Below are positions 1 to 55,404 of a DNA stretch of 55,404 nt, in pieces. A program made the position numbers and the translations under genes. The notes under the pieces were generated by a model, which had not been told where the DNA came from, searched no databases, and saw nothing but the letters and a program-made list of their open reading frames with translations. Within the stretch, counting starts at the first letter, position 1. Each line of letters begins with the position of its first letter. This DNA comes from Armatimonadota bacterium. GTDB lineage: Bacteria > Armatimonadota > UBA5829 > DTJY01. The stretch spans positions 1 through 55,404 of the forward strand of contig JAIMAU010000014.1 of NCBI GenBank assembly GCA_023511795.1. Direction: 5' to 3'.

Positions 1-129
1 TTTATCCAGAGCGATGGGTCAAAGAACTACCGCATCTCTACTCACCCCGACTTTATCACTTACGACAAAAAGAAGCTTCTCGCTCACCAAGACCACCACA
101 TCAGGGAGCTTGCCAAGAAGTTGCCCTAA
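1..129 (+). CDS. C-terminal end of an unrecognised gene (partial)
   Basis: Frame 1 is open from the first base to a TAA at 127-129 and gives 42 residues ending in RELAKKLP. The piece is rich in Lys and His, has codon use typical of coding sequence, and its start lies outside the window. No domain can be recognised in so short a tail. It reads in the same direction as the TcmP/DUF5131 pair that follows 750 bases later, so it probably belongs to the same accessory region. It could also be a degraded remnant. Confidence 0.45.
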   Translation, partial: FIQSDGSKNYRISTHPDFITYDKKKLLAHQDHHIRELAKKLP

Positions 130-885
130 CGGGCGGAGGTGTAAAGCGGAGCTTCATTTATCGCAATCCTTTGGGGGAGAAGGCTGATCCTGGTATGTCC
201 TTTAGCAATCCGCTTCATTTCAAGCCTCACCCCGTCCCACAAAAAGCGCCTTCGGGAGCTGCTCCGGACTGCGCTCACCATCAAGAAGAAGCCTCTGGAA
301 CTGAACTATTATCCGGAACTCTGTGCTGTCTTCTACGTCTCATCCGCCAGATACGTCAAACAGCCTTGTCTGATACAAGAGGCTGGGGACACGTGCCAAT
401 GCAGTCAATGCGCAGCGGCATGGTCCGTTGGTCTGATCTCAAGGACTTCCATCTACTGCCATTTAGCTTCACGGCGCAAGTCAGAACGGTGATACCGAAT
501 GGAGACCTATCTATATGAGCCACAACCACCTATTCCAATTGTTTGTCAACAGCACGCTCAAGCCCGGTGGCATCATTCGCATTCTTATTTGAGGCGATAC
601 ATATAAGAATGGTATTATTCTTAATGGCACGGAATGGCCCGATTCGTCCAATTGTAGCCGAAAAGAATATCTTGATAACATTTCTTGGTTACAAGGTTAT
701 GGTGCAAGGTCTTTACACCCTCAAGGAGAAGATTTGCCTAAGTCATGAGAAGTAGAAGCATCAATCGATATCTCCATCGGTTCTGCCAACGCGCACCGCA
801 TCCTAGAGTAAATTGATGGCAAGAGACATAAACCTCAAAAGGTGATTTTCATGAAAACCGATATGGGAGTGAAAAATAGAAAAAT
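130..885. other. 756-base stretch with no convincing gene
   Basis: Open frames at 171-518 and 543-755 lack ribosome binding sites and encode low-complexity, Cys/Pro/Ser-rich peptides that look like out-of-frame reading. The +2 frame between about 200 and 470 reads as a basic helical peptide (LTPSHKKRLRELL) before it degenerates. That is weakly reminiscent of the N-terminus of a transposase or other DNA-binding protein. I read the stretch as decayed coding sequence in a mobile region, not as an intact gene. Confidence 0.4.
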
Positions 886-2026
886 ATGGCTGACAACAAG
901 TTCTTTGAAGAAATCCGAGAGCAGTCCAGAATTAAGAGCAATATTGTCACCGAGTATTTCTGGGCCTGGGCTAAGGTGATAATCAGTGTCATGAAAAGAT
1001 ATCAAGGGCTTTCCAATAGGATCGCCTATGTTGATTTTTTTGCGGGGCCTGGGAAATATAAGGACGGAACTAAGTCTACACCTGTTCTTGTGTTGGAAAC
1101 AGCAATTAATGATTCCGATATACGAGAACGCCTTGTCGCGATTTTCAACGATAAGGACAAAAACAATGTATGTTCTCTTAAAGAAGAAATAGAACGCATT
1201 CCCAATCTAGGGCAACTTAAGTATAGTCCGCAAATTCTCAACGAAGAAGTGGGAGATGACATTATTCAAAAAGTAGAACAGATGAAGCCCGGCCCCACTC
1301 TTTGTTTTGTCGACCCATGGGGATACAAAGGCCTCTCTTTACGTCTCTTTAAATCTGTGATCAAAGACTGGGGTTGCGATTGTATCTTCTTCTTCAATTA
1401 CAATCGCATCAACATGGGCTTATCTAATGAGCTTGTCATTGACAATATGAATGCTTTATTTGGGCAAGAACGAGCGGATGACCTTCGCACCCGTTTAAAA
1501 GATATGGAACCTTTCGAACGAGAAATGACTATTGTGAACGAGCTGATGTCGGCCCTCGAAGAAATTGGTGGAAAATACGTACTGCCTTTCCGTTTTGTAA
1601 ATGAACACGGAGAGCGCACCAGTCATCATCTTATATTTTGTAAGCAAAAACGATACAGGCTACAAAATAATGAAAGAAATAATGGCAAAGTATAGCTCGA
1701 GGAAGGAACAAGGTGTCCCAAGCTTCGAATACAATCCTGCTGACGAACGCTTTCCACGCCTCTTCGAGTTTACACGTCCTTTAGATGAATTGACTGACAT
1801 GTTACTCAACGATTTTGCAGGAAAAACTCTGACGATGAAACAGATATATGAGAAACATCATGTTGGGAAGCCTTACATAAAGAAGAACTATAAGAAGGCA
1901 TTTGTCGAATTAGAGCATCAGGGGAAGATTGATGTCTATCCTCCGGCAAACAAACGGCGAAAATCGAAGGGGAATGTAACGTTTGGAGATAATATACAAG
2001 TGACGTTCCCTCCAACCAAGAATTGA
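886..2026 (+). pseudogene. tcmP: three-Cys-motif partner protein (TcmP family), interrupted by a +1 frameshift
   Basis: The first part (886-1695) carries the typical TcmP N-terminus, with YVDFFAGPGKYKDG around residue 46 and CFVDPWGYKGLS around residue 140, which resembles a nucleotide-binding or methyltransferase-like core. The second part (from about 1640 to 2026) continues the same protein in the next frame, with SKNDTGYKIMKEIMAKYSS and a C-terminal winged-helix-like tail. Removing one T from the TTTT run at 1636-1639 restores one continuous protein of about 380 residues, the normal family size. The gene sits directly upstream of, and overlaps, a DUF5131 gene with the three-Cys motif, which is the known genomic partner. 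The break could be a real mutation, a homopolymer sequencing error or, less likely, programmed slippage. The molecular function of TcmP is not established. Confidence 0.8.
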
Positions 2027-2028
2027 AA

Positions 2029-2781
2029 ATGGCAAGCTACTCAGAAATCGAATGGACTGAATCAACGTGGAATCCGATTACGGGATGCACGAAAGTGAGC
2101 CCCGGATGCAGAAACTGCTATGCTGAGCGGCTTTCCAAGCGGCTGATGGCAATGGGGCAGGCAAATTATGCGAACGGATTTAATCTCACGCTTCATGAAG
2201 AATTGCTGACGATTCCGCTCAAGTGGAAAAAACCTCGAGCTGTATTCGTAAACTCAATGAGCGATTTATTCCACGAAGCTGTTCCTCTTGAGTTTATAGT
2301 AAAAGTTTTCGAAGTAATGCGCAAAGCATCTCAGCACACATTCCAAGTTCTAACAAAGCGCTCTGATCGACTGCTTGAATTAGCACCGCGGTTGACTTGG
2401 TCGGCTAATGTGTGGTTGGGTGTAAGCGTAGAAACTTCTGATTATCTCTTTCGCATCGACCACTTGCGGCAGACGCCTGCTAGAGTTAAGTTTATTTCAT
2501 TTGAGCCATTGCTTGGTTCAATTGGGGAGCTAAGCATAGAAGGAATTGACTGGGTTATTGTGGGCGGCGAATCTGGACCGAAAGCACGTCCGATGAACAT
2601 TGAATGGGTTAGGCAAATACGCGACTACTGCTTGTCGGCCGGTGTGCCGTTCTTTTTCAAGCAGTGGGGCGGATCAAATAAAAAAGCGGCTGGACGAGTT
2701 CTCGACGGCAGGACTTGGGACGAGATGCCGGTAGAAACTCCGTCCGTATTACTGCAAAGTTTCAACCTCGGAGGAGAATGA
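2029..2781 (+). CDS. DUF5131 / phage Gp37-Gp68 family protein with three-Cys motif
   Basis: This protein of about 250 residues opens with a [14 protein letters not shown]-type motif and continues to RNCYAERL. That is the three-cysteine signature (C-x7-C-x2-C) resembling a radical-SAM iron-sulfur site. Further family landmarks are [11 protein letters not shown] near residue 75, QVLTKRSDR near 108, WLGVSVE near 130 and the C-terminal [11 protein letters not shown]. The start is taken as the ATG at 2029; a TTG six bases earlier overlaps the tcmP stop. The gene is coupled to tcmP, and such pairs are common in phages and mobile regions. Unlike its partner it is intact. The reaction is unknown; the fold suggests a radical-SAM-like enzyme, which is inference from the motif. 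Confidence 0.85.
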
Positions 2782-3472
2782 CAAGTATGCGCACCTAGTA
2801 TAGGAGAAATAAACCAACGTTTCCACCAAATGCAGTGGGGGTGTTTATGAGCCGCAGGGCAAGGTTGATTATGCCCCGCGGCTTGGTTGAATCGCCTCAA
2901 AAAGTCCCCAGCTTGAATGAACGATCCGCTGGAAGCAAGCAATCCTCGCTCGACAGCCACTTGTGCCACTCCCTTGCAAGATAGATAGAGCTGTGAATTG
3001 CCTTTAAGAGCTGAGAAACCATTGTTTTGTATTCCTCGCTGACGCTGAGAAACCTAGGAACCAGGTGAAGAGGGTGGGGTGCAGTCCAAAGGTGCATTAG
3101 TACAATCCGATGGTTCCTAAGTACCATCCGATGGTACACTCCAACCATCCGACGGTAGACTTCAACCATTCGATGGTAGACTTCAACCATTCGATGGTAG
3201 ACTTCAACCATTCGACGGTAGACTTCAACCATCCGACGGTAGACGTCTACCATCCGATGGTAGACTTCAACCATTCGATGGTAGACATGCACCATGCGAT
3301 GGGAGCCAACAGCTAGAGGCGCAGGCGTGGGAATTATTTGTGTGCACCAGCCTCGCTATGCAAAATCTGCAACAGCCGCCTATGCGGATGCAGGCGCCAA
3401 TTATAAAAGATGCCCCCTCCCAATCACTAAGGAGCCTCACTCCGCGTCTGCGGCTCTTCCTCGCCTGCCAGC
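2782..3472. other. gene-free stretch of about 690 bases containing a tandem repeat
   Basis: No gene with a ribosome binding site is visible between the DUF5131 stop and the stop of the convergent PIG-L gene. The middle is taken up by the 21-bp tandem repeat described separately. The flanks (2782-3090 and 3311-3472) show no recognisable feature. Confidence 0.5.
3109..3310. repeat. 21-bp tandem repeat, about 9.6 copies, each holding a 13-bp palindrome
   Basis: The unit is GATGGTAGACTTCAACCATYC. Nine full copies run from 3109 to 3297 and a partial tenth ends near 3310. A degenerate copy may precede at about 3088. Across each unit junction lies an inverted repeat, ACCAT-YCG-ATGGT, so every copy can form a short hairpin or bind a dimeric protein. 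Third-position-like changes (gac/gat, ccg/tcg) are scattered among copies, and end copies are the most diverged. Because 21 is divisible by three, both strands stay open and encode meaningless heptapeptide repeats. The regular spacing of two helical turns suits a protein-binding array, but it may simply be a minisatellite. Confidence 0.95.
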
Positions 3473-4975
3473 CTAATATCCCGGCGGAAGCTTCCCAATC
3501 CACAATCTAGTTACTGCAGTGCCATCTATAATGCGTCCGCCCGAGGTCGTCCATGCGCGTATTATTAAAAACGTCTGCCTTGTGTCGCTGAGCGGCCAAT
3601 CTGCATGAAAAATTACGGTGCTACCCACCACATCAACGGCAACACTCCTCGACCCATACCTTCGAAGCCGCCCATCTTTCAATACTAAGGCTGATGCTTG
3701 CCCTTTCTGCCAACTATAGTATGCAATCACCCTATCTCTGCTTTCAAGCCCGCCGCTGTTTATGGAAAAATGGAAGTTTATCTTGGAAGTTGGCGGCCTT
3801 CTGGTCCTAATTTTAACGGAAAACCTGTCATTATTCCGCAAAAGCCAGACTCCTGCGATGTCGCCCCTTGACTTTAATCCGTTTGTAAACAAATCGCCCA
3901 CCGGATCTTTGATGACTAATGCCGCAGGAACTTTTTGGTGGATTGGCCATGTTGTAAGCTTGACTACCCCGAACAGCTCGTTGCCCCTTGCGAATGATTG
4001 AAGCAGTCGGTCAATCGCACCGAATTGCGTTCGATACATGCCTATCGCCTTCCGCTTGTCAATCATTTGCGCTACTGTAAGCGGCAGTGCGAACCACTCC
4101 GTTTGGTTCAGCGCGACAAGCGGGGCAGGGGGCTCAAGCATTACCCACGGCCTAAAGCCGCGCGGGGCGGGCCAGAAACTGCGGTGGATTAGATACGTGT
4201 AGACAACGCACTTCTGTGCAAATAAATGCCCTTGCGACGCCAGCTCATCTAGTGCATACCTAGTGAATGCGTATACCGACCAATGCCCCGAGTGAATGTC
4301 GTTTGGATGGGGAGCTATAACTACATCTGGCTTTTCGCGCATCAAAATTGCTTCGATGTCTTCCAAAATCGATTGGCCACAGTAAATGGCCTTTGGTGTA
4401 AAGGAATTAACGTATGGCGAACGAGTTTGCTTTGTTCGGGGCGAGCGCACAGGACTTGAGGGAAGCCAATTGCCGGGAAGCCACATGCGATACGTATTGC
4501 CATTCGGATATCCTAAGAATATGATATTCTCCGGCGGCAAACCAAGAAAGCTGAGCGCTGTTAGCGTTTCGCGCTGCCGCATATATCCCAGGCGGATAAA
4601 CTTTTGGGGTGTCAATTTGATAGTTTTTTCAAAAATTATCACGTCTATTTCTGGATACTCACCGTTTGTGGCAACCACAACTTTAACATGTGCACCAGCT
4701 TGAATGGCCTGCTGTATGAGTCCGCCACAGCCGAGTGTTTCGTCATCGGGATGTGGAGCGAGTATGACGATTTTTTGGCCTTGTTTGAGCGGCGGCATCT
4801 GCTTTAGAGGCGCTTGGGTGCGGAGGTTCAATCTATAAATTGAATGAGCCAAGATGAGGCGACGACCTATCTCTATTACAGCCGCCAACAGCAAAACAGC
4901 AATTAAAAGCCAAATCCACCTTTTCCTAGTTTTCAGCGGTGGATTGTAGATTTTTGAGCATGATGAGCCAGTCAC
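3473..4975 (-). CDS. PIG-L (LmbE) family deacetylase, membrane-anchored
   Basis: The protein has a single N-terminal hydrophobic segment (WIWLLIAVLLLAAVIEIG, about residues 20-37). A PIG-L domain follows with the zinc-binding APHPDDETLGCGG near residue 70 and a second metal motif HPNDIHSGH near residue 210. This family removes acetyl groups from N-acetyl sugars or related small molecules. The last 150 residues or so are a separate region rich in beta-type sequence, with no recognised domain. The reading frame is open further upstream, to 5107, but that would overlap the GNAT gene by 180 bases. I prefer the GTG at 4975, a 50-base overlap, although the exact start is uncertain. With its anchor the catalytic domain probably faces the outside. 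The substrate is unknown. Confidence 0.8.
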   Translation of the reverse strand: MTGSSCSKIYNPPLKTRKRWIWLLIAVLLLAAVIEIGRRLILAHSIYRLNLRTQAPLKQMPPLKQGQKIVILAPHPDDETLGCGGLIQQAIQAGAHVKVVVATNGEYPEIDVIIFEKTIKLTPQKFIRLGYMRQRETLTALSFLGLPPENIIFLGYPNGNTYRMWLPGNWLPSSPVRSPRTKQTRSPYVNSFTPKAIYCGQSILEDIEAILMREKPDVVIAPHPNDIHSGHWSVYAFTRYALDELASQGHLFAQKCVVYTYLIHRSFWPAPRGFRPWVMLEPPAPLVALNQTEWFALPLTVAQMIDKRKAIGMYRTQFGAIDRLLQSFARGNELFGVVKLTTWPIHQKVPAALVIKDPVGDLFTNGLKSRGDIAGVWLLRNNDRFSVKIRTRRPPTSKINFHFSINSGGLESRDRVIAYYSWQKGQASALVLKDGRLRRYGSRSVAVDVVGSTVIFHADWPLSDTRQTFLIIRAWTTSGGRIIDGTAVTRLWIGKLPPGY

Positions 4976-5570
4976 CTTGGGTTTCTCTTGTTTTTCCTTT
5001 GATTTCAAATCCAAGCTTATTATAAACATGGATTGCGGCAAGGTTGTCGGGGCGAACTTCCAAGCGCACTTTATCGGCTCCAACGCTTCGGAGATGTTCC
5101 AAAGCAATTCGGAGCAGTTCGGTTCCTATTCCGCGGCTTTGGAAATCAAGATGGACTGCAATCGAAAGTATTCTCGCCTTAGCATTAAGCTCTTGCTTGC
5201 GGGTCTCGCGCCATATTGCTATCCAATTTCTGGCTGAGATTAGCAAAGGTCTTAATCCTATGCCATACTGACCTGTAATCCAGCGCCAACCCATTTTTAG
5301 GAGGTAACCCTTCCAAACGAAGAGCCGAATCATGCGAGGGAAGTCCGCTGGCGCAAGTATATAGCCGACTATGCGGCCGCCTATCAGCGCCACGAAAAAC
5401 GAATCGGGTTCTATCTCAAGGCAGATACCAAAAATATCGCGCAGTATATCCGCTTTTGGGATGAATCCGACATAATGGCGAACGCTTTCGGGAAAGGCGC
5501 CAAGAAATATTTCCGCCACTTGCTGGATGTCGGAAGGAACCGCATTGCGATAGGTAAGCTGTTCATTCAT
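4926..5570 (-). CDS. GNAT family N-acetyltransferase
   Basis: The 214-residue protein ends in a canonical GNAT fold: ILSIAVHLDFQSRGIG with the Q/R-x-x-G-x-G acetyl-CoA pyrophosphate loop near residue 145, then LEVRPDNLAAIHVYNKLGF near residue 180. The N-terminal half (YRNAVPSDIQQVAEIF) is also typical. An insertion of about 50 aromatic-rich residues (90-135) separates the two halves and may shape the acceptor site or touch the membrane. The ATG at 5570 overlaps the stop of the small gene upstream (5563), and the 3' end overlaps the PIG-L gene, so the genes are translationally packed. The acceptor substrate cannot be told from sequence. A neighbouring deacetylase suggests, but does not prove, linked acetyl chemistry. 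Confidence 0.85.
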   Translation of the reverse strand: MNEQLTYRNAVPSDIQQVAEIFLGAFPESVRHYVGFIPKADILRDIFGICLEIEPDSFFVALIGGRIVGYILAPADFPRMIRLFVWKGYLLKMGWRWITGQYGIGLRPLLISARNWIAIWRETRKQELNAKARILSIAVHLDFQSRGIGTELLRIALEHLRSVGADKVRLEVRPDNLAAIHVYNKLGFEIKGKTRETQGDWLIMLKNLQSTAEN

Positions 5571-5772
5571 TGAGTAACCTTGGCAATACTTTCACTGCAT
5601 TTGCATTATGAAGTATACCAGGTATCTGCCGGATCCTCTTGGGATCAACTTGGCTTGTTGGCGAGGACTCTCTCTTAGTCCAGTACGGCTTGACGAATAT
5701 GATCTGCTTTGTTTTGGGAGTCCTGCGCTTGTGCCCGCGCACAAACCCCTTCACTAACAAGATGTGTCTCAT
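5563..5772 (-). CDS. small basic protein of unknown function (69 aa)
   Basis: This short Lys/Arg-rich protein (MRHILLVKGFVRGHKRR at its start) has an ATG that overlaps the stop of the 62-residue gene upstream (ATGA). Its own stop overlaps the start of the GNAT gene. Such tight overlaps on both sides argue that it is translated. No domain is recognised. The basic character would fit nucleic-acid binding, but that is a guess. It lies in the segment that follows the truncated helicase and may be a leftover of the same mobile block. Confidence 0.45.
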   Translation of the reverse strand: MRHILLVKGFVRGHKRRTPKTKQIIFVKPYWTKRESSPTSQVDPKRIRQIPGILHNANAVKVLPRLLNE

Positions 5773-5957
5773 TTCTCAGCCCACCACGGAACTTGTATTT
5801 TGTGCGCACGACACGCATCTCTCATGTCTCGCTTTAAGTCCGACCATATGCCGCACTGATGCGCAAGCATCCGATTGCGCGGATCGCTGTAGTGCTTTAT
5901 TCTCAGTTTAAGATCGCGAACTGTAAACATTCCACCTGCTGGCTTTGAGCGTCTCAT
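5769..5957 (-). CDS. small protein of unknown function (62 aa)
   Basis: The gene starts three bases after the stop of the helicase remnant and ends in a 4-base ATGA overlap with the next small gene. The product is basic and contains HYSDPRNRMLAHQCGIW and a C-terminal VPWWAEK. I do not recognise a family. Its placement in a tight string with the helicase tail suggests that the three were inherited as one accessory block, perhaps from a phage or plasmid. Confidence 0.45.
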   Translation of the reverse strand: MRRSKPAGGMFTVRDLKLRIKHYSDPRNRMLAHQCGIWSDLKRDMRDACRAHKIQVPWWAEK

Positions 5958-5959
5958 GC

Positions 5960-6292
5960 CTAAACCTCCGTTTGCTCTTTTGCTTCATCAATAGAGTAGC
6001 CGAGCCCCGCGGCAATCTCCTTCAGCGTCACAACCTCAGCGTCCTTTTCCGGCGAAGAGGGCGGCTTTCCGAAGACCACCGTCTCGATGAACTCCTGCTT
6101 CTTTGCCAACTGCTTGTGCTTGTACTCCTCAACCGAGTGAGCCATGACCGGCCGGATCGAAAGCACATGCGGCGAAGGTTGCTTCAATCTTCGAACTCTG
6201 CCATCCCTCTGTGCCAAGAGGTACGGAGTCCACGGCGTATCTAAGTGATACACGAGATCAGCGCCCTTCTGCAGGTTGTCTAAAGTAATCAA
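5960..6292 (-). pseudogene. C-terminal remnant of a SNF2/DEAD-like helicase
   Basis: Read from about 6292 downward, the frame gives LITLDNLQKGADLVYHLDTPW and then LLAQRDGRVRRLKQ. These correspond to helicase motif V (GADLV, then the conserved D-x-P-W) and the arginine-finger motif VI (Q-R-x-G-R-x-x-R) of superfamily 2, SNF2 type. A charged C-terminal tail follows. The Walker A and B motifs and the rest of domain 1 are absent, because homology stops exactly where the metV stop codon lies (6289). The frame is formally open up to an ATG at 6370, but that part is only the metV 3' end in another frame. This is a 5'-deleted gene whose breakpoint marks a junction between the metV operon and foreign DNA. 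Confidence 0.7.
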
Positions 6293-6978
6293 GAGGCTTC
6301 GACATCCAAGGTTATTCGCTGGTCCTCTCGGATTAGCTTTCTGCATCCGCCTTCGTGGCTTTTTGACCAATCGGTGAGGGGTGCCGACTCGAGGAGGCGG
6401 TCAAGCTGGCCAATTTCTTTTAATCTATTGTAAATGAGATGCCATCCGCACTCGATATCTGCCGAAACCTCGCATTTACCATCGCGAGAATACCCACAAG
6501 GGCCGCTGAGAAGTCCCTTGGAGCATCGTGTCAGCGGACATACTGCGCCATACAAGCCGACGATGCATTTCCCGCATGCAATGCACTTTTCAGTCCAAAT
6601 GCCTTGCTCTTGGAGTATGCCGATAAACTTGGTATCCAAGCCGGGGTAAACTGGCTTGGTTGGGAATCTCTCGGCTATGGCTTGAACTCCTGCACCACAT
6701 GCTAGCGAAAGCACTGCATCACAGTTTTGAATCTCGTCTATAGCATCTTCGATGAACTGATTCTCGCATTGGCGCTCGATAGTTGCCTCGATAATCTCGC
6801 GTTCGTCATTGTCGAGGCGATACGCGATGCGAAGGGCAGAAGCAATCATGCCGACTTCCCGCTCACCGCCTGCAAGGCAGACGGTAACGCATGTGCCGCA
6901 TCCTAATACAAGTATGCGCTTGTGCGGCGCCAGCATCTGCTTAATTTCCTGAATATGTTTGCGATGTCCAACTATCAT
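6289..6978 (-). CDS. metV: MetV, zinc/iron-sulfur partner of methylenetetrahydrofolate reductase
   Basis: The 229-residue protein matches the methylenetetrahydrofolate reductase C-terminal domain family. It starts with the partial Rossmann-like region VLGCGTCVTVCLAGGEREV near residue 24 and has the Cys cluster KCIACGKCIVGLYGAVCPLTRCSK (positions about 132-155). GPCGYSRDGKCEV and DIECGWHLIYNRL follow. In acetogens MetV binds MetF and is thought to carry clusters that feed electrons into it. It is the last gene of the metF-hdr operon, 39 bases downstream of mvhD. The C-terminus ends normally just before the helicase remnant. Confidence 0.9.
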   Translation of the reverse strand: MIVGHRKHIQEIKQMLAPHKRILVLGCGTCVTVCLAGGEREVGMIASALRIAYRLDNDEREIIEATIERQCENQFIEDAIDEIQNCDAVLSLACGAGVQAIAERFPTKPVYPGLDTKFIGILQEQGIWTEKCIACGKCIVGLYGAVCPLTRCSKGLLSGPCGYSRDGKCEVSADIECGWHLIYNRLKEIGQLDRLLESAPLTDWSKSHEGGCRKLIREDQRITLDVEAS

Positions 6979-7017
6979 AACAATCTCCGTTAGTTTTTGT
7001 TTTGAGGTTCAAAAACC

Positions 7018-7443
7018 TTATTTGTTGCTTAGAGCCAGGCGAAGGGGATTCGGACCCAACTTCTTGAGCCGCTCGGTCATCTCTTCGATTATTTCTGCAA
7101 AGGTATTGGCTTGCGCCGAAGAGAGGTTGAACATTTCAAGCCTTTCTGGTTCAATGCCTGCTTCGGCAAGAACCTCCTTTGCCAGCCCAACTCGTTTCTT
7201 CGCCCGAAGATTCCCCTCTTGGAAATGACAGCCGCCCTCAAGACAACCTGCGACTATAACGCCGTCAATGCCTTGTTCGAAAGCATGCATAATGTATGCA
7301 ATATCGACCTTGCCTGTACAAGGCAGTCGTATTATGCGTACGTTTGGCGGATATTGAAGTCTCAACGAACCTGCAAGGTCCGCGGCTGCATATGCACAAT
7401 AGTGGCAACAAAGTGCCAAAATTCTCGGCTCGCCGCTATCCAT
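7018..7443 (-). CDS. mvhD: MvhD-type hydrogenase iron-sulfur subunit
   Basis: This 141-residue protein of the MvhD/FlpD family carries electrons between HdrA and a partner enzyme through a [2Fe-2S] cluster. Visible motifs are CCHYCAYAAADL near residue 12, RLPCTGKVD near 40, and GVIVAGCLEGGCHFQEGN near 65-82. These supply all the expected cysteines. The ATG at 7443 shares its A with the TGA of hdrA, so the two are translationally coupled and likely made in equal amounts. In Moorella, MvhD is part of the MetVF-HdrABC complex, which fits its position here between hdrA and metV. Confidence 0.92.
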   Translation of the reverse strand: MDSGEPRILALCCHYCAYAAADLAGSLRLQYPPNVRIIRLPCTGKVDIAYIMHAFEQGIDGVIVAGCLEGGCHFQEGNLRAKKRVGLAKEVLAEAGIEPERLEMFNLSSAQANTFAEIIEEMTERLKKLGPNPLRLALSNK

Positions 7444-10400
7444 CAATTGACTACCTCCAGGAGCGCTTTTACTGCCGCTAGGATTTGGGTGTCCGTGAAA
7501 TGTTGAAGCTGGATTGCCCTTGCCGGACACTCAGCCGCGCAACTTCCACACCCCATGCACATCGCCGCTTGAATCTCTACGCGATTCTTGCCGTTGTTTG
7601 GGCTCACAGCAGGCGCGCCGTATGGACATATTCTCACGCAAGTAAGGCACGAAACACACTTTCTAACATCTACAACGCTAACCTGTCCGCCAACTACCAT
7701 AGTTGGCTTGCTTAGAATCGTTGCCGCTCTTCCAGCGGCCGCGAGTGCTTGCTGGATGTTCTCCGCAGTGGTCTTTGGAGAATGAGCGCTACCTGCTAAG
7801 AAGATGCCTTCAGAAGCAAAGTCTACGGGCCTCAGCTTCACATGGGCTTCGTGGAAAAAGCCGTCCTCATTTAACGGAACCTTTGCCATCTTCGAGATTT
7901 CCTTGTTGTCGGTCGCAGGAGAAATTCCCACAGAAAGCACCAGAAGATCAACTTCTTGGCTTACTTTGATTCCAAGTTCTGGTTCGATAAAACTTAGGAC
8001 CACTGGTTTTCCGCTTGAAACTGAGACCTGGGGTGCGTTCTCAGGTTCATACTTTACAAAAACAACGCCGAGTTCCCGTGCTTTTTGGTAAAGGAGCTCG
8101 TTAGTGCCATATGTTCGCATATCTCGATACAAAACAACTATTGAAGCACTTGGATATTTTTCCTTAAGAAGAATTGCATTCTTAACGGCTTCCGTACAGC
8201 AGAAACGACTGCAGAAAGGTCTCTCCTCGGTGCGAGAACCGACGCACTGAATCATCGCGATGGATGGATTCTCCGGCAGGTTGAGCGCATCTTTATGAAG
8301 TGCCATCTGAAGTTCACGCTGTGTTATTATGCGCGAATCTTCACCATAGCAGTACTCCTTTGGCACATACTCGATTCCACCTGTAGCGATTATGAGCACA
8401 CCATGGCTAACCATCTTCACGCCAGATGGGGTATTTAGCTCACTCTTGAAGTTTCCAATATGCCCCTCCAGCTTTGCCAGGCGACTTTCTGTGTAAACTG
8501 AGATAAGCGGATGGCTTGTTGCCGCCGAAACTAGCTTTTCAAGGAGTTCACGATTGTTAGAAGATTTAAGTCTTCCGCCCAGCTCCGCGCATTTTTCAAC
8601 AAGGTGCACTTGGAAGCCTTGCTTTGCAAGTGAAAGCGCAGTGGTCATTCCGCTAGGGCCGCCGCCGAGAACGAGGGCAGATTGGACAACCGGCAGTTCT
8701 TCGGTAAGGAGTGGGCGAAGTCTGGAGGCGCGGCCGACCGCCATGCGAAGCAGGTCAATCGCTTTTTCTGTTGCCGCGGTTGGATTATTTGAATGCACCC
8801 ATGAGCATTGGTCTCGGATGTTCGCCATATCAACAAGGAACGGATTCAGCCCACATTCTCGGACGGTTTCGCGGAAAAGCGCCTCGTGGGTTCTCGGCGT
8901 ACAAGACGCCACTACCAGTCTATTCAAGCGATGTTTGGCAATGATTTCCTTTATTCTCTCTTGAGTATTATCAGCGCAGGCGTACATTTGAGCTTCGGCA
9001 TATTCCACGCCTGGCATATTTTTCGCAGTCTCAACGACTTTCTCTACATCCACAACGGAGGCGATATTGATGCCGCAATTGCAAACAAAAACCCCAATCC
9101 TCGGTGGTTCATCGCTTACATCGCGCTCCCTCGGGTACTTCTTTTCAACAATCATTGAGCCCCGGGAAGAAGCTAGTATTTCCATTGCCGCTGCTGCCGC
9201 CGCACTGCCTTGGACTACAGTCTCTGGAATATCCTTTGGTTCTTGAAAAGCTCCAGCTACCAGAACTCCCGGTCTAGAGGTTAGAATAGGGGCATAGTCA
9301 TCAGTTGCACAGAATCCACATTCGCTAAGTTCAACGCCGGCAGACTTTGCTAAATCCAAGGCGGCCTGGCTTGGGCGAATGCCCGTAGAAAGAACCACCA
9401 TGTCGAATACTTCATCTACCGGCTTTCCATTTTCAATATAATTTAGCCGCAAGTCGTGTGTCTGGGGTATATCAACCAATCTTGAAACTTGGCTGCGAAT
9501 AAAGCGCACTCCTAGGGCTTTGGCTCGTTCGTAGTAGCGATCAAAATCCTTGCCGAAAGCTCGCATGTCGGTGTAGAAGATTGACACTTCTATGTCCGGA
9601 GTATGAGCCTTTGCGCCAACGGCCTCTTTGATTGCTGCCATACAGCAGACCGAGGAACAGTAGGGATTACCCTTCACCACATCCCTTGAGCCAACGCACT
9701 GGATGAATGCAAGCTTTTTTACCTCGTGACCATCATATGGCCTGATTATGTGGCCTCTGAATGGGCCGCTGGCAGATAATATTCGCTCAAACTGAATATT
9801 GTTGACAACATTTGGATAGCGGCCGAAACCGAATTCGCCGCGCAATCGTGCGTCAAACTCCTCATAACCTGGCGCAAGAATTACTGCACCAACGTTTATC
9901 TCCCTGACACTATCCTGCATTTCATGGTCAATTGCTTTCGGCTGACAAGCCTTCACGCATTCCATGCATTCACAGCAGACAGCACAGGCAAGACATCGCT
10001 TAGCCTCCGCCATTGCCTGCTCTGGGGTATAGGTTTTATTATGCTCAGGCATGATTCTAGTACTTTTTTGCTTTCGACCCTGGCGGCGGTGGAGCTCCTC
10101 GAGTTCGAAATACTCTTCTTCGGTCCAACTGCGGCTTTCTGGCTCTCGTCCATCCGCTAGGTCTTGGCCTTGGATGTAGCGATGTATTGATTCGGCTGCG
10201 CGTTGTCCAGCCGCAACCGCCTCACTTAGAGTTCCAGCGCCGGCAACAACATCGCCACCCGCGAATACGCCAGGGACATTGGTGGCCAATGTTATCGGGT
10301 CAACACTCAGCAGTCCCCATTTGTTCGTTTGAAGAGCCAAATCCTCACAAAATCCTAGGTCGGGAACCTGTCCGGTAGCGAGAATTGCTTCATCACATTC

Positions 10401-11867
10401 GATAATATGTTCAGAGCCTTCTATCGGCTCGGGTCTCCCTCGCCCAGAGGCGTCCTTCTCCTCCGAAAGCTTCATCTTAAGACATTCTATTCCGATTAGC
10501 TTGCCATCTTTGCCAATGAATCGCTTTGGATTTGTAAGGAAAATGAACTTGACGCCTTCTGAGATTGCCTCATCGACCTCAACAGGGTCAGCTGGCATCT
10601 CCTTTTTCGTCCTGCGGTAGAGAATAGTAACTTCTTTTGCGCCCAGGCGAATTGCGGTGCGTGCAATATCCATAGCGGCATTTCCAGCACCTATAACCAT
10701 GACGCGCTCGCCGATTTGCACGGTCTCACCAAGGTTTACCTTTCGAATAAACTCAATTCCCGGGCGCACACCCGTGAGATTTTCCCCATCAATGCCAAGT
10801 CCGGCGCTCTTTTGAGCTCCAACTGCTACAAATACGCACTTATAGCCGTCGCTAAACAAATCATTAATCGAGATATCTCTTCCTACTTCAACGTTGCACT
10901 TGAGCTCAACTCCAAGGTCGAGAATCTGGTTTATTTCAGCCTCAAGGACGTTCCTTGGAAGTCGGAAATCGGGTATGCCTACACGCATCATACCGCCAGG
11001 CACGGGAAGCGCTTCGAATATAGTAACTTTGTAGCCTTTCCGAACCAGCCAATCCGCCGCCGCCAATCCTGCCGGACCCGAACCAACGATGGCTATCTTG
11101 CCATCAGCTTCTGCCTTAGATTCGCCTAGTTGCTTTGCGTTTCCATTTCCTTTGGCAGGACTTTGCTCCAAAGCAAAGCGTTTCAGAGCACGGATTGACA
11201 ACGACTCGCCATAACGGCCTTGCTGGCAAGCGCTCTCGCATGGGCGGTGGCAAACATATCCACATATTAATGGAAGAGGGTTGTCTCTTCTTATGATTTC
11301 AGCTGCCTCTGCAAACTTGCCCTGTACAATGAGTGCAACATATGCTTGAGCGTTTTGCCCAATGGGACAAGCTGAAACGCACGGCGCTTTTCGACGTTTC
11401 TCAATTACGTAGGCATTTGGAACAGCCTGTGGGGAAACCTTATGAATGGCAGTTGTTGTTGAAAGGCCGCAGTTAAAATCATCCGGTACCCTAACAGGAC
11501 ATACTTTCTCGCAATCGCCGCAGGCATTACATTTGCTTACATCCACATATCTCGCCTTCTGCCGTATCTTTGCGCGGAACCTTCCAGGCTCACCTTGCAA
11601 TTCTTCGACTTGAGCCTGGGTTATTATCTCGATATTTAAGTTCCGCATGCACTCAACTAGCTTCGGCGATAGTATACAGGTTGCGCAGTCTCCCGTAGGG
11701 AACGTTTTGTCAAGCTGTGCCATTTTGCCGCCAATCGAGGGCGAATTCTCAATCAAATATACTTTGAACCCCGAATTGGCAAGGTCAAGTGCGGCTTGAA
11801 TCCCAGCGATTCCTGCGCCGCAGACCATAACTGCCCCTATCATTTCGTCATTTCTATCTTTACTCAT
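7443..11867 (-). CDS. hdrA: giant HdrA: HdrA with embedded GltD-like oxidoreductase and a second HdrA half
   Basis: The 1474-residue protein has an unusual order of modules. Residues 1-140 are an HdrA FAD start (GAGIAGIQAALDLA, GKMAQLDKTFPTGDCATC) and the ferredoxin motif CNACGDCEKVCP. About 160-250 is a GltD iron-sulfur domain (CVSACPIGQNAQAYV, then CGYVCHRPCESACQ). About 255-590 is a GltD-type NAD(P)H oxidoreductase with FAD site IVGSGPAGLAAADW and NADPH site VIGAGNAAMDIA. Around 620-910 HdrA resumes, with CLACAVCCECMECVKAC and NPYCSSVCCMAAIKEAV. A second HdrA-like half starts at about 915 (CNCGINIA, LVLGGGPSGMTTALSLA), and the C-terminus has two 4Fe-4S motifs (CVSCLTCVRICP, CMGCGSCAAECP). 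HdrA is the flavin-bifurcating centre of Hdr complexes. The ATG at 11867 is preferred to a TTG six codons upstream. The Sec position known in some HdrA proteins is Cys here. Confidence 0.93.
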   Translation of the reverse strand: MSKDRNDEMIGAVMVCGAGIAGIQAALDLANSGFKVYLIENSPSIGGKMAQLDKTFPTGDCATCILSPKLVECMRNLNIEIITQAQVEELQGEPGRFRAKIRQKARYVDVSKCNACGDCEKVCPVRVPDDFNCGLSTTTAIHKVSPQAVPNAYVIEKRRKAPCVSACPIGQNAQAYVALIVQGKFAEAAEIIRRDNPLPLICGYVCHRPCESACQQGRYGESLSIRALKRFALEQSPAKGNGNAKQLGESKAEADGKIAIVGSGPAGLAAADWLVRKGYKVTIFEALPVPGGMMRVGIPDFRLPRNVLEAEINQILDLGVELKCNVEVGRDISINDLFSDGYKCVFVAVGAQKSAGLGIDGENLTGVRPGIEFIRKVNLGETVQIGERVMVIGAGNAAMDIARTAIRLGAKEVTILYRRTKKEMPADPVEVDEAISEGVKFIFLTNPKRFIGKDGKLIGIECLKMKLSEEKDASGRGRPEPIEGSEHIIECDEAILATGQVPDLGFCEDLALQTNKWGLLSVDPITLATNVPGVFAGGDVVAGAGTLSEAVAAGQRAAESIHRYIQGQDLADGREPESRSWTEEEYFELEELHRRQGRKQKSTRIMPEHNKTYTPEQAMAEAKRCLACAVCCECMECVKACQPKAIDHEMQDSVREINVGAVILAPGYEEFDARLRGEFGFGRYPNVVNNIQFERILSASGPFRGHIIRPYDGHEVKKLAFIQCVGSRDVVKGNPYCSSVCCMAAIKEAVGAKAHTPDIEVSIFYTDMRAFGKDFDRYYERAKALGVRFIRSQVSRLVDIPQTHDLRLNYIENGKPVDEVFDMVVLSTGIRPSQAALDLAKSAGVELSECGFCATDDYAPILTSRPGVLVAGAFQEPKDIPETVVQGSAAAAAAMEILASSRGSMIVEKKYPRERDVSDEPPRIGVFVCNCGINIASVVDVEKVVETAKNMPGVEYAEAQMYACADNTQERIKEIIAKHRLNRLVVASCTPRTHEALFRETVRECGLNPFLVDMANIRDQCSWVHSNNPTAATEKAIDLLRMAVGRASRLRPLLTEELPVVQSALVLGGGPSGMTTALSLAKQGFQVHLVEKCAELGGRLKSSNNRELLEKLVSAATSHPLISVYTESRLAKLEGHIGNFKSELNTPSGVKMVSHGVLIIATGGIEYVPKEYCYGEDSRIITQRELQMALHKDALNLPENPSIAMIQCVGSRTEERPFCSRFCCTEAVKNAILLKEKYPSASIVVLYRDMRTYGTNELLYQKARELGVVFVKYEPENAPQVSVSSGKPVVLSFIEPELGIKVSQEVDLLVLSVGISPATDNKEISKMAKVPLNEDGFFHEAHVKLRPVDFASEGIFLAGSAHSPKTTAENIQQALAAAGRAATILSKPTMVVGGQVSVVDVRKCVSCLTCVRICPYGAPAVSPNNGKNRVEIQAAMCMGCGSCAAECPARAIQLQHFTDTQILAAVKALLEVVN

Positions 11868-11907
11868 CGCTGTACCTAGTAACAACTGAATAAATAAAAT
11901 CTCTCCG

Positions 11908-12756
11908 TCAGCAAAACTGCAAAACTTTTGTTGGGTCCGTCATCAGCTTCCCGATGCCCAATTCCTCATTTGAAAGCCCCAACGCCAACCCAAGTAGCTG
12001 GGTAAAGTAAAAAACTGGGAGGTTGAACTTTTCCTCAATATCCAGCTGCCTGAGGTCGAGATTTGTTTGGCAAAGGGGGCAAGCAACCGCGATGCAATTC
12101 GCGCCGCTTTCACTCGCCATTTTGAGAATTTCGCTACACAATCGTTTGACTGTTTCCACTCTTGTGATTGAGAAGCTTGCCCCGCAGCATTCGGTCTTAT
12201 ATGGCCATTCGATGGTTTCGGCGCCCACTGCCTCTAGAAGCTCCTCCATTAAATGAGGATCTTCAGGTTCGTCGGCAATGCTCAACTCTGGTGGTCGAGT
12301 AAGAAGGCATCCGTAATAGCAAGCTACCTTCAATCCCTTCAAAGGTCGGACAACTAAATCGCGAATTTCATCAGCGCCAACATCTTTTATCAAAACCTCC
12401 AACAGATGGCGCACCTTGACCCCGCCGGAGTATTCCTGGCCGATAATCGAAGCGACTTCCGAACGCAGTTTCTCATCTTTTGCAAGTGCATAATTAGCCG
12501 AAGCCAGACGTCCATAGCACGAAGCACAGCACACAACCACATCACGACCTGCTTTCTCTGCTGCTAATAGGTTTCGAGCTGGCAGTGCCGCCGCAAGAAT
12601 AGCATCGGTGGAGTGTGCTGGAGTGGAGCCACAGCAAGTCCAATCAGGAATTTCCTCCAACTCGATTGCGAGGGCCTTTGCCACAGCATGCACGGACATG
12701 CCAAAATCGCGAGCTGTTGATTCTAGAGAACATCCGGGAAAGAAGGAATATTTCAC
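11908..12756 (-). CDS. hdrB: heterodisulfide reductase subunit B
   Basis: The 282-residue protein contains both copies of the CCG domain that builds the two noncubane [4Fe-4S] clusters of HdrB. The first copy is FFPGCSLES, DWTCCGSTPAH and VVCCASCYGR; the second is CYYGCLLTRP, KTECCGASFS and ACPLCQTNLD. The gene begins with a GTG whose last two bases and following A form the TGA of hdrC, so the two are translationally coupled. In a MetVF-Hdr complex HdrB would receive electrons from HdrC. What it reduces in an organism without coenzyme M/B is unknown; it may be only a relay or may act on another disulfide. Confidence 0.93.
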   Translation of the reverse strand: MKYSFFPGCSLESTARDFGMSVHAVAKALAIELEEIPDWTCCGSTPAHSTDAILAAALPARNLLAAEKAGRDVVVCCASCYGRLASANYALAKDEKLRSEVASIIGQEYSGGVKVRHLLEVLIKDVGADEIRDLVVRPLKGLKVACYYGCLLTRPPELSIADEPEDPHLMEELLEAVGAETIEWPYKTECCGASFSITRVETVKRLCSEILKMASESGANCIAVACPLCQTNLDLRQLDIEEKFNLPVFYFTQLLGLALGLSNEELGIGKLMTDPTKVLQFC

Positions 12757-13313
12757 CTCTGCTCCCTCCTTCCAAAAACTCGGTTAAATATTGTTCTTAC
12801 TGACTTGCGCCCTGCGGTGCGTGGAGGAAATAGATTAAACTTTCCTTTTCTCAGCATTGCAGGTAGTTTCGTCAAATCGGTAAACAGGTCGCCCGAACGC
12901 AACTTATATATTGCCATGAGCATAAAATCATAGGTTCGCCCAAAGCGCTTGATTGACGAAAGCATTGCTTCATTGAATATCTTTACTCGCCTGAGTTCGC
13001 CAGGTGCATCCAGTGCCATTTCCCTAAGTCTGTCAACCATTGCTGGGGTATTGACTTGCATAGGGCACCGAGAAAAACAAGTTTGGCAGGAAACGCACAC
13101 CCAAATTGCCTTGGAGCTCATCAATTCTTTTTCAAGACCGAGAATTGCCATGCGATTTAATTGATGCGGGAGGAAATCGGTCTCTTCACGCATGGTGCAT
13201 CCCGATGAGCATCGAGCGCACTGAAGGCATGCTGTTAGGCGAAACTCCCCATTTGGGTCCAACTTTTGCAAATATTCTATATCAACCTTGTTCCCTATGA
13301 TTCTGCTACTCAC
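12753..13313 (-). CDS. hdrC: heterodisulfide reductase subunit C
   Basis: The 186-residue iron-sulfur protein has two ferredoxin-type motifs, TACLQCARCSSGCTM near residue 28 and VCVSCQTCFSRCPMQV near residue 72, followed by a helical tail. HdrC passes electrons between HdrA and HdrB. It starts with a GTG at 13313 that overlaps the last codons of the upstream GATase gene by eight bases, and ends in a GTGA overlap with hdrB. The tight packing shows that the glutamate synthase genes and the hdr genes belong to one transcript. Confidence 0.93.
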   Translation of the reverse strand: MSSRIIGNKVDIEYLQKLDPNGEFRLTACLQCARCSSGCTMREETDFLPHQLNRMAILGLEKELMSSKAIWVCVSCQTCFSRCPMQVNTPAMVDRLREMALDAPGELRRVKIFNEAMLSSIKRFGRTYDFMLMAIYKLRSGDLFTDLTKLPAMLRKGKFNLFPPRTAGRKSVRTIFNRVFGRREQR

Positions 13314-15927
13314 CTAAGTCCTCATACAACTCTTCTTTGGCTGATTCACCAGCCGCCTTCTGTTTTATAGGAGCAACCTTCCGATAAACCTCTTCCGGCT
13401 CTCGCAACTCTCCATCAACTGTTAGCAAGCGTGTGATTGGGATATCGAAGAGTAGTTCGTTCTCTTCGAGATACGGCAAAATAAGCTTCCAATCTGCCCC
13501 CGTGAGGTCTTGAAACTCGCCGCCGTTGAGCTGCTCTTCATCCAAAAGCCTATATGGGTCTCGGACATAAATAGCACCGCCAGATGCCAGCGAGAAAAGA
13601 TTCGAACCGGGGTAGGGCGTATCGAGGTCGACAATTTGCCCTTCGTCGTCAAACCGCACTCCGTTTAGTATTACAAAGCCGCCATCCTTCAGCGGATCGC
13701 CGGCCATAAATGATTCTGCAAGAAAGTCAAGGCATGTCCCGTTGATTACCGCTTTCGGACGGCCAACCGCGTTAATTAAAGGGCGTCCTGCGGCATTTCC
13801 CTTTACAAAGACCTTTCCACCTTTAGCACCATACATGAACGTTTGGCCAACGTCTCCGTGTATGACCAGCTTTCCTTCTTTTAGTATTTGGGCAACTTGG
13901 TCTTGGGCGTTTCCATGAACGATTACAGTGGCGCCGTCGAGTCCTGAGGCGAGATAGTCGCCAGTACTTCCGTATGCATCTATCACTACATCATGGGAGT
14001 TGGGGCCAAGCCCGCAACCCAGGAATCTTTGGCCGGTATAGCCATGGCATATGAATCTTTTCCAACCCAGCTCGTACGCTTGCACAACCAGCCTGGCATC
14101 GCATCCGTTGCCCTCTGGTGGAAAACCTTTGGCATTTAAGACAAGAATTTCTTCGGGTCCAATTGGCGCCCTCAAAGCGAATCGAGATTCCCAACCTATC
14201 TTTGCATACCTTGAAGTTTCATTTTCTGTTATCGAAGGAACGCCTTCGAGCACACTAGTTAGCGTTTCATGCAAAAGTTCGAGGATTGTTGAGCGCTTGT
14301 TGTTGCCGGTAGGGTAGCGACGATCGATAAGGAGGGTGATGCCGTTTATTGCCGCTTCGCGCTCGGCATCCGTGAGCGTCCTAGATAAAATTCCAAAGCA
14401 CATACTCTTAAGGGTCTCAAGCCCAACTTCTGGAGCTGCAGCCATTCCTATTTTGTAAAGCGCTGTTCCTGATTTTTCTGCCAACAACTCCGGCAATTCT
14501 TTAGCAGGCTTGCAATTTGAAACGTGCAACTTGCAATTTGGCCTAATACCCGGCTTAACAGTCCTCGGCCTGCCGAATTTGTCCGTGCATGTCAGGGAAC
14601 GGCCGCCATTGCCATTTCTTTTAACCGTGAAAATGAATGCACCGCCATCGGTATAGCTCCCGCCGCGCGCATTCCAATAATCGTCGGCAAAGGAGCAAAA
14701 GCGGCTGTCCTCCGATGCAAGACTACGAAGAGTAGCGTCAATTGCTTGCTTTTCTGAGCATATTAAGCCGATTTGCACCTCACCGTCCTGCAGTGCGAAT
14801 ACCTGGGGCCGAAGCATTGCAGTGTCGGTTATGCCAAGAAGCTGATATGCATCGTTTTGAACGTCATTTCGTGCGATGATGAAAAACCACGGTCCATCGG
14901 GGGAGCCATGAATGTGGCTTGCTTGGATGGCACGATAGACTTCTTGTTTCTCCTTTGGGAGCATATCGAAGTCCCGCTCAACAGTTGGCGCAAGTCCTTC
15001 TATAACGTATTCCAGAGGATACTTGTAAACTCTACTCCAGAGGTCGAAGACCTGAATGGAAACTTCGGTGTCGGTCAGGAATAGCGGCCGTATATTTCGC
15101 TGGGCAAGGTATTCGGTAACCGAGTAATAATTTGCAAAATCGCCATTGTGCACAAGCGCCTCGTGCATTCCGCAGAACGGGTGAGCCCCACCTGGATGCC
15201 ACACGCGCCCTCTAGTTGGATAACGTTGGTGAGCAATCCAAACATGCGCACGCAGGTCGTGAAGCTTATAGTACTCCACAATTTGCTCGGCATATCCGAC
15301 AATCTTAAGAATGAGCATATCGCGCCCGTGTGAAAGCACGAAAGCTTGCTTATCTCCTAGGGACGCGTAATACTTTGAGTTCAGCTGGAAAGTGTTTTGG
15401 TAAACAAATTCGTCCTCCAACTCTCGCTCAGGTACGCCAGCAAGCCCACGGGCATCGGCGAATTTCTTGAGAACGTCTTTCTTGGGACGCACGAAATATC
15501 TTCTCACTTCCGGCGGGCGGATTTCCAACCCTTCGATATCGCGATAGTCATCAATATGGTCAAGAGTCTCAGCATGATGAACGTCGAATACACTGGTGAT
15601 AAAGTCAGCCTCCACATTTGCAAGGGCTGACGGCTCTAGGAGAGCAATATGGAGACAATAATCGTTTTTCAGAATCTCTGGCGGCACTCCCATTTGATTT
15701 GAATCAAGCCCCACAGCCGCAATACCGCCGCCCTTGCCATTTCCGCGGTTATGCATTTGGACAGACGGAGCATAGATATGCCTGCCGCTAACTGGAATAC
15801 TACATGCAAAACCGGTAACGCCGCACCCGCCTTCTTCTTCGGCTCGCACCAATGTACCAGGCTTCCAGTCTTTCATCATCCAACTTCGGCTTTCGATTAT
15901 CTTTTGTGCAAGGTCACTCATTTCCAT
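13306..15927 (-). CDS. glutamate synthase-type protein: class II glutamine amidotransferase fused to GXGXG domain
   Basis: The 873-residue protein begins with a propeptide of about 35 residues and then EEGGCGVTGFAC. The Cys after GG is the expected N-terminal nucleophile of a class II (Ntn) glutaminase, to be exposed by processing. HNRGNGKGGG, AHQRYPTRGRVWHPGGAHPF and ALVHNGDFANY complete the GATase domain (about 35-430). The last 250 residues are the right-handed helix of a GXGXG domain, with GYTGQRFLGCGLGPNS, VIHGDVGQTFMYGAKGG and VKGNAAGR. In ordinary GltB these flank the FMN domain in one chain; here the FMN domain is in the gene just upstream. The start (ATG 15927) has only a weak ribosome binding site. 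It ends inside the start of hdrC. Confidence 0.88.
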   Translation of the reverse strand: MEMSDLAQKIIESRSWMMKDWKPGTLVRAEEEGGCGVTGFACSIPVSGRHIYAPSVQMHNRGNGKGGGIAAVGLDSNQMGVPPEILKNDYCLHIALLEPSALANVEADFITSVFDVHHAETLDHIDDYRDIEGLEIRPPEVRRYFVRPKKDVLKKFADARGLAGVPERELEDEFVYQNTFQLNSKYYASLGDKQAFVLSHGRDMLILKIVGYAEQIVEYYKLHDLRAHVWIAHQRYPTRGRVWHPGGAHPFCGMHEALVHNGDFANYYSVTEYLAQRNIRPLFLTDTEVSIQVFDLWSRVYKYPLEYVIEGLAPTVERDFDMLPKEKQEVYRAIQASHIHGSPDGPWFFIIARNDVQNDAYQLLGITDTAMLRPQVFALQDGEVQIGLICSEKQAIDATLRSLASEDSRFCSFADDYWNARGGSYTDGGAFIFTVKRNGNGGRSLTCTDKFGRPRTVKPGIRPNCKLHVSNCKPAKELPELLAEKSGTALYKIGMAAAPEVGLETLKSMCFGILSRTLTDAEREAAINGITLLIDRRYPTGNNKRSTILELLHETLTSVLEGVPSITENETSRYAKIGWESRFALRAPIGPEEILVLNAKGFPPEGNGCDARLVVQAYELGWKRFICHGYTGQRFLGCGLGPNSHDVVIDAYGSTGDYLASGLDGATVIVHGNAQDQVAQILKEGKLVIHGDVGQTFMYGAKGGKVFVKGNAAGRPLINAVGRPKAVINGTCLDFLAESFMAGDPLKDGGFVILNGVRFDDEGQIVDLDTPYPGSNLFSLASGGAIYVRDPYRLLDEEQLNGGEFQDLTGADWKLILPYLEENELLFDIPITRLLTVDGELREPEEVYRKVAPIKQKAAGESAKEELYEDLGE

Positions 15928-15959
15928 CAATCATCCAAAATAAACGTCCAAACTTTCAG

Positions 15960-17507
15960 TTACTCATCGCTTGTTATGTAATCTTCATGCTTTAGCAGGT
16001 CCCATCGACCTCGAAGTTCTTTAACATCACGCATGCCAAAACGGCTGAGTATGTCTACTAACTGCTCACGCCAAGCGTTAAGCATGTTCACAATACGTTG
16101 TGTTGCCCAATCAATTGTCATTTTTGAAACCATCTCGGGGTCTGTAGTAGCAATTCCGCGGGCACACCCTTTGCCGCTCTCGCATTTCCCACAACGAATG
16201 CAACCCATTGCCACCATTTCAGACGTGCCTATAACAACGCCGTCAGCTCCAAGAGCTATTGCTTTTGCCATATCATAAGCCGTCCTAATTCCACCACTTG
16301 CAATTAATGTAACTTCGTCGCGAATACCCTCTTCCAAGAGAAAACGGTGAACCTTAGGGATGGCGTACTCAATCGGCATCGCAATGTTCTTCTTTGCAAT
16401 ATCCGGAGCTGCCCCTGTTCCGCCATAGCTTCCATCAAGGTGGATGATATGCGCTCCAGCATGGTATGATCCAACGGCTACCATATCAACATCAACTGGC
16501 GTTGAGACCTTCACTGACACGAGCGCCCGTGGATTGACGTGCTTAATCCAATCAACATGCTTCTTATGGTCTTCCACCGAATAAACACTGTGGAAAGGAA
16601 ACGGCGAGAAGAGAGAAGTTCCAGGAACCGCCTCCCGCATTGCGGCTACTGCAGGGGTATTCTTATCGCCCAAAAGGTGCCCGCCAAGCCCTGGTTTCGC
16701 GCCCTGGGCATACTTGAACTCAACAATGGGCGCCCATCGGATTGTTTCCTCACGAACACCAAACAAACCAGTCGCCACCTGGGTAATCATGTGATCTCGA
16801 TATGGAAAGATTCTATCTGGATAGCCGCCTTCGCCCGTACAGCTGAACGTATTCCACGCCATTGCTGCTCGAGCCTTAGCCACCATCACATGGGGGCTGA
16901 CGGAGCCAAATGACATACCACCGCCATAGACAGGGATATCAATTACAATGGAAGGCCGCCCATCATTCCGACGGTTTAAAGGAATAGCGGTTGAGATTTC
17001 TGTTGTGTCTATTCTTTGCTCATTCTTAGGAAACTTAAATCTAATCTTATCGAAGCCGCCACCCGAGTTTCCACATTCGTAGTTAAGTTCGCCATCTGGT
17101 GTTCTGCCGGTTTCCGCCATATACCATGTGCTCAGAATCAAATCAGCTGTCCAACGATAATCACCTAGCGCCTTATACATGGGGCTTAATTCGATGCGCA
17201 AGGCACGTTTTGGGCAAAGGTCAACACAATAGCTGCCCTTTGATTTGCATATTTCAGCTGTGCATTTATAATCCAGGGGTTTGATGAAATCAGCATAGCC
17301 AACAGGTTTTACATGAACACCCCTTGGGCAAACTTCGACACACTTCCAGCATTTGATGCATGCCTCGCTTCGCCACACACGATACTTGCCAATCGTATTC
17401 CTGAAGCGGTCCGGCGCAGGCTTAACTTCACGACTTGGAGGCATCTTAATCCCCAAATCGTCGGCATCGCTAGCTTGAATAGCGTTTTTATTTACAACTA
17501 TAGCCAC
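15960..17507 (-). CDS. glutamate synthase FMN-binding domain protein with ferredoxin domain
   Basis: An N-terminal 2x[4Fe-4S]-like region (EACIKCWKCVEVCPRGVHV near residue 48, and CTAEICKSKGSYCVDLCP near 80) precedes a full glutamate synthase alpha/beta barrel. Conserved landmarks are GGGMSFGSVSP, GEGGYPDR, EFKYAQGAKPGLGGHLLG, HLDGSYGGTGAAP and ASGGIRTAYDMAKAIALGAD. The 3Fe-4S ligands are in GCIRCGKCESGKGC. This is the archaeal-type arrangement, in which 2-oxoglutarate is aminated on FMN with electrons from an iron-sulfur partner. I choose the GTG at 17507, which has a GGGGG stretch just upstream. A TTG at 17555 would lie inside the previous gene. All catalytic motifs look intact. Confidence 0.9.
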   Translation of the reverse strand: MAIVVNKNAIQASDADDLGIKMPPSREVKPAPDRFRNTIGKYRVWRSEACIKCWKCVEVCPRGVHVKPVGYADFIKPLDYKCTAEICKSKGSYCVDLCPKRALRIELSPMYKALGDYRWTADLILSTWYMAETGRTPDGELNYECGNSGGGFDKIRFKFPKNEQRIDTTEISTAIPLNRRNDGRPSIVIDIPVYGGGMSFGSVSPHVMVAKARAAMAWNTFSCTGEGGYPDRIFPYRDHMITQVATGLFGVREETIRWAPIVEFKYAQGAKPGLGGHLLGDKNTPAVAAMREAVPGTSLFSPFPFHSVYSVEDHKKHVDWIKHVNPRALVSVKVSTPVDVDMVAVGSYHAGAHIIHLDGSYGGTGAAPDIAKKNIAMPIEYAIPKVHRFLLEEGIRDEVTLIASGGIRTAYDMAKAIALGADGVVIGTSEMVAMGCIRCGKCESGKGCARGIATTDPEMVSKMTIDWATQRIVNMLNAWREQLVDILSRFGMRDVKELRGRWDLLKHEDYITSDE

Positions 17508-17532
17508 GAAAATACCCCCGATAATTTTCCTC

Positions 17533-18900
17533 TTACAATTCCTTCCGTTTGCCAAAAATGGGTTCGAAGCACTCGCGCTCTAGGTCGTCGAAGAACATTG
17601 CTCTGCCAACCTCGCCACGAAGCCGCCTGACCTCGCGAATACCCATTGCGCCCATCATCTCCAAAAGCTGATTGTGCCATGCGCCCACCAGGTTGACAAC
17701 GCGCTGAACTGCATAATCATGCTCGACGTCTTCTATTTCGATGGGGCAGGGAAGCCCTTGCTGACAATTCTTACAAATCCGGCATTCCAACGCGACCATA
17801 AGCGGCACATCCACGCTCACGAGATCTGCGCCACAAATTATTGTCTTAGCCATGTGCTCCGCTAATGCAATTCCGCCGCCTGCGATAATCGTTATTTCAT
17901 CCCTGTTTCCTTGTTCAACAAACGCCAAGTGAACTTCACGCACTGCATGGGTTATGTGCTTGGGTTTATCCGAATTAACTGTCATTCCATGCCAATCTGC
18001 TAAAAGATGAATAACATCAATGCCAGCCTTCGCTAGCTCAAGAGATCGAGATACCGCATTTTGGTTAAGGCAAAGCGACACTATAGCAATCATCTCAGGA
18101 TTTGTGGACTTAGCTTTCTCAATTCTTCTGACGACATCGGGCGAATCAGGCCAAACCGCGAGCCTAGCTTCAAGTGGCACAAACTCACCAGAAACGTAAG
18201 GAATTGCCGCATCATGCACAAATAAAGAAGAATCATCAACGAAAGCATAAGTGCCTAGCTTTCCTGCCGCATCGAGAATAGCTGTTAGAAGTTGTGGGCT
18301 CGTCTTGTGCCAAGGCAGAAGACCAAAAATTGCTGGGATTGGTATATCTACAATGGGCGGACTCTTTAATGCAAGTTTTCCTTCGGGATTAAATGCCAAT
18401 GCCGTCAGTTTTCTGCCAATATCCACCTGAGTATTAATATACTCTCGCCCATGAATACCATCGCGGGTAGGGCGGACAATTTCTGACATATCGGTAAGTA
18501 TCGAGTCAAACCCAGGCCCGCAGAACGGTCCAGGATATCCGGCACCAGAAACTGGAATGCGACCGGTTTCGGCTTGGAACCACGTACTAGAAATTATATC
18601 AGGCGTCCATACCTCATCGCCGAGTTTAAGATATTCAGGATTTGTCTCCCAAGTTAAAAGACCTTTCGTGCAACTTTGAACGCAACAGAGGCATCCTTTG
18701 CATTCGTATAAATAATCTACATATTGAAGAGCATTTACCAGTCGGTCGCGTTCCTTGTCGTACACATCATATGCACATTCCCGCTTGACACAGTTGTGGC
18801 AAGCCGAGCAATCTTCTCGCCAATCAACGATGCCATACTTGCCTATTGGTTTGTGCCTTGGCGGCATTGGTTGGGTATGTATGTGATATTTCGCTGGCAT
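17533..18900 (-). CDS. degenerate paralogue of the glutamate synthase FMN-domain protein
   Basis: The 455-residue protein shares the layout of its downstream neighbour: an N-terminal ferredoxin region (DCSACHNCVKRECAYDV, YECKGCLCCVQSCTKG), a linker with ISSTWFQAETGR (neighbour: LSTWYMAETGR), then the barrel with IAGGGIALAEHMAKTIICGAD and a terminal CRICKNCQQGLPC cluster motif. The substrate loops GEGGYPDR and GGTGAAP of the true enzyme are missing; the latter site reads LADWHGMTV. It therefore probably keeps the fold and the clusters but not the 2-oxoglutarate amination activity. It may be a structural or electron-transfer subunit pairing with the intact copy. It starts six bases after metF. 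Confidence 0.85.
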   Translation of the reverse strand: MPAKYHIHTQPMPPRHKPIGKYGIVDWREDCSACHNCVKRECAYDVYDKERDRLVNALQYVDYLYECKGCLCCVQSCTKGLLTWETNPEYLKLGDEVWTPDIISSTWFQAETGRIPVSGAGYPGPFCGPGFDSILTDMSEIVRPTRDGIHGREYINTQVDIGRKLTALAFNPEGKLALKSPPIVDIPIPAIFGLLPWHKTSPQLLTAILDAAGKLGTYAFVDDSSLFVHDAAIPYVSGEFVPLEARLAVWPDSPDVVRRIEKAKSTNPEMIAIVSLCLNQNAVSRSLELAKAGIDVIHLLADWHGMTVNSDKPKHITHAVREVHLAFVEQGNRDEITIIAGGGIALAEHMAKTIICGADLVSVDVPLMVALECRICKNCQQGLPCPIEIEDVEHDYAVQRVVNLVGAWHNQLLEMMGAMGIREVRRLRGEVGRAMFFDDLERECFEPIFGKRKEL

Positions 18901-18906
18901 TACTTT

Positions 18907-19794
18907 CTAGCCCCTCGAAAGCCCACTCGCCTTCAAAATGTCTGCGGCAAGTTGAAAATTATCACCGGTCATTAGATAAACGCCCCGGATTCCTTCGATA
19001 TTTTTTAGAGCAACCACAATTTCAACTGCTAAATCTATACCGGTGGTTGCATCCAATTTCGATAATAAGCTGTCGGGTATATCCAAATGCCTAAACTTTT
19101 CTCTCAGGGCCAATGCCTCATCCTTAGAAGTAAAAGGCTTTACGGCCACGATTATGCATGTTTGAGAAGGAATATTTCGCTGACCAATAGCTTTCACCCA
19201 TTGATTGAAGGCTTCAAGATTGTAAACCGGATGGGTGATTATAAAATCTGCTCCTGATCTAATAGCCTGCTCAAGAGCAATCACCTGAAGCTCCATTGGT
19301 TCACCAAAGGGATTTGTATCTGTGCCAAGTATAAACTCAATCTTCCCATCTAGCTCTTGTCCATTAGCAAGCAAACCATCTTTGCGCATTCCATCGGCAA
19401 CTTTAAGAAGTTGGATTGGGTCAACGTCATTAACACCCTTTGCACATGATTCTGCGGTTAGCACTTGGTGCCTACCAGTGGTACAGAAGATATTCGTTAT
19501 GCCCAACGAAACAGCCCCAAGGATAGTAGCTTGCAATGCTATTCGATTTAAATCTCGCGTAAGTAAATGAAGAACAGGCTCAGCCCCAGCATGTGCTAAG
19601 TGATTGCATGCGGCTAGACTGCATAACCGAACACCATCTTCACTTTCAACTGCTCCTACAGCATGTACCATCCCACCTAGAACTTGAGCACACGCTTTAA
19701 TCTTCGCGGCATCGGCTCCTCGCGGTGGAAGGCATTCCGCTGTAATCACGAACTGGCCATTTTTAATTGCCTTGCTTAGATTGCCTTCTGACAT
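18907..19794 (-). CDS. metF: methylenetetrahydrofolate reductase
   Basis: This 295-residue TIM-barrel protein reduces 5,10-methylene-THF to 5-methyl-THF. Visible family motifs are VITAECLPPRGADAAKI at the start, HLLTRDLNRIALQATILGA near 80, and IFCTTGRHQ near 105. DTNPFGEPMELQ is near 170, and GADFIITHPVYNL follows near 190. The ATG at 19794 is preceded by AAAGGTGAAGGT and is preferred over an in-frame ATG at 19845 that lacks a good ribosome binding site. Co-transcription with metV, hdrABC and mvhD matches the hexameric MTHFR described from Moorella thermoacetica, in which MetF is fed by the Hdr module instead of directly by NADH or ferredoxin. Confidence 0.93.
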   Translation of the reverse strand: MSEGNLSKAIKNGQFVITAECLPPRGADAAKIKACAQVLGGMVHAVGAVESEDGVRLCSLAACNHLAHAGAEPVLHLLTRDLNRIALQATILGAVSLGITNIFCTTGRHQVLTAESCAKGVNDVDPIQLLKVADGMRKDGLLANGQELDGKIEFILGTDTNPFGEPMELQVIALEQAIRSGADFIITHPVYNLEAFNQWVKAIGQRNIPSQTCIIVAVKPFTSKDEALALREKFRHLDIPDSLLSKLDATTGIDLAVEIVVALKNIEGIRGVYLMTGDNFQLAADILKASGLSRG

Positions 19795-19850
19795 ACCTTC
19801 ACCTTTCTTTGGGAAAACCTGCATCTTAAATGGCATTAAATTCATAATAG

Positions 19851-20246
19851 CTATTTTTTATTTAAACAACCAAGAATTAAATCAACTGCCGCTTCAATAT
19901 GCTTATCATCTTGGCTTTCAGGAATGATTAATCTAAGCGATTCAGGATTGAAACCTGCTTCTGCAAGCAGTTCCTTTACAGCTTGAACTCTCCGAGCAGC
20001 GCGCAGATTTCCCTCAATTAGCTTGCACTCACCTTTGGGACAACTTAAGATACAAACCAAGCGCGAACCGGCTTCAAATGCCTTTAATAAATACCGGGAA
20101 TCAATCTTCCCGCTACAAGGAACAGGTTCCAAAACGACATTGGTTTGGCGCTCCACGGGCGACAACATAGGCAATATGCCAAAATCCTCGGCAAGATTTC
20201 GGCAGTAAAAAACCCTGATATCGCAATTTTTTCTAGACTCGTTCAT
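19851..20246 (-). CDS. diverged MvhD-like iron-sulfur protein, first gene of the metF-hdr operon
   Basis: The 131-residue protein clearly belongs to the MvhD family: EPVPCSGKIDSRYLLKAFEAG near residue 42, LSCPKGECKLIEGNLRAARR near 70, and ESLRLIIPE near 105. The N-terminal part differs. In place of the CC-x2-C cluster motif it has only NCDIRVFYCRNLAEDF, so a normal [2Fe-2S] site may be missing or altered. The ATG at 20246 is chosen because AAGGAG lies seven bases upstream; the frame is open further to 20303 without such a site. As a second MvhD in the same operon it could link MetF to a different partner, for example the glutamate synthase module. Confidence 0.82.
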   Translation of the reverse strand: MNESRKNCDIRVFYCRNLAEDFGILPMLSPVERQTNVVLEPVPCSGKIDSRYLLKAFEAGSRLVCILSCPKGECKLIEGNLRAARRVQAVKELLAEAGFNPESLRLIIPESQDDKHIEAAVDLILGCLNKK

Positions 20247-20336
20247 ATTCTCCTTAAAAACACACAATAAGGGCGCCGATGCTCGTGAGTACACGCGCAA
20301 CATGACGCCCTCGTCGATTCCTCTAAATAAAGAGAA

Positions 20337-20397
20337 TTATGGCGGAGAAAACGCTTGGCATCCGCCATAAAGAATATCTAAGCATTCCTTGCTTAGA
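20337..20397 (-). promoter_or_regulatory. two strong hairpins in the leader of the metF-hdr operon
   Basis: In minus-strand order, a 7-bp perfect stem (TCTAAGC/GCTTAGA at 20397-20377, 7-base loop) is followed by a 10-bp perfect stem at 20370-20337 (TTATGGCGGA/TCCGCCATAA, 14-base loop). Both lie about 90-150 bases upstream of the first gene and about 85-145 bases after the predicted transcription start. The second stem is followed by a pyrimidine-rich stretch but no clean T-run, so it is not a textbook terminator. I do not recognise a known riboswitch class. Confidence 0.6.
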
Positions 20398-20488
20398 AAT
20401 TATTTGCTCGTCTGCCCCTCACGAAAAATCATCGGAACGCGCGGGACAAGGATTGTCTTGCGTTGCTACAGCCTAATTCTTCGCTCTA

Positions 20489-20517
20489 AGTCTAACTTAC
20501 TTGGAAAGTTTTGTCAA
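20489..20517 (-). promoter_or_regulatory. sigma-70 promoter of the metF-hdr operon
   Basis: On the minus strand a perfect -35 box TTGACA (20517-20512) is followed after 17 bases by TAGACT (20494-20489). Transcription would start near 20482, giving a leader of about 235 bases before the first start codon. Confidence 0.75.
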
Positions 20518-20596
20518 CCCCAAAGGAATCTTGACAGATAAATTCAAGTAAAGCATTGCTAGCAAGTCAAGCAATAAATGTGTTAGGGATTTTCTC

Positions 20597-20626
20597 TTGA
20601 TGTTTTGGGTAATTTTAAGCTACAAT
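20597..20626 (+). promoter_or_regulatory. sigma-70 promoter of miaB-mutS-mutL
   Basis: TTGATG (20597-20602), an 18-base spacer and TACAAT (20621-20626) form a plausible promoter. Transcription would begin near 20633. This supports the miaB start at 20677 and excludes a more upstream TTG at 20605. A second TATAAT-like hexamer lies just downstream. Confidence 0.6.
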
Positions 20627-20676
20627 TTCATAATATAATCACAATTCTCAAACAAGAAAAGTTCTGGCTGTACACT

Positions 20677-22059
20677 ATGCAACAAGCTTTTATGATCATA
20701 ACCTGGGGTTGCCAAATAAATGAAGACGACTCGCAGCAGATGGCGAATCTTCTGCGACAGATGGGATATCGCCAAGCCATGCTTGCCGAGGAAGCGGATA
20801 TTATATTATTGAATACATGTTCGGTTCGTGAGAAGCCCGAGCGTAAGGTTATGAGTAAGCTGGGCGAGTTCAAATCGTTGAAGAAAATCAAAAATAACCT
20901 TATCATCGGCGTCTGCGGCTGCATGGCTCAGCGTGCTGGGAATGAAATTGTAAAACGCGCTCCTTACGTGGATATAATTATAGGAACCGATCAAATATTT
21001 GAACTGCCTCAACTCATAAGCAGGGTCCGCGCAGGCGAACGGCCTGTGTTTGCCCTTGATTTACCCAAGCGAAATGGCAACATCGTTTTCGCCAAACCCA
21101 AGCGTGTGATTGGCGATATTGGCCTCAAGCACTTTGTTCCCATTATGTATGGCTGCAACAACTACTGTGCTTACTGTGTTGTTCCATTCACACGAGGCCC
21201 GGAGCGCAGTCGGCCAATTGAAGATATAGTTGCTGAAGTACAAGAGCTTGCTTCGCATGGATGCCGCGAGGTCACTCTGGTCGGGCAAAACGTGAATAGC
21301 TACGGCAAACCTCAACAAAAAACTGAAATTACCAACAGCCTACATCAACTGCAAAATAACAACGATTCCTTATGCGATTTTCCAACGCTTCTTGGTCGTC
21401 TGAACGAAATAGAAGGCCTTTGGCGCATAAGATTCACTACTTCACATCCGAAGGACCTTAGCGACCGATTGATAGACGCTATGGCGCAACTTCCCAAAGT
21501 TTGCGAACATCTACATTTACCAATTCAAGCCGGCGATAATAGAATTTTACATGCAATGAACCGGCATTATACGATAGAACACTACGTAAGCCTGGTAGAA
21601 AAGCTTCGAAAAGCAATTCCTGGAGTTGCAATAACAACCGACATAATGGTCGGCTTCCCTGGGGAAACCGAGGAACAATTCCAAAATACGCTAAATGCCG
21701 TTAGAAGAATCCAATTTGATGGCGCATTCATGTTTGCATTCAACCCCAGACCTGGCACAAAAGCTGCTGAACTGCCAAACCAAATAGACAATAAAACTAA
21801 GCAAAGACGACTGCTTGAACTAATCAACCTCCAAAATCAAATTACCTTGGAACGAAACGAAAAGGAAGTTGGGCAAGAATTCGAGGTTCTCGTCGAAGGT
21901 CCCAGCTGGAAGGACGAATCAAAATTAACAGGATACACAAGAACAAACAAAGCCGTTGTTTTTCCTGGGAGTCCTGAACTTTCAGGCAGATTGGTCTCAA
22001 TACGGGCAACCAAAGCCCACCCATGGGGATTTACCGGAGAAATTGTAGACGCAAGATAG
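20677..22059 (+). CDS. miaB: MiaB, tRNA-2-methylthio-N6-dimethylallyladenosine synthase
   Basis: This radical-SAM methylthiotransferase adds the ms2 group to i6A37 of tRNAs reading UNN codons. The N-terminal UPF0004 domain supplies three cysteines for the auxiliary cluster (TWGCQINEDDS, NTCSVREKPERK, GVCGCMAQR). The radical-SAM loop is GCNNYCAYCVVPFTRG near residue 155, followed by LVGQNVNSYG, and a TRAM domain closes the protein near residue 395. The length of 460 residues is normal. An alternative start at the inner ATG 20692 would remove only five residues. It is followed after 29 bases by mutS and probably shares its transcript. Confidence 0.93.
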   Translation: MQQAFMIITWGCQINEDDSQQMANLLRQMGYRQAMLAEEADIILLNTCSVREKPERKVMSKLGEFKSLKKIKNNLIIGVCGCMAQRAGNEIVKRAPYVDIIIGTDQIFELPQLISRVRAGERPVFALDLPKRNGNIVFAKPKRVIGDIGLKHFVPIMYGCNNYCAYCVVPFTRGPERSRPIEDIVAEVQELASHGCREVTLVGQNVNSYGKPQQKTEITNSLHQLQNNNDSLCDFPTLLGRLNEIEGLWRIRFTTSHPKDLSDRLIDAMAQLPKVCEHLHLPIQAGDNRILHAMNRHYTIEHYVSLVEKLRKAIPGVAITTDIMVGFPGETEEQFQNTLNAVRRIQFDGAFMFAFNPRPGTKAAELPNQIDNKTKQRRLLELINLQNQITLERNEKEVGQEFEVLVEGPSWKDESKLTGYTRTNKAVVFPGSPELSGRLVSIRATKAHPWGFTGEIVDAR

Positions 22060-22088
22060 ATTCAAAATACCTTGCTCGGGAAACTAAA

Positions 22089-24686
22089 ATGAACTCCAAA
22101 TTGACTCCCATGCTCAAACAATATATGGCAATCAAGAAGGAATATCCTGATGTAATCCTTATGTTCCGGCTTGGTGACTTTTACGAAATGTTTGGCCAAG
22201 ATGCCGAAATTGCCGCTAAAGAGCTAGAGATAACGCTCACATCACGTGACGCAGGAAAAGCTGGGCGAATCCCTATGTGCGGCGTACCATACCACTCTGT
22301 TGAACGCTATATCGCCCGACTTATAAGCAAAGATTATCGGGTTGCTATTTGCGACCAGGTCGAGGACCCGAAACTCGCAAAAGGTCTTGTCAAACGTGAA
22401 GTTACCCGCGTTGTTACCCCTGGCACCGTCATCGAAGATTCTATGCTAGAATCGAAAAGCAACAACTACCTAGTTTCAGTCGCATTTCGGAATGGAGTCT
22501 TTGGATTAGCGGTTAGCGATATCTCCACTGGTGAATTTCTGATAACCGAGCTTAGTGGCCCGAACGCCGAAGCCAGAACTCTCGATGAAGTAAATCGGCT
22601 CTCACCAGCAGAAATACTCATTCCCGAGGAGGCAAAAGATTTTACTAGTAAAATAGAGGCAGTCTGTCGTGCAAGGTTAACTGAGTTCAATCTCGATGGG
22701 TTTATGTCCCCCCGGGATATCCTTCTTAAACAACTTGGCACAACGTCGCTTCGCGGCTTTGGGTGCGAGGATTATACAGCTGGACTTGACGCTGCGGCAA
22801 TGGTCGTGAAGTATCTGGAGAGCACCCAGCCTGCATCTCTAAATCATATCGGCTCGCTTTCAACCTATTCAACCGAGAAATATATGGTCCTTGACCCAGC
22901 AACCCGACGTAATCTTGAACTAACTCATTCACTGTCCGACGGTACTCGGAGCAAAAGCCTTTTGCAAATTTTAGACCGCACAATTACTGCAATGGGTGGG
23001 CGACTCATAAAGAAATGGCTCGACCAACCGTTGTTGGATGTAGATGAAATTCAAAAAAGACTCGACGCAGTGGGAGAATTTTACGGCAACTTAATGATGC
23101 GCACTCAGGTTCGAGAGCTGTTGCAGAAAATATTTGATCTCGAACGCCTCGCATCACGTATTGTTACCGGAGCTGCCAATGCGCGAGATTTAATTGCCCT
23201 AAGGAATTCACTCCAAGTCCTTCCAGAGCTTAAAAAGGCTCTTGAGGCCTCTCAAAACCCTACTTTAAACAACCTGCAAATAAACTTATGTTCACACGAA
23301 CATATCACAGATTTAATATCATCTTCGATTGTGGAAGAACCGCCGGCTACTCTGAGAGACGGCAATATCATCAAACCAGGGTTTAATCAAGAATTAGACA
23401 CTTTGAGGGCTGCTAGCAAAGATGGAAAAGCATGGATTGCTGGACTAGAAGCAAAGGAACGCGAACGGACAGGGATTAAATCACTCAAAGTTGGATACAA
23501 CTCGGTATTCGGCTATTACATCGAAGTTAGCAAGGCAAACCTCAAATTCGTGCCCCAAAATTACATCCGAAAGCAAACAATGGTGGGTGCAGAGAGGTTT
23601 ATAACTCCAGAGCTAAAAGAATATGAAGCGATGGTGCTAGGAGCAGAAGAAAAAGCCGTTCAACTTGAATACGACCTCTTCTGCACCATTAGGGACCAAA
23701 TTGCAAAGAATTCTGAAAGTCTCTTCAAAACTGCACGAGCAATTGCCCAAATCGACGTCTTATGCTCACTAGCTGAGGTTGCAGCTGAGAACCGGTACTG
23801 CAAGCCAAAGGTCGACTATGGCACAGAAATTCACATTAAGAATGGAAGACATCCCGTAGTTGAACGGATGCAAACAGATGAGCTTTTCGTACCAAACGAC
23901 TGCCACCTGGACTGCAAAGAAAACCAACTCTTAATAATAACAGGTCCCAATATGGCAGGAAAGTCCACATATCTCCGGCAAACGGCTTTAATTGTATTGA
24001 TGGCGCAAATGGGAAGCTTTGTCCCCGCTGAATCTGCACACATCGGCATTGTTGATCGAATATTCACAAGGGTCGGAGCACACGACGAACTTTACTCGGG
24101 CCAAAGCACATTTATGGTCGAGATGACCGAAACCGCCAACATACTTAACAACGCAACTGACCGAAGCTTAATCATTCTCGATGAAATAGGGCGGGGGACA
24201 AGCACTTTTGATGGACTCTCGATAGCATGGGCAGTTGCCGAATACATAATAAGCATAGGCGCAAAGACGCTTTTTGCCACACACTACCACCATCTGAACG
24301 ACCTCGCGAATGCATATTCAGGTATCAAAAATTACCGTATAGCTGTAAAAGAGGAGGGCGATAGGATTGTGTGGCTTAGAAAAATCATGCCTGGGGGTAC
24401 AGATCGAAGCTATGGCATTCAAGTTGCACGTCTCGCCGGGCTTCCCCAGTCAGTAATTGAAAAGGCAAAAGAGGTACTTTGGAGTCTGGAAAATAACGGC
24501 ACGACCAAAGGAATATTGGACAAAAACTTGAAGATTCCAACTCGAACCGAGAAACTACAGCTGACACTCTTCGAAGTTGAGGACCATCCGGTCATTCAAG
24601 AAATTAAGGAGCTTGACATTAGCACGATGTCGCCCATCGAAGCACTCACAAAACTTTACGAAATGCAACAACGACTAAAGAAGTAA
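22089..24686 (+). CDS. mutS: DNA mismatch repair protein MutS
   Basis: This is a full-length MutS of 865 residues. The mismatch-reading Phe-x-Glu is in FRLGDFYEMFG near residue 25. The lever and clamp domains follow, and the ABC-type ATPase shows Walker A GPNMAGKSTYLRQ near residue 620 and Walker B DEIGRGTSTFDG near 697. HYHHL and the C-terminal helix-turn-helix region are also present. The start ATG at 22089 places the conserved LTPMLKQY immediately after it; an earlier in-frame ATG at 22023 lies inside miaB. mutL follows after five bases, so MutS and MutL are made from one message. Confidence 0.96.
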   Translation: MNSKLTPMLKQYMAIKKEYPDVILMFRLGDFYEMFGQDAEIAAKELEITLTSRDAGKAGRIPMCGVPYHSVERYIARLISKDYRVAICDQVEDPKLAKGLVKREVTRVVTPGTVIEDSMLESKSNNYLVSVAFRNGVFGLAVSDISTGEFLITELSGPNAEARTLDEVNRLSPAEILIPEEAKDFTSKIEAVCRARLTEFNLDGFMSPRDILLKQLGTTSLRGFGCEDYTAGLDAAAMVVKYLESTQPASLNHIGSLSTYSTEKYMVLDPATRRNLELTHSLSDGTRSKSLLQILDRTITAMGGRLIKKWLDQPLLDVDEIQKRLDAVGEFYGNLMMRTQVRELLQKIFDLERLASRIVTGAANARDLIALRNSLQVLPELKKALEASQNPTLNNLQINLCSHEHITDLISSSIVEEPPATLRDGNIIKPGFNQELDTLRAASKDGKAWIAGLEAKERERTGIKSLKVGYNSVFGYYIEVSKANLKFVPQNYIRKQTMVGAERFITPELKEYEAMVLGAEEKAVQLEYDLFCTIRDQIAKNSESLFKTARAIAQIDVLCSLAEVAAENRYCKPKVDYGTEIHIKNGRHPVVERMQTDELFVPNDCHLDCKENQLLIITGPNMAGKSTYLRQTALIVLMAQMGSFVPAESAHIGIVDRIFTRVGAHDELYSGQSTFMVEMTETANILNNATDRSLIILDEIGRGTSTFDGLSIAWAVAEYIISIGAKTLFATHYHHLNDLANAYSGIKNYRIAVKEEGDRIVWLRKIMPGGTDRSYGIQVARLAGLPQSVIEKAKEVLWSLENNGTTKGILDKNLKIPTRTEKLQLTLFEVEDHPVIQEIKELDISTMSPIEALTKLYEMQQRLKK

Positions 24687-24691
24687 GCCGC

Positions 24692-26497
24692 ATGGAGACA
24701 AGAGCACAGCGTAGCATAATAAACATTCTCGATGACAACACTGCAAATAAGATCGCAGCAGGCGAGGTAATAGAGCGACCAGCCTCTGTTGTTAAAGAGC
24801 TTATAGAAAACTCCTTGGATGCAGGCGCTACCGAGATTAGAATTGACCTGATAGACGGAGGCAAGCGACTGATTCGAGTAACCGACAATGGTATCGGCAT
24901 GTCACGAGAAGATTCTGTGCTAAGCCTTAAAAGGCATGCAACATCGAAAATCAAATCAGCTGACGACCTTTTTTCAATTCGTACTCTTGGATTCCGCGGT
25001 GAAGCCCTCCCAAGCATTGCCTCAGTTTCACACACAGAAATCGTTACGAGAAAATCAGAAGAAGATTTAGGCACAAAAATCACATGCGTTGCTGGCAAGA
25101 TTGAGGAGGTCACCGATATTGGCGCTCCACCCGGTACATCTGTGCTTGTCAAAGATTTGTTTTTCAATCTTCCAGCGCGTCAGAAATTTCTCAAAACAGC
25201 CCAAACAGAACTAGGACATATAACCGAGCTTGTAAACCGGTTCGCCATTTCTCACGGTGAAGTAGATATAACTCTCTCGCATAATGACCGAGTTATTTTT
25301 CGCTCGCCAAGCTCGAATCTCCTAACTGACGCAGTCCTTACGGTTTTTGGAAGAGACGCAGCAGAGGCAGTGGTTGAAATTAACAGCCAAGCAGGACCTT
25401 ACAAGATTTACGGGGTTATTTCAAAGCCATCATACTCAAAGGCAAACCGGTCCGGACAGCTGTTTTTCGTTAATCGGCGCTTTGTGCGAAATCGAAATCT
25501 TATCCATGCACTTGACGAAGCATATCGAGGCATCCTCCCGCAAGGGCGATTCCCACTTTTAATTTGCTTCATTGACGTCCCGCCTGAATTTGTGGATGTA
25601 AATGTTCATCCAACAAAAATTGAAGTTAAATTCGCTCGAGAATGGGAAGTTCATAATATCGTAATTTCATGCATTCGCGACGCACTTTCTTCAAGCAATA
25701 TTATTCCAAATGCAGAGGATCTTCTCCCCTCAGCTTTAAACATTCGGAGACCGACATTCACGCCAACGTATCAAAAGAAGCTTTCACGATCAACCACGGA
25801 TGAACTAGAAGAGTTCCGAATGTCTCTTGCAAGCAAGCTTGAGCAGCAGAAAAAAGAATTGTTTGTCCCACAAATCACGCAGGAAGGGTTTACAGAAGAG
25901 AAAGAAACAGCAGCGAAAATAGACCCTTTGGAAAGCGCTGAAGTATTAGCTCAAGCAAGAAACTTATACATTATTGCACAATCCCCAGCCGGAATATTAT
26001 TAATAGACCAACATGTTGCTCACGAACGCATCCTTTATGACCAGCTTTCAAATATGTATAGCAAGGTCCATGCTCAGCGCCTAATTGTTCCATTGACACT
26101 TAACTTGGGCCATAGAGAAGCACTTGTAATAGAACACAAGCTTGATGATTTTCGTGCTCTTGGCTTCGAGATCGAATCTTTTGGAAAAGATTCATTTATT
26201 GTACGGTCAATACCTGTGATAATTGTGGATAAAAATTATGAGCGGGTATTAAAAGACATGATTGAGGAGCTAACCGAGCTAACAATTACCCGCCGTCTTT
26301 TAGTGCGCCGAGAAGCCTTAATAACAACATCGGCGTGCAAAATGGCAATAAAGGCAGGGGACAAACTTTCACATGAGGAAATGGCTAGGTTAATAAGCGA
26401 TTTAAAACACACAAGTAATCCATACCTATGTCCACATGGACGCCCTATTGTAGTTTGTCTCTCCAATCATGATTTAGACAAAATGTTTGGGAGGTAA
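24692..26497 (+). CDS. mutL: DNA mismatch repair protein MutL
   Basis: The GHKL ATPase domain is complete: IAAGEVIERPASVVKELIENSLDAG, DNGIGM, and TLGFRGEALPSIASV. The 601-residue protein also has the C-terminal endonuclease-type motifs, IDQHVAHERILYDQL near residue 435, ACKMAIKAGD, and CPHGRPI near the end. The latent nicking activity is expected in organisms without MutH. The first motif deviates from the usual DQHA-x2-E-x4-E: Ala is Val and the last Glu is Asp. That is conservative but worth noting for metal binding. A hypothetical exported protein gene follows eight bases later. Confidence 0.95.
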   Translation: METRAQRSIINILDDNTANKIAAGEVIERPASVVKELIENSLDAGATEIRIDLIDGGKRLIRVTDNGIGMSREDSVLSLKRHATSKIKSADDLFSIRTLGFRGEALPSIASVSHTEIVTRKSEEDLGTKITCVAGKIEEVTDIGAPPGTSVLVKDLFFNLPARQKFLKTAQTELGHITELVNRFAISHGEVDITLSHNDRVIFRSPSSNLLTDAVLTVFGRDAAEAVVEINSQAGPYKIYGVISKPSYSKANRSGQLFFVNRRFVRNRNLIHALDEAYRGILPQGRFPLLICFIDVPPEFVDVNVHPTKIEVKFAREWEVHNIVISCIRDALSSSNIIPNAEDLLPSALNIRRPTFTPTYQKKLSRSTTDELEEFRMSLASKLEQQKKELFVPQITQEGFTEEKETAAKIDPLESAEVLAQARNLYIIAQSPAGILLIDQHVAHERILYDQLSNMYSKVHAQRLIVPLTLNLGHREALVIEHKLDDFRALGFEIESFGKDSFIVRSIPVIIVDKNYERVLKDMIEELTELTITRRLLVRREALITTSACKMAIKAGDKLSHEEMARLISDLKHTSNPYLCPHGRPIVVCLSNHDLDKMFGR

Positions 26498-26505
26498 CAG
26501 AGTAA

Positions 26506-28368
26506 ATGATTTTTGCTAAACGCACCTGGATTGCCATATGTGTCCTGGCTTTAAATACTCCATGTATAACTGTATTCGCCGGCTTCACTCCCCGTGTAAC
26601 ATTTCAGCCAGAACCAAATGGAGCCTGCATAATAGTTAATAAGCGAATTGTCATTCGACTGAGAACCTCTAACGGCAATCTTTCACCAGTCCAAAGAGCT
26701 TCGCTAGCCACTGAAAGACTTGCCGGACTAGTTCAAAAGGGACTAAACCCAATGGCTCTTTCCTACAAGTTAACCGGGCAATCCGCCAGGCTTATGGCCG
26801 GTGACATTATGATTGCTATTGCCACCCCTAGCGAAGCAAAAGCACAAGGTACAACGCCAGCCAAACTTGCTAGCGCCTGGGTGCGTAATATTCGCGAAGC
26901 ATTGAGTCTGCCGCCTCTAAGCGCATCGCCTACTGAGCTTCTAATACCGATAGGCGAAACGCGCATTGTAAACGTGGAATCTCTTCTTCCCGAACCCGTT
27001 ACGGCTCAAGTATCCAATGGAGCAATTGTATCTGTAGATGCCTTAAAACCAGGCTCATTGGTGATTAAAGGGCTTCAACTTGGTGAAACTGAAATTACCC
27101 TAAGATGTGCTGAGTTTAGCGTAATAATTAAGGCGTATGTAAAGAAATATGCCGCCCAAATAATGAGCAGTGCAACAACAGTTGTTACCGGCTCAAATGT
27201 TCCAATTTCTTTGACCAAACAAGCTGCAGAAGATGCTGCTCGCTCAGCAGTGATTTTGGAACCTGGTGCGTTTGTCAGTTCGCTAAGCATGCCTAAAATC
27301 TCCTCAAGTCCTTTGCCAGGACAGAGAATTCAAATTCCCGTTGAAATAGAAGCAAGAGGAGGCAATCACATCCCCATTAAAGGTACAACGCAGGTGCACA
27401 TCGAAAACAGACCCTTGTCCTATGTAAACGCATCCTCAATAATGTATAGCAATGACCCAGAGCGAATTTGGAAGTACCAAGTGCTTTATACTGGCAAAAT
27501 ACTCCAAAACCAAGAAGCAACTCGCCTGTTATACCACCACCAGAATATGATGGGCAGACGCATTGGTTTTGTAGTAGATATATTGAATCCTTCAACAAAT
27601 TCAGCGAGCCTCCACCTAATTGAGGGAGTCTCGCCTCCCATGCTAGATACGGTGCTTGTTGGGTATAAAGCGGGCAATGAATTTCTTGAAAACCACCGGA
27701 CAATGGTAGGCCGAATTATCGAACTGCGAAAAGAATCAAGGCGCGTGATTGTAAGCCAACCTCTTGATCATCCATATACCGCCAGCGGAATTATCGAGTT
27801 TAGGCAACTATCTGGTGATCCACTTATTGTTCGTGTTATTGCCAAACCCGAAGATCAGCGCCAAATTGAGGATAAGCGTAACATCCCATTGTCTTTAGAC
27901 GGAATAGACCTTGCTAAATTTCAAATATCCGACCATATATATCCAAACCCTATGCAAAAATTGGAGCTAACTTATTTAGCAGGAAAGCCATGGGTTTTCT
28001 TTAGGATTGGCAAAGACGCCCTGAAGAATTCCGAAAAGGATAGATGGCTTTTTGGAAACTACGGAGTTATTTATGATATAAAAGCTACGCTTGAAAATCC
28101 TTTGATGACATCCCACACTGTAGAAATCGCTTTCGAAGCGACAGCCGGTATTGCGAGCGGGGTATTTTTCGTAGATGGGCGGCCGGTGCGCATAAAATCA
28201 CTTCAACCTCCTCAAGAAATTTGTCTCGATAAGATTACTATTCCAGCAGGAAAAACTAGAACAGTCTCGATTCGAACGATGCCCCTCTCGGGTTCGGCAT
28301 ACCCTGCCACTTTGATAATTCGGCCTGCAGGTACAACTGCTTCCGCATCGGCAGCAAAGTCCAACTAA
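26506..28368 (+). CDS. exported protein of unknown function with pilus-assembly-like domain
   Basis: The 620-residue protein has a signal peptide (WIAICVLALNTPCITVFA) and a 100-residue N-terminal region (LATERLAGLVQKGLNP). This is followed by repeats typical of type II/III secretion N-domains (LLIPIGETRIVNVESLL, then KPGSLVIKGLQLGETEITL, about residues 145-205). The remainder is beta-rich and carries sequences such as YQVLYTGKILQNQEATRLLYHHQNM that I do not recognise. The ribosome binding site GGGAGG overlaps the end of mutL, so transcription from the mut genes is likely. The product is probably periplasmic or on the cell surface. No catalytic motif is visible. Confidence 0.7.
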   Translation: MIFAKRTWIAICVLALNTPCITVFAGFTPRVTFQPEPNGACIIVNKRIVIRLRTSNGNLSPVQRASLATERLAGLVQKGLNPMALSYKLTGQSARLMAGDIMIAIATPSEAKAQGTTPAKLASAWVRNIREALSLPPLSASPTELLIPIGETRIVNVESLLPEPVTAQVSNGAIVSVDALKPGSLVIKGLQLGETEITLRCAEFSVIIKAYVKKYAAQIMSSATTVVTGSNVPISLTKQAAEDAARSAVILEPGAFVSSLSMPKISSSPLPGQRIQIPVEIEARGGNHIPIKGTTQVHIENRPLSYVNASSIMYSNDPERIWKYQVLYTGKILQNQEATRLLYHHQNMMGRRIGFVVDILNPSTNSASLHLIEGVSPPMLDTVLVGYKAGNEFLENHRTMVGRIIELRKESRRVIVSQPLDHPYTASGIIEFRQLSGDPLIVRVIAKPEDQRQIEDKRNIPLSLDGIDLAKFQISDHIYPNPMQKLELTYLAGKPWVFFRIGKDALKNSEKDRWLFGNYGVIYDIKATLENPLMTSHTVEIAFEATAGIASGVFFVDGRPVRIKSLQPPQEICLDKITIPAGKTRTVSIRTMPLSGSAYPATLIIRPAGTTASASAAKSN

Positions 28369-28431
28369 AGACGTCAATAGTCTAATCCTTTGATAACTTA
28401 AAGTTTTTGCGAACGGAGGCTAAAAAATACA

Positions 28432-29652
28432 ATGAGCAACTTAAAGCAGCAAGCAAGGTTACTGTGGTGTGATGCCGAGGCAAACAGCATACAGCTATCA
28501 ACCCGAAAGGGCGTCGCTGAAGTAGTAAGAAAAGCCTCCCGGGCAGGAATTAACACAATTATAGTGGATGTCAAACCTCTCAGCGGTGAAGTACTTTATC
28601 TTAGTGAAATTGCCCCAAGACTCAAAGAGGTCAAGGGACATTTTTATCCTCAGTCGTTCGACCTTCTGCAAACAATGGTTGAGGAAGGACACTCATCAGG
28701 GATTCCAGTACACGCCTGCATTAATGTTTTTTCTGAAGGCCACCGCAAATGGAATCGAGGTCCTGCATATTCTCAACCCGAGTGGCAAGCAATAACATAT
28801 GAAGGCGGAAATCCTCCTAAGTTCTCGCTCATGCAAGACTCACGGCATGAAACATTCGGCGTGTTTGTTAACCCTATCGGCCCAGCAAGAGAATATGAGC
28901 TTAGAATTATCAGGGAAATCGCCCATCGCTACAACATTGATGGCATAGTATTCGATAGGATGCGCTATCCAAATCTTTATGCTGATTTTAGCCCCATAAG
29001 CAAGATGGCTTTTGAAAAATGGATTGGCATTTCAAACCTTCGCTGGCCAGATGACATACTCATTTTAAGCAATGATGAAAAAATTATCCGCGGACGCTAT
29101 TACAAAGAATGGCTCGAGTGGCGGGCTTGGCAAATCAAAAACTTCGCAGGGGATGCTGTGCATCTTGTGCGTTCCATTAATCCCAAAATTAAAATCGGAG
29201 TTTATGTTGGCTCCTGGTACGATACCTATTTTGATGTCGGAGTCAATTGGGGAAGTGAGAATTTCCACCCAGGCTATGAATGGATGACGGCAGATTACAA
29301 TAAAACAGGCTTTGCAGAGCTCTTCGATTACATTTGCACAGGTTGCTACTACCCCGATGTAACACAAGAAGAAGCACGCTCAGCCAAAGGCAATGAAAAC
29401 CTCAGCGTTGAGGCAGCATGTCAACTTTCAATGAAGGCAATTAGCGGTGCCAGCAATGTGTACGGCAGTCTATACTTGCTCGACTACAAGCAAAGACCGG
29501 ATAAGTTCCGCAGTGCGGTTGATATGGTCCTTCGCAATACACAAGGAATAATGTTCTTTGATCTAGTGTATCTTGAAGACTATGGATGGTGGCAGATTTT
29601 GGAAGAAGTATTTACAAATGATGCGATTGCACCACATGATGCAAATGATTAA
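28432..29652 (+). CDS. GHL10-type glycoside hydrolase-like protein
   Basis: The 406-residue protein matches the family-10-like glycosyl hydrolase (DUF187/GHL10) barrel. RKASRAGINTIIVDVKP is near residue 38, GIPVHACINVF near 95 and HRYNIDGIVFDRMRYP near 165. KIGVYVGSWYDTYF follows near 245, and the strand HRYNIDGIVFD carries the usual acidic residue. No signal peptide is evident at the ATG, which has a good GGAGG ribosome binding site. A secretion route is therefore not visible, although neighbours are exported. The substrate is unknown. The downstream gene starts inside its last codons. Confidence 0.8.
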   Translation: MSNLKQQARLLWCDAEANSIQLSTRKGVAEVVRKASRAGINTIIVDVKPLSGEVLYLSEIAPRLKEVKGHFYPQSFDLLQTMVEEGHSSGIPVHACINVFSEGHRKWNRGPAYSQPEWQAITYEGGNPPKFSLMQDSRHETFGVFVNPIGPAREYELRIIREIAHRYNIDGIVFDRMRYPNLYADFSPISKMAFEKWIGISNLRWPDDILILSNDEKIIRGRYYKEWLEWRAWQIKNFAGDAVHLVRSINPKIKIGVYVGSWYDTYFDVGVNWGSENFHPGYEWMTADYNKTGFAELFDYICTGCYYPDVTQEEARSAKGNENLSVEAACQLSMKAISGASNVYGSLYLLDYKQRPDKFRSAVDMVLRNTQGIMFFDLVYLEDYGWWQILEEVFTNDAIAPHDAND

Positions 29653-31054
29653 TAACGTAACGGTAGCGTTACTCATCGCCCTTTGTGGAGCACTGCTTAA
29701 TAACAACTTTGCCTTTTCACAGGACTGCCAAGAACTTTACAGAATACGAATTGCCAATCGTACTGATGGCGCTGTCGAAGTCAGCCTTAATAAAGGAACT
29801 TCGTATACAATTGTTGGCCGAGTGACTAGACCTGCAACCAAAGTATCACGCGGTTATTCGGCTAGCAAATACGCACAAGAGGGAAAAGTTGCCGCAATTG
29901 CAGTGCATGGTATTCGCATTAAAGTTGGTGCCATTCCGGAAAAACAAGGGGATACACCGTTAATTATAAGCATTCTGCCTCGAGAATTTGCCCAAGCCCC
30001 AAGAGGTTTTGGAGGTCACATCGCCGGTAGCTCAGGTATTGTAACCAACATTCCAACCGGTACCGCGATATTCCGAAACCTCGCTCCTTTTGTCGGCAAT
30101 CAAGTCTTTCTTGAGCAAAGAGGTGTGCTGGCTCCGCTGCCATCCGGGTATTCACCTTGCGTTGGAGATGTGCTTGTAATCCTCGTGCATCTTCCAAAAC
30201 GCTATGCAAAAGAGATTATTTTTGAAAATAAAACAGGCGGAAAAGTTGACGCCATCTATGAAGATGGCACAGAAACAATAGCAGTCGTTAAGCGACCAGT
30301 TCATGGGGTGGGGCGCTTCGACGCCACTGGGTACACCGGCGTAGGACAAATCAACACTAACCATACTGGCGTAATTACAATCTCAACAGCACCTATTGCT
30401 AATGGGCAAAAAGACGGTTCTAACTTTGAAACGCGAGGCGGTTTCATGATTCAACCTTCTAAGCACGCAATAGAATCAGGTGACTCACCACAAGTTTGCG
30501 TTGTTGGACCAGTTTCAAAAGACAGCCAATGGCTCGAAGGAACACCGCCGCTCTTCTCAGGTTATTTAGGTTTAGCCTATGACCCCCAATCAAAAGAAAA
30601 CTCATTTTCGGTGGATATTCAATGTGGTGATGAAATATGGCGCTCTCTGCCCCCGCTAATCGGAAAGCAAGACCATGCTTTAGACAATCTTCCCGGTTTG
30701 GGCCTCCCAGTTACACACATTAGAATAAAGCTACCGCGCTACGACAAAGAGTGGATTAAACAGCAGCTTCACCAATCTTTCCTTGCATATAAAAAGATGA
30801 CGGAAAGAATTGTGCCAACGTTAACGGGGAAAATAACCTTATCTCTCGATGCTTCGGGGCTTCCAGGACTCCAATTTGTCGCTTTGTGGGTCGATGGTCA
30901 ATGTAAAGCAATAAGCAGTGTTCCGCCTTTTACTTTTGAAATTGACACTTCAAAGCTTGATTATGGCGAGCATATCGTAGAAATCAAAGCTTTAGACAAC
31001 TCAGGAAAGCCTCTTAAGACTGTAACAAAGAGGTTTTTCTGTGGCGAGCCGTAA
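29636..31054 (+). CDS. exported protein of unknown function with C-terminal Ig-like domain
   Basis: A signal peptide is visible (NVTVALLIALCGALL with cleavage near AFSQD). The mature part has two or three beta-rich repeats (YRIRIANRTDGAVEVSLN; EIIFENKTGGKVDAIYEDGTE) and ends in an Ig-like module (FVALWVDGQCKAISSVPPF, then KLDYGEHIVEIKALDNSGK). The start is placed at the ATG 29636, overlapping the end of the GHL10 gene by 17 bases; ATGs at 29639 and 29645 are equally possible. The shared repeat form X-I-x-NRT-DG-V suggests an internal duplication. The function is unknown. Linkage to the GHL10 gene hints at a role on the cell surface. Confidence 0.7.
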   Translation: MMQMINNVTVALLIALCGALLNNNFAFSQDCQELYRIRIANRTDGAVEVSLNKGTSYTIVGRVTRPATKVSRGYSASKYAQEGKVAAIAVHGIRIKVGAIPEKQGDTPLIISILPREFAQAPRGFGGHIAGSSGIVTNIPTGTAIFRNLAPFVGNQVFLEQRGVLAPLPSGYSPCVGDVLVILVHLPKRYAKEIIFENKTGGKVDAIYEDGTETIAVVKRPVHGVGRFDATGYTGVGQINTNHTGVITISTAPIANGQKDGSNFETRGGFMIQPSKHAIESGDSPQVCVVGPVSKDSQWLEGTPPLFSGYLGLAYDPQSKENSFSVDIQCGDEIWRSLPPLIGKQDHALDNLPGLGLPVTHIRIKLPRYDKEWIKQQLHQSFLAYKKMTERIVPTLTGKITLSLDASGLPGLQFVALWVDGQCKAISSVPPFTFEIDTSKLDYGEHIVEIKALDNSGKPLKTVTKRFFCGEP

Positions 31055-31079
31055 GGCAAAGCTCAATCAATAATTAAGG

Positions 31080-31505
31080 CTAATCGGAGGCAGGCCTAGA
31101 CGCCATCATCCAGGGAGGCTTGCCTGGTCTACCTCGCACAACAATTGTTCCATGGTCTGTAAATATCTTATAAACGCTTAGGATTATTTCACAATTTCCA
31201 AGGAGCGAAGGATTCTTCAGAACCTCGCCAACAACAATTGCTTCCTCTCCTTTTATAAGAGGAATTTGCTTGTACCATGTAGGGCAAGTGGCAAGCTCGG
31301 CTTTTCCAGTGGAATCTTGCAAGATAAAATGATTATCAGAAGCATAAATTATCTTGCCCTTTATTACAGCCGTTCCACCCCAGGTGTTTCCAGCCTTCAC
31401 ATCCGCTATTGTCCGCACCTGTGTATCCATCACAGCACGTTGGGTAAAGAATCCTGCTAAAAAGGCAATCATTAAAATAGCAAGCGGAATTCTCCAAGCC
31501 CCCAT
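31080..31505 (-). CDS. exported OB-fold-like protein of unknown function
   Basis: The 141-residue protein has an N-terminal membrane segment or signal (IPLAILMIAFLAGFFTQRAV). It is followed by a small beta-barrel-like region, VRTIADVKAGNTWGGTAVIKGKI, ASDNHFILQDSTGKAEL and EEAIVVGEVLKN, which resembles OB-fold proteins of the tRNA_anti/BOF kind. It ends in a Pro-rich tail. The ATG at 31505 is used; a start four codons earlier is possible. It lies convergent to the upstream group and divergent from the next gene. The function is unknown. Confidence 0.65.
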   Translation of the reverse strand: MGAWRIPLAILMIAFLAGFFTQRAVMDTQVRTIADVKAGNTWGGTAVIKGKIIYASDNHFILQDSTGKAELATCPTWYKQIPLIKGEEAIVVGEVLKNPSLLGNCEIILSVYKIFTDHGTIVVRGRPGKPPWMMASRPASD

Positions 31506-31614
31506 TGCAATCACCAACCAATTTCAATATTTATATACCGCGCAAATTGGCTTAATAAAACTTTGTAATTGCGCAATTGACGGAATGGGCAAGGAAAAAT
31601 ATAATAGGGTTGCC

Positions 31615-32493
31615 ATGAAGCATTTATGGTTCTTAACAATTGCTGCGTACATACTTGGAGCATTGGCGGCAGAAACAATAAAAGCCGAAGAGCAAACAAA
31701 CACACCACAACAAGGAATTAAGCTGGCGTACTCCTTTTCCCCTGGCAAGATTAATCGGTATAAAATCGTGCAAAAAATGACAGGCACGCGAACAATAACG
31801 GGTTCGGCCACAAGCGACTTGGATATGCAACTTACTTCTATAATCCGAATGCGCTGCATAAAAACTCTTGAGAACGGCAAGGTTGAGATTGCAATAGATA
31901 CCGAAGATGAGTACATGAAGATTTCTGGGAAGGCAATTTATGGATACAAACCATCAAAAGATGTAAGAACTATCCAATTGAACCCCAATGGAAGTATTTC
32001 TGGCTCTTCAATTTCAAATCAGAAAGAATCAAAGCGACGCCATGCACTTGATTTTGGAGCTGTGGAATCGATTTTGCTATTGGCTATTCTACCCGATAAG
32101 CCTATTGCCCCAGGAGATGTTTGGTCCGCCGAGATGCCGCTACCGATTGATACAAAATCAAAGCTAAAACTTGATTTTCAGCTTGAAGAAATTAAAACTT
32201 CATCAGATGGGCAAGTGGCAATTATAAAACAAAAGTTGACTACACCTATAAATGAAACCAATCAAAGCCAAGAAGAAGGAACCAGAGGAAGCCAAGCTGG
32301 CGAGAGTACGTTAACTTTCGATATAAGCAACGGAAGACTTATATCAGCCAATGGAAGTATTCATACGAAAATCGAGACGCCAATTTCTGTTCCTCCTGTT
32401 CCGGGCTCTACACACAGCCGTTCTATCCAAATAGTAGACGTGACAAGCAAATACACTATTGAGCTACTACCAGAGCAAAATAAGGCACAGTAA
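31615..32493 (+). CDS. exported protein of unknown function (292 aa)
   Basis: It begins with a signal peptide (MKHLWFLTIAAYILGALAAETIKA) after the ribosome binding site TAGGG. The mature protein is beta-rich: KLAYSFSPGKINRYKIVQKM, then a DFGAVESILLLAILPDKPIAPGDVW segment near residue 155. A Gln/Glu/Ser-rich loop (INETNQSQEEGTRGSQAGE) and a final strand follow. The form recalls proteins of unknown function that bind lipids or cell-surface ligands as barrels, but no family is certain. An upstream ATG at 31585 is possible. A hairpin suited to termination lies just after the stop. Confidence 0.65.
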   Translation: MKHLWFLTIAAYILGALAAETIKAEEQTNTPQQGIKLAYSFSPGKINRYKIVQKMTGTRTITGSATSDLDMQLTSIIRMRCIKTLENGKVEIAIDTEDEYMKISGKAIYGYKPSKDVRTIQLNPNGSISGSSISNQKESKRRHALDFGAVESILLLAILPDKPIAPGDVWSAEMPLPIDTKSKLKLDFQLEEIKTSSDGQVAIIKQKLTTPINETNQSQEEGTRGSQAGESTLTFDISNGRLISANGSIHTKIETPISVPPVPGSTHSRSIQIVDVTSKYTIELLPEQNKAQ

Positions 32494-32507
32494 ATTGGAT
32501 TTCAAAT

Positions 32508-32526
32508 AGAAGCAATTTATGCTTCT
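32508..32526 (+). terminator. possible weak terminator after the exported-protein gene
   Basis: A 7-bp perfect stem, AGAAGCA/TGCTTCT, with a 5-base loop lies 15 bases after the stop codon and is followed by AAAGATTTT. The T-run is short and displaced, so efficiency is doubtful. Confidence 0.4.
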
Positions 32527-32852
32527 AAAGATTTTCACAATTTTTGCAAAAAGTAAGATACTAACCAAAGGTCTACCAAGACTTTCTACAAAAACAATTG
32601 TCTGGCGATGCATTGTTTAGACTTTTGATAATCACCGATAAAAAACCTTGCTATAATTTCTCTGCCCAAGTAGCATTTTGCTCAGCTTGTTTTATATTAA
32701 AAAAACCTGGGTAAACAATAATTGACCTCTAAAGATTATGAAACGAGGCAAAACTAACCACATGGCATACATCTACCAAACAACTCCACCAATTCACCTA
32801 AAAGACCTTGCACTTACGCTTTCTAATTACTCATCTGCAGGAGGAACCAATT
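32527..32852. other. 326-base AT-rich intergenic region
   Basis: A TATAAT hexamer at 32652-32657 could be the -10 box for the next gene, but the best -35 match (TTGATA at 32625) is 21 bases away, too far for a normal promoter. A 34-codon frame (32762-32866) overlaps the next start and has no ribosome binding site. Nothing else is recognisable. Confidence 0.4.
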
Positions 32853-33362
32853 ATGGCGTCATCTGAGCAAAAAGTTGTCCACATCAGAAGGAATGTCCAG
32901 GATTATGGTGATCCATATCTGAACCGCGAAAAGCCAGAAGAAATATCCGTTTGCCGCGAATGCAAGTGTGTATACGCCGGAGACCGCTGGCAGTTGGAGA
33001 GCCAAGCGGCAAAACTATTAAAAAACGCGAAGAAGATTATTTACACTTTATGTCCCGCCTGCCAAAAAATACACGATAGAATGCCCGGCGGAATAGTTAA
33101 CATTAGTGGCAATTTTGCAAAAAATCATGAACAAGATATAGTAAACTTGTTAAACAACGAAAACGAACGCGCAATGACCATAAATCCAATTGAACGCATC
33201 ATAGATATTGAGCATTCCAACGATGGACTGGTTGTCTGGACAACCAACGAAAAACTTGCCCAAAGAATTGGTCGGCAGCTTTACAAAGCATACCGTGGCG
33301 AAGTAGAGTACCACTGGTCAGAAGATACAAAGCTAGCAAGGGTATACTGGCGCCGAGATTAG
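32853..33362 (+). CDS. BCAM0308 family protein (NMD3-like zinc-binding)
   Basis: The 169-residue protein begins after a strong AGGAGG. It carries the family signature VCRECKCVYAGDRWQLE near residue 33 and CPACQKIHDRMPGGIV near residue 68, two CxxC pairs that should bind one zinc ion. The C-terminal half (AQRIGRQLYKAYRGEVEYHW) resembles the domain of archaeal/eukaryotic NMD3 ribosome-export factors. The role in bacteria is not known; ribosome association is inferred from that similarity. The next gene starts 72 bases downstream in the same direction. Confidence 0.75.
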   Translation: MASSEQKVVHIRRNVQDYGDPYLNREKPEEISVCRECKCVYAGDRWQLESQAAKLLKNAKKIIYTLCPACQKIHDRMPGGIVNISGNFAKNHEQDIVNLLNNENERAMTINPIERIIDIEHSNDGLVVWTTNEKLAQRIGRQLYKAYRGEVEYHWSEDTKLARVYWRRD

Positions 33363-33434
33363 CGGACCTCCAAAGCCCTTCTAGCAGCTTAAAGGTAAAA
33401 ACTATAATTACTTAAGTGAGGAGGTGCGGTACAC

Positions 33435-33767
33435 ATGTTTGAAACCCTTCGCAGATTCATGTTTATAGGGCTAGGAGTAGCCGCTCTATCAAAAGAAAAA
33501 ACCAAGCAACTGATTGATGAGTTCGTTGAACGCGGCGAACTAACAAGCGAAGAAGGCAAGAAGCTCTTCGAGGAATGGATATCTAAAGCGGAAGAACAAG
33601 GCAAAAATCTTAATGAAAAAATCCGCAACCAGATTAGACAAATGCTCAGAGAGCTAGATATAGCCGACCGACGACAGATTGGAACACTAGAGAAAAAGAT
33701 AGACGAATTGGAAAAACGCTTAGAAGAACTTGCTTCAAAACTGCAAAAGTCGGAGGGCTCAGAATAG
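33435..33767 (+). CDS. small coiled-coil protein, phasin-like
   Basis: This 110-residue protein is almost entirely helical. A short hydrophobic start (FMFIGLGVAALS) precedes KLFEEWISKAEEQGKNLNEKI and a C-terminal coiled coil (IGTLEKKIDELEKRLEELASKLQ). It resembles the polyhydroxyalkanoate granule-associated/phasin type protein often encoded next to ABC1/UbiB kinases, and the UbiB gene indeed follows 33 bases downstream. GGAGGTG sits 12 bases before the ATG. A lipid- or membrane-associated scaffold role for the kinase is a reasonable inference. Confidence 0.8.
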   Translation: MFETLRRFMFIGLGVAALSKEKTKQLIDEFVERGELTSEEGKKLFEEWISKAEEQGKNLNEKIRNQIRQMLRELDIADRRQIGTLEKKIDELEKRLEELASKLQKSEGSE

Positions 33768-33800
33768 TCAGCCCTCACAATAGAGCAGCGGATAAGTACA

Positions 33801-35453
33801 GTGGTATTCGAAAAAAGAAGACGACACCTAGCACGATTCATAGAAATGGGGCGCGTATTAGCACGCCATCAATGGGAACATCTTCTTGCCCAATTGGGTC
33901 TCTCAGAACTTTTTCATTTGCGACCACATGGCAAAGGAATTCTCCCCGACCCAACTGATGTCAGGGAATCTCTAGAGGAACTAGGGCCGACTTTCATCAA
34001 ACTTGGACAACTTTTGAGCACACGCCCAGATATCATTCCCTCACAATACGTCGCTGAACTTGAGAAGCTTCAAGATACCGCTCCGACTGTACCAATTAAC
34101 AAGATTCTTAAGGTCATCGAAGAGGAATTCGGCATGGCGCCAGATTCTATTTTTGAACATTTCGATGAAACCCCACTTGCTGCTGCATCTCTTGGACAAA
34201 CCCATCTTGCAACACTGAAAAACGGCACTAAAGTTGTAGTAAAAGTCCAGCGTCCTGATATACACCGCATAATTGAAACAGACCTCGAAATACTTCAGGG
34301 GCTTGCTCATTTTGTGGAACAACACTCTGAACGCATGCGCACATTAGGCATATCTGACTTAGTTGAAGAGTTTGCCATCACAATTCGCCAAGAACTCGAT
34401 TATACTCATGAAGGACGGAACACCGACCGAATCAAGGAAAATTTGAAAGAGTTGAAATTTGTTCGCGTTCCGACGGTGTATTGGGAATATACAACCCCCA
34501 AAGTGCTCACAATTGAACAAATCACAGGTATAAAAATCACCGACATCAGCGAACTTGATGAGCGCGGTCTTGATAGAAAAAATGTGGCTAAGAACCTAGC
34601 TAAGGCTTTTATGGAAATGATCTTTATACACGGGTTTTTCCATGGTGACCCCCACCCAGGCAATTTAGTTGTGCTTGACGATTGTGCAATTGGCCTTCTT
34701 GATTTCGGCATTGCGGGTAGACTAGATCACCGCCTAAAAACTGCTGTCACAATTTTGTTAGCAGAATACATTCAAGAAAACTCTGCAGGCTTCGCAGAAG
34801 AAATTTTACGAATAGGCAGCTATCCCCAAGACCTAAATCGCAGAGCCTTCGAGCTTGAAATTGATAGGGCACTTAGACAATTCTACGGTGCTCCTCTAAA
34901 AGAAATCAGGATGGGAGAGCTTCTACGGAGGGCCTTCCAAATCAGCGCAAAGAACCACGTGCGATTGCCGTCAAATATGTTCTTATTGGTCAAGGTGCTA
35001 GTAAACATCGATGGAATAGCACGTCAACTATACCCTGATTTTGATTTTGCAGGTGAAGCCCGCCCTTATGTCAGACGCGCTATGCGCGAAGAGTTTTCCA
35101 TCCACATTCTAGCAAATCAAGCGTATAAAAGCTTAGTCTTATTTAAGAATTTCCTTTTCTCGCTTCCTGACATAGCACAAGATCTCCTAGGACGAATGGT
35201 TGAAGGTTCGTTCCGCATCAATTTTAAGCACGAAGGATTGGAAGGTCTTATGCGTTCCCTCGAAAGAGCAGCCAACCGCCTTTCATTTGCACTAGTAGCG
35301 AGTGCTACAATTGTCGCCTCCGCTCTCATTGTTGCCGCGAAAATAGGCCCTTTATGGCACGGATATCCAATCATTGCACTCATCGGATTTGGCATTTCTA
35401 TAATTTTTGGCTTTTGGCTGATGATTGCAATACTTCGTGCAGGTAAGCTTTAA
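33801..35453 (+). CDS. ABC1/UbiB atypical protein kinase
   Basis: The 550-residue membrane protein carries all ABC1 kinase hallmarks: the KxGQ-type motif FIKLGQLLSTRPDIIP near residue 56, and PLAAASLGQTHLA with the Ala-rich loop near 118. The catalytic HGFFHGDPHPGNLVV is near residue 278, and the metal-binding LLDFGIAGRL near 300. Two C-terminal transmembrane helices (ATIVASALIVAA and IIALIGFGISIIFGFWLMIAI) anchor it. UbiB proteins support synthesis or handling of isoprenoid lipids such as quinones. The start is a GTG at 33801; an inner ATG at 33846 is the alternative. No quinone biosynthesis gene is nearby. Confidence 0.9.
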   Translation: MVFEKRRRHLARFIEMGRVLARHQWEHLLAQLGLSELFHLRPHGKGILPDPTDVRESLEELGPTFIKLGQLLSTRPDIIPSQYVAELEKLQDTAPTVPINKILKVIEEEFGMAPDSIFEHFDETPLAAASLGQTHLATLKNGTKVVVKVQRPDIHRIIETDLEILQGLAHFVEQHSERMRTLGISDLVEEFAITIRQELDYTHEGRNTDRIKENLKELKFVRVPTVYWEYTTPKVLTIEQITGIKITDISELDERGLDRKNVAKNLAKAFMEMIFIHGFFHGDPHPGNLVVLDDCAIGLLDFGIAGRLDHRLKTAVTILLAEYIQENSAGFAEEILRIGSYPQDLNRRAFELEIDRALRQFYGAPLKEIRMGELLRRAFQISAKNHVRLPSNMFLLVKVLVNIDGIARQLYPDFDFAGEARPYVRRAMREEFSIHILANQAYKSLVLFKNFLFSLPDIAQDLLGRMVEGSFRINFKHEGLEGLMRSLERAANRLSFALVASATIVASALIVAAKIGPLWHGYPIIALIGFGISIIFGFWLMIAILRAGKL

Positions 35454-35495
35454 AATAATATATAATAAGCCAAAGTCTATTTTGAGAGCTTTTCC

Positions 35496-36899
35496 ATGAC
35501 AAACAAAAATCTTTTACGATCACTGCCGTCAATTGACAGATTGCTCGGTGAACCTTCGTTAAAAGAACTCATTGGTGAAATTCCAAGGCCATACGTAGTT
35601 GAAGCAGCAAGGAAGACCCTTGACGAAATACGTAGCCGTATTCGTGAAGGTTTTGCCATAAAAGAGGAAGACATCTCGTTCGAAAGACTTACCCAATACA
35701 TTCGCCTTCGCGCCGAAGCCCTTGCAAATACCTCCATCAGACGAGCTATAAATGCTACAGGCATTGTGCTTCACACAGGTTTAGGTCGCTCAGTGCTCCC
35801 GGTAGCTGCGCAGAAAGCCCTCATTGATGTCGTTTCTGGACATTGTAATCTCGAAATAGATCTTAAGACGGGTGGCAGAGGAAAGCGGTCGGAACACTAC
35901 CAAGAGTTGCTCAAAAATTTAACGGGAGTGGAATCGGCTCTCGTTGTGAACAATAACGCCGCTGCAGTATTTCTTGCGCTCAACACTCTAGCGTGTAGTA
36001 AGGAGGTCATAGTTTCACGAGGAGAGCTGGTCGAAATTGGCGGCTCTTTCCGGATGCCCGATATAATGGCTAGTGCGGGCGTCAAACTAATAGAAGTAGG
36101 AACAACAAACCGCACCTATGTTTCTGACTATGAAAATGCAATATCTGAGGAAACTGGACTAATACTAAAAGTACATACAAGCAATTTTTGCATCGTCGGT
36201 TTTGCAAAATCACCAGCGCTCAGCGAACTTGCCGAGCTAGGCAAGAAGAAAGGCATCCCCGTAATGGAAGACATAGGAAGTGGAGCACTTATGGACATGT
36301 CCCGCTTTGGACTTAAGTCCGAACCTACGGTGCAGGAAAGCATTCGTGCTGGTGCTGATATCGTTACATTTAGCGGTGATAAACTCTTGGGAGGACCACA
36401 ATCAGGGATAATAGTTGGGCGAAAGGAATTTGTGGAAGCGATGGCACGAAATCCGCTATCGCGAACATTTCGTATAGATAAACTAACAATAGCCGCCCTG
36501 GAAGCAACTCTTAAACTCTATGTAGATTCTGATACTGTCAGTCGGAACATCCCGACGCTTCGTTATATAAGCAGACCGCTGTCAGAAATCACTCATGCTG
36601 CAAATCAGCTAAAAGCAAAACTAATAACTTCTATTAGCGATAATGCGAAAATTGAAATTATCGATGGTTTTTCGGAAGTTGGGGGCGGCTCACTCCCAGG
36701 ACAGCAACTTCCTACAAAACTGGTTGCCATTTATAGTGCAGACATCTCCCCAATTGACCTTGCCCAAAAATTCAGAGAAGCAAATCCACCGATTTTTGGC
36801 AGGGTAGGCGACGATAAATTCCTTCTCGATATTAGAACGGTTGAAGATTCCGAAATTGAGGCCATTGCCCAAGTTGCTTCCCAAATACTTTCCCACTGA
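35496..36899 (+). CDS. selA: L-seryl-tRNA(Sec) selenium transferase
   Basis: The 467-residue PLP enzyme converts Ser-tRNA(Sec) to Sec-tRNA(Sec) with selenophosphate. NATGIVLHTGLGRSVL is near residue 88, VNNNAAAVFLALNTLA near 150 and EIGGSFRMPDIMASAG near 182. The PLP lysine is in TFSGDKLLGGPQSGIIVG near residue 293, and GGGSLPGQQLPT is near 398. Length and motifs are those of a functional SelA. The tRNA(Sec) gene lies 825 bases downstream, separated only by an HD-GYP gene, so the two form a selenocysteine locus. SelB and SelD are not in the window. Confidence 0.96.
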   Translation: MTNKNLLRSLPSIDRLLGEPSLKELIGEIPRPYVVEAARKTLDEIRSRIREGFAIKEEDISFERLTQYIRLRAEALANTSIRRAINATGIVLHTGLGRSVLPVAAQKALIDVVSGHCNLEIDLKTGGRGKRSEHYQELLKNLTGVESALVVNNNAAAVFLALNTLACSKEVIVSRGELVEIGGSFRMPDIMASAGVKLIEVGTTNRTYVSDYENAISEETGLILKVHTSNFCIVGFAKSPALSELAELGKKKGIPVMEDIGSGALMDMSRFGLKSEPTVQESIRAGADIVTFSGDKLLGGPQSGIIVGRKEFVEAMARNPLSRTFRIDKLTIAALEATLKLYVDSDTVSRNIPTLRYISRPLSEITHAANQLKAKLITSISDNAKIEIIDGFSEVGGGSLPGQQLPTKLVAIYSADISPIDLAQKFREANPPIFGRVGDDKFLLDIRTVEDSEIEAIAQVASQILSH

Positions 36900-37001
36900 C
36901 GAATTCTAAATTAAGACAAAACAAACCTGCTGTTAATCTCTTTTCAGGCCGATAATAATAAAGACCGAATTCTCGCAATTTGGAGTTGGGGGCCTGATAG
37001 C

Positions 37002-37685
37002 ATGTTATCTAAGGAAATACCAAACGAGCAACCTGAAAAAATAAAAGAACCTAATCTTAAATCCGAGTCAGAAGCTCTCCTTGGTATGTTGAACGTTCGC
37101 TCCTCAAGTCTAGGCGCGCCTGATGGCCACAGTGACCGTGTAGCAGCTTATGCGCTGGCGATTGGCAGGCGATTGGACCTTCCCCGCAAAGTGATGACGG
37201 ACCTCAAAAACGCAGCAATCCTACATGACGTTGGAAAAGTTGGAATTTCTCCCCAGATTGTTGAGAAATTAGGCCGCCTTAGCGAACGTGAATTTGAAAT
37301 AATGAGGCTACACTCCACAATTGCAATACGAATGCTAGAGCGTGTGCCAGAACTCCATGATTCTATCCCGATGATAAAACACCACCACGAAAGATTTGAT
37401 GGCAAAGGATATCCAGATGGGCTATCGGGCCATGACATACCTCTTGGTGCACGAATAATTGCCGTTGCGGAAAGCTTTGATATTTTAGTTTCAGATGTCC
37501 CTTGGCGAGATGCCTTGCCCTTACAAGTAGCAATAGAAGAGCTTAAAAATTGTTCAGGAACACAGTTTGACCCCATGGTTGTAGAAGCTTTCCTTGAAGC
37601 CCTTGCAAGCGGTGAAGTCCCTCTAAGTGATGAGCTTAAAGAGCAAATGATCCAACCCTCACCTGAGCGAATTCTCGATTCTTGA
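37002..37685 (+). CDS. HD-GYP domain phosphodiesterase
   Basis: The 227-residue protein consists of an N-terminal stretch of about 40 residues and one HD-GYP domain. The metal-binding HD is in ILHDVGKVGISPQIV near residue 75, the second His motif is HHHERFDGKGYPDG near 127 (GYP motif complete), and GARIIAVAESFDILVS follows. Such proteins break down cyclic di-GMP. No receiver or membrane domain is present, so it may act as a free cytoplasmic enzyme. It sits between selA and the tRNA(Sec) gene. A c-di-GMP riboswitch occurs 12 kb away, consistent with active c-di-GMP signalling. Confidence 0.9.
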   Translation: MLSKEIPNEQPEKIKEPNLKSESEALLGMLNVRSSSLGAPDGHSDRVAAYALAIGRRLDLPRKVMTDLKNAAILHDVGKVGISPQIVEKLGRLSEREFEIMRLHSTIAIRMLERVPELHDSIPMIKHHHERFDGKGYPDGLSGHDIPLGARIIAVAESFDILVSDVPWRDALPLQVAIEELKNCSGTQFDPMVVEAFLEALASGEVPLSDELKEQMIQPSPERILDS

Positions 37686-37724
37686 CATGCCACCCCCGCA
37701 AATTTATACTTATTCTACCAATAT

Positions 37725-37821
37725 GGGGGTGGATGGGGCCTGGTGGCCCTCCTGGTCTTCAAAACCTGTGTGAGGCCTGAAGAAGGTCTCGGGTGCGTTC
37801 GATTCGCACACATCCCCGCCA
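37725..37821 (+). tRNA. selC: tRNA-Sec (anticodon TCA)
   Basis: The 97 bases, CCA encoded at 37819-37821, fold into the long-armed selenocysteine tRNA. An acceptor of 7-8 pairs (GGGGGTG/CATCCCC, the eighth pair G/A unpaired) stacks on a 5-bp T stem (GTGCG/CGCAC, loop TTCGATT). The 6-bp D stem GGGGCC/GGCCCT with a 4-base loop is typical of Sec. The anticodon loop is CTTCAAA with TCA in the middle, reading UGA. The variable arm has a 7-bp stem, GAGGCCT/AGGTCTC. The anticodon stem contains a T/T mismatch (CTGGT/ACCTG). Discriminator G73 and the proximity of selA support the call. Confidence 0.93.
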
Positions 37822-37977
37822 GGCTATTTATTACAAAACTTCCAGTAAACAAGCACAGGGGAATAATTTTAGCCCTTTCAGCAAGCCTAAATTGGTTTAA
37901 ATATGCAAAGAAATGACATTTCTAATACTCCGCTTTTTCTATATTCAGCAAAGTAAATCAAAAAAACAAAAAACCTG

Positions 37978-38006
37978 TTGACAGGTAGGTTTCCATCTGG
38001 TACACT
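37978..38006 (+). promoter_or_regulatory. promoter of the pyr operon
   Basis: A perfect TTGACA (37978-37983), a 17-base spacer and TACACT (38001-38006) place the start of transcription near 38013, just upstream of the PyrR-binding hairpin. Confidence 0.82.
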
Positions 38007-38023
38007 TAGCAAAACTTGATTGA

Positions 38024-38131
38024 ACGCCTTTAAGTTGGTCCTGTGAGGCCAACAAGGGTGTGCGTGTATGCACAAAGCTTGTAATAGCAAGATCACGCCT
38101 CCTTGCTAACCTCAGCAGGGGGGCGTTTTTT
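38024..38131 (+). promoter_or_regulatory. PyrR-dependent transcription attenuator of the pyr operon
   Basis: Three mutually exclusive structures are readable. The anti-antiterminator that PyrR-UMP binds has lower stems ACG/CGT and CCTT/AAGG, the upper stem GTTGG/CCAAC (38034-38038 with 38049-38053) and the conserved loop TCCTGTGAGG. The antiterminator pairs CAAGG and GCGTG (38053-38057, 38062-38066) with CACGC and CCTTG (38094-38098, 38101-38105). The terminator stem uses 38095-38107 with 38114-38126 and is followed by TTTTTT. When UMP is plentiful PyrR holds the first hairpin, freeing the terminator; otherwise the antiterminator forms. The sequence matches the Bacillus-type PyrR site closely. 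Confidence 0.92.
38095..38131 (+). terminator. leader terminator of the pyr operon
   Basis: A 13-bp stem (ACGCCTCCTTGCT / AGCAGGGGGGCGT, with two G-T pairs) and a 6-base loop are followed by six T. It is the terminator used when PyrR-UMP is bound. Confidence 0.92.
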
Positions 38132-38170
38132 GTGCCTGGAAAATGTGCAATTTTGCGCTTTAAATACTAA

Positions 38171-38737
<567 letters not shown>

Positions 38738-38797
38738 ACGCTAGTTTATGATTGTGCGAGTATCAATGCACAAAAACTAGCATCAAGAGGTGCTGGA

Positions 38798-39736
38798 ATG
38801 GCTCTAAAGAGAAAAGACATCCTTGGTTTAGAAGAAATCACCCGTGAGGAGATAGAACTAATTCTTCAAACGGCGCTCTCAATGAAAGAAATTTTAAGCC
38901 GACCGATTAAAAAAGTACCCGCTCTGCGCGGAAGGTCAATCGTAACTCTTTTCTATGAACCAAGCACGCGTACTCGGACTTCGTTCGAAATTGCAGCAAA
39001 AATTATGAGCGCGGACACCTCAAGCATCGCTCCATCCACAAGTAGCGTCGTAAAAGGTGAATCACTTAAGGATACAATTCTTACACTTCGAGCAATGAGA
39101 CCCGACGTATTTGTCATCAGGCACCAAGCATCGGGAGCGCCCCACTTCGTCGCAAGCCTGATTCCAGAATCAGTAATTAACGCCGGCGACGGCATGCATG
39201 AGCATCCAACTCAGGGACTCCTCGATATGATGACAATACTTGAGAAAAAAGGAAAGCTTGAAGGGCTAACTGTGGCAATAGTAGGCGATATTCTCCATAG
39301 CAGGGTTGCTAGGTCGAACATGTGGGGTCTTACCAAAATGGGAGCAAAAGTTCGTTTCGTAGGGCCTAAAACGCTTATCCCACCCGAAGCAAACCGCCTG
39401 CCAGTAGAAGTCTACACCAACATTGAAGAAGGTCTTAAAGATGTTGACGTGATTAATGTCCTGCGCATCCAACTTGAGCGCATGAAGAAAGGCCTATTCC
39501 CAAGCCTTCGCGAATATACCCACTTTTTCGGAATTACGAAAAAGAGACTCAAGCTAGCGAAGGACGATGTTATTGTACTTCACCCAGGCCCCATGAATCG
39601 TGGCGTCGAAATCATGCCAGATGTGGCAGATTGCGAAATCTCAATGGTTACAACGCAAGTAACCAATGGGGTAGCAGTTAGAATGGCTCTGCTCTACTTA
39701 CTTTTAGGAGGCACAGGCGATGCGCTTGCTTCTTAA
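38798..39736 (+). CDS. pyrB: aspartate carbamoyltransferase catalytic subunit
   Basis: PyrB joins carbamoyl phosphate and aspartate. The carbamoyl-phosphate site FYEPSTRTRTSFE near residue 54, the flexible KGESLKDT near 87 and the aspartate region VLHPGPMNRGVEI near 264 are intact. At 312 residues it has the class C (trimer only) length; no regulatory pyrI gene is present, so feedback control must come from attenuation. The 3' end overlaps pyrC by 17 bases. Confidence 0.95.
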   Translation: MALKRKDILGLEEITREEIELILQTALSMKEILSRPIKKVPALRGRSIVTLFYEPSTRTRTSFEIAAKIMSADTSSIAPSTSSVVKGESLKDTILTLRAMRPDVFVIRHQASGAPHFVASLIPESVINAGDGMHEHPTQGLLDMMTILEKKGKLEGLTVAIVGDILHSRVARSNMWGLTKMGAKVRFVGPKTLIPPEANRLPVEVYTNIEEGLKDVDVINVLRIQLERMKKGLFPSLREYTHFFGITKKRLKLAKDDVIVLHPGPMNRGVEIMPDVADCEISMVTTQVTNGVAVRMALLYLLLGGTGDALAS

Positions 39737-41015
39737 GGGCGGAAGGATTGTCGATCCTTCGCAAAATTTAGATACAATTGGAAATCTTTTAATTAAAAAT
39801 GGAAAAATCGCAGGAATAGGTCAAGTTGAGTCAGGTGACCTCAAGCCTGAGCAAGTAGAGGATGTAACAAGCAAGGTTGTTGTTCCAGGGCTAATTGACA
39901 TGCATGTCCACTTTCGCGAGCCAGGCTTTGAATACAAAGAAGATATTACCACCGGCTCTTACGCAGCAGCAGCAGGCGGTTTTACAGCAGTTGCTTGCAT
40001 GCCAAATACTAATCCCGTCGCAGATACTCGCTCGGTAATTGAGTTTATACTGTGTAGAGCTGATGAGGTTGGTTTAGTAAAAGTTTATCCCATCGGCGCA
40101 CTAACCAAAGAAATGAAAGGCGAAGAAATGGCAGAGATCGGCGATATGCTCGAGGGCGGTGCTGTCGCCTTTTCCGACGACGCTTTCCCGCTGCAAAACT
40201 CTGGCCTCATGAGACGAGTGATGGACTACTGTGCAATGCTTAACACTCCAGTGATTACTCACTGTGAAGATCTCTCCTTGAGCGACGAAGGTCTAATGAA
40301 CGAAGGAATTACGTCAACAATACTAGGTCTCAAGGGTATTCCCAGAGAAGCGGAAGAAATAATGGTTGCTCGAAACATTATGCTCGCTCGTCTAACTAAC
40401 TGCAAACTTCATATAGCCCACGTAAGCACCAGAGGATCCGTCGAGCTAATTCGTCATGCAAAAGAGACTGGCATAAACATAACTTGCGAGACGTGCCCGC
40501 AATACTTTAGTTTGACCGAAGAAGCAGTTCGAAGATATGACACCAATGCAAAAATCAATCCGCCACTTAGAACAGCAGATGATGTTGCTGCCATTAAAGA
40601 AGGACTCGCCGATGGCACAATCGATGTCATTGCCACTGACCACGCTCCACATGCAATTGAGGAGAAGGAAACCGAATTTGCAATCGCACCAAGCGGGATG
40701 GTCGGACTCGAAACAGCAGTTGGCTTAGTAATAACCGAACTAGTCAAACCCGGGGAACTTTCGCTTGCCAATGCGTTTATGAAAATGACTGCTGCACCCG
40801 CAAGAATACTGGGATTAGACGCGGGAACGCTAGAAATCGGAAAACCGGCAAATATAACAGTCATAGACCCTGAGGCAGAATGGATTGTTGATCCTTCGAA
40901 ATTCCACTCAAGATCTAAAAACACCCCGCTCAAGGGCAAGAAACTTGTAGGTTTACCAGTTCTAACAATCGTGGATGGTAAAATAATTGCCAGAAACCAA
41001 GAGGTGATAGCATGA
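39720..41015 (+). CDS. pyrC: dihydroorotase (type I)
   Basis: The 431-residue amidohydrolase has the metal-binding DMHVHFREPGFEYKEDI near residue 60 and VAFSDDAFPLQNSGLM near 150. HIAHVSTRGSVELI is near residue 230 and IATDHAPHAIEEKE near 303. The DMHVHFREPG motif places it in the longer, type I group typical of Gram-positive bacteria. It overlaps pyrB at its start and shares an ATGA with the next gene, so translation of the three is coupled. Confidence 0.95.
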   Translation: MRLLLKGGRIVDPSQNLDTIGNLLIKNGKIAGIGQVESGDLKPEQVEDVTSKVVVPGLIDMHVHFREPGFEYKEDITTGSYAAAAGGFTAVACMPNTNPVADTRSVIEFILCRADEVGLVKVYPIGALTKEMKGEEMAEIGDMLEGGAVAFSDDAFPLQNSGLMRRVMDYCAMLNTPVITHCEDLSLSDEGLMNEGITSTILGLKGIPREAEEIMVARNIMLARLTNCKLHIAHVSTRGSVELIRHAKETGINITCETCPQYFSLTEEAVRRYDTNAKINPPLRTADDVAAIKEGLADGTIDVIATDHAPHAIEEKETEFAIAPSGMVGLETAVGLVITELVKPGELSLANAFMKMTAAPARILGLDAGTLEIGKPANITVIDPEAEWIVDPSKFHSRSKNTPLKGKKLVGLPVLTIVDGKIIARNQEVIA

Positions 41016-41992
41016 GAAAAGTAAAGGTTGCGTTAGTTGGAGTAGGCAGTTGGGGTGGGACTCAAAGCCTGCCTGCCATTAGTGAAGCTGGCAATCTCGA
41101 ACTAGTTACCTGGTTTGACGCAAACCCCGAAGTAATAGCAAAGTACACTAATGATATTCCAGTTCCTCCTGCTCGGTCGTTTGAAGAAATTCTAGACAAC
41201 CCTGAAGTCGAAGGGATAATCCTTATAGTGCCAAATCATGTCCACCCAACGCTTGCCATTCAAGCGGCAAGACATGGAAAACATGTCTGGGTTGAAAAAC
41301 CAATCGCAAATACAGTAGAAGAAGCCGACGCCATGATTAAAGCATGCGAAGATGCTGGCGTAGTCCTCCAAGTTGGGCACAGTCTTCGCAGAGCACCAGG
41401 CATCCGCATAATAAAGAGCGCCATCGAAGATGGAAAAATTGGCGACCTAGCAATGATTGAAGCCCACCAATCGCATCGAGGCGGATGGTCTTTAGTCCCC
41501 GGCGCATGGCGATGGTATGTAGACAAATGCCCAGGAGGCCCTCTGAACCTCCTTGGCATACACCAAATAGATATTTTCCATTACTTGGCTGGGCCAATTT
41601 CAGAAGTTATGGCAATGACAGCTAAAAAGTTTCTTGAATGCGAAACTGAAGAGCTCACACAAGTTATTCTTCGCTTTAGAAGCGGCATTCTTGGTCAGAT
41701 TGGAGACACTTACGTCACGCCTCCTAAAACCCTTACCGCCGTCTATGGCACAAAGGGTTGGTTCGAGTTTGATTTCTGGCCCTATAAGCTTACGTATTAC
41801 GACATAGATGGCAAACCGGAAACGATGATGATTGAGCGAATAAACCTAATTGCTGACGAGTTTAAAGAGTTCGGCGAGTGCATTCAAACTGGAAGAAAAC
41901 CAGAGACAGGCGGCCCGGAAGCACGTGCTGCCGTTGCCGTCATGCAGGCGGCGCTAGAATCAGCACGCACTGGGAAGATGGTCAAACTCTAG
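41012..41992 (+). CDS. Gfo/Idh/MocA family oxidoreductase within the pyr operon
   Basis: This 326-residue NAD(P)-dependent dehydrogenase has a Rossmann start (VKVALVGVGSWGGTQSLPAI), the EKP motif in HGKHVWVEKPIANTVEEAD near residue 93, and a C-terminal GFO/IDH domain with GGPLNLLGIHQIDIFHYLAG near residue 176. It overlaps pyrC by four bases and is followed by carA after 30 bases, so it is part of the operon. Sugar or inositol dehydrogenation is the usual reaction of the family. No pyrimidine step needs it. It is a recent insertion or has an unknown role linked to nucleotide metabolism. Confidence 0.9.
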   Translation: MRKVKVALVGVGSWGGTQSLPAISEAGNLELVTWFDANPEVIAKYTNDIPVPPARSFEEILDNPEVEGIILIVPNHVHPTLAIQAARHGKHVWVEKPIANTVEEADAMIKACEDAGVVLQVGHSLRRAPGIRIIKSAIEDGKIGDLAMIEAHQSHRGGWSLVPGAWRWYVDKCPGGPLNLLGIHQIDIFHYLAGPISEVMAMTAKKFLECETEELTQVILRFRSGILGQIGDTYVTPPKTLTAVYGTKGWFEFDFWPYKLTYYDIDGKPETMMIERINLIADEFKEFGECIQTGRKPETGGPEARAAVAVMQAALESARTGKMVKL

Positions 41993-42022
41993 ACATTTCA
42001 TATTCACTGTGAGGAAAATCAA

Positions 42023-43114
42023 ATGAAAGCAATTCTAGTTCTTGAGGATGGTACCACATACGAAGGAGAATCAATCGGCGCCAAAGGAACAACGATAGGC
42101 GAGGTAGTATTCAGCACGTGCATGACTGGGTATCAGGAAATGCTTACCGACCCATCATACGCTGGTCAAATACTTACACTCACTTATCCTCTTATAGGCA
42201 ACTATGGCGTAAATCACGATGATTTCGAATCTTCAACTATTCAAGTTGAAGGTTTTGTTGTTAAACATTTATGCGAAGTTCCCAGCAATTGGCGCGCCAT
42301 CAGCACCCTCAATGACTTCCTTAAAGAACAAAATGTAGTAGGCATTCAAGGAGTTGATACTCGTGCCCTAACTAGGCATCTCAGGATTCAAGGAGTTATG
42401 CTTGGCGGAATAACAACCGACTATACTCGGGAAGAAATGCTAAATAAAATTGCAAATGCCCCTGACTACGGCGGAATAGACTTTACTAAGCGTGTTACAA
42501 CCAAATCACCTTATGTTTGGAAAAACTCTGTCAATTCTGCCAAGCCTGAGTTTGATGTTGCGCTTCTGGACTTCGGCGTAAAACGAAACATATTAAGAAG
42601 CTTATGTGCACTCAATTGCCGTGTTACAGTGTATCCGTGTAATACTCCCGCTGAACAAATACTAGATGCCAATCCCGATGGCATCATTCTGTCGCCAGGT
42701 CCTGGCGACCCAGCGCTTCTTTCCGAAGCGATTGAGAATGTAAAGAAACTTATTGGAAAGAAGCCGATAATGGGCGTCTGTCTTGGCAACCAGCTTCTTG
42801 GTTGGGCCTTCGGAAGCACTACTTACAAGCTTAAATTTGGTCATCGAGGCGGAAACCATCCTGTAAAAGAACTTGCTACTGGCAAAGTATTCATCACCTC
42901 ACAAAACCACGGCTATGCGGTAGACCCAGATGGCTTAAAAAACTCTGGAATGGAAGTCTCGCACATTAACATAAACGACGGAACAGTTGAAGGTTTATGC
43001 CACAAAGAACTTCCAATATTTTCGATTCAATACCATCCGGAGGCTTCTCCGGGGCCAATGGACAGCAAATACCTATTCCAGCGTTTTGTGGAAATGCTAA
43101 GAAATAATAAATGA
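42023..43114 (+). CDS. carA: carbamoyl-phosphate synthase small subunit
   Basis: The 363-residue glutaminase subunit has the N-terminal CarA domain ([31 protein letters not shown]) and a class I GATase. The nucleophile Cys is in [15 protein letters not shown] near residue 250, and the catalytic His and Glu are in [12 protein letters not shown] near 340. It supplies ammonia to CarB. The frequent GVCLGHQ reads GVCLGNQ here, a known variant. A ribosome binding site (GAGGAAAATC) precedes the ATG. Confidence 0.95.
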
Positions 43115-43139
43115 ATGCAAGGGAGTAGAAGGAAACAGA

Positions 43140-46100
43140 ATGCCACGAAAAAGCAATATCAAAAAGGTTATGGTGATTGGCAGCGGACCAATCACCATTG
43201 GGCAAGCAGCAGAGTTCGACTACGCAGGCACGCAAGCATGTAAAGCCCTTCGCGAAGAAGGATGCGAAGTTGTGCTAATGAATTCTAATCCAGCCACGAT
43301 TATGACCGATACCACAATCGCAGATAAAGTTTATGTCGAACCTCTGAATGTTGAGTTTGCTGCGCGTGTAATTGCCCAGGAGCGGCCTGATGGCTTACTT
43401 CCAACACTCGGAGGCCAGACAGGTCTAAACCTTGCTACACAACTTTCCTCAAGCGGTATCCTAGATAAATATGGCGTAGAACTCCTTGGAACACCACTTG
43501 ACGCTATCAAAAAAGCAGAAGACCGCGAATGTTTTCGGGAATTAATGCGAAGCATTGGTGAGCCAGTTCCAGAAAGCTGGATTATCGAAACTAAAGAAGA
43601 GTTAGAAGAGATCGCCGCTACCGCTTCCTATCCCTTGATTATTCGTCCAGCTTATACGCTTGGTGGCACAGGTGGCGGAGTAGCTTACAATCGAAGCGAA
43701 CTAATGGAGATTGGCGAGCGCGGCATGAGCCTTTCTCTGCGGCACCAAATCCTAGTTGAGCGATGCCTTTTAGGATGGAAAGAAATCGAGTACGAGGTAA
43801 TGCGCGATGGTGGGGACAATTGCATCACAATATGCAACATAGAAAACCTGGACCCAATGGGCATCCACACCGGCGACTCAATTGTTATAGCCCCCAGCCA
43901 AACTCTTTCTGATAAAGAGTACCAGCTCCTTCGAAATGCTTCTCTAAAGATTATCAGGGCGTTAGGCATAGAAGGCGGCTGCAACGTACAATTTGCTCTC
44001 GACCCAAAAAGCTTCAACTACTATGTGATTGAAGTCAATCCGAGAGTTAGCCGTTCATCAGCTCTAGCATCGAAAGCAACAGGTTACCCCATTGCTCGCG
44101 TGTCAGCCAAAATTGCCATCGGCTTGAGACTTGATGAAATCACCAATGCTGTAACTCAAAAAACAACCGCGTGCTTTGAACCAGCGCTTGACTATTGCGT
44201 GGTTAAGATTCCAAGATGGCCTTTTGACAAATTCAAAATTGAAAATCGAACTATCGGCACGCAAATGAAAGCAACCGGCGAAGTTATGGCAATAGATCGC
44301 TCGTTCGAAGCAGCATTGATGAAAGCAATTCGCTCAATGGAGGTCGGAGTACATGGCCTTAGACACAAGAAAGCAAGTCAATGGTCCGACAAAGAACTTG
44401 AAGCAAAAATAAAGACGCCAAACGACGAACGATTATTCGCCATTGCAGAAGCGCTTCGAAGAGGCATGTCGACTGAAAAGATAGCAGAACTTTCAGCAAT
44501 TGACATCTGGTTCCTTGAAGGTATTAACCGGCTGGTCGAGATGGAAAGTCAAATACAAAAGGCAAGTTCAGCCTTCCATAATTTAGCATCCAAAGCTGCA
44601 ATAAACTCGTGTGAAGGTTTGCAAGCAACTCAACTTCTGCGAAAAGCCAAACAAATGGGTTTTTCCGACAAAGAAATAGGTACAATTGTTGGAATGAAAG
44701 AAACGGCTGTGCGTGAACTCCGAAAGTCACTTGGAATAAAGCCAGTTTACAAAATGGTAGATACTTGTGCAGCTGAGTTCGAAGCCCAGACCCCATATTT
44801 CTATTCATCCTACGACGCAGAAGACGAGACTGAAAGCTTTGTACCAAAGCCCAAAACAAAAGATAAAGAATCTCAGGAGTGCTGTGAAAACAAGTTAACA
44901 CTGGAAGAAGATTCGTCGCTTTCTTCTCAAATCTCAAATCAATCAAATAAGAAAAAGGTTATCGTTCTTGGCAGTGGCCCAATCAGAATTGGGCAGGGGA
45001 TTGAATTTGACTATTGTAGCGTCCACTCCGTATGGGCACTAAGAGATGCTGGATATGAATCCATTATTATCAACAACAATCCAGAAACAGTCTCAACTGA
45101 TTTTGACACATCAGACAAACTTTACTTCGAACCACTCACAGTCGAGGATGTTTTAAATGTAATAGACATAGAGAAACCTGAAGGAATTATTGCTCAATTT
45201 GGGGGTCAGACTCCTCTAAACATAGCATCGGATTTGGCCGAAGCAGGAGTAAAAATCCTAGGTACCTCGCACGAAAGCATAGATTTAGCAGAGGACCGAG
45301 AGCGATTTGCAGAAATAATGCAAAAACTATCAATTCCAATGCCAGAGCATGGCATGGCAAGCTCGTTAGATGAGGCTTTAGCAATTGCTAAAAGAATTGG
45401 CTATCCGCTAATGGTGCGCCCCTCTTACGTTCTCGGAGGCAGAGGAATGGAAATTGTATACGAGGAAGAAACTCTCGTGAAATACGTTAAAGCAGCCGTA
45501 GAGGTGTCTCCAGAACGCCCAATTCTTCTAGATAAATTTCTAGAAGACGCTATTGAGGCCGAAGCTGATGCTATTTCAGACGGCAAAGATGCGTTTGTGC
45601 CGTCAATTATGGAACATATAGAACTTGCAGGCATTCACTCAGGCGACAGTGCCTGCGTCCTACCTCCGCTAACAATCCCACAACACCATATTGACACCAT
45701 CATAGAATACACAAAACGAATAGCTATTGAGCTAAATGTTGTTGGTTTAATGAATATTCAATATGCCATAGCAAACGACAGGGTTTACGTTCTAGAAGCA
45801 AACCCTCGTGCATCGAGAACGGTGCCGCTAGTCTCCAAAGTAACCGGCGTTTCTATGGCACGATTAGCCACTCAAGTAATTCTAGGTGCTAAACTGAGCG
45901 AACTAGATATGAAACCGAGACGGTATCCTCACTATGGAGTAAAAGAATCAGTCTTTCCATTTAATATGTTCCCCGAAGTTGATCCGCTTCTTGGCCCCGA
46001 GATGCGGTCAACAGGTGAAGTATTAGGCATGGCAGATTGTTTTGGCCTTGCCTTTTACAAAGCCCAGGCAGCGGCCGGCTATGAGCTTCCAAAAGAAGGC

Positions 46101-46508
46101 ACTGTATTAGTTACTGTCGCCAATCGCGACAAGCAAGCAGTTTTACCAGCTGTTAAGAAGCTTTTTGAAATGGGATTTTCCATAATAGCAACTAGCGGGA
46201 CAGCAAAATTCCTCTCACAAAATGGTATTAACGTAACGGAAATAAAGAAACTTCATGAAGGACGGCCTAATATCGTCGACGTTATGCATAATGGTCAAAT
46301 ACGCCTATTAATAAACACGCCTGCAGGCAAGGAAAGCTTTCATGACGATAGCTATATCCGAAAAGCAGCTATCAAGCTTAAAGTACCTTATGTTACCACA
46401 GCTGCAGCGGCAGTGGCAGCAGCTGAAGGAATTCAAGCAGCAAGAGAACGAACAAACGCAGTCAAATCACTTCAAGAGTACCATAAAGAAGTCGAAATAC
46501 TCAATTAA
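43140..46508 (+). CDS. carB: carbamoyl-phosphate synthase large subunit
   Basis: This 1122-residue enzyme has both ATP-grasp halves, each opening with a VxGSGPIxIGQxxEFDY motif (residues about 11 and 604). They are joined by the oligomerisation domain and followed by a C-terminal MGS-like allosteric domain ([19 protein letters not shown]). It is about 50 residues longer than the E. coli protein because of an acidic, Ser-rich linker (residues about 555-603, with [17 protein letters not shown]) just before the second half. All nucleotide-binding motifs appear intact. It lies 25 bases after carA. Confidence 0.95.
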
Positions 46509-46642
46509 CACTTTGGTTGGAAAATCGTGCATAAAAAGCAACCAAGAGGGGAATTTTAGAAACAAAGCAAGAAAAATGGATGAGCTGGATAAACATCTAA
46601 ATCAGTCAACGCTTTTATAAACTTTCATTGAGAAGAATCTTG

Positions 46643-47515
46643 ATGGCAGAACAATTTGTACACCATTTGCCAAATAAACAAGAGGCCGATATTCCAAAGG
46701 GCAAACTATTCGAATGCCGTATAATTGACCAAGAAATGGTTTTGCCACATATACGAAGACTTATCTTAGATGCCCAGGAACTAGCGCAGAAATGCATTCC
46801 TGGGCAGTTTGTGCACGTCCTATGCAACAAATTCCGACAATTTTATGATCCACTTCTACGCCGTCCATTTAGCATACACTTTGCCGACCCCGAAGCTGGC
46901 CACGTTTCAATACTTTTTGACATTCGCGGACGAGGCACCAAAATGCTTGCAGATAAAACAATAGGGGATATGATTGATTTAATCGGCCCCCTTGGACATG
47001 GGTTTGCAATACCAGATTCTTGGAGCGGAAGTTTTCTCTTAGTCGGCGGCGGTATGGGAATAGCACCACTTTATTTTCTCCTCAGGACATTGGAAAAGCG
47101 ATTTGGCAAAGAAAAAATTAAATTCCTTCTAGGTGTAAAAACATCAAATATGATCCTATATCGAGATCAATTTGAAAAATGCTGTTCAGAATATCTCGTC
47201 TCAACAGAAGATGGCTCGTATGGCTACCAAGGCATGGTTACCGACCTTCTGAAAGAACGCGTTGAAACTCTTGATAATAAGCTTGGTTGTCTAGTATACG
47301 CATGTGGCCCAATGCAGATGCTCAAAGAAGTTGCAAAAATTTGCCACCATCACAACCTTAACTGTCAAATTTCCGTCGAGACAAAAATGGCATGCGGCGT
47401 TGGCGCTTGCATGAGCTGTGTGATAAAAGTTCATGACACCAATTTAGAATACAGATATGCTCGGGCATGCGTAGAAGGCCCAGTCTTCGACTCAAATAAA
47501 ATAAAATGGGAGTAG
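46643..47515 (+). CDS. pyrK: dihydroorotate dehydrogenase electron transfer subunit
   Basis: The 290-residue PyrK binds FAD (DPLLRRPFSIH near residue 70) and NAD(H) (FLLVGGGMGIAPLYFLLRTL near 133). A [2Fe-2S] cluster follows (MACGVGACMSCVIKV near 250, fourth Cys in RYARACVEGP). It carries electrons from PyrD to NAD+. The N-terminus is about 20 residues longer than usual. The ATG at 46643 is used; a TTG five codons earlier would be an extension. 134 bases of noncoding sequence separate it from carB, with no terminator visible. Confidence 0.93.
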   Translation: MAEQFVHHLPNKQEADIPKGKLFECRIIDQEMVLPHIRRLILDAQELAQKCIPGQFVHVLCNKFRQFYDPLLRRPFSIHFADPEAGHVSILFDIRGRGTKMLADKTIGDMIDLIGPLGHGFAIPDSWSGSFLLVGGGMGIAPLYFLLRTLEKRFGKEKIKFLLGVKTSNMILYRDQFEKCCSEYLVSTEDGSYGYQGMVTDLLKERVETLDNKLGCLVYACGPMQMLKEVAKICHHHNLNCQISVETKMACGVGACMSCVIKVHDTNLEYRYARACVEGPVFDSNKIKWE

Positions 47516-47520
47516 CTCCC

Positions 47521-48450
47521 ATGTCTACAGCAAGTTCACTAGCGATAACTATTGCTGGAATCCATATGAAAAATCCAGTTATAGCTGCTTCCGGTACCTT
47601 CGGATTTGGGAAAGAATACAGCAGCTTGGTTGACCTTAACAAAATTGGTGCGATAATCACAAAAGGCACATCACTCGAACCTTGGGTAGGAAACCCTCCA
47701 GAACGAATCGCTGAAACAGCTGCAGGAATGCTCAATTCTATTGGTCTCCAAAATGATGGAATTGAAAATTTAATAAACGAGAAGCTGCCTTGGCTCAGCC
47801 AATTCGATGTTCCTGTTATCGTTAACATCGTTGGACATACGATAGAGGAATACGCTAAGGTTGCACAACGACTGAGTGAAACCGACAGTGTTGCTGGCTT
47901 GGAAATTAACATCTCGTGTCCTAACGTAAAACACGGATGCATAGCATTCGGTGTTGAGCCTCGCATGACGTTTGAAGTAGTGAATGCTGTCCGAAAAGCA
48001 ACTCATCTCCCAATAATTCCAAAACTTTCCCCAAACGTAGCCGACATTGTTGCCATTGCACATGCGGCAGTTGATGCAGGAGCAGATGCAATTTCACTCA
48101 TAAATACCTTAATAGGTACATCAATAAATGCAGAAACGCGTACGTTTCGATTAGCAAACATTACTGGCGGGCTCTCGGGTCCTGCAATAAAGCCAATTGC
48201 ATTAAGAATGGTTTGGGAAGTAGCAAAGGCTGTTGATGTTCCTGTAATCGGAGTCGGAGGCATAATGACTGCCGAGGATGCTGTGGAATTCATGCTTGCT
48301 GGTGCAAGCGCAATACAAGTAGGAACAGCCAACTTTGTATATCCAAATGCAATGATTGAGATTATCGAAGGTCTCGAGGCATATCTCAGTCGCCATGGTT
48401 TTGGGCACATTTCTGAAATTGTAGGGATTGTGCAATCGCCACAATGCTAA
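47521..48450 (+). CDS. pyrD: dihydroorotate dehydrogenase, type 1B catalytic subunit
   Basis: This 309-residue FMN enzyme has the type 1B signature, a Cys base in LEINISCPNVKHGC near residue 128. It also has PVIAASGTFGFG near residue 20, SLINTLIGTSINAETR near 192 and the phosphate site GVGGIMTAEDAVEFMLAGAS near 245. The partner PyrK is encoded immediately upstream and overlaps if the earlier ATG at 47506 is used. I prefer 47521 because GGGAG lies eight bases before it. The pair uses NAD+, so pyrimidine synthesis does not depend on a quinone. Confidence 0.94.
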   Translation: MSTASSLAITIAGIHMKNPVIAASGTFGFGKEYSSLVDLNKIGAIITKGTSLEPWVGNPPERIAETAAGMLNSIGLQNDGIENLINEKLPWLSQFDVPVIVNIVGHTIEEYAKVAQRLSETDSVAGLEINISCPNVKHGCIAFGVEPRMTFEVVNAVRKATHLPIIPKLSPNVADIVAIAHAAVDAGADAISLINTLIGTSINAETRTFRLANITGGLSGPAIKPIALRMVWEVAKAVDVPVIGVGGIMTAEDAVEFMLAGASAIQVGTANFVYPNAMIEIIEGLEAYLSRHGFGHISEIVGIVQSPQC

Positions 48451-48515
48451 TGTGACTGTCCAATCAAGTCAAACCAACGCGAATAAAAGATAATCAAAAG
48501 GCTGGTAGAAATCAT

Positions 48516-49238
48516 ATGTCCGTGAAAAACAAAATAATTCTTGCGCTGGATGTAAGCAGCGAGAGCGAGGCCGTAAACCTTGTTCGAGAATTAAACGATT
48601 ATATTGGCGCATTTAAAGTTGGCCTCGAACTTTTCAACTCAACGGGACCGCAGATTTTTGACTCACTTAGGAAGGCCGGAGCAGAGAAAATATTTTACGA
48701 TTGCAAGTTTCACGACATCCCAAATACAGTCGCGAGCGCAACAAGAGCTGCAGTTCGAATGGGCATTTGGATGCTCAACGTCCATGCTTCCGGTGGATCG
48801 GCAATGATGCGTGCAGCAGTCGAAGCAGCAAAAGACGAAGCACATCGCCTTGGAATCGAAGCTCCACTGATTATTGGCGTAACAGTACTTACAAGCATCA
48901 GCGCTCAAGTCCTCCATGAAGAATTATCCATTCCAATGCTTCTTGAAAACCATGTTACGCATCTAGCAGTTTTGGCCCAAAGCTCGGGCTTGGCAGGGGT
49001 TGTTGCATCACCTCACGAAATCATACCCGTAAAAGCTGCATGTGGGCCCGAATTCATCGTCGTGACGCCTGGCGTAAGACCAAAATGGACGGCAGCTAAT
49101 GATCAAGTTCGAATAATGACCCCTGGGGAAGCTTTAAAAAACGGGGCTGACTATCTTGTCATCGGCCGAGCAATTACCGCGGCAAAAGATAGACAAAAAG
49201 CAGCGGAACTTATACTCAGTGAGATTTCGCAACAATAA
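48516..49238 (+). CDS. pyrF: orotidine-5'-phosphate decarboxylase
   Basis: This 240-residue TIM-barrel enzyme converts OMP to UMP. The catalytic tetrad region is FYDCKFHDIPNTVASA near residue 60 (D-x-K-x-x-D-I-P-N-T). IILALDVSS opens the barrel, and the phosphate-binding VTPGVRP and GADYLVIGRAIT near 215 close it. The length and motifs fit group 1 PyrF of Bacillus type. It is the last gene of the operon; pyrE is not present in the window. Confidence 0.95.
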   Translation: MSVKNKIILALDVSSESEAVNLVRELNDYIGAFKVGLELFNSTGPQIFDSLRKAGAEKIFYDCKFHDIPNTVASATRAAVRMGIWMLNVHASGGSAMMRAAVEAAKDEAHRLGIEAPLIIGVTVLTSISAQVLHEELSIPMLLENHVTHLAVLAQSSGLAGVVASPHEIIPVKAACGPEFIVVTPGVRPKWTAANDQVRIMTPGEALKNGADYLVIGRAITAAKDRQKAAELILSEISQQ

Positions 49239-49349
49239 GCCTTGCTCAACGATATCAACTAGCAAACACTAGTATTATTAACCCTTTGGCTTTTTTCTCC
49301 CCAATCATTTAGAGCGAACAAACATAGAAAAGTCTTCGTCTAAAAAGCA

Positions 49350-49413
49350 GGGCGGGAGTTCTCGTAGCTCAGTTTTGATGGGTTCGGGGAAACGCGAGAC
49401 TCACGCCCTTTTT
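49350..49413 (+). terminator. terminator of the pyr operon
   Basis: GGGCGGGAGTTCTCG pairs with CGAGACTCACGCCC (49395-49408; one mismatch, one bulge) around a 30-base apical loop that has a further GTTTT/GAAAC pairing. Five T follow. It lies about 110 bases after the pyrF stop. The long, branched loop is unusual for a simple terminator. Confidence 0.75.
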
Positions 49414-49453
49414 GTATGCTATTCTCAGCCGAATAAAAATATTAAAAAGGGAA

Positions 49454-49486
49454 AGGGATGGGTAGGGGGCACGGCTACCCATCCCT
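49454..49486 (-). terminator. probable terminator of the riboswitch-controlled small gene
   Basis: A perfect 12-bp stem, AGGGATGGGTAG/CTACCCATCCCT, with a 9-base loop, is followed on the minus strand by TTTCCCTTTTTAAT. It lies about 155 bases after the stop codon of the 64-residue gene. Confidence 0.6.
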
Positions 49487-49641
49487 ACTACACAGATCTG
49501 AGACCGACGGTTGCTTAGGGACAGGAGGGGATGGCCTCAGACCTGCACTTTGGTAACGCTTAACACAACCTCCTTTCAATACCTCACGATGCTGCTTGCC
49601 CGGAAATGCTAGACGCATTAGTAAATTTGCCAGTCAACTAT

Positions 49642-49836
49642 TCAGTCCAAAGCACGGATCTGAGTAACTCTGTCCAGTCGAACTTCCTCAGTGTCGCCGA
49701 TTATATACGCTCCATAGAGCGGAATGAACTGCAGGTCCTCAACCTGCAAGACTTTGCTATGTTCTTGGCCTAGACGGTCGGTCCAGCTTATCCAACAGTT
49801 CTTTCCGATGTATTGTTTGGCTTCAGGTATCGTCAT
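49642..49836 (-). CDS. small protein of unknown function under c-di-GMP riboswitch control
   Basis: This 64-residue soluble protein (MTIPEAKQYIGKNCWISWTD at its start) appears as a small beta-barrel: NCWISWTDRLGQEHSKVLQVEDLQF, then YIIGDTEEVRLDRVTQIRAL. The pattern recalls SH3-like or PilZ-like small barrels but is too short to assign. The strong ribosome binding site GGAGGAGGG and the c-di-GMP riboswitch upstream show that it is a real, regulated gene. A role in motility, attachment or surface change would be expected from c-di-GMP control; this is inference. Confidence 0.7.
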   Translation of the reverse strand: MTIPEAKQYIGKNCWISWTDRLGQEHSKVLQVEDLQFIPLYGAYIIGDTEEVRLDRVTQIRALD

Positions 49837-49864
49837 TTTCGGTCCCTCCTCCTTGCAACCAGCT

Positions 49865-49978
49865 AAAAAGAAAACCAGGCTGCTGAAACCTCAGTCGCGC
49901 GCACTGCTATATTCGAATACACTTTTTTTGGTAGTGGCTCAGCGCGCCTATAATGCGACTGTCGTTTCGGCAGCCTGG
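49865..49978 (-). terminator. riboswitch expression platform: long terminator with competing antiterminator
   Basis: On the minus strand, 49978-49956 pairs with 49897-49875 (20 of 23 positions) around inner stems such as CGCGC/GCGCG, and the stem is followed by TTTTCTTTTT (49874-49865). The first third of the 5' arm, 49973-49968, can instead pair with CGGCAG at 50008-50003, and 49978-49975 with CTGG at 49990-49987, giving an antiterminator. The two folds exclude each other. The start codon of the small gene lies 28 bases after the T-tract. Confidence 0.75.
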
Positions 49979-50031
49979 CTGTCATACCAGCATTCAGCTT
50001 CCCTGCCGCACCCCCGCTATCAACTTCTTTC

Positions 50032-50122
50032 GGGAGACCTTCGGCTATCTACCGCTGCCTACTGGGTTAGATCCATGGCTTTGCGTCTCACCCTTTCGAG
50101 TGATTTGCCTTTGTCGTCCGCG
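50032..50122 (-). ncRNA. c-di-GMP-I (GEMM) riboswitch aptamer
   Basis: Reading the minus strand, ACAAAGGCAAATCACTCGAA, then the GAAA tetraloop on a 6-bp stem (TCACTC/GGGTGA), then GACGCAAAGCC, match the GEMM core. TCTAACCC and GGTAGATAGCCG correspond to the tetraloop receptor and the conserved RGGxAGCC strand. Aligned to the Vibrio Vc2 aptamer without gaps, the base equivalent to G20, which selects c-di-GMP over cGAMP, is G. The aptamer is about 55 bases upstream of the terminator described separately. Confidence 0.85.
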
Positions 50123-50297
50123 ACGCTATTCACTTTTTGCTTACACTGAGATTATGCCATGCCACTCAAAAACTCGTGCTGTAAGGATTGCTAGTTTTAT
50201 TCGAGATGGTAATGTTTTAAACCAAAGCAAATGTGGGCAAAAAACAACAGATGAAGGAAACCGAGCTATTTGCTTCATCATAAAGGAGGTACTTGCC

Positions 50298-50930
50298 ATG
50301 GAAGAACAAAAGCAGGAAAACCTGCCTAGCGAAGAAGCAGGAAGAAAAGGGGGAGCAGCTGCCATGGCAGCTGGCGTTCCTACAATAGGAACACGCGCTG
50401 AAGCAATCGCATGGACTCGTGACCGAGTGCGCTGGGGCCCAGTTTGGGCGGGATTTCTCGTAGCGCTTGGAGCCCAGGTTGTTCTTGGCGCATGCGGTCT
50501 TGCTGTTGCCCTTAGTCTATACAACCCCGCTGTTCCGGATTTCACAGCCCGCGTCAGTAATTTCATAGGGATATGGTCGGGTATCAGTATGTTGGTTGTG
50601 CTATTTGTTGGCGGATATATTGCCGGACGAATGGCAGCGGTGGCAGGCATGAAAAACGGCCTCACGCAGGGAACCATGGTCTGGGCGCTGGCGCTTATGG
50701 GCGGAACAGTACTTAGTGCATTTGGTATTAGCTGGCTGCTGGGAGCAACCCAGAATATGTTAACAGCTCTTTCGCAACTAAATGTCGCCGAAGCTAGAAC
50801 TGCGCTCAGTACCGCCAGAAATGGGGCCATTTATTTTGTCATTAGCTCAATTTTAGCATGGGCCGCGGCAGCGGGCGGTGGAATACTCGGAGCTTCTATG
50901 CGGGAGGAAGAGATTGAAAAAATGGCCTAA
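50298..50930 (+). CDS. integral membrane protein with four predicted helices, unknown function
   Basis: The 210-residue protein starts after AAGGAGGT at the ATG 50298. A soluble, Gly/Ala-rich N-terminus of about 45 residues precedes four hydrophobic segments (VWAGFLVALGAQVVLGACGLAVAL, IWSGISMLVVLFVGGYIAG, MVWALALMGGTVLSAFGISWLLG, IYFVISSILAWAAAAGGGILG). A short charged tail follows. The GGYIAGRMA pattern is seen in small membrane proteins of unknown function of the TIGR04086/YrzE kind. It is divergent from the riboswitch gene. Confidence 0.75.
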   Translation: MEEQKQENLPSEEAGRKGGAAAMAAGVPTIGTRAEAIAWTRDRVRWGPVWAGFLVALGAQVVLGACGLAVALSLYNPAVPDFTARVSNFIGIWSGISMLVVLFVGGYIAGRMAAVAGMKNGLTQGTMVWALALMGGTVLSAFGISWLLGATQNMLTALSQLNVAEARTALSTARNGAIYFVISSILAWAAAAGGGILGASMREEEIEKMA

Positions 50931-50983
50931 CAATCAAATTGCTTCTAGTGATAATGCCCGAAGGTATATTGGTATATTTATGA

Positions 50984-51280
50984 TTACTTGTGCCTTTCTG
51001 CACCCAACCAACCTGCATGAATATACCTTCGGGCTTCTTCCCAATCTTCTTCGCTAAATTCAAATTGGCCTGTCATATAATCCTGATAAATCTCTCTTTC
51101 AATCTCAGGCCATGGATGAACAGGGTGTTTCTTGCGCATCATGAACCCATATTTGTAGTACTCAACCGCCTTTGTAGGTTCAGGCGGATGCCCTTCTTCT
51201 ATCAACCTTTCCAAATCAGGTTGAGCCGCCTGCCAATCGTCATCCCACGATGGGTCCCATTCAAGAACGTGTCGTTCCAC
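50984..51280 (-). CDS. small acidic, Trp-rich protein of unknown function
   Basis: The 98-residue protein begins with VERHVLEWDPSWDDDWQAAQ and has many Trp, Tyr and Glu residues (EDWEEARRYIHAGWLG near the end). The GTG at 51280 has AAAGGA eight bases upstream and is preferred to a TTG at 51301. No domain is recognised, and the sequence shows no signal or membrane segment. It lies between the membrane protein gene (convergent) and the sugar-transport genes. Confidence 0.6.
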   Translation of the reverse strand: MERHVLEWDPSWDDDWQAAQPDLERLIEEGHPPEPTKAVEYYKYGFMMRKKHPVHPWPEIEREIYQDYMTGQFEFSEEDWEEARRYIHAGWLGAERHK

Positions 51281-51349
51281 AAGTTTGTTCCTTTCGCGCA
51301 AAACAGAAATAAGCTAGTATGATTTTCCAAACTATCAAAGTATGTAAAC

Positions 51350-52396
51350 TTAGAAATCAAATTGGTCCACATTCTCTTTAGTAATGACAACACCGGGCAT
51401 TATAATAACGCCGTCTTTGCTTACTTTTAGCTTGCCGATGCCCGGTACAGTCATCCCATCAACTGGTTTCTTCCCGTCTAGATAGTCGTTGACAAGCTTA
51501 GTAGTGAGATATGTAAGCTTTGCAGGGTCCCAAAGTATCAAACCATTAACAATGCCCTTCTTAATGTAATCGCGATTCTCGCTTGGCAAAGAAAGCCCCC
51601 ATACTTTGACCTTACCTTCTTTTCCAGTTTGGATAAGCGCACGTGCCACACCGGGCACACCAGGGGAATTCACACATGCAAATGCCGCAAGATCTGGATG
51701 CCGTTGGAGCATGGTTACCGCCGCCGTAATAGCTTGCTGTTGGTCGTCATTGTTGTATAAGTAGGGTGTAACAATTTTAATACCCGGGTACTTTTTTGCA
51801 CCTTCTTCAACACCTTTGATATGCAAATTTAGGTTGAGCGCATTGGGACCGCCAGACATTATAGCAACTTTACCCTTCCCGTCAATGTCTTTTGCAATTC
51901 GATCTATAATATCGCGCCCGATGCCAACATCGTCGGCTGCTGCAACATAAAAAATGCGCTTGCTCGCGGGCGCATCTGAATCCCAAGTAAACATCTTGAT
52001 TCCCATTTTCGTAGCTTTTTCAATAACAGGAATTATCGCTTTGTCATCATTAGGTGAAACGACAATTGCATCTACGCCAGCTGAGATTTGGTCTTCAATG
52101 ATATTAATTTGCTTTATTATGTCAGCAGCTCCCGGGGGCCCAAGAAAACTTGCCTCTATGCCAAGTTCTTCCGCAGCTTTTTTCATTCCCCGCTCACAGG
52201 CATTTGTATAAGGTATACCAACGAGCTTCATTACGAACACAATCTTACGCTTGCGTGTCTCTTGTTTAGCCGCTTGCGGTTTCTTCGGTTTTATAGGTGC
52301 AGTGGATTTTTGTGAACAACTTGTTGCGTACAAAATTATTGTTGCTGTTAGCAGTATCGATGCGACCCAGCAAAAAAGTCGATTTTTCATTTTCAT
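51350..52396 (-). CDS. sugar-binding lipoprotein of a ribose/AI-2-type ABC transporter
   Basis: The 348-residue protein has a lipoprotein signal (LLTATIILYATSC, lipobox Cys near residue 27) and a Lys/Pro-rich tether. It then shows the periplasmic-binding-protein type I fold: KIVFVMKLVGIPYTNACERGMKKAA, GVDAIVVSPNDDKAIIPVI, and IFYVAAADDVGIGRDIID. A terminal MPGVVITKENVDQFDF is typical of the RbsB/LsrB/RhaS group. The exact sugar is not evident. The ATG at 52396 is used, although a TTG two codons earlier has better spacing to AGGAGG. It is last in a three-gene operon with two permeases. Confidence 0.88.
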   Translation of the reverse strand: MKMKNRLFCWVASILLTATIILYATSCSQKSTAPIKPKKPQAAKQETRKRKIVFVMKLVGIPYTNACERGMKKAAEELGIEASFLGPPGAADIIKQINIIEDQISAGVDAIVVSPNDDKAIIPVIEKATKMGIKMFTWDSDAPASKRIFYVAAADDVGIGRDIIDRIAKDIDGKGKVAIMSGGPNALNLNLHIKGVEEGAKKYPGIKIVTPYLYNNDDQQQAITAAVTMLQRHPDLAAFACVNSPGVPGVARALIQTGKEGKVKVWGLSLPSENRDYIKKGIVNGLILWDPAKLTYLTTKLVNDYLDGKKPVDGMTVPGIGKLKVSKDGVIIMPGVVITKENVDQFDF

Positions 52397-52420
52397 GTCC
52401 AACGTTGGTTGTTCCTCCTC

Positions 52421-53395
52421 TCAAAATTGCAGCTTTAGCTTTTCACGCAATGCATTTCTTAGATTATCAGCAAGAACCGCTAGTATTAGAACTACACCAA
52501 GAAATAATCCCTGCCAAATATCTGGAACCCCTATAAGATTCAAGCCATTTCTTAAGATTGCCATTACCCCAACACCTATTATTGTACCTGTTATGTTTCC
52601 TTCGCCGCCCCTGAGGCTACTTCCTCCCATTACAACTGCAGTGATTGCTTCAAATTCAAAATTGGCGCCAGCGTCAGGCACCGAGGATACCAGCCTTGCA
52701 GCCATCATTACGCCTCCCAATCCACACAGCAAACCGGTAAATGAGTAGGCGAATAATTTTATTCTAAAAACATTTATTCCAGAAAGTCTCGACGCCTCCT
52801 CGCTTGCACCAACTGCATATATTCCTCTTCCTAAAGCTGTTCTTCTTAGCAAGAGTACGCCAAGAATTACTAATACAAGAGCAATAAACACGGGCAGTGG
52901 AATATATCCTATCCATGGAATTGGACCAATCGTCTTCTGTCCTAGCGCAGCAAAAGCATCCGGAAACCCCGAAATTGAACTTCCCCTAGTCAGAACATAT
53001 GCAAGCCCTCGCGCCGCGCTCATCATCGCAAGTGTGACAACAATTGGCTGTAATTTTGCTTTCGTAATGAAAAGGCCGTTGATTAATCCGCATCCCAACC
53101 CAGCAAAAACGGCTATAACACATGAAACCCAAATGTTCAAGCCTAAAATTGAACTAAGAACACCAACCAGCACAGAAGACAATCCAACTACTGAACCAAC
53201 AGATATATCAATTCCGCCGGTTATTATGACCATCGTTAACCCGACGGATACCACTGCCAACTCTGAATATTGGCGTGCAACGTTGAAAAGGTTGTCCGGA
53301 GCTGCAAAACGTTCGGTTTGCATTGTGAAAAATGCAAATACAACCACAAAAAGGATAAAAACTGCTAATTCCTTCGACCTAAGGATTGAACTCAT
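52421..53395 (-). CDS. ABC transporter permease, ribose/AI-2 type
   Basis: The 324-residue protein has eight or more membrane helices and the BPD_transp_2 core. GLTMVIITGGIDISVGSVVGLSSV is near residue 52, GLGCGLINGLFITKAKLQPIVVTLA near 100, and the conserved GGSSLRGGEGNITGTIIGV near 254. These belong to the RbsC/LsrC/D permease family. It overlaps the next permease by an ATGA, so the two are translationally coupled and most likely form a heterodimer. Confidence 0.92.
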   Translation of the reverse strand: MSSILRSKELAVFILFVVVFAFFTMQTERFAAPDNLFNVARQYSELAVVSVGLTMVIITGGIDISVGSVVGLSSVLVGVLSSILGLNIWVSCVIAVFAGLGCGLINGLFITKAKLQPIVVTLAMMSAARGLAYVLTRGSSISGFPDAFAALGQKTIGPIPWIGYIPLPVFIALVLVILGVLLLRRTALGRGIYAVGASEEASRLSGINVFRIKLFAYSFTGLLCGLGGVMMAARLVSSVPDAGANFEFEAITAVVMGGSSLRGGEGNITGTIIGVGVMAILRNGLNLIGVPDIWQGLFLGVVLILAVLADNLRNALREKLKLQF

Positions 53396-54336
53396 TGTTT
53401 TGTCAGGTATCGTAATTTATCGAGCAACACAGCTGCCAAAATTACTCCGCCCAGGATTAACTTATGCCAATAGATTGAGGCGTCTAACAAGATAAGCGCA
53501 CTGTATAAAACAGACATGATGGCAGCACCAAGGACCGAGCCGATGACTGAACCTTGGCCGCCCGATATGCTTGTTCCACCAATAACTACGGCAGCAATTA
53601 CATTTAACTCATATCCCAATGCCATATTCGCTTGAGATGAATTTACTGAAGACGCCATTACTAAACCTGCAACCGTCGCAAGAAAGCCGTTCAACATATA
53701 AACCAGTAGCTTTACTTTACGCACGCTTATTCCCGACAGATGCACAGCACTCTCATTGCCGCCGATGGCTTGGATATACCTGCCTAACCTACATTTCCAC
53801 AAAAAAAGTGACGTAATAGCAGCAATTAAGAATAGAATAAAAGCAGGCATTATCTTGCTACCTATAAAAGCCATTCCAGCTGGCAGCGGGCCAATCCATT
53901 TTGCCTGGGTGAATAAAGTTACAGCAGCTCGGTATATTGCCATAGTACCAAGGGTCGTTATGATTGGTGGTATTCGCAGAAAAGTAATGAGTAAGCCATT
54001 CAACGCACCGCACGCGGTTCCTATCCCTAACCCAGCCAATATTGCTATCAGTAGATTAGACCCATTAACCGCAAGGGTTGCAATTACAGAAGCTGAGAGC
54101 GCTAGCACTGAAGCAACCGACAAATCAATTCCGCCCGTGAGAATGACTGCCGTCATTCCAACTGCCATAATCCCTACTATGCTTGTTTCCCTAGCGATAC
54201 TGAGTAGATTCGCATGCTCACCAAAGTTCGGAGCCTTGTTCCAAAGGAATACAACCGCCAAGAACAAGAAAACTAGGGCAGGTAGCTCCCTAATCTGCAT
54301 TATTCGCCCAAGATTGCAACGGAATGGCTTTTTCAT
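53392..54336 (-). CDS. second ABC transporter permease, ribose/AI-2 type
   Basis: This is a paralogue of the downstream permease: GMTAVILTGGIDLSVASVLALSASVIATLA is near residue 60, GIGTACGALNGLLITFLRIPPIITTLGTM near 100, and GGTSISGGQGSVIGSVLGAA near 250. The start is uncertain: the ATG at 54336 is used, but an ATG at 54300 (MQIRELPAL) and a TTG at 54408 are possible, and none has a strong ribosome binding site. It is the first gene of the transporter operon. No ATPase gene precedes it. Confidence 0.88.
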   Translation of the reverse strand: MKKPFRCNLGRIMQIRELPALVFLFLAVVFLWNKAPNFGEHANLLSIARETSIVGIMAVGMTAVILTGGIDLSVASVLALSASVIATLAVNGSNLLIAILAGLGIGTACGALNGLLITFLRIPPIITTLGTMAIYRAAVTLFTQAKWIGPLPAGMAFIGSKIMPAFILFLIAAITSLFLWKCRLGRYIQAIGGNESAVHLSGISVRKVKLLVYMLNGFLATVAGLVMASSVNSSQANMALGYELNVIAAVVIGGTSISGGQGSVIGSVLGAAIMSVLYSALILLDASIYWHKLILGGVILAAVLLDKLRYLTKQ

Positions 54337-54785
54337 AAAAGATAAACGTTTTAAAATCAGGCTTATATTTAGGTAAGACAAGAAAAATCTTATCAGGTTC
54401 ACTGCCAAAGCGCAAGAACTTCATGGCACTGTTATACAAACCTCTTGTCTTATCCAGCGAGTACTAGTGGGTAGCTAACGTACAAAGGGAATTCAAATTC
54501 AGTACTACTTTGATTAGGTGTTTTGCACCAAGTGACGGCTTATTGCACTAATTTTGCAACTTGCGAACGCATTGCTTTTCAAATTCAAATTTTACTATTA
54601 CCTGGTGCCTCTTTTGGGTAAATAAACTTAGTAATTACCCAAAGTCTACTATAACTTGCACATCCAATAGTCAATTTATAGCATAAAATATAAAAATCGC
54701 CTTGGCCCTGAAAATTGCCAAGGATTCTAGTTAATCTTCGATTACGTTGCCTTCGGTAAAAGCATTAGAGGAGGGGTATACCTAA
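54337..54785. other. 449-base intergenic region with inverted repeats
   Basis: An 8-bp perfect inverted repeat, TTGGGTAA/TTACCCAA (54614-54621 and 54635-54642), lies between the divergent transporter and small-protein genes and could be an operator. A 7-bp hairpin, CCTTGGC/GCCAAGG (54700-54723), sits in the leader of the small gene. A TTGCAC-17-TAGCAT pair (54656-54684) is a weak promoter candidate for that gene. Confidence 0.45.
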
Positions 54786-54971
54786 ATGAGAATGACCAGA
54801 GATGCTTACGCAAGGGAGGTATGGAAAGTCGTCGAGGCGTTTCATCAGGGCCAAAAAATCATACCATGTCCTCACGAAAACTGTGATAAGCAACTTGAAA
54901 TATCTCAGCCAAGCCTTAAAACAGGTACAGCCCTAATCTGCAGCAAGCATGGAATAATCTTCCGAGAATAG
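54786..54971 (+). CDS. small zinc-ribbon-like protein
   Basis: The 61-residue protein has a helical N-terminal half (DAYAREVWKVVEAFHQGQK) and a C-terminal CPHENCDKQL plus LICSKHG. The spacing of three Cys and nearby His residues suggests a single zinc site. GAGGAGGGG precedes the ATG; a second ATG two codons later is also possible. The function is unknown. It is followed directly by a bidirectional terminator. Confidence 0.65.
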   Translation: MRMTRDAYAREVWKVVEAFHQGQKIIPCPHENCDKQLEISQPSLKTGTALICSKHGIIFRE

Positions 54972-54982
54972 GCAACAGAAAA

Positions 54983-55002
54983 GGGAGGCTGTTCTGCCTC
55001 CC
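54983..55002 (-). terminator. terminator between the small gene and HU (probably bidirectional)
   Basis: GGGAGGC/GCCTCCC forms a 7-bp perfect stem with a 6-base loop, extended by GGCAA/TTGCC further out. On the minus strand TTTTCTGTTG follows, which suits termination of the HU transcript. On the plus strand the trailing sequence is less T-rich. Confidence 0.75.
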
Positions 55003-55043
55003 AAATATTGCCTTTGCCACATGCCGTGCAAGCCTGCTAAATA

Positions 55044-55319
55044 TTAAGGTGACACGGCGTCCCGAAGCTTTTTTCCTGGTCTGAAAACAGGGCTAGAGCT
55101 AGGTGGGATTTTAATTTGTTCGCCTGTTCTTGGATTGCGCCCAATCCTTTCTCCACGCGTACGCACATCAAATGTGCCGAACCCAACAAGCGAAACCTCT
55201 TCCTTTTTACTCAACGCTTCGGTGATGGCGTCGAGGGTAGCATTCACTACCTTTTCAACATCAACTTTCTTCATGCCGGTTTTTTCAGCAACCGCGTTTA
55301 TTAAATCAGGTTTATTCAA
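55044..55319 (-). CDS. HU family DNA-binding protein
   Basis: This 91-residue histone-like protein has the typical start NKPDLINAVAEKTGMKK. The dimer core (VSLVGFGTFDVRTRGERIGRNP) and the DNA-contacting arm with RTGEQIKIP are also present, and it ends with VFRPGKKLRDAV. I choose the TTG at 55319, because the near-perfect Shine-Dalgarno GGGGGTGA lies five bases upstream. The GTG at 55328 would be inside that site. HU bends DNA and compacts the chromosome. Confidence 0.93.
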   Translation of the reverse strand: MNKPDLINAVAEKTGMKKVDVEKVVNATLDAITEALSKKEEVSLVGFGTFDVRTRGERIGRNPRTGEQIKIPPSSSPVFRPGKKLRDAVSP

Positions 55320-55404
55320 GTAAGTCACCCCCTTTCATACCAAGAGTTGCCTTGAATCGAAAGCCGCCTTGTGAGATTTGGTTTGCCTGCAGAAACGATA
55401 GGTT

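Follow-up and report, generated by a model that had tools for sequence, protein, structure and literature searches.

The window, the whole 55,404-nucleotide stretch of DNA from an uncultured Armatimonadota bacterium that was analysed here, carries on its minus strand a gene for a protein of 64 residues behind a riboswitch leader. Elsewhere in the window there are a selenocysteine tRNA at 37725-37817 on the plus strand (RF01852, 69.4 bits) and a PyrR binding site element at 38023-38133 on the same strand (RF00515, 54.9 bits, barely above the gathering threshold of 54), the latter upstream of genes resembling a pyrimidine operon. The parts of the riboswitch locus are, in order of transcription:

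50152..50198, minus strand: conserved promoter block AAACTAGCAATCCTTACAGC - N20 - GGCATAAT, conserved upstream of homologues in the class
49966..50119, minus strand: c-di-GMP-I (GEMM-I) riboswitch aptamer, from cmscan with RF01051
about 49875..49979, minus strand: terminator hairpin, from folds, from arms that are complementary in the GEMM-bearing loci and from covariation
49865..49874, minus strand: U tract TTTTCTTTTT of the terminator, read directly
49844..49852, minus strand: ribosome binding site GGAGGAGGG, read directly
49642..49836, minus strand: gene of the 64-residue small-barrel protein, stop included, from coding substitutions, homologues and AlphaFold
49444..49485, minus strand: probable transcript end, GGGATGGGTAG...CTACCCATCCC then TTTCCCTTTTT, read directly; the next gene is convergent

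The ribosome binding site GGAGGAGGG stands seven bases ahead of the ATG. Compared with its homologue in genome G003, to which it is 76% identical at the DNA level, the open reading frame had 36 of 47 differences in third codon positions, with 33 silent and 7 replacement codons. Because third-position and silent changes prevail in this comparison, the frame is coding; against G001 there were six silent codons and no replacement. The hairpin with its U-rich tail downstream of the gene makes the unit look monocistronic, and the next gene lies on the plus strand. The protein had no sequence match in Pfam (at E up to 1), NCBIfam or PDB. Two weak KOW matches (E 0.034) were taken as chance. The first-pass annotation, which had described a transcriptional switch controlling a single small unknown gene, agrees with the missing family match and with the leader fold described below.

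The GEMM-I aptamer that had been proposed on the minus strand was recovered by a covariance-model search of all of Rfam with 73.5 bits for RF01051 (gathering threshold 35, E 1.3e-12). The match spans the full model, positions 1-87, with a 70-nt insertion within the P3 loop, and the pocket bases GCAAA, CGCAAAG and CUGCCGAA equal the consensus. G001, G003 and other relatives carry the same element. The riboswitch is therefore an ordinary case of a known class, and its assignment is well supported. Model position 11 is a G, at 50109 of the window, which corresponds to G20 of the Vc2 aptamer, the base that chooses c-di-GMP over cGAMP. From the sequence of the pocket we infer that c-di-GMP is the ligand. 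Sensing of 3',3'-cGAMP instead, as by GEMM-Ib aptamers, would be in keeping with a layout that resembles the pilM cGAMP switch and with one homologue (L011 of genome G024) that has an A at the selecting position; yet A at this position is the mark of GEMM-Ib, and a G was found in the window, in G001, G003 and G017 and in the copy B leaders read, which makes cGAMP a very unlikely ligand here. The aptamer of L011 (1282-1379, plus strand) stands before the same gene, and its A for G may indicate a shift towards cGAMP.

In the minimum free energy (MFE) fold of the leader, 49978 to 49875 form a hairpin in which 11, 5 and 7 pairs are stacked in three runs, and TTTTCTTTTT comes next; the terminator stem of 23 positions claimed earlier was thereby reproduced. 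The fold has a z-score of -3.55, and none of 100 shuffled sequences reached equal stability. The 5' arm of the terminator (49979-49966, GCCAGGCTGCCGAA) is the 3' strand of the aptamer, while its 3' arm occupies 49890-49875 (GGTTTCAGCAGCCTGG). Because one strand serves in both structures, aptamer and terminator are mutually exclusive. The calculated energies were -100.5 kcal/mol for the terminator state and -88.2 kcal/mol for the state with the aptamer enforced, i.e. the aptamer pairs cost 12.3 kcal/mol, and the aptamer-enforced fold leaves the 3' arm of the terminator and the U tract unpaired. A separate antiterminator, which the first-pass annotation had placed between the two, was not seen in the leader folds and has to be dropped. 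Thus the aptamer itself is the antiterminator and the leader has two exclusive folds with no third element.

This arrangement is conserved. In 12 of 13 GEMM-bearing loci 11 to 12 of 12 arm positions pair without gaps, and a U tract comes after the later arm. The ungapped scan missed the arm only in L009, where GGCAGACCTGGC and a U run are visible if one bulge is allowed. Two pairs of the arms have changed on both sides. When the arms were slid against each other by -3 to +3 positions, the best register was 0, with 97.2% of the cells paired compared with 15-51% in the slid registers; the rows are related and four of them lack GEMM, so that this covariation is supportive and not a probability. 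The U tract is present in the GEMM-bearing homologues and missing from those without GEMM. Paralogues that lack the aptamer, namely G005 and copy A of family f3, often keep the stem but have lost the U tract. The series from aptamer present to aptamer lost to U tract lost is a clear example of riboswitch control decaying in paralogues.

In f3 an extended terminator stem forms a very long rod, whose shaft, TTGCC..TGATCAG...TTGATC..GGCAA, is conserved and was found 50-300 nt upstream of the gene at L014-L019, L022 and L051-L057; the rods of copy A share a conserved tip, CCTCACGGTGACACCGATAGG. The element between the arms of these leaders was considered as a second aptamer and rejected, since it folds as the top of a single very long rod; a search of Rfam at E up to 5 gave no match.

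Transcription would be controlled as follows. RNA polymerase would start about 25-30 bases ahead of the aptamer, at a start site deduced from the promoter block. At low c-di-GMP the 3' strand of the aptamer, CCAGGCTGCCGAAAC, would pair with GTTTCAGCAGCCTGG to form the long hairpin with its U tract, and transcription would end ahead of the gene. With c-di-GMP in the pocket that includes G50109, the aptamer would keep its 3' strand, so that the lower stem of the terminator could not form and the 64-residue protein would be made. The energy model prefers the terminator by 12 kcal/mol and, therefore, switching must be kinetic and ligand-dependent.

We infer from the leader sequence and by analogy that bound c-di-GMP turns the gene ON. 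The 5' arm of the terminator being shared with the 3' strand of the aptamer and the U tract behind the stem are the features of an ON-type leader, and the pilM cGAMP switch of Geobacter metallireducens, in which aptamer and terminator are mutually exclusive, is ON (PMC9262584). Some GEMM-I switches are OFF, like Cd1 of C. difficile, where aptamer and terminator coexist (PMC9262584). An OFF switch with c-di-GMP stabilising the terminator is nevertheless most improbable for the window, as coexistence is impossible with a 5' terminator arm that is the 3' strand of the aptamer, and the leader folds contained no alternative antiterminator. At the level of sequence the aptamer, the shared strand, the U tract, the coding gene and the conservation of the whole layout are in place. 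Taken together, the 64-residue protein is very likely driven by a monocistronic, c-di-GMP-induced transcription switch.

The promoter block lies on the other side of the aptamer. Its probable -10 element is GGCATAAT, ending at 50151, and its position puts the likely start of transcription shortly before the aptamer. The sequence AAAC(C/A)GGTA(T/A)TCCnCACAGC - N20 - GGCATAA precedes most homologues of the class whose upstream sequence could be read, whether they have an aptamer or not. A search with AAACnGGTAWTCCnCACAGC-N20-GGCATAA yielded 36 matches in 28 genomes (L096-L125) compared with one for a reversed control pattern. Seventeen of the 36 sit 15-76 nt upstream of a GEMM element, and seven of these 17 precede genes outside the protein family. 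The block was not picked up by a sigma-70 scan and fits neither the sigma-54 nor the sigma-28 consensus. The distribution suggests that the block may mark a regulon common to c-di-GMP-controlled genes. Across the class the block also stands before some proteins that are predicted to be secreted, and several f3 genomes have tandem GEMM aptamers behind it (L109, L112, L120, L123).

In the genome of the window there are five domain matches to GGDEF and three to PilZ as well as four GEMM elements, the one in the window and three others; c-di-GMP signalling is therefore present. All four GEMM elements precede small open reading frames. On contig C24 a c-di-GMP-I element of the GGC type (L001, 143-609, plus strand) stands before a gene for the anti-sigma-28 factor FlgM (PF04316, E 3.4e-13), which suggests that c-di-GMP may directly control the flagellar sigma factor. 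The remaining two, L002 (1145-1594, minus strand) and L003 (1188-1637, minus strand), precede uncharacterised frames of 76 and 78 residues. The 78-residue frame is rich in cysteine, and the next frame, HD-GYP-like by eye, lies on the same contig stretch as a GGDEF match.

The protein family occurs in 114 of 291 Armatimonadota genomes (about 40%) and in 22 of the 28 genomes of the window's class. With the alignment as query 22 loci were found, those with a named source being from Armatimonadota, Armatimonadetes or Chthonomonadia; a query of the relatives' contigs with the single protein found none. For twelve of the 35 family genes of the class a canonical GEMM-I element lies on the same strand no more than 600 bases upstream, where 0.01 would be expected by chance; these loci share ancestry and are not independent events. 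They are spread over three families of the class, and L009, a case at a contig edge, adds a fourth. The search for homologues behind other GEMM elements, which had been put forward as a check on the riboswitch, was thus positive. Outside the class, the flanks of the gene gave no match to any Rfam family, GEMM included, at the loci examined; in G047, a complete genome, the family gene and a GEMM element are about 170 kb apart. As far as tested, the link to GEMM belongs to the window's class and not to the whole family. Because the family is far wider than its association with GEMM, the protein is likely to have its own function, which was put under c-di-GMP control only in this class. The neighbouring genes revealed no partner and no consistently conserved gene across the loci compared. 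By eye they vary by family (a DNA methylase, Tad pilus genes, a kinase/response regulator), and only a membrane protein recurs, in some of the genomes.

AlphaFold with 39 homologues predicted a short helix (residues 3-7) and five strands with a pLDDT of 95.7. The nearest solved folds in VIA were Rof/YaeO (Z 8.2, 57 residues, rmsd 2.0) and WYL domains (8.0), followed by the archaeal Hfq of M. jannaschii (Z 7.8, rmsd 1.3 over 50 residues) and GerQ (7.5); best Z values of 7-8.2, as obtained for Rof, WYL, Hfq, Sm and GerQ, are common among small barrels and do not imply function. Foldseek with the predicted model gave no match at E below 0.001. The family members sampled are acidic with a pI of 4.6-5.7. 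Thus the protein is predicted to be a single acidic small beta-barrel of the Sm/SH3-like type. From fold, acidity and regulation we propose that the barrel would bind a protein or RNA partner at high c-di-GMP. Binding of a partner would be the most likely mode of action, as no enzyme family is recognisable in the protein.

By sequence the protein is neither Hfq nor Rof, and it may work like either. The likeness of the model to the Sm/Hfq fold (M. jannaschii Hfq, rmsd 1.3 over 50 residues) would allow for an additional Hfq that acts as an Sm-like regulator by binding RNA; we regard this as unlikely, since none of 39 members matched Hfq (PF17209), a profile comparison by hhalign was negative, the pI is acidic and the genome's single match to Hfq, a true one, is encoded at another locus. 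A Rof-like protein, i.e. an acidic binder of Sm fold that would inhibit Rho or a similar machine when made at high c-di-GMP, is doubtful to the same degree. Rof/YaeO is the best match of the predicted fold, the protein shares its acidity, and a profile match of 16 columns pairs AGETRELRLDKITSFS in the last strand with IGDTEEVRLDRVTQIR of E. coli Rof, but with an hhalign probability of only 36%. Moreover, the Rof model of Pfam (PF07073) is unmatched in the 39 members and at this locus, and reports of Rof come only from Pseudomonadota (PMC11018626). Rof contacts Rho via a longer N-terminal helix including Y13 and D14 (PMC11018626), whereas the predicted helix comprises only residues 3-7. The broader notion that c-di-GMP, directly via the riboswitch, switches on a Rof- or Hfq-like adaptor from a new family, acidic and of Sm fold, which would regulate the termination of transcription or the fate of RNA, is a speculative one that we consider rather unlikely. 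If true, the second messenger would be relayed to a global RNA-level regulator rather than to a structural or motility gene.

In the literature library searched we found no paper on riboswitches of Armatimonadota, nor on an Armatimonadetes riboswitch together with c-di-GMP. The kind of switch is known; the new part is its target, an undescribed family of small barrels tied to c-di-GMP in one class of Armatimonadota. This offers an entry point in the form of an easily expressed protein of 64 residues that occurs in about 40% of the genomes of the phylum and is under c-di-GMP control in one class, and the shared promoter motif marks a likely c-di-GMP regulon.

Compared with known proteins, the barrel resembles Hfq and Sm proteins in its predicted short helix followed by five bent strands, with an rmsd of 1.3-2.0 over 50-57 residues. 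In contrast to them it is acidic, has neither the YKHA motif nor a family match, and comes from a genome that encodes a real Hfq elsewhere. With Rof/YaeO it shares the predicted small Sm-like barrel and a similar motif in the last strand, yet it comes from another phylum and lacks the Pfam ROF match and the longer N-terminal Rho-binding helix. The leader resembles the pilM cGAMP riboswitch (GEMM-Ib) in a terminator built from the 3' strand of the aptamer, in exclusive folds and in a putative ON response; it differs in having a G instead of an A at the ligand-selecting position and in its target gene. The aptamer corresponds to the c-di-GMP-I class (RF01051) with a full-length model match, the GAAA tetraloop, a receptor-like CUAA/UAUGA, the conserved GCAAA and CGCAAAG pocket and the 3' strand GGCUGCCGAA. 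Unlike the known c-di-GMP-I switches it has a 70-nt extension of P3 and regulates an undescribed protein family.
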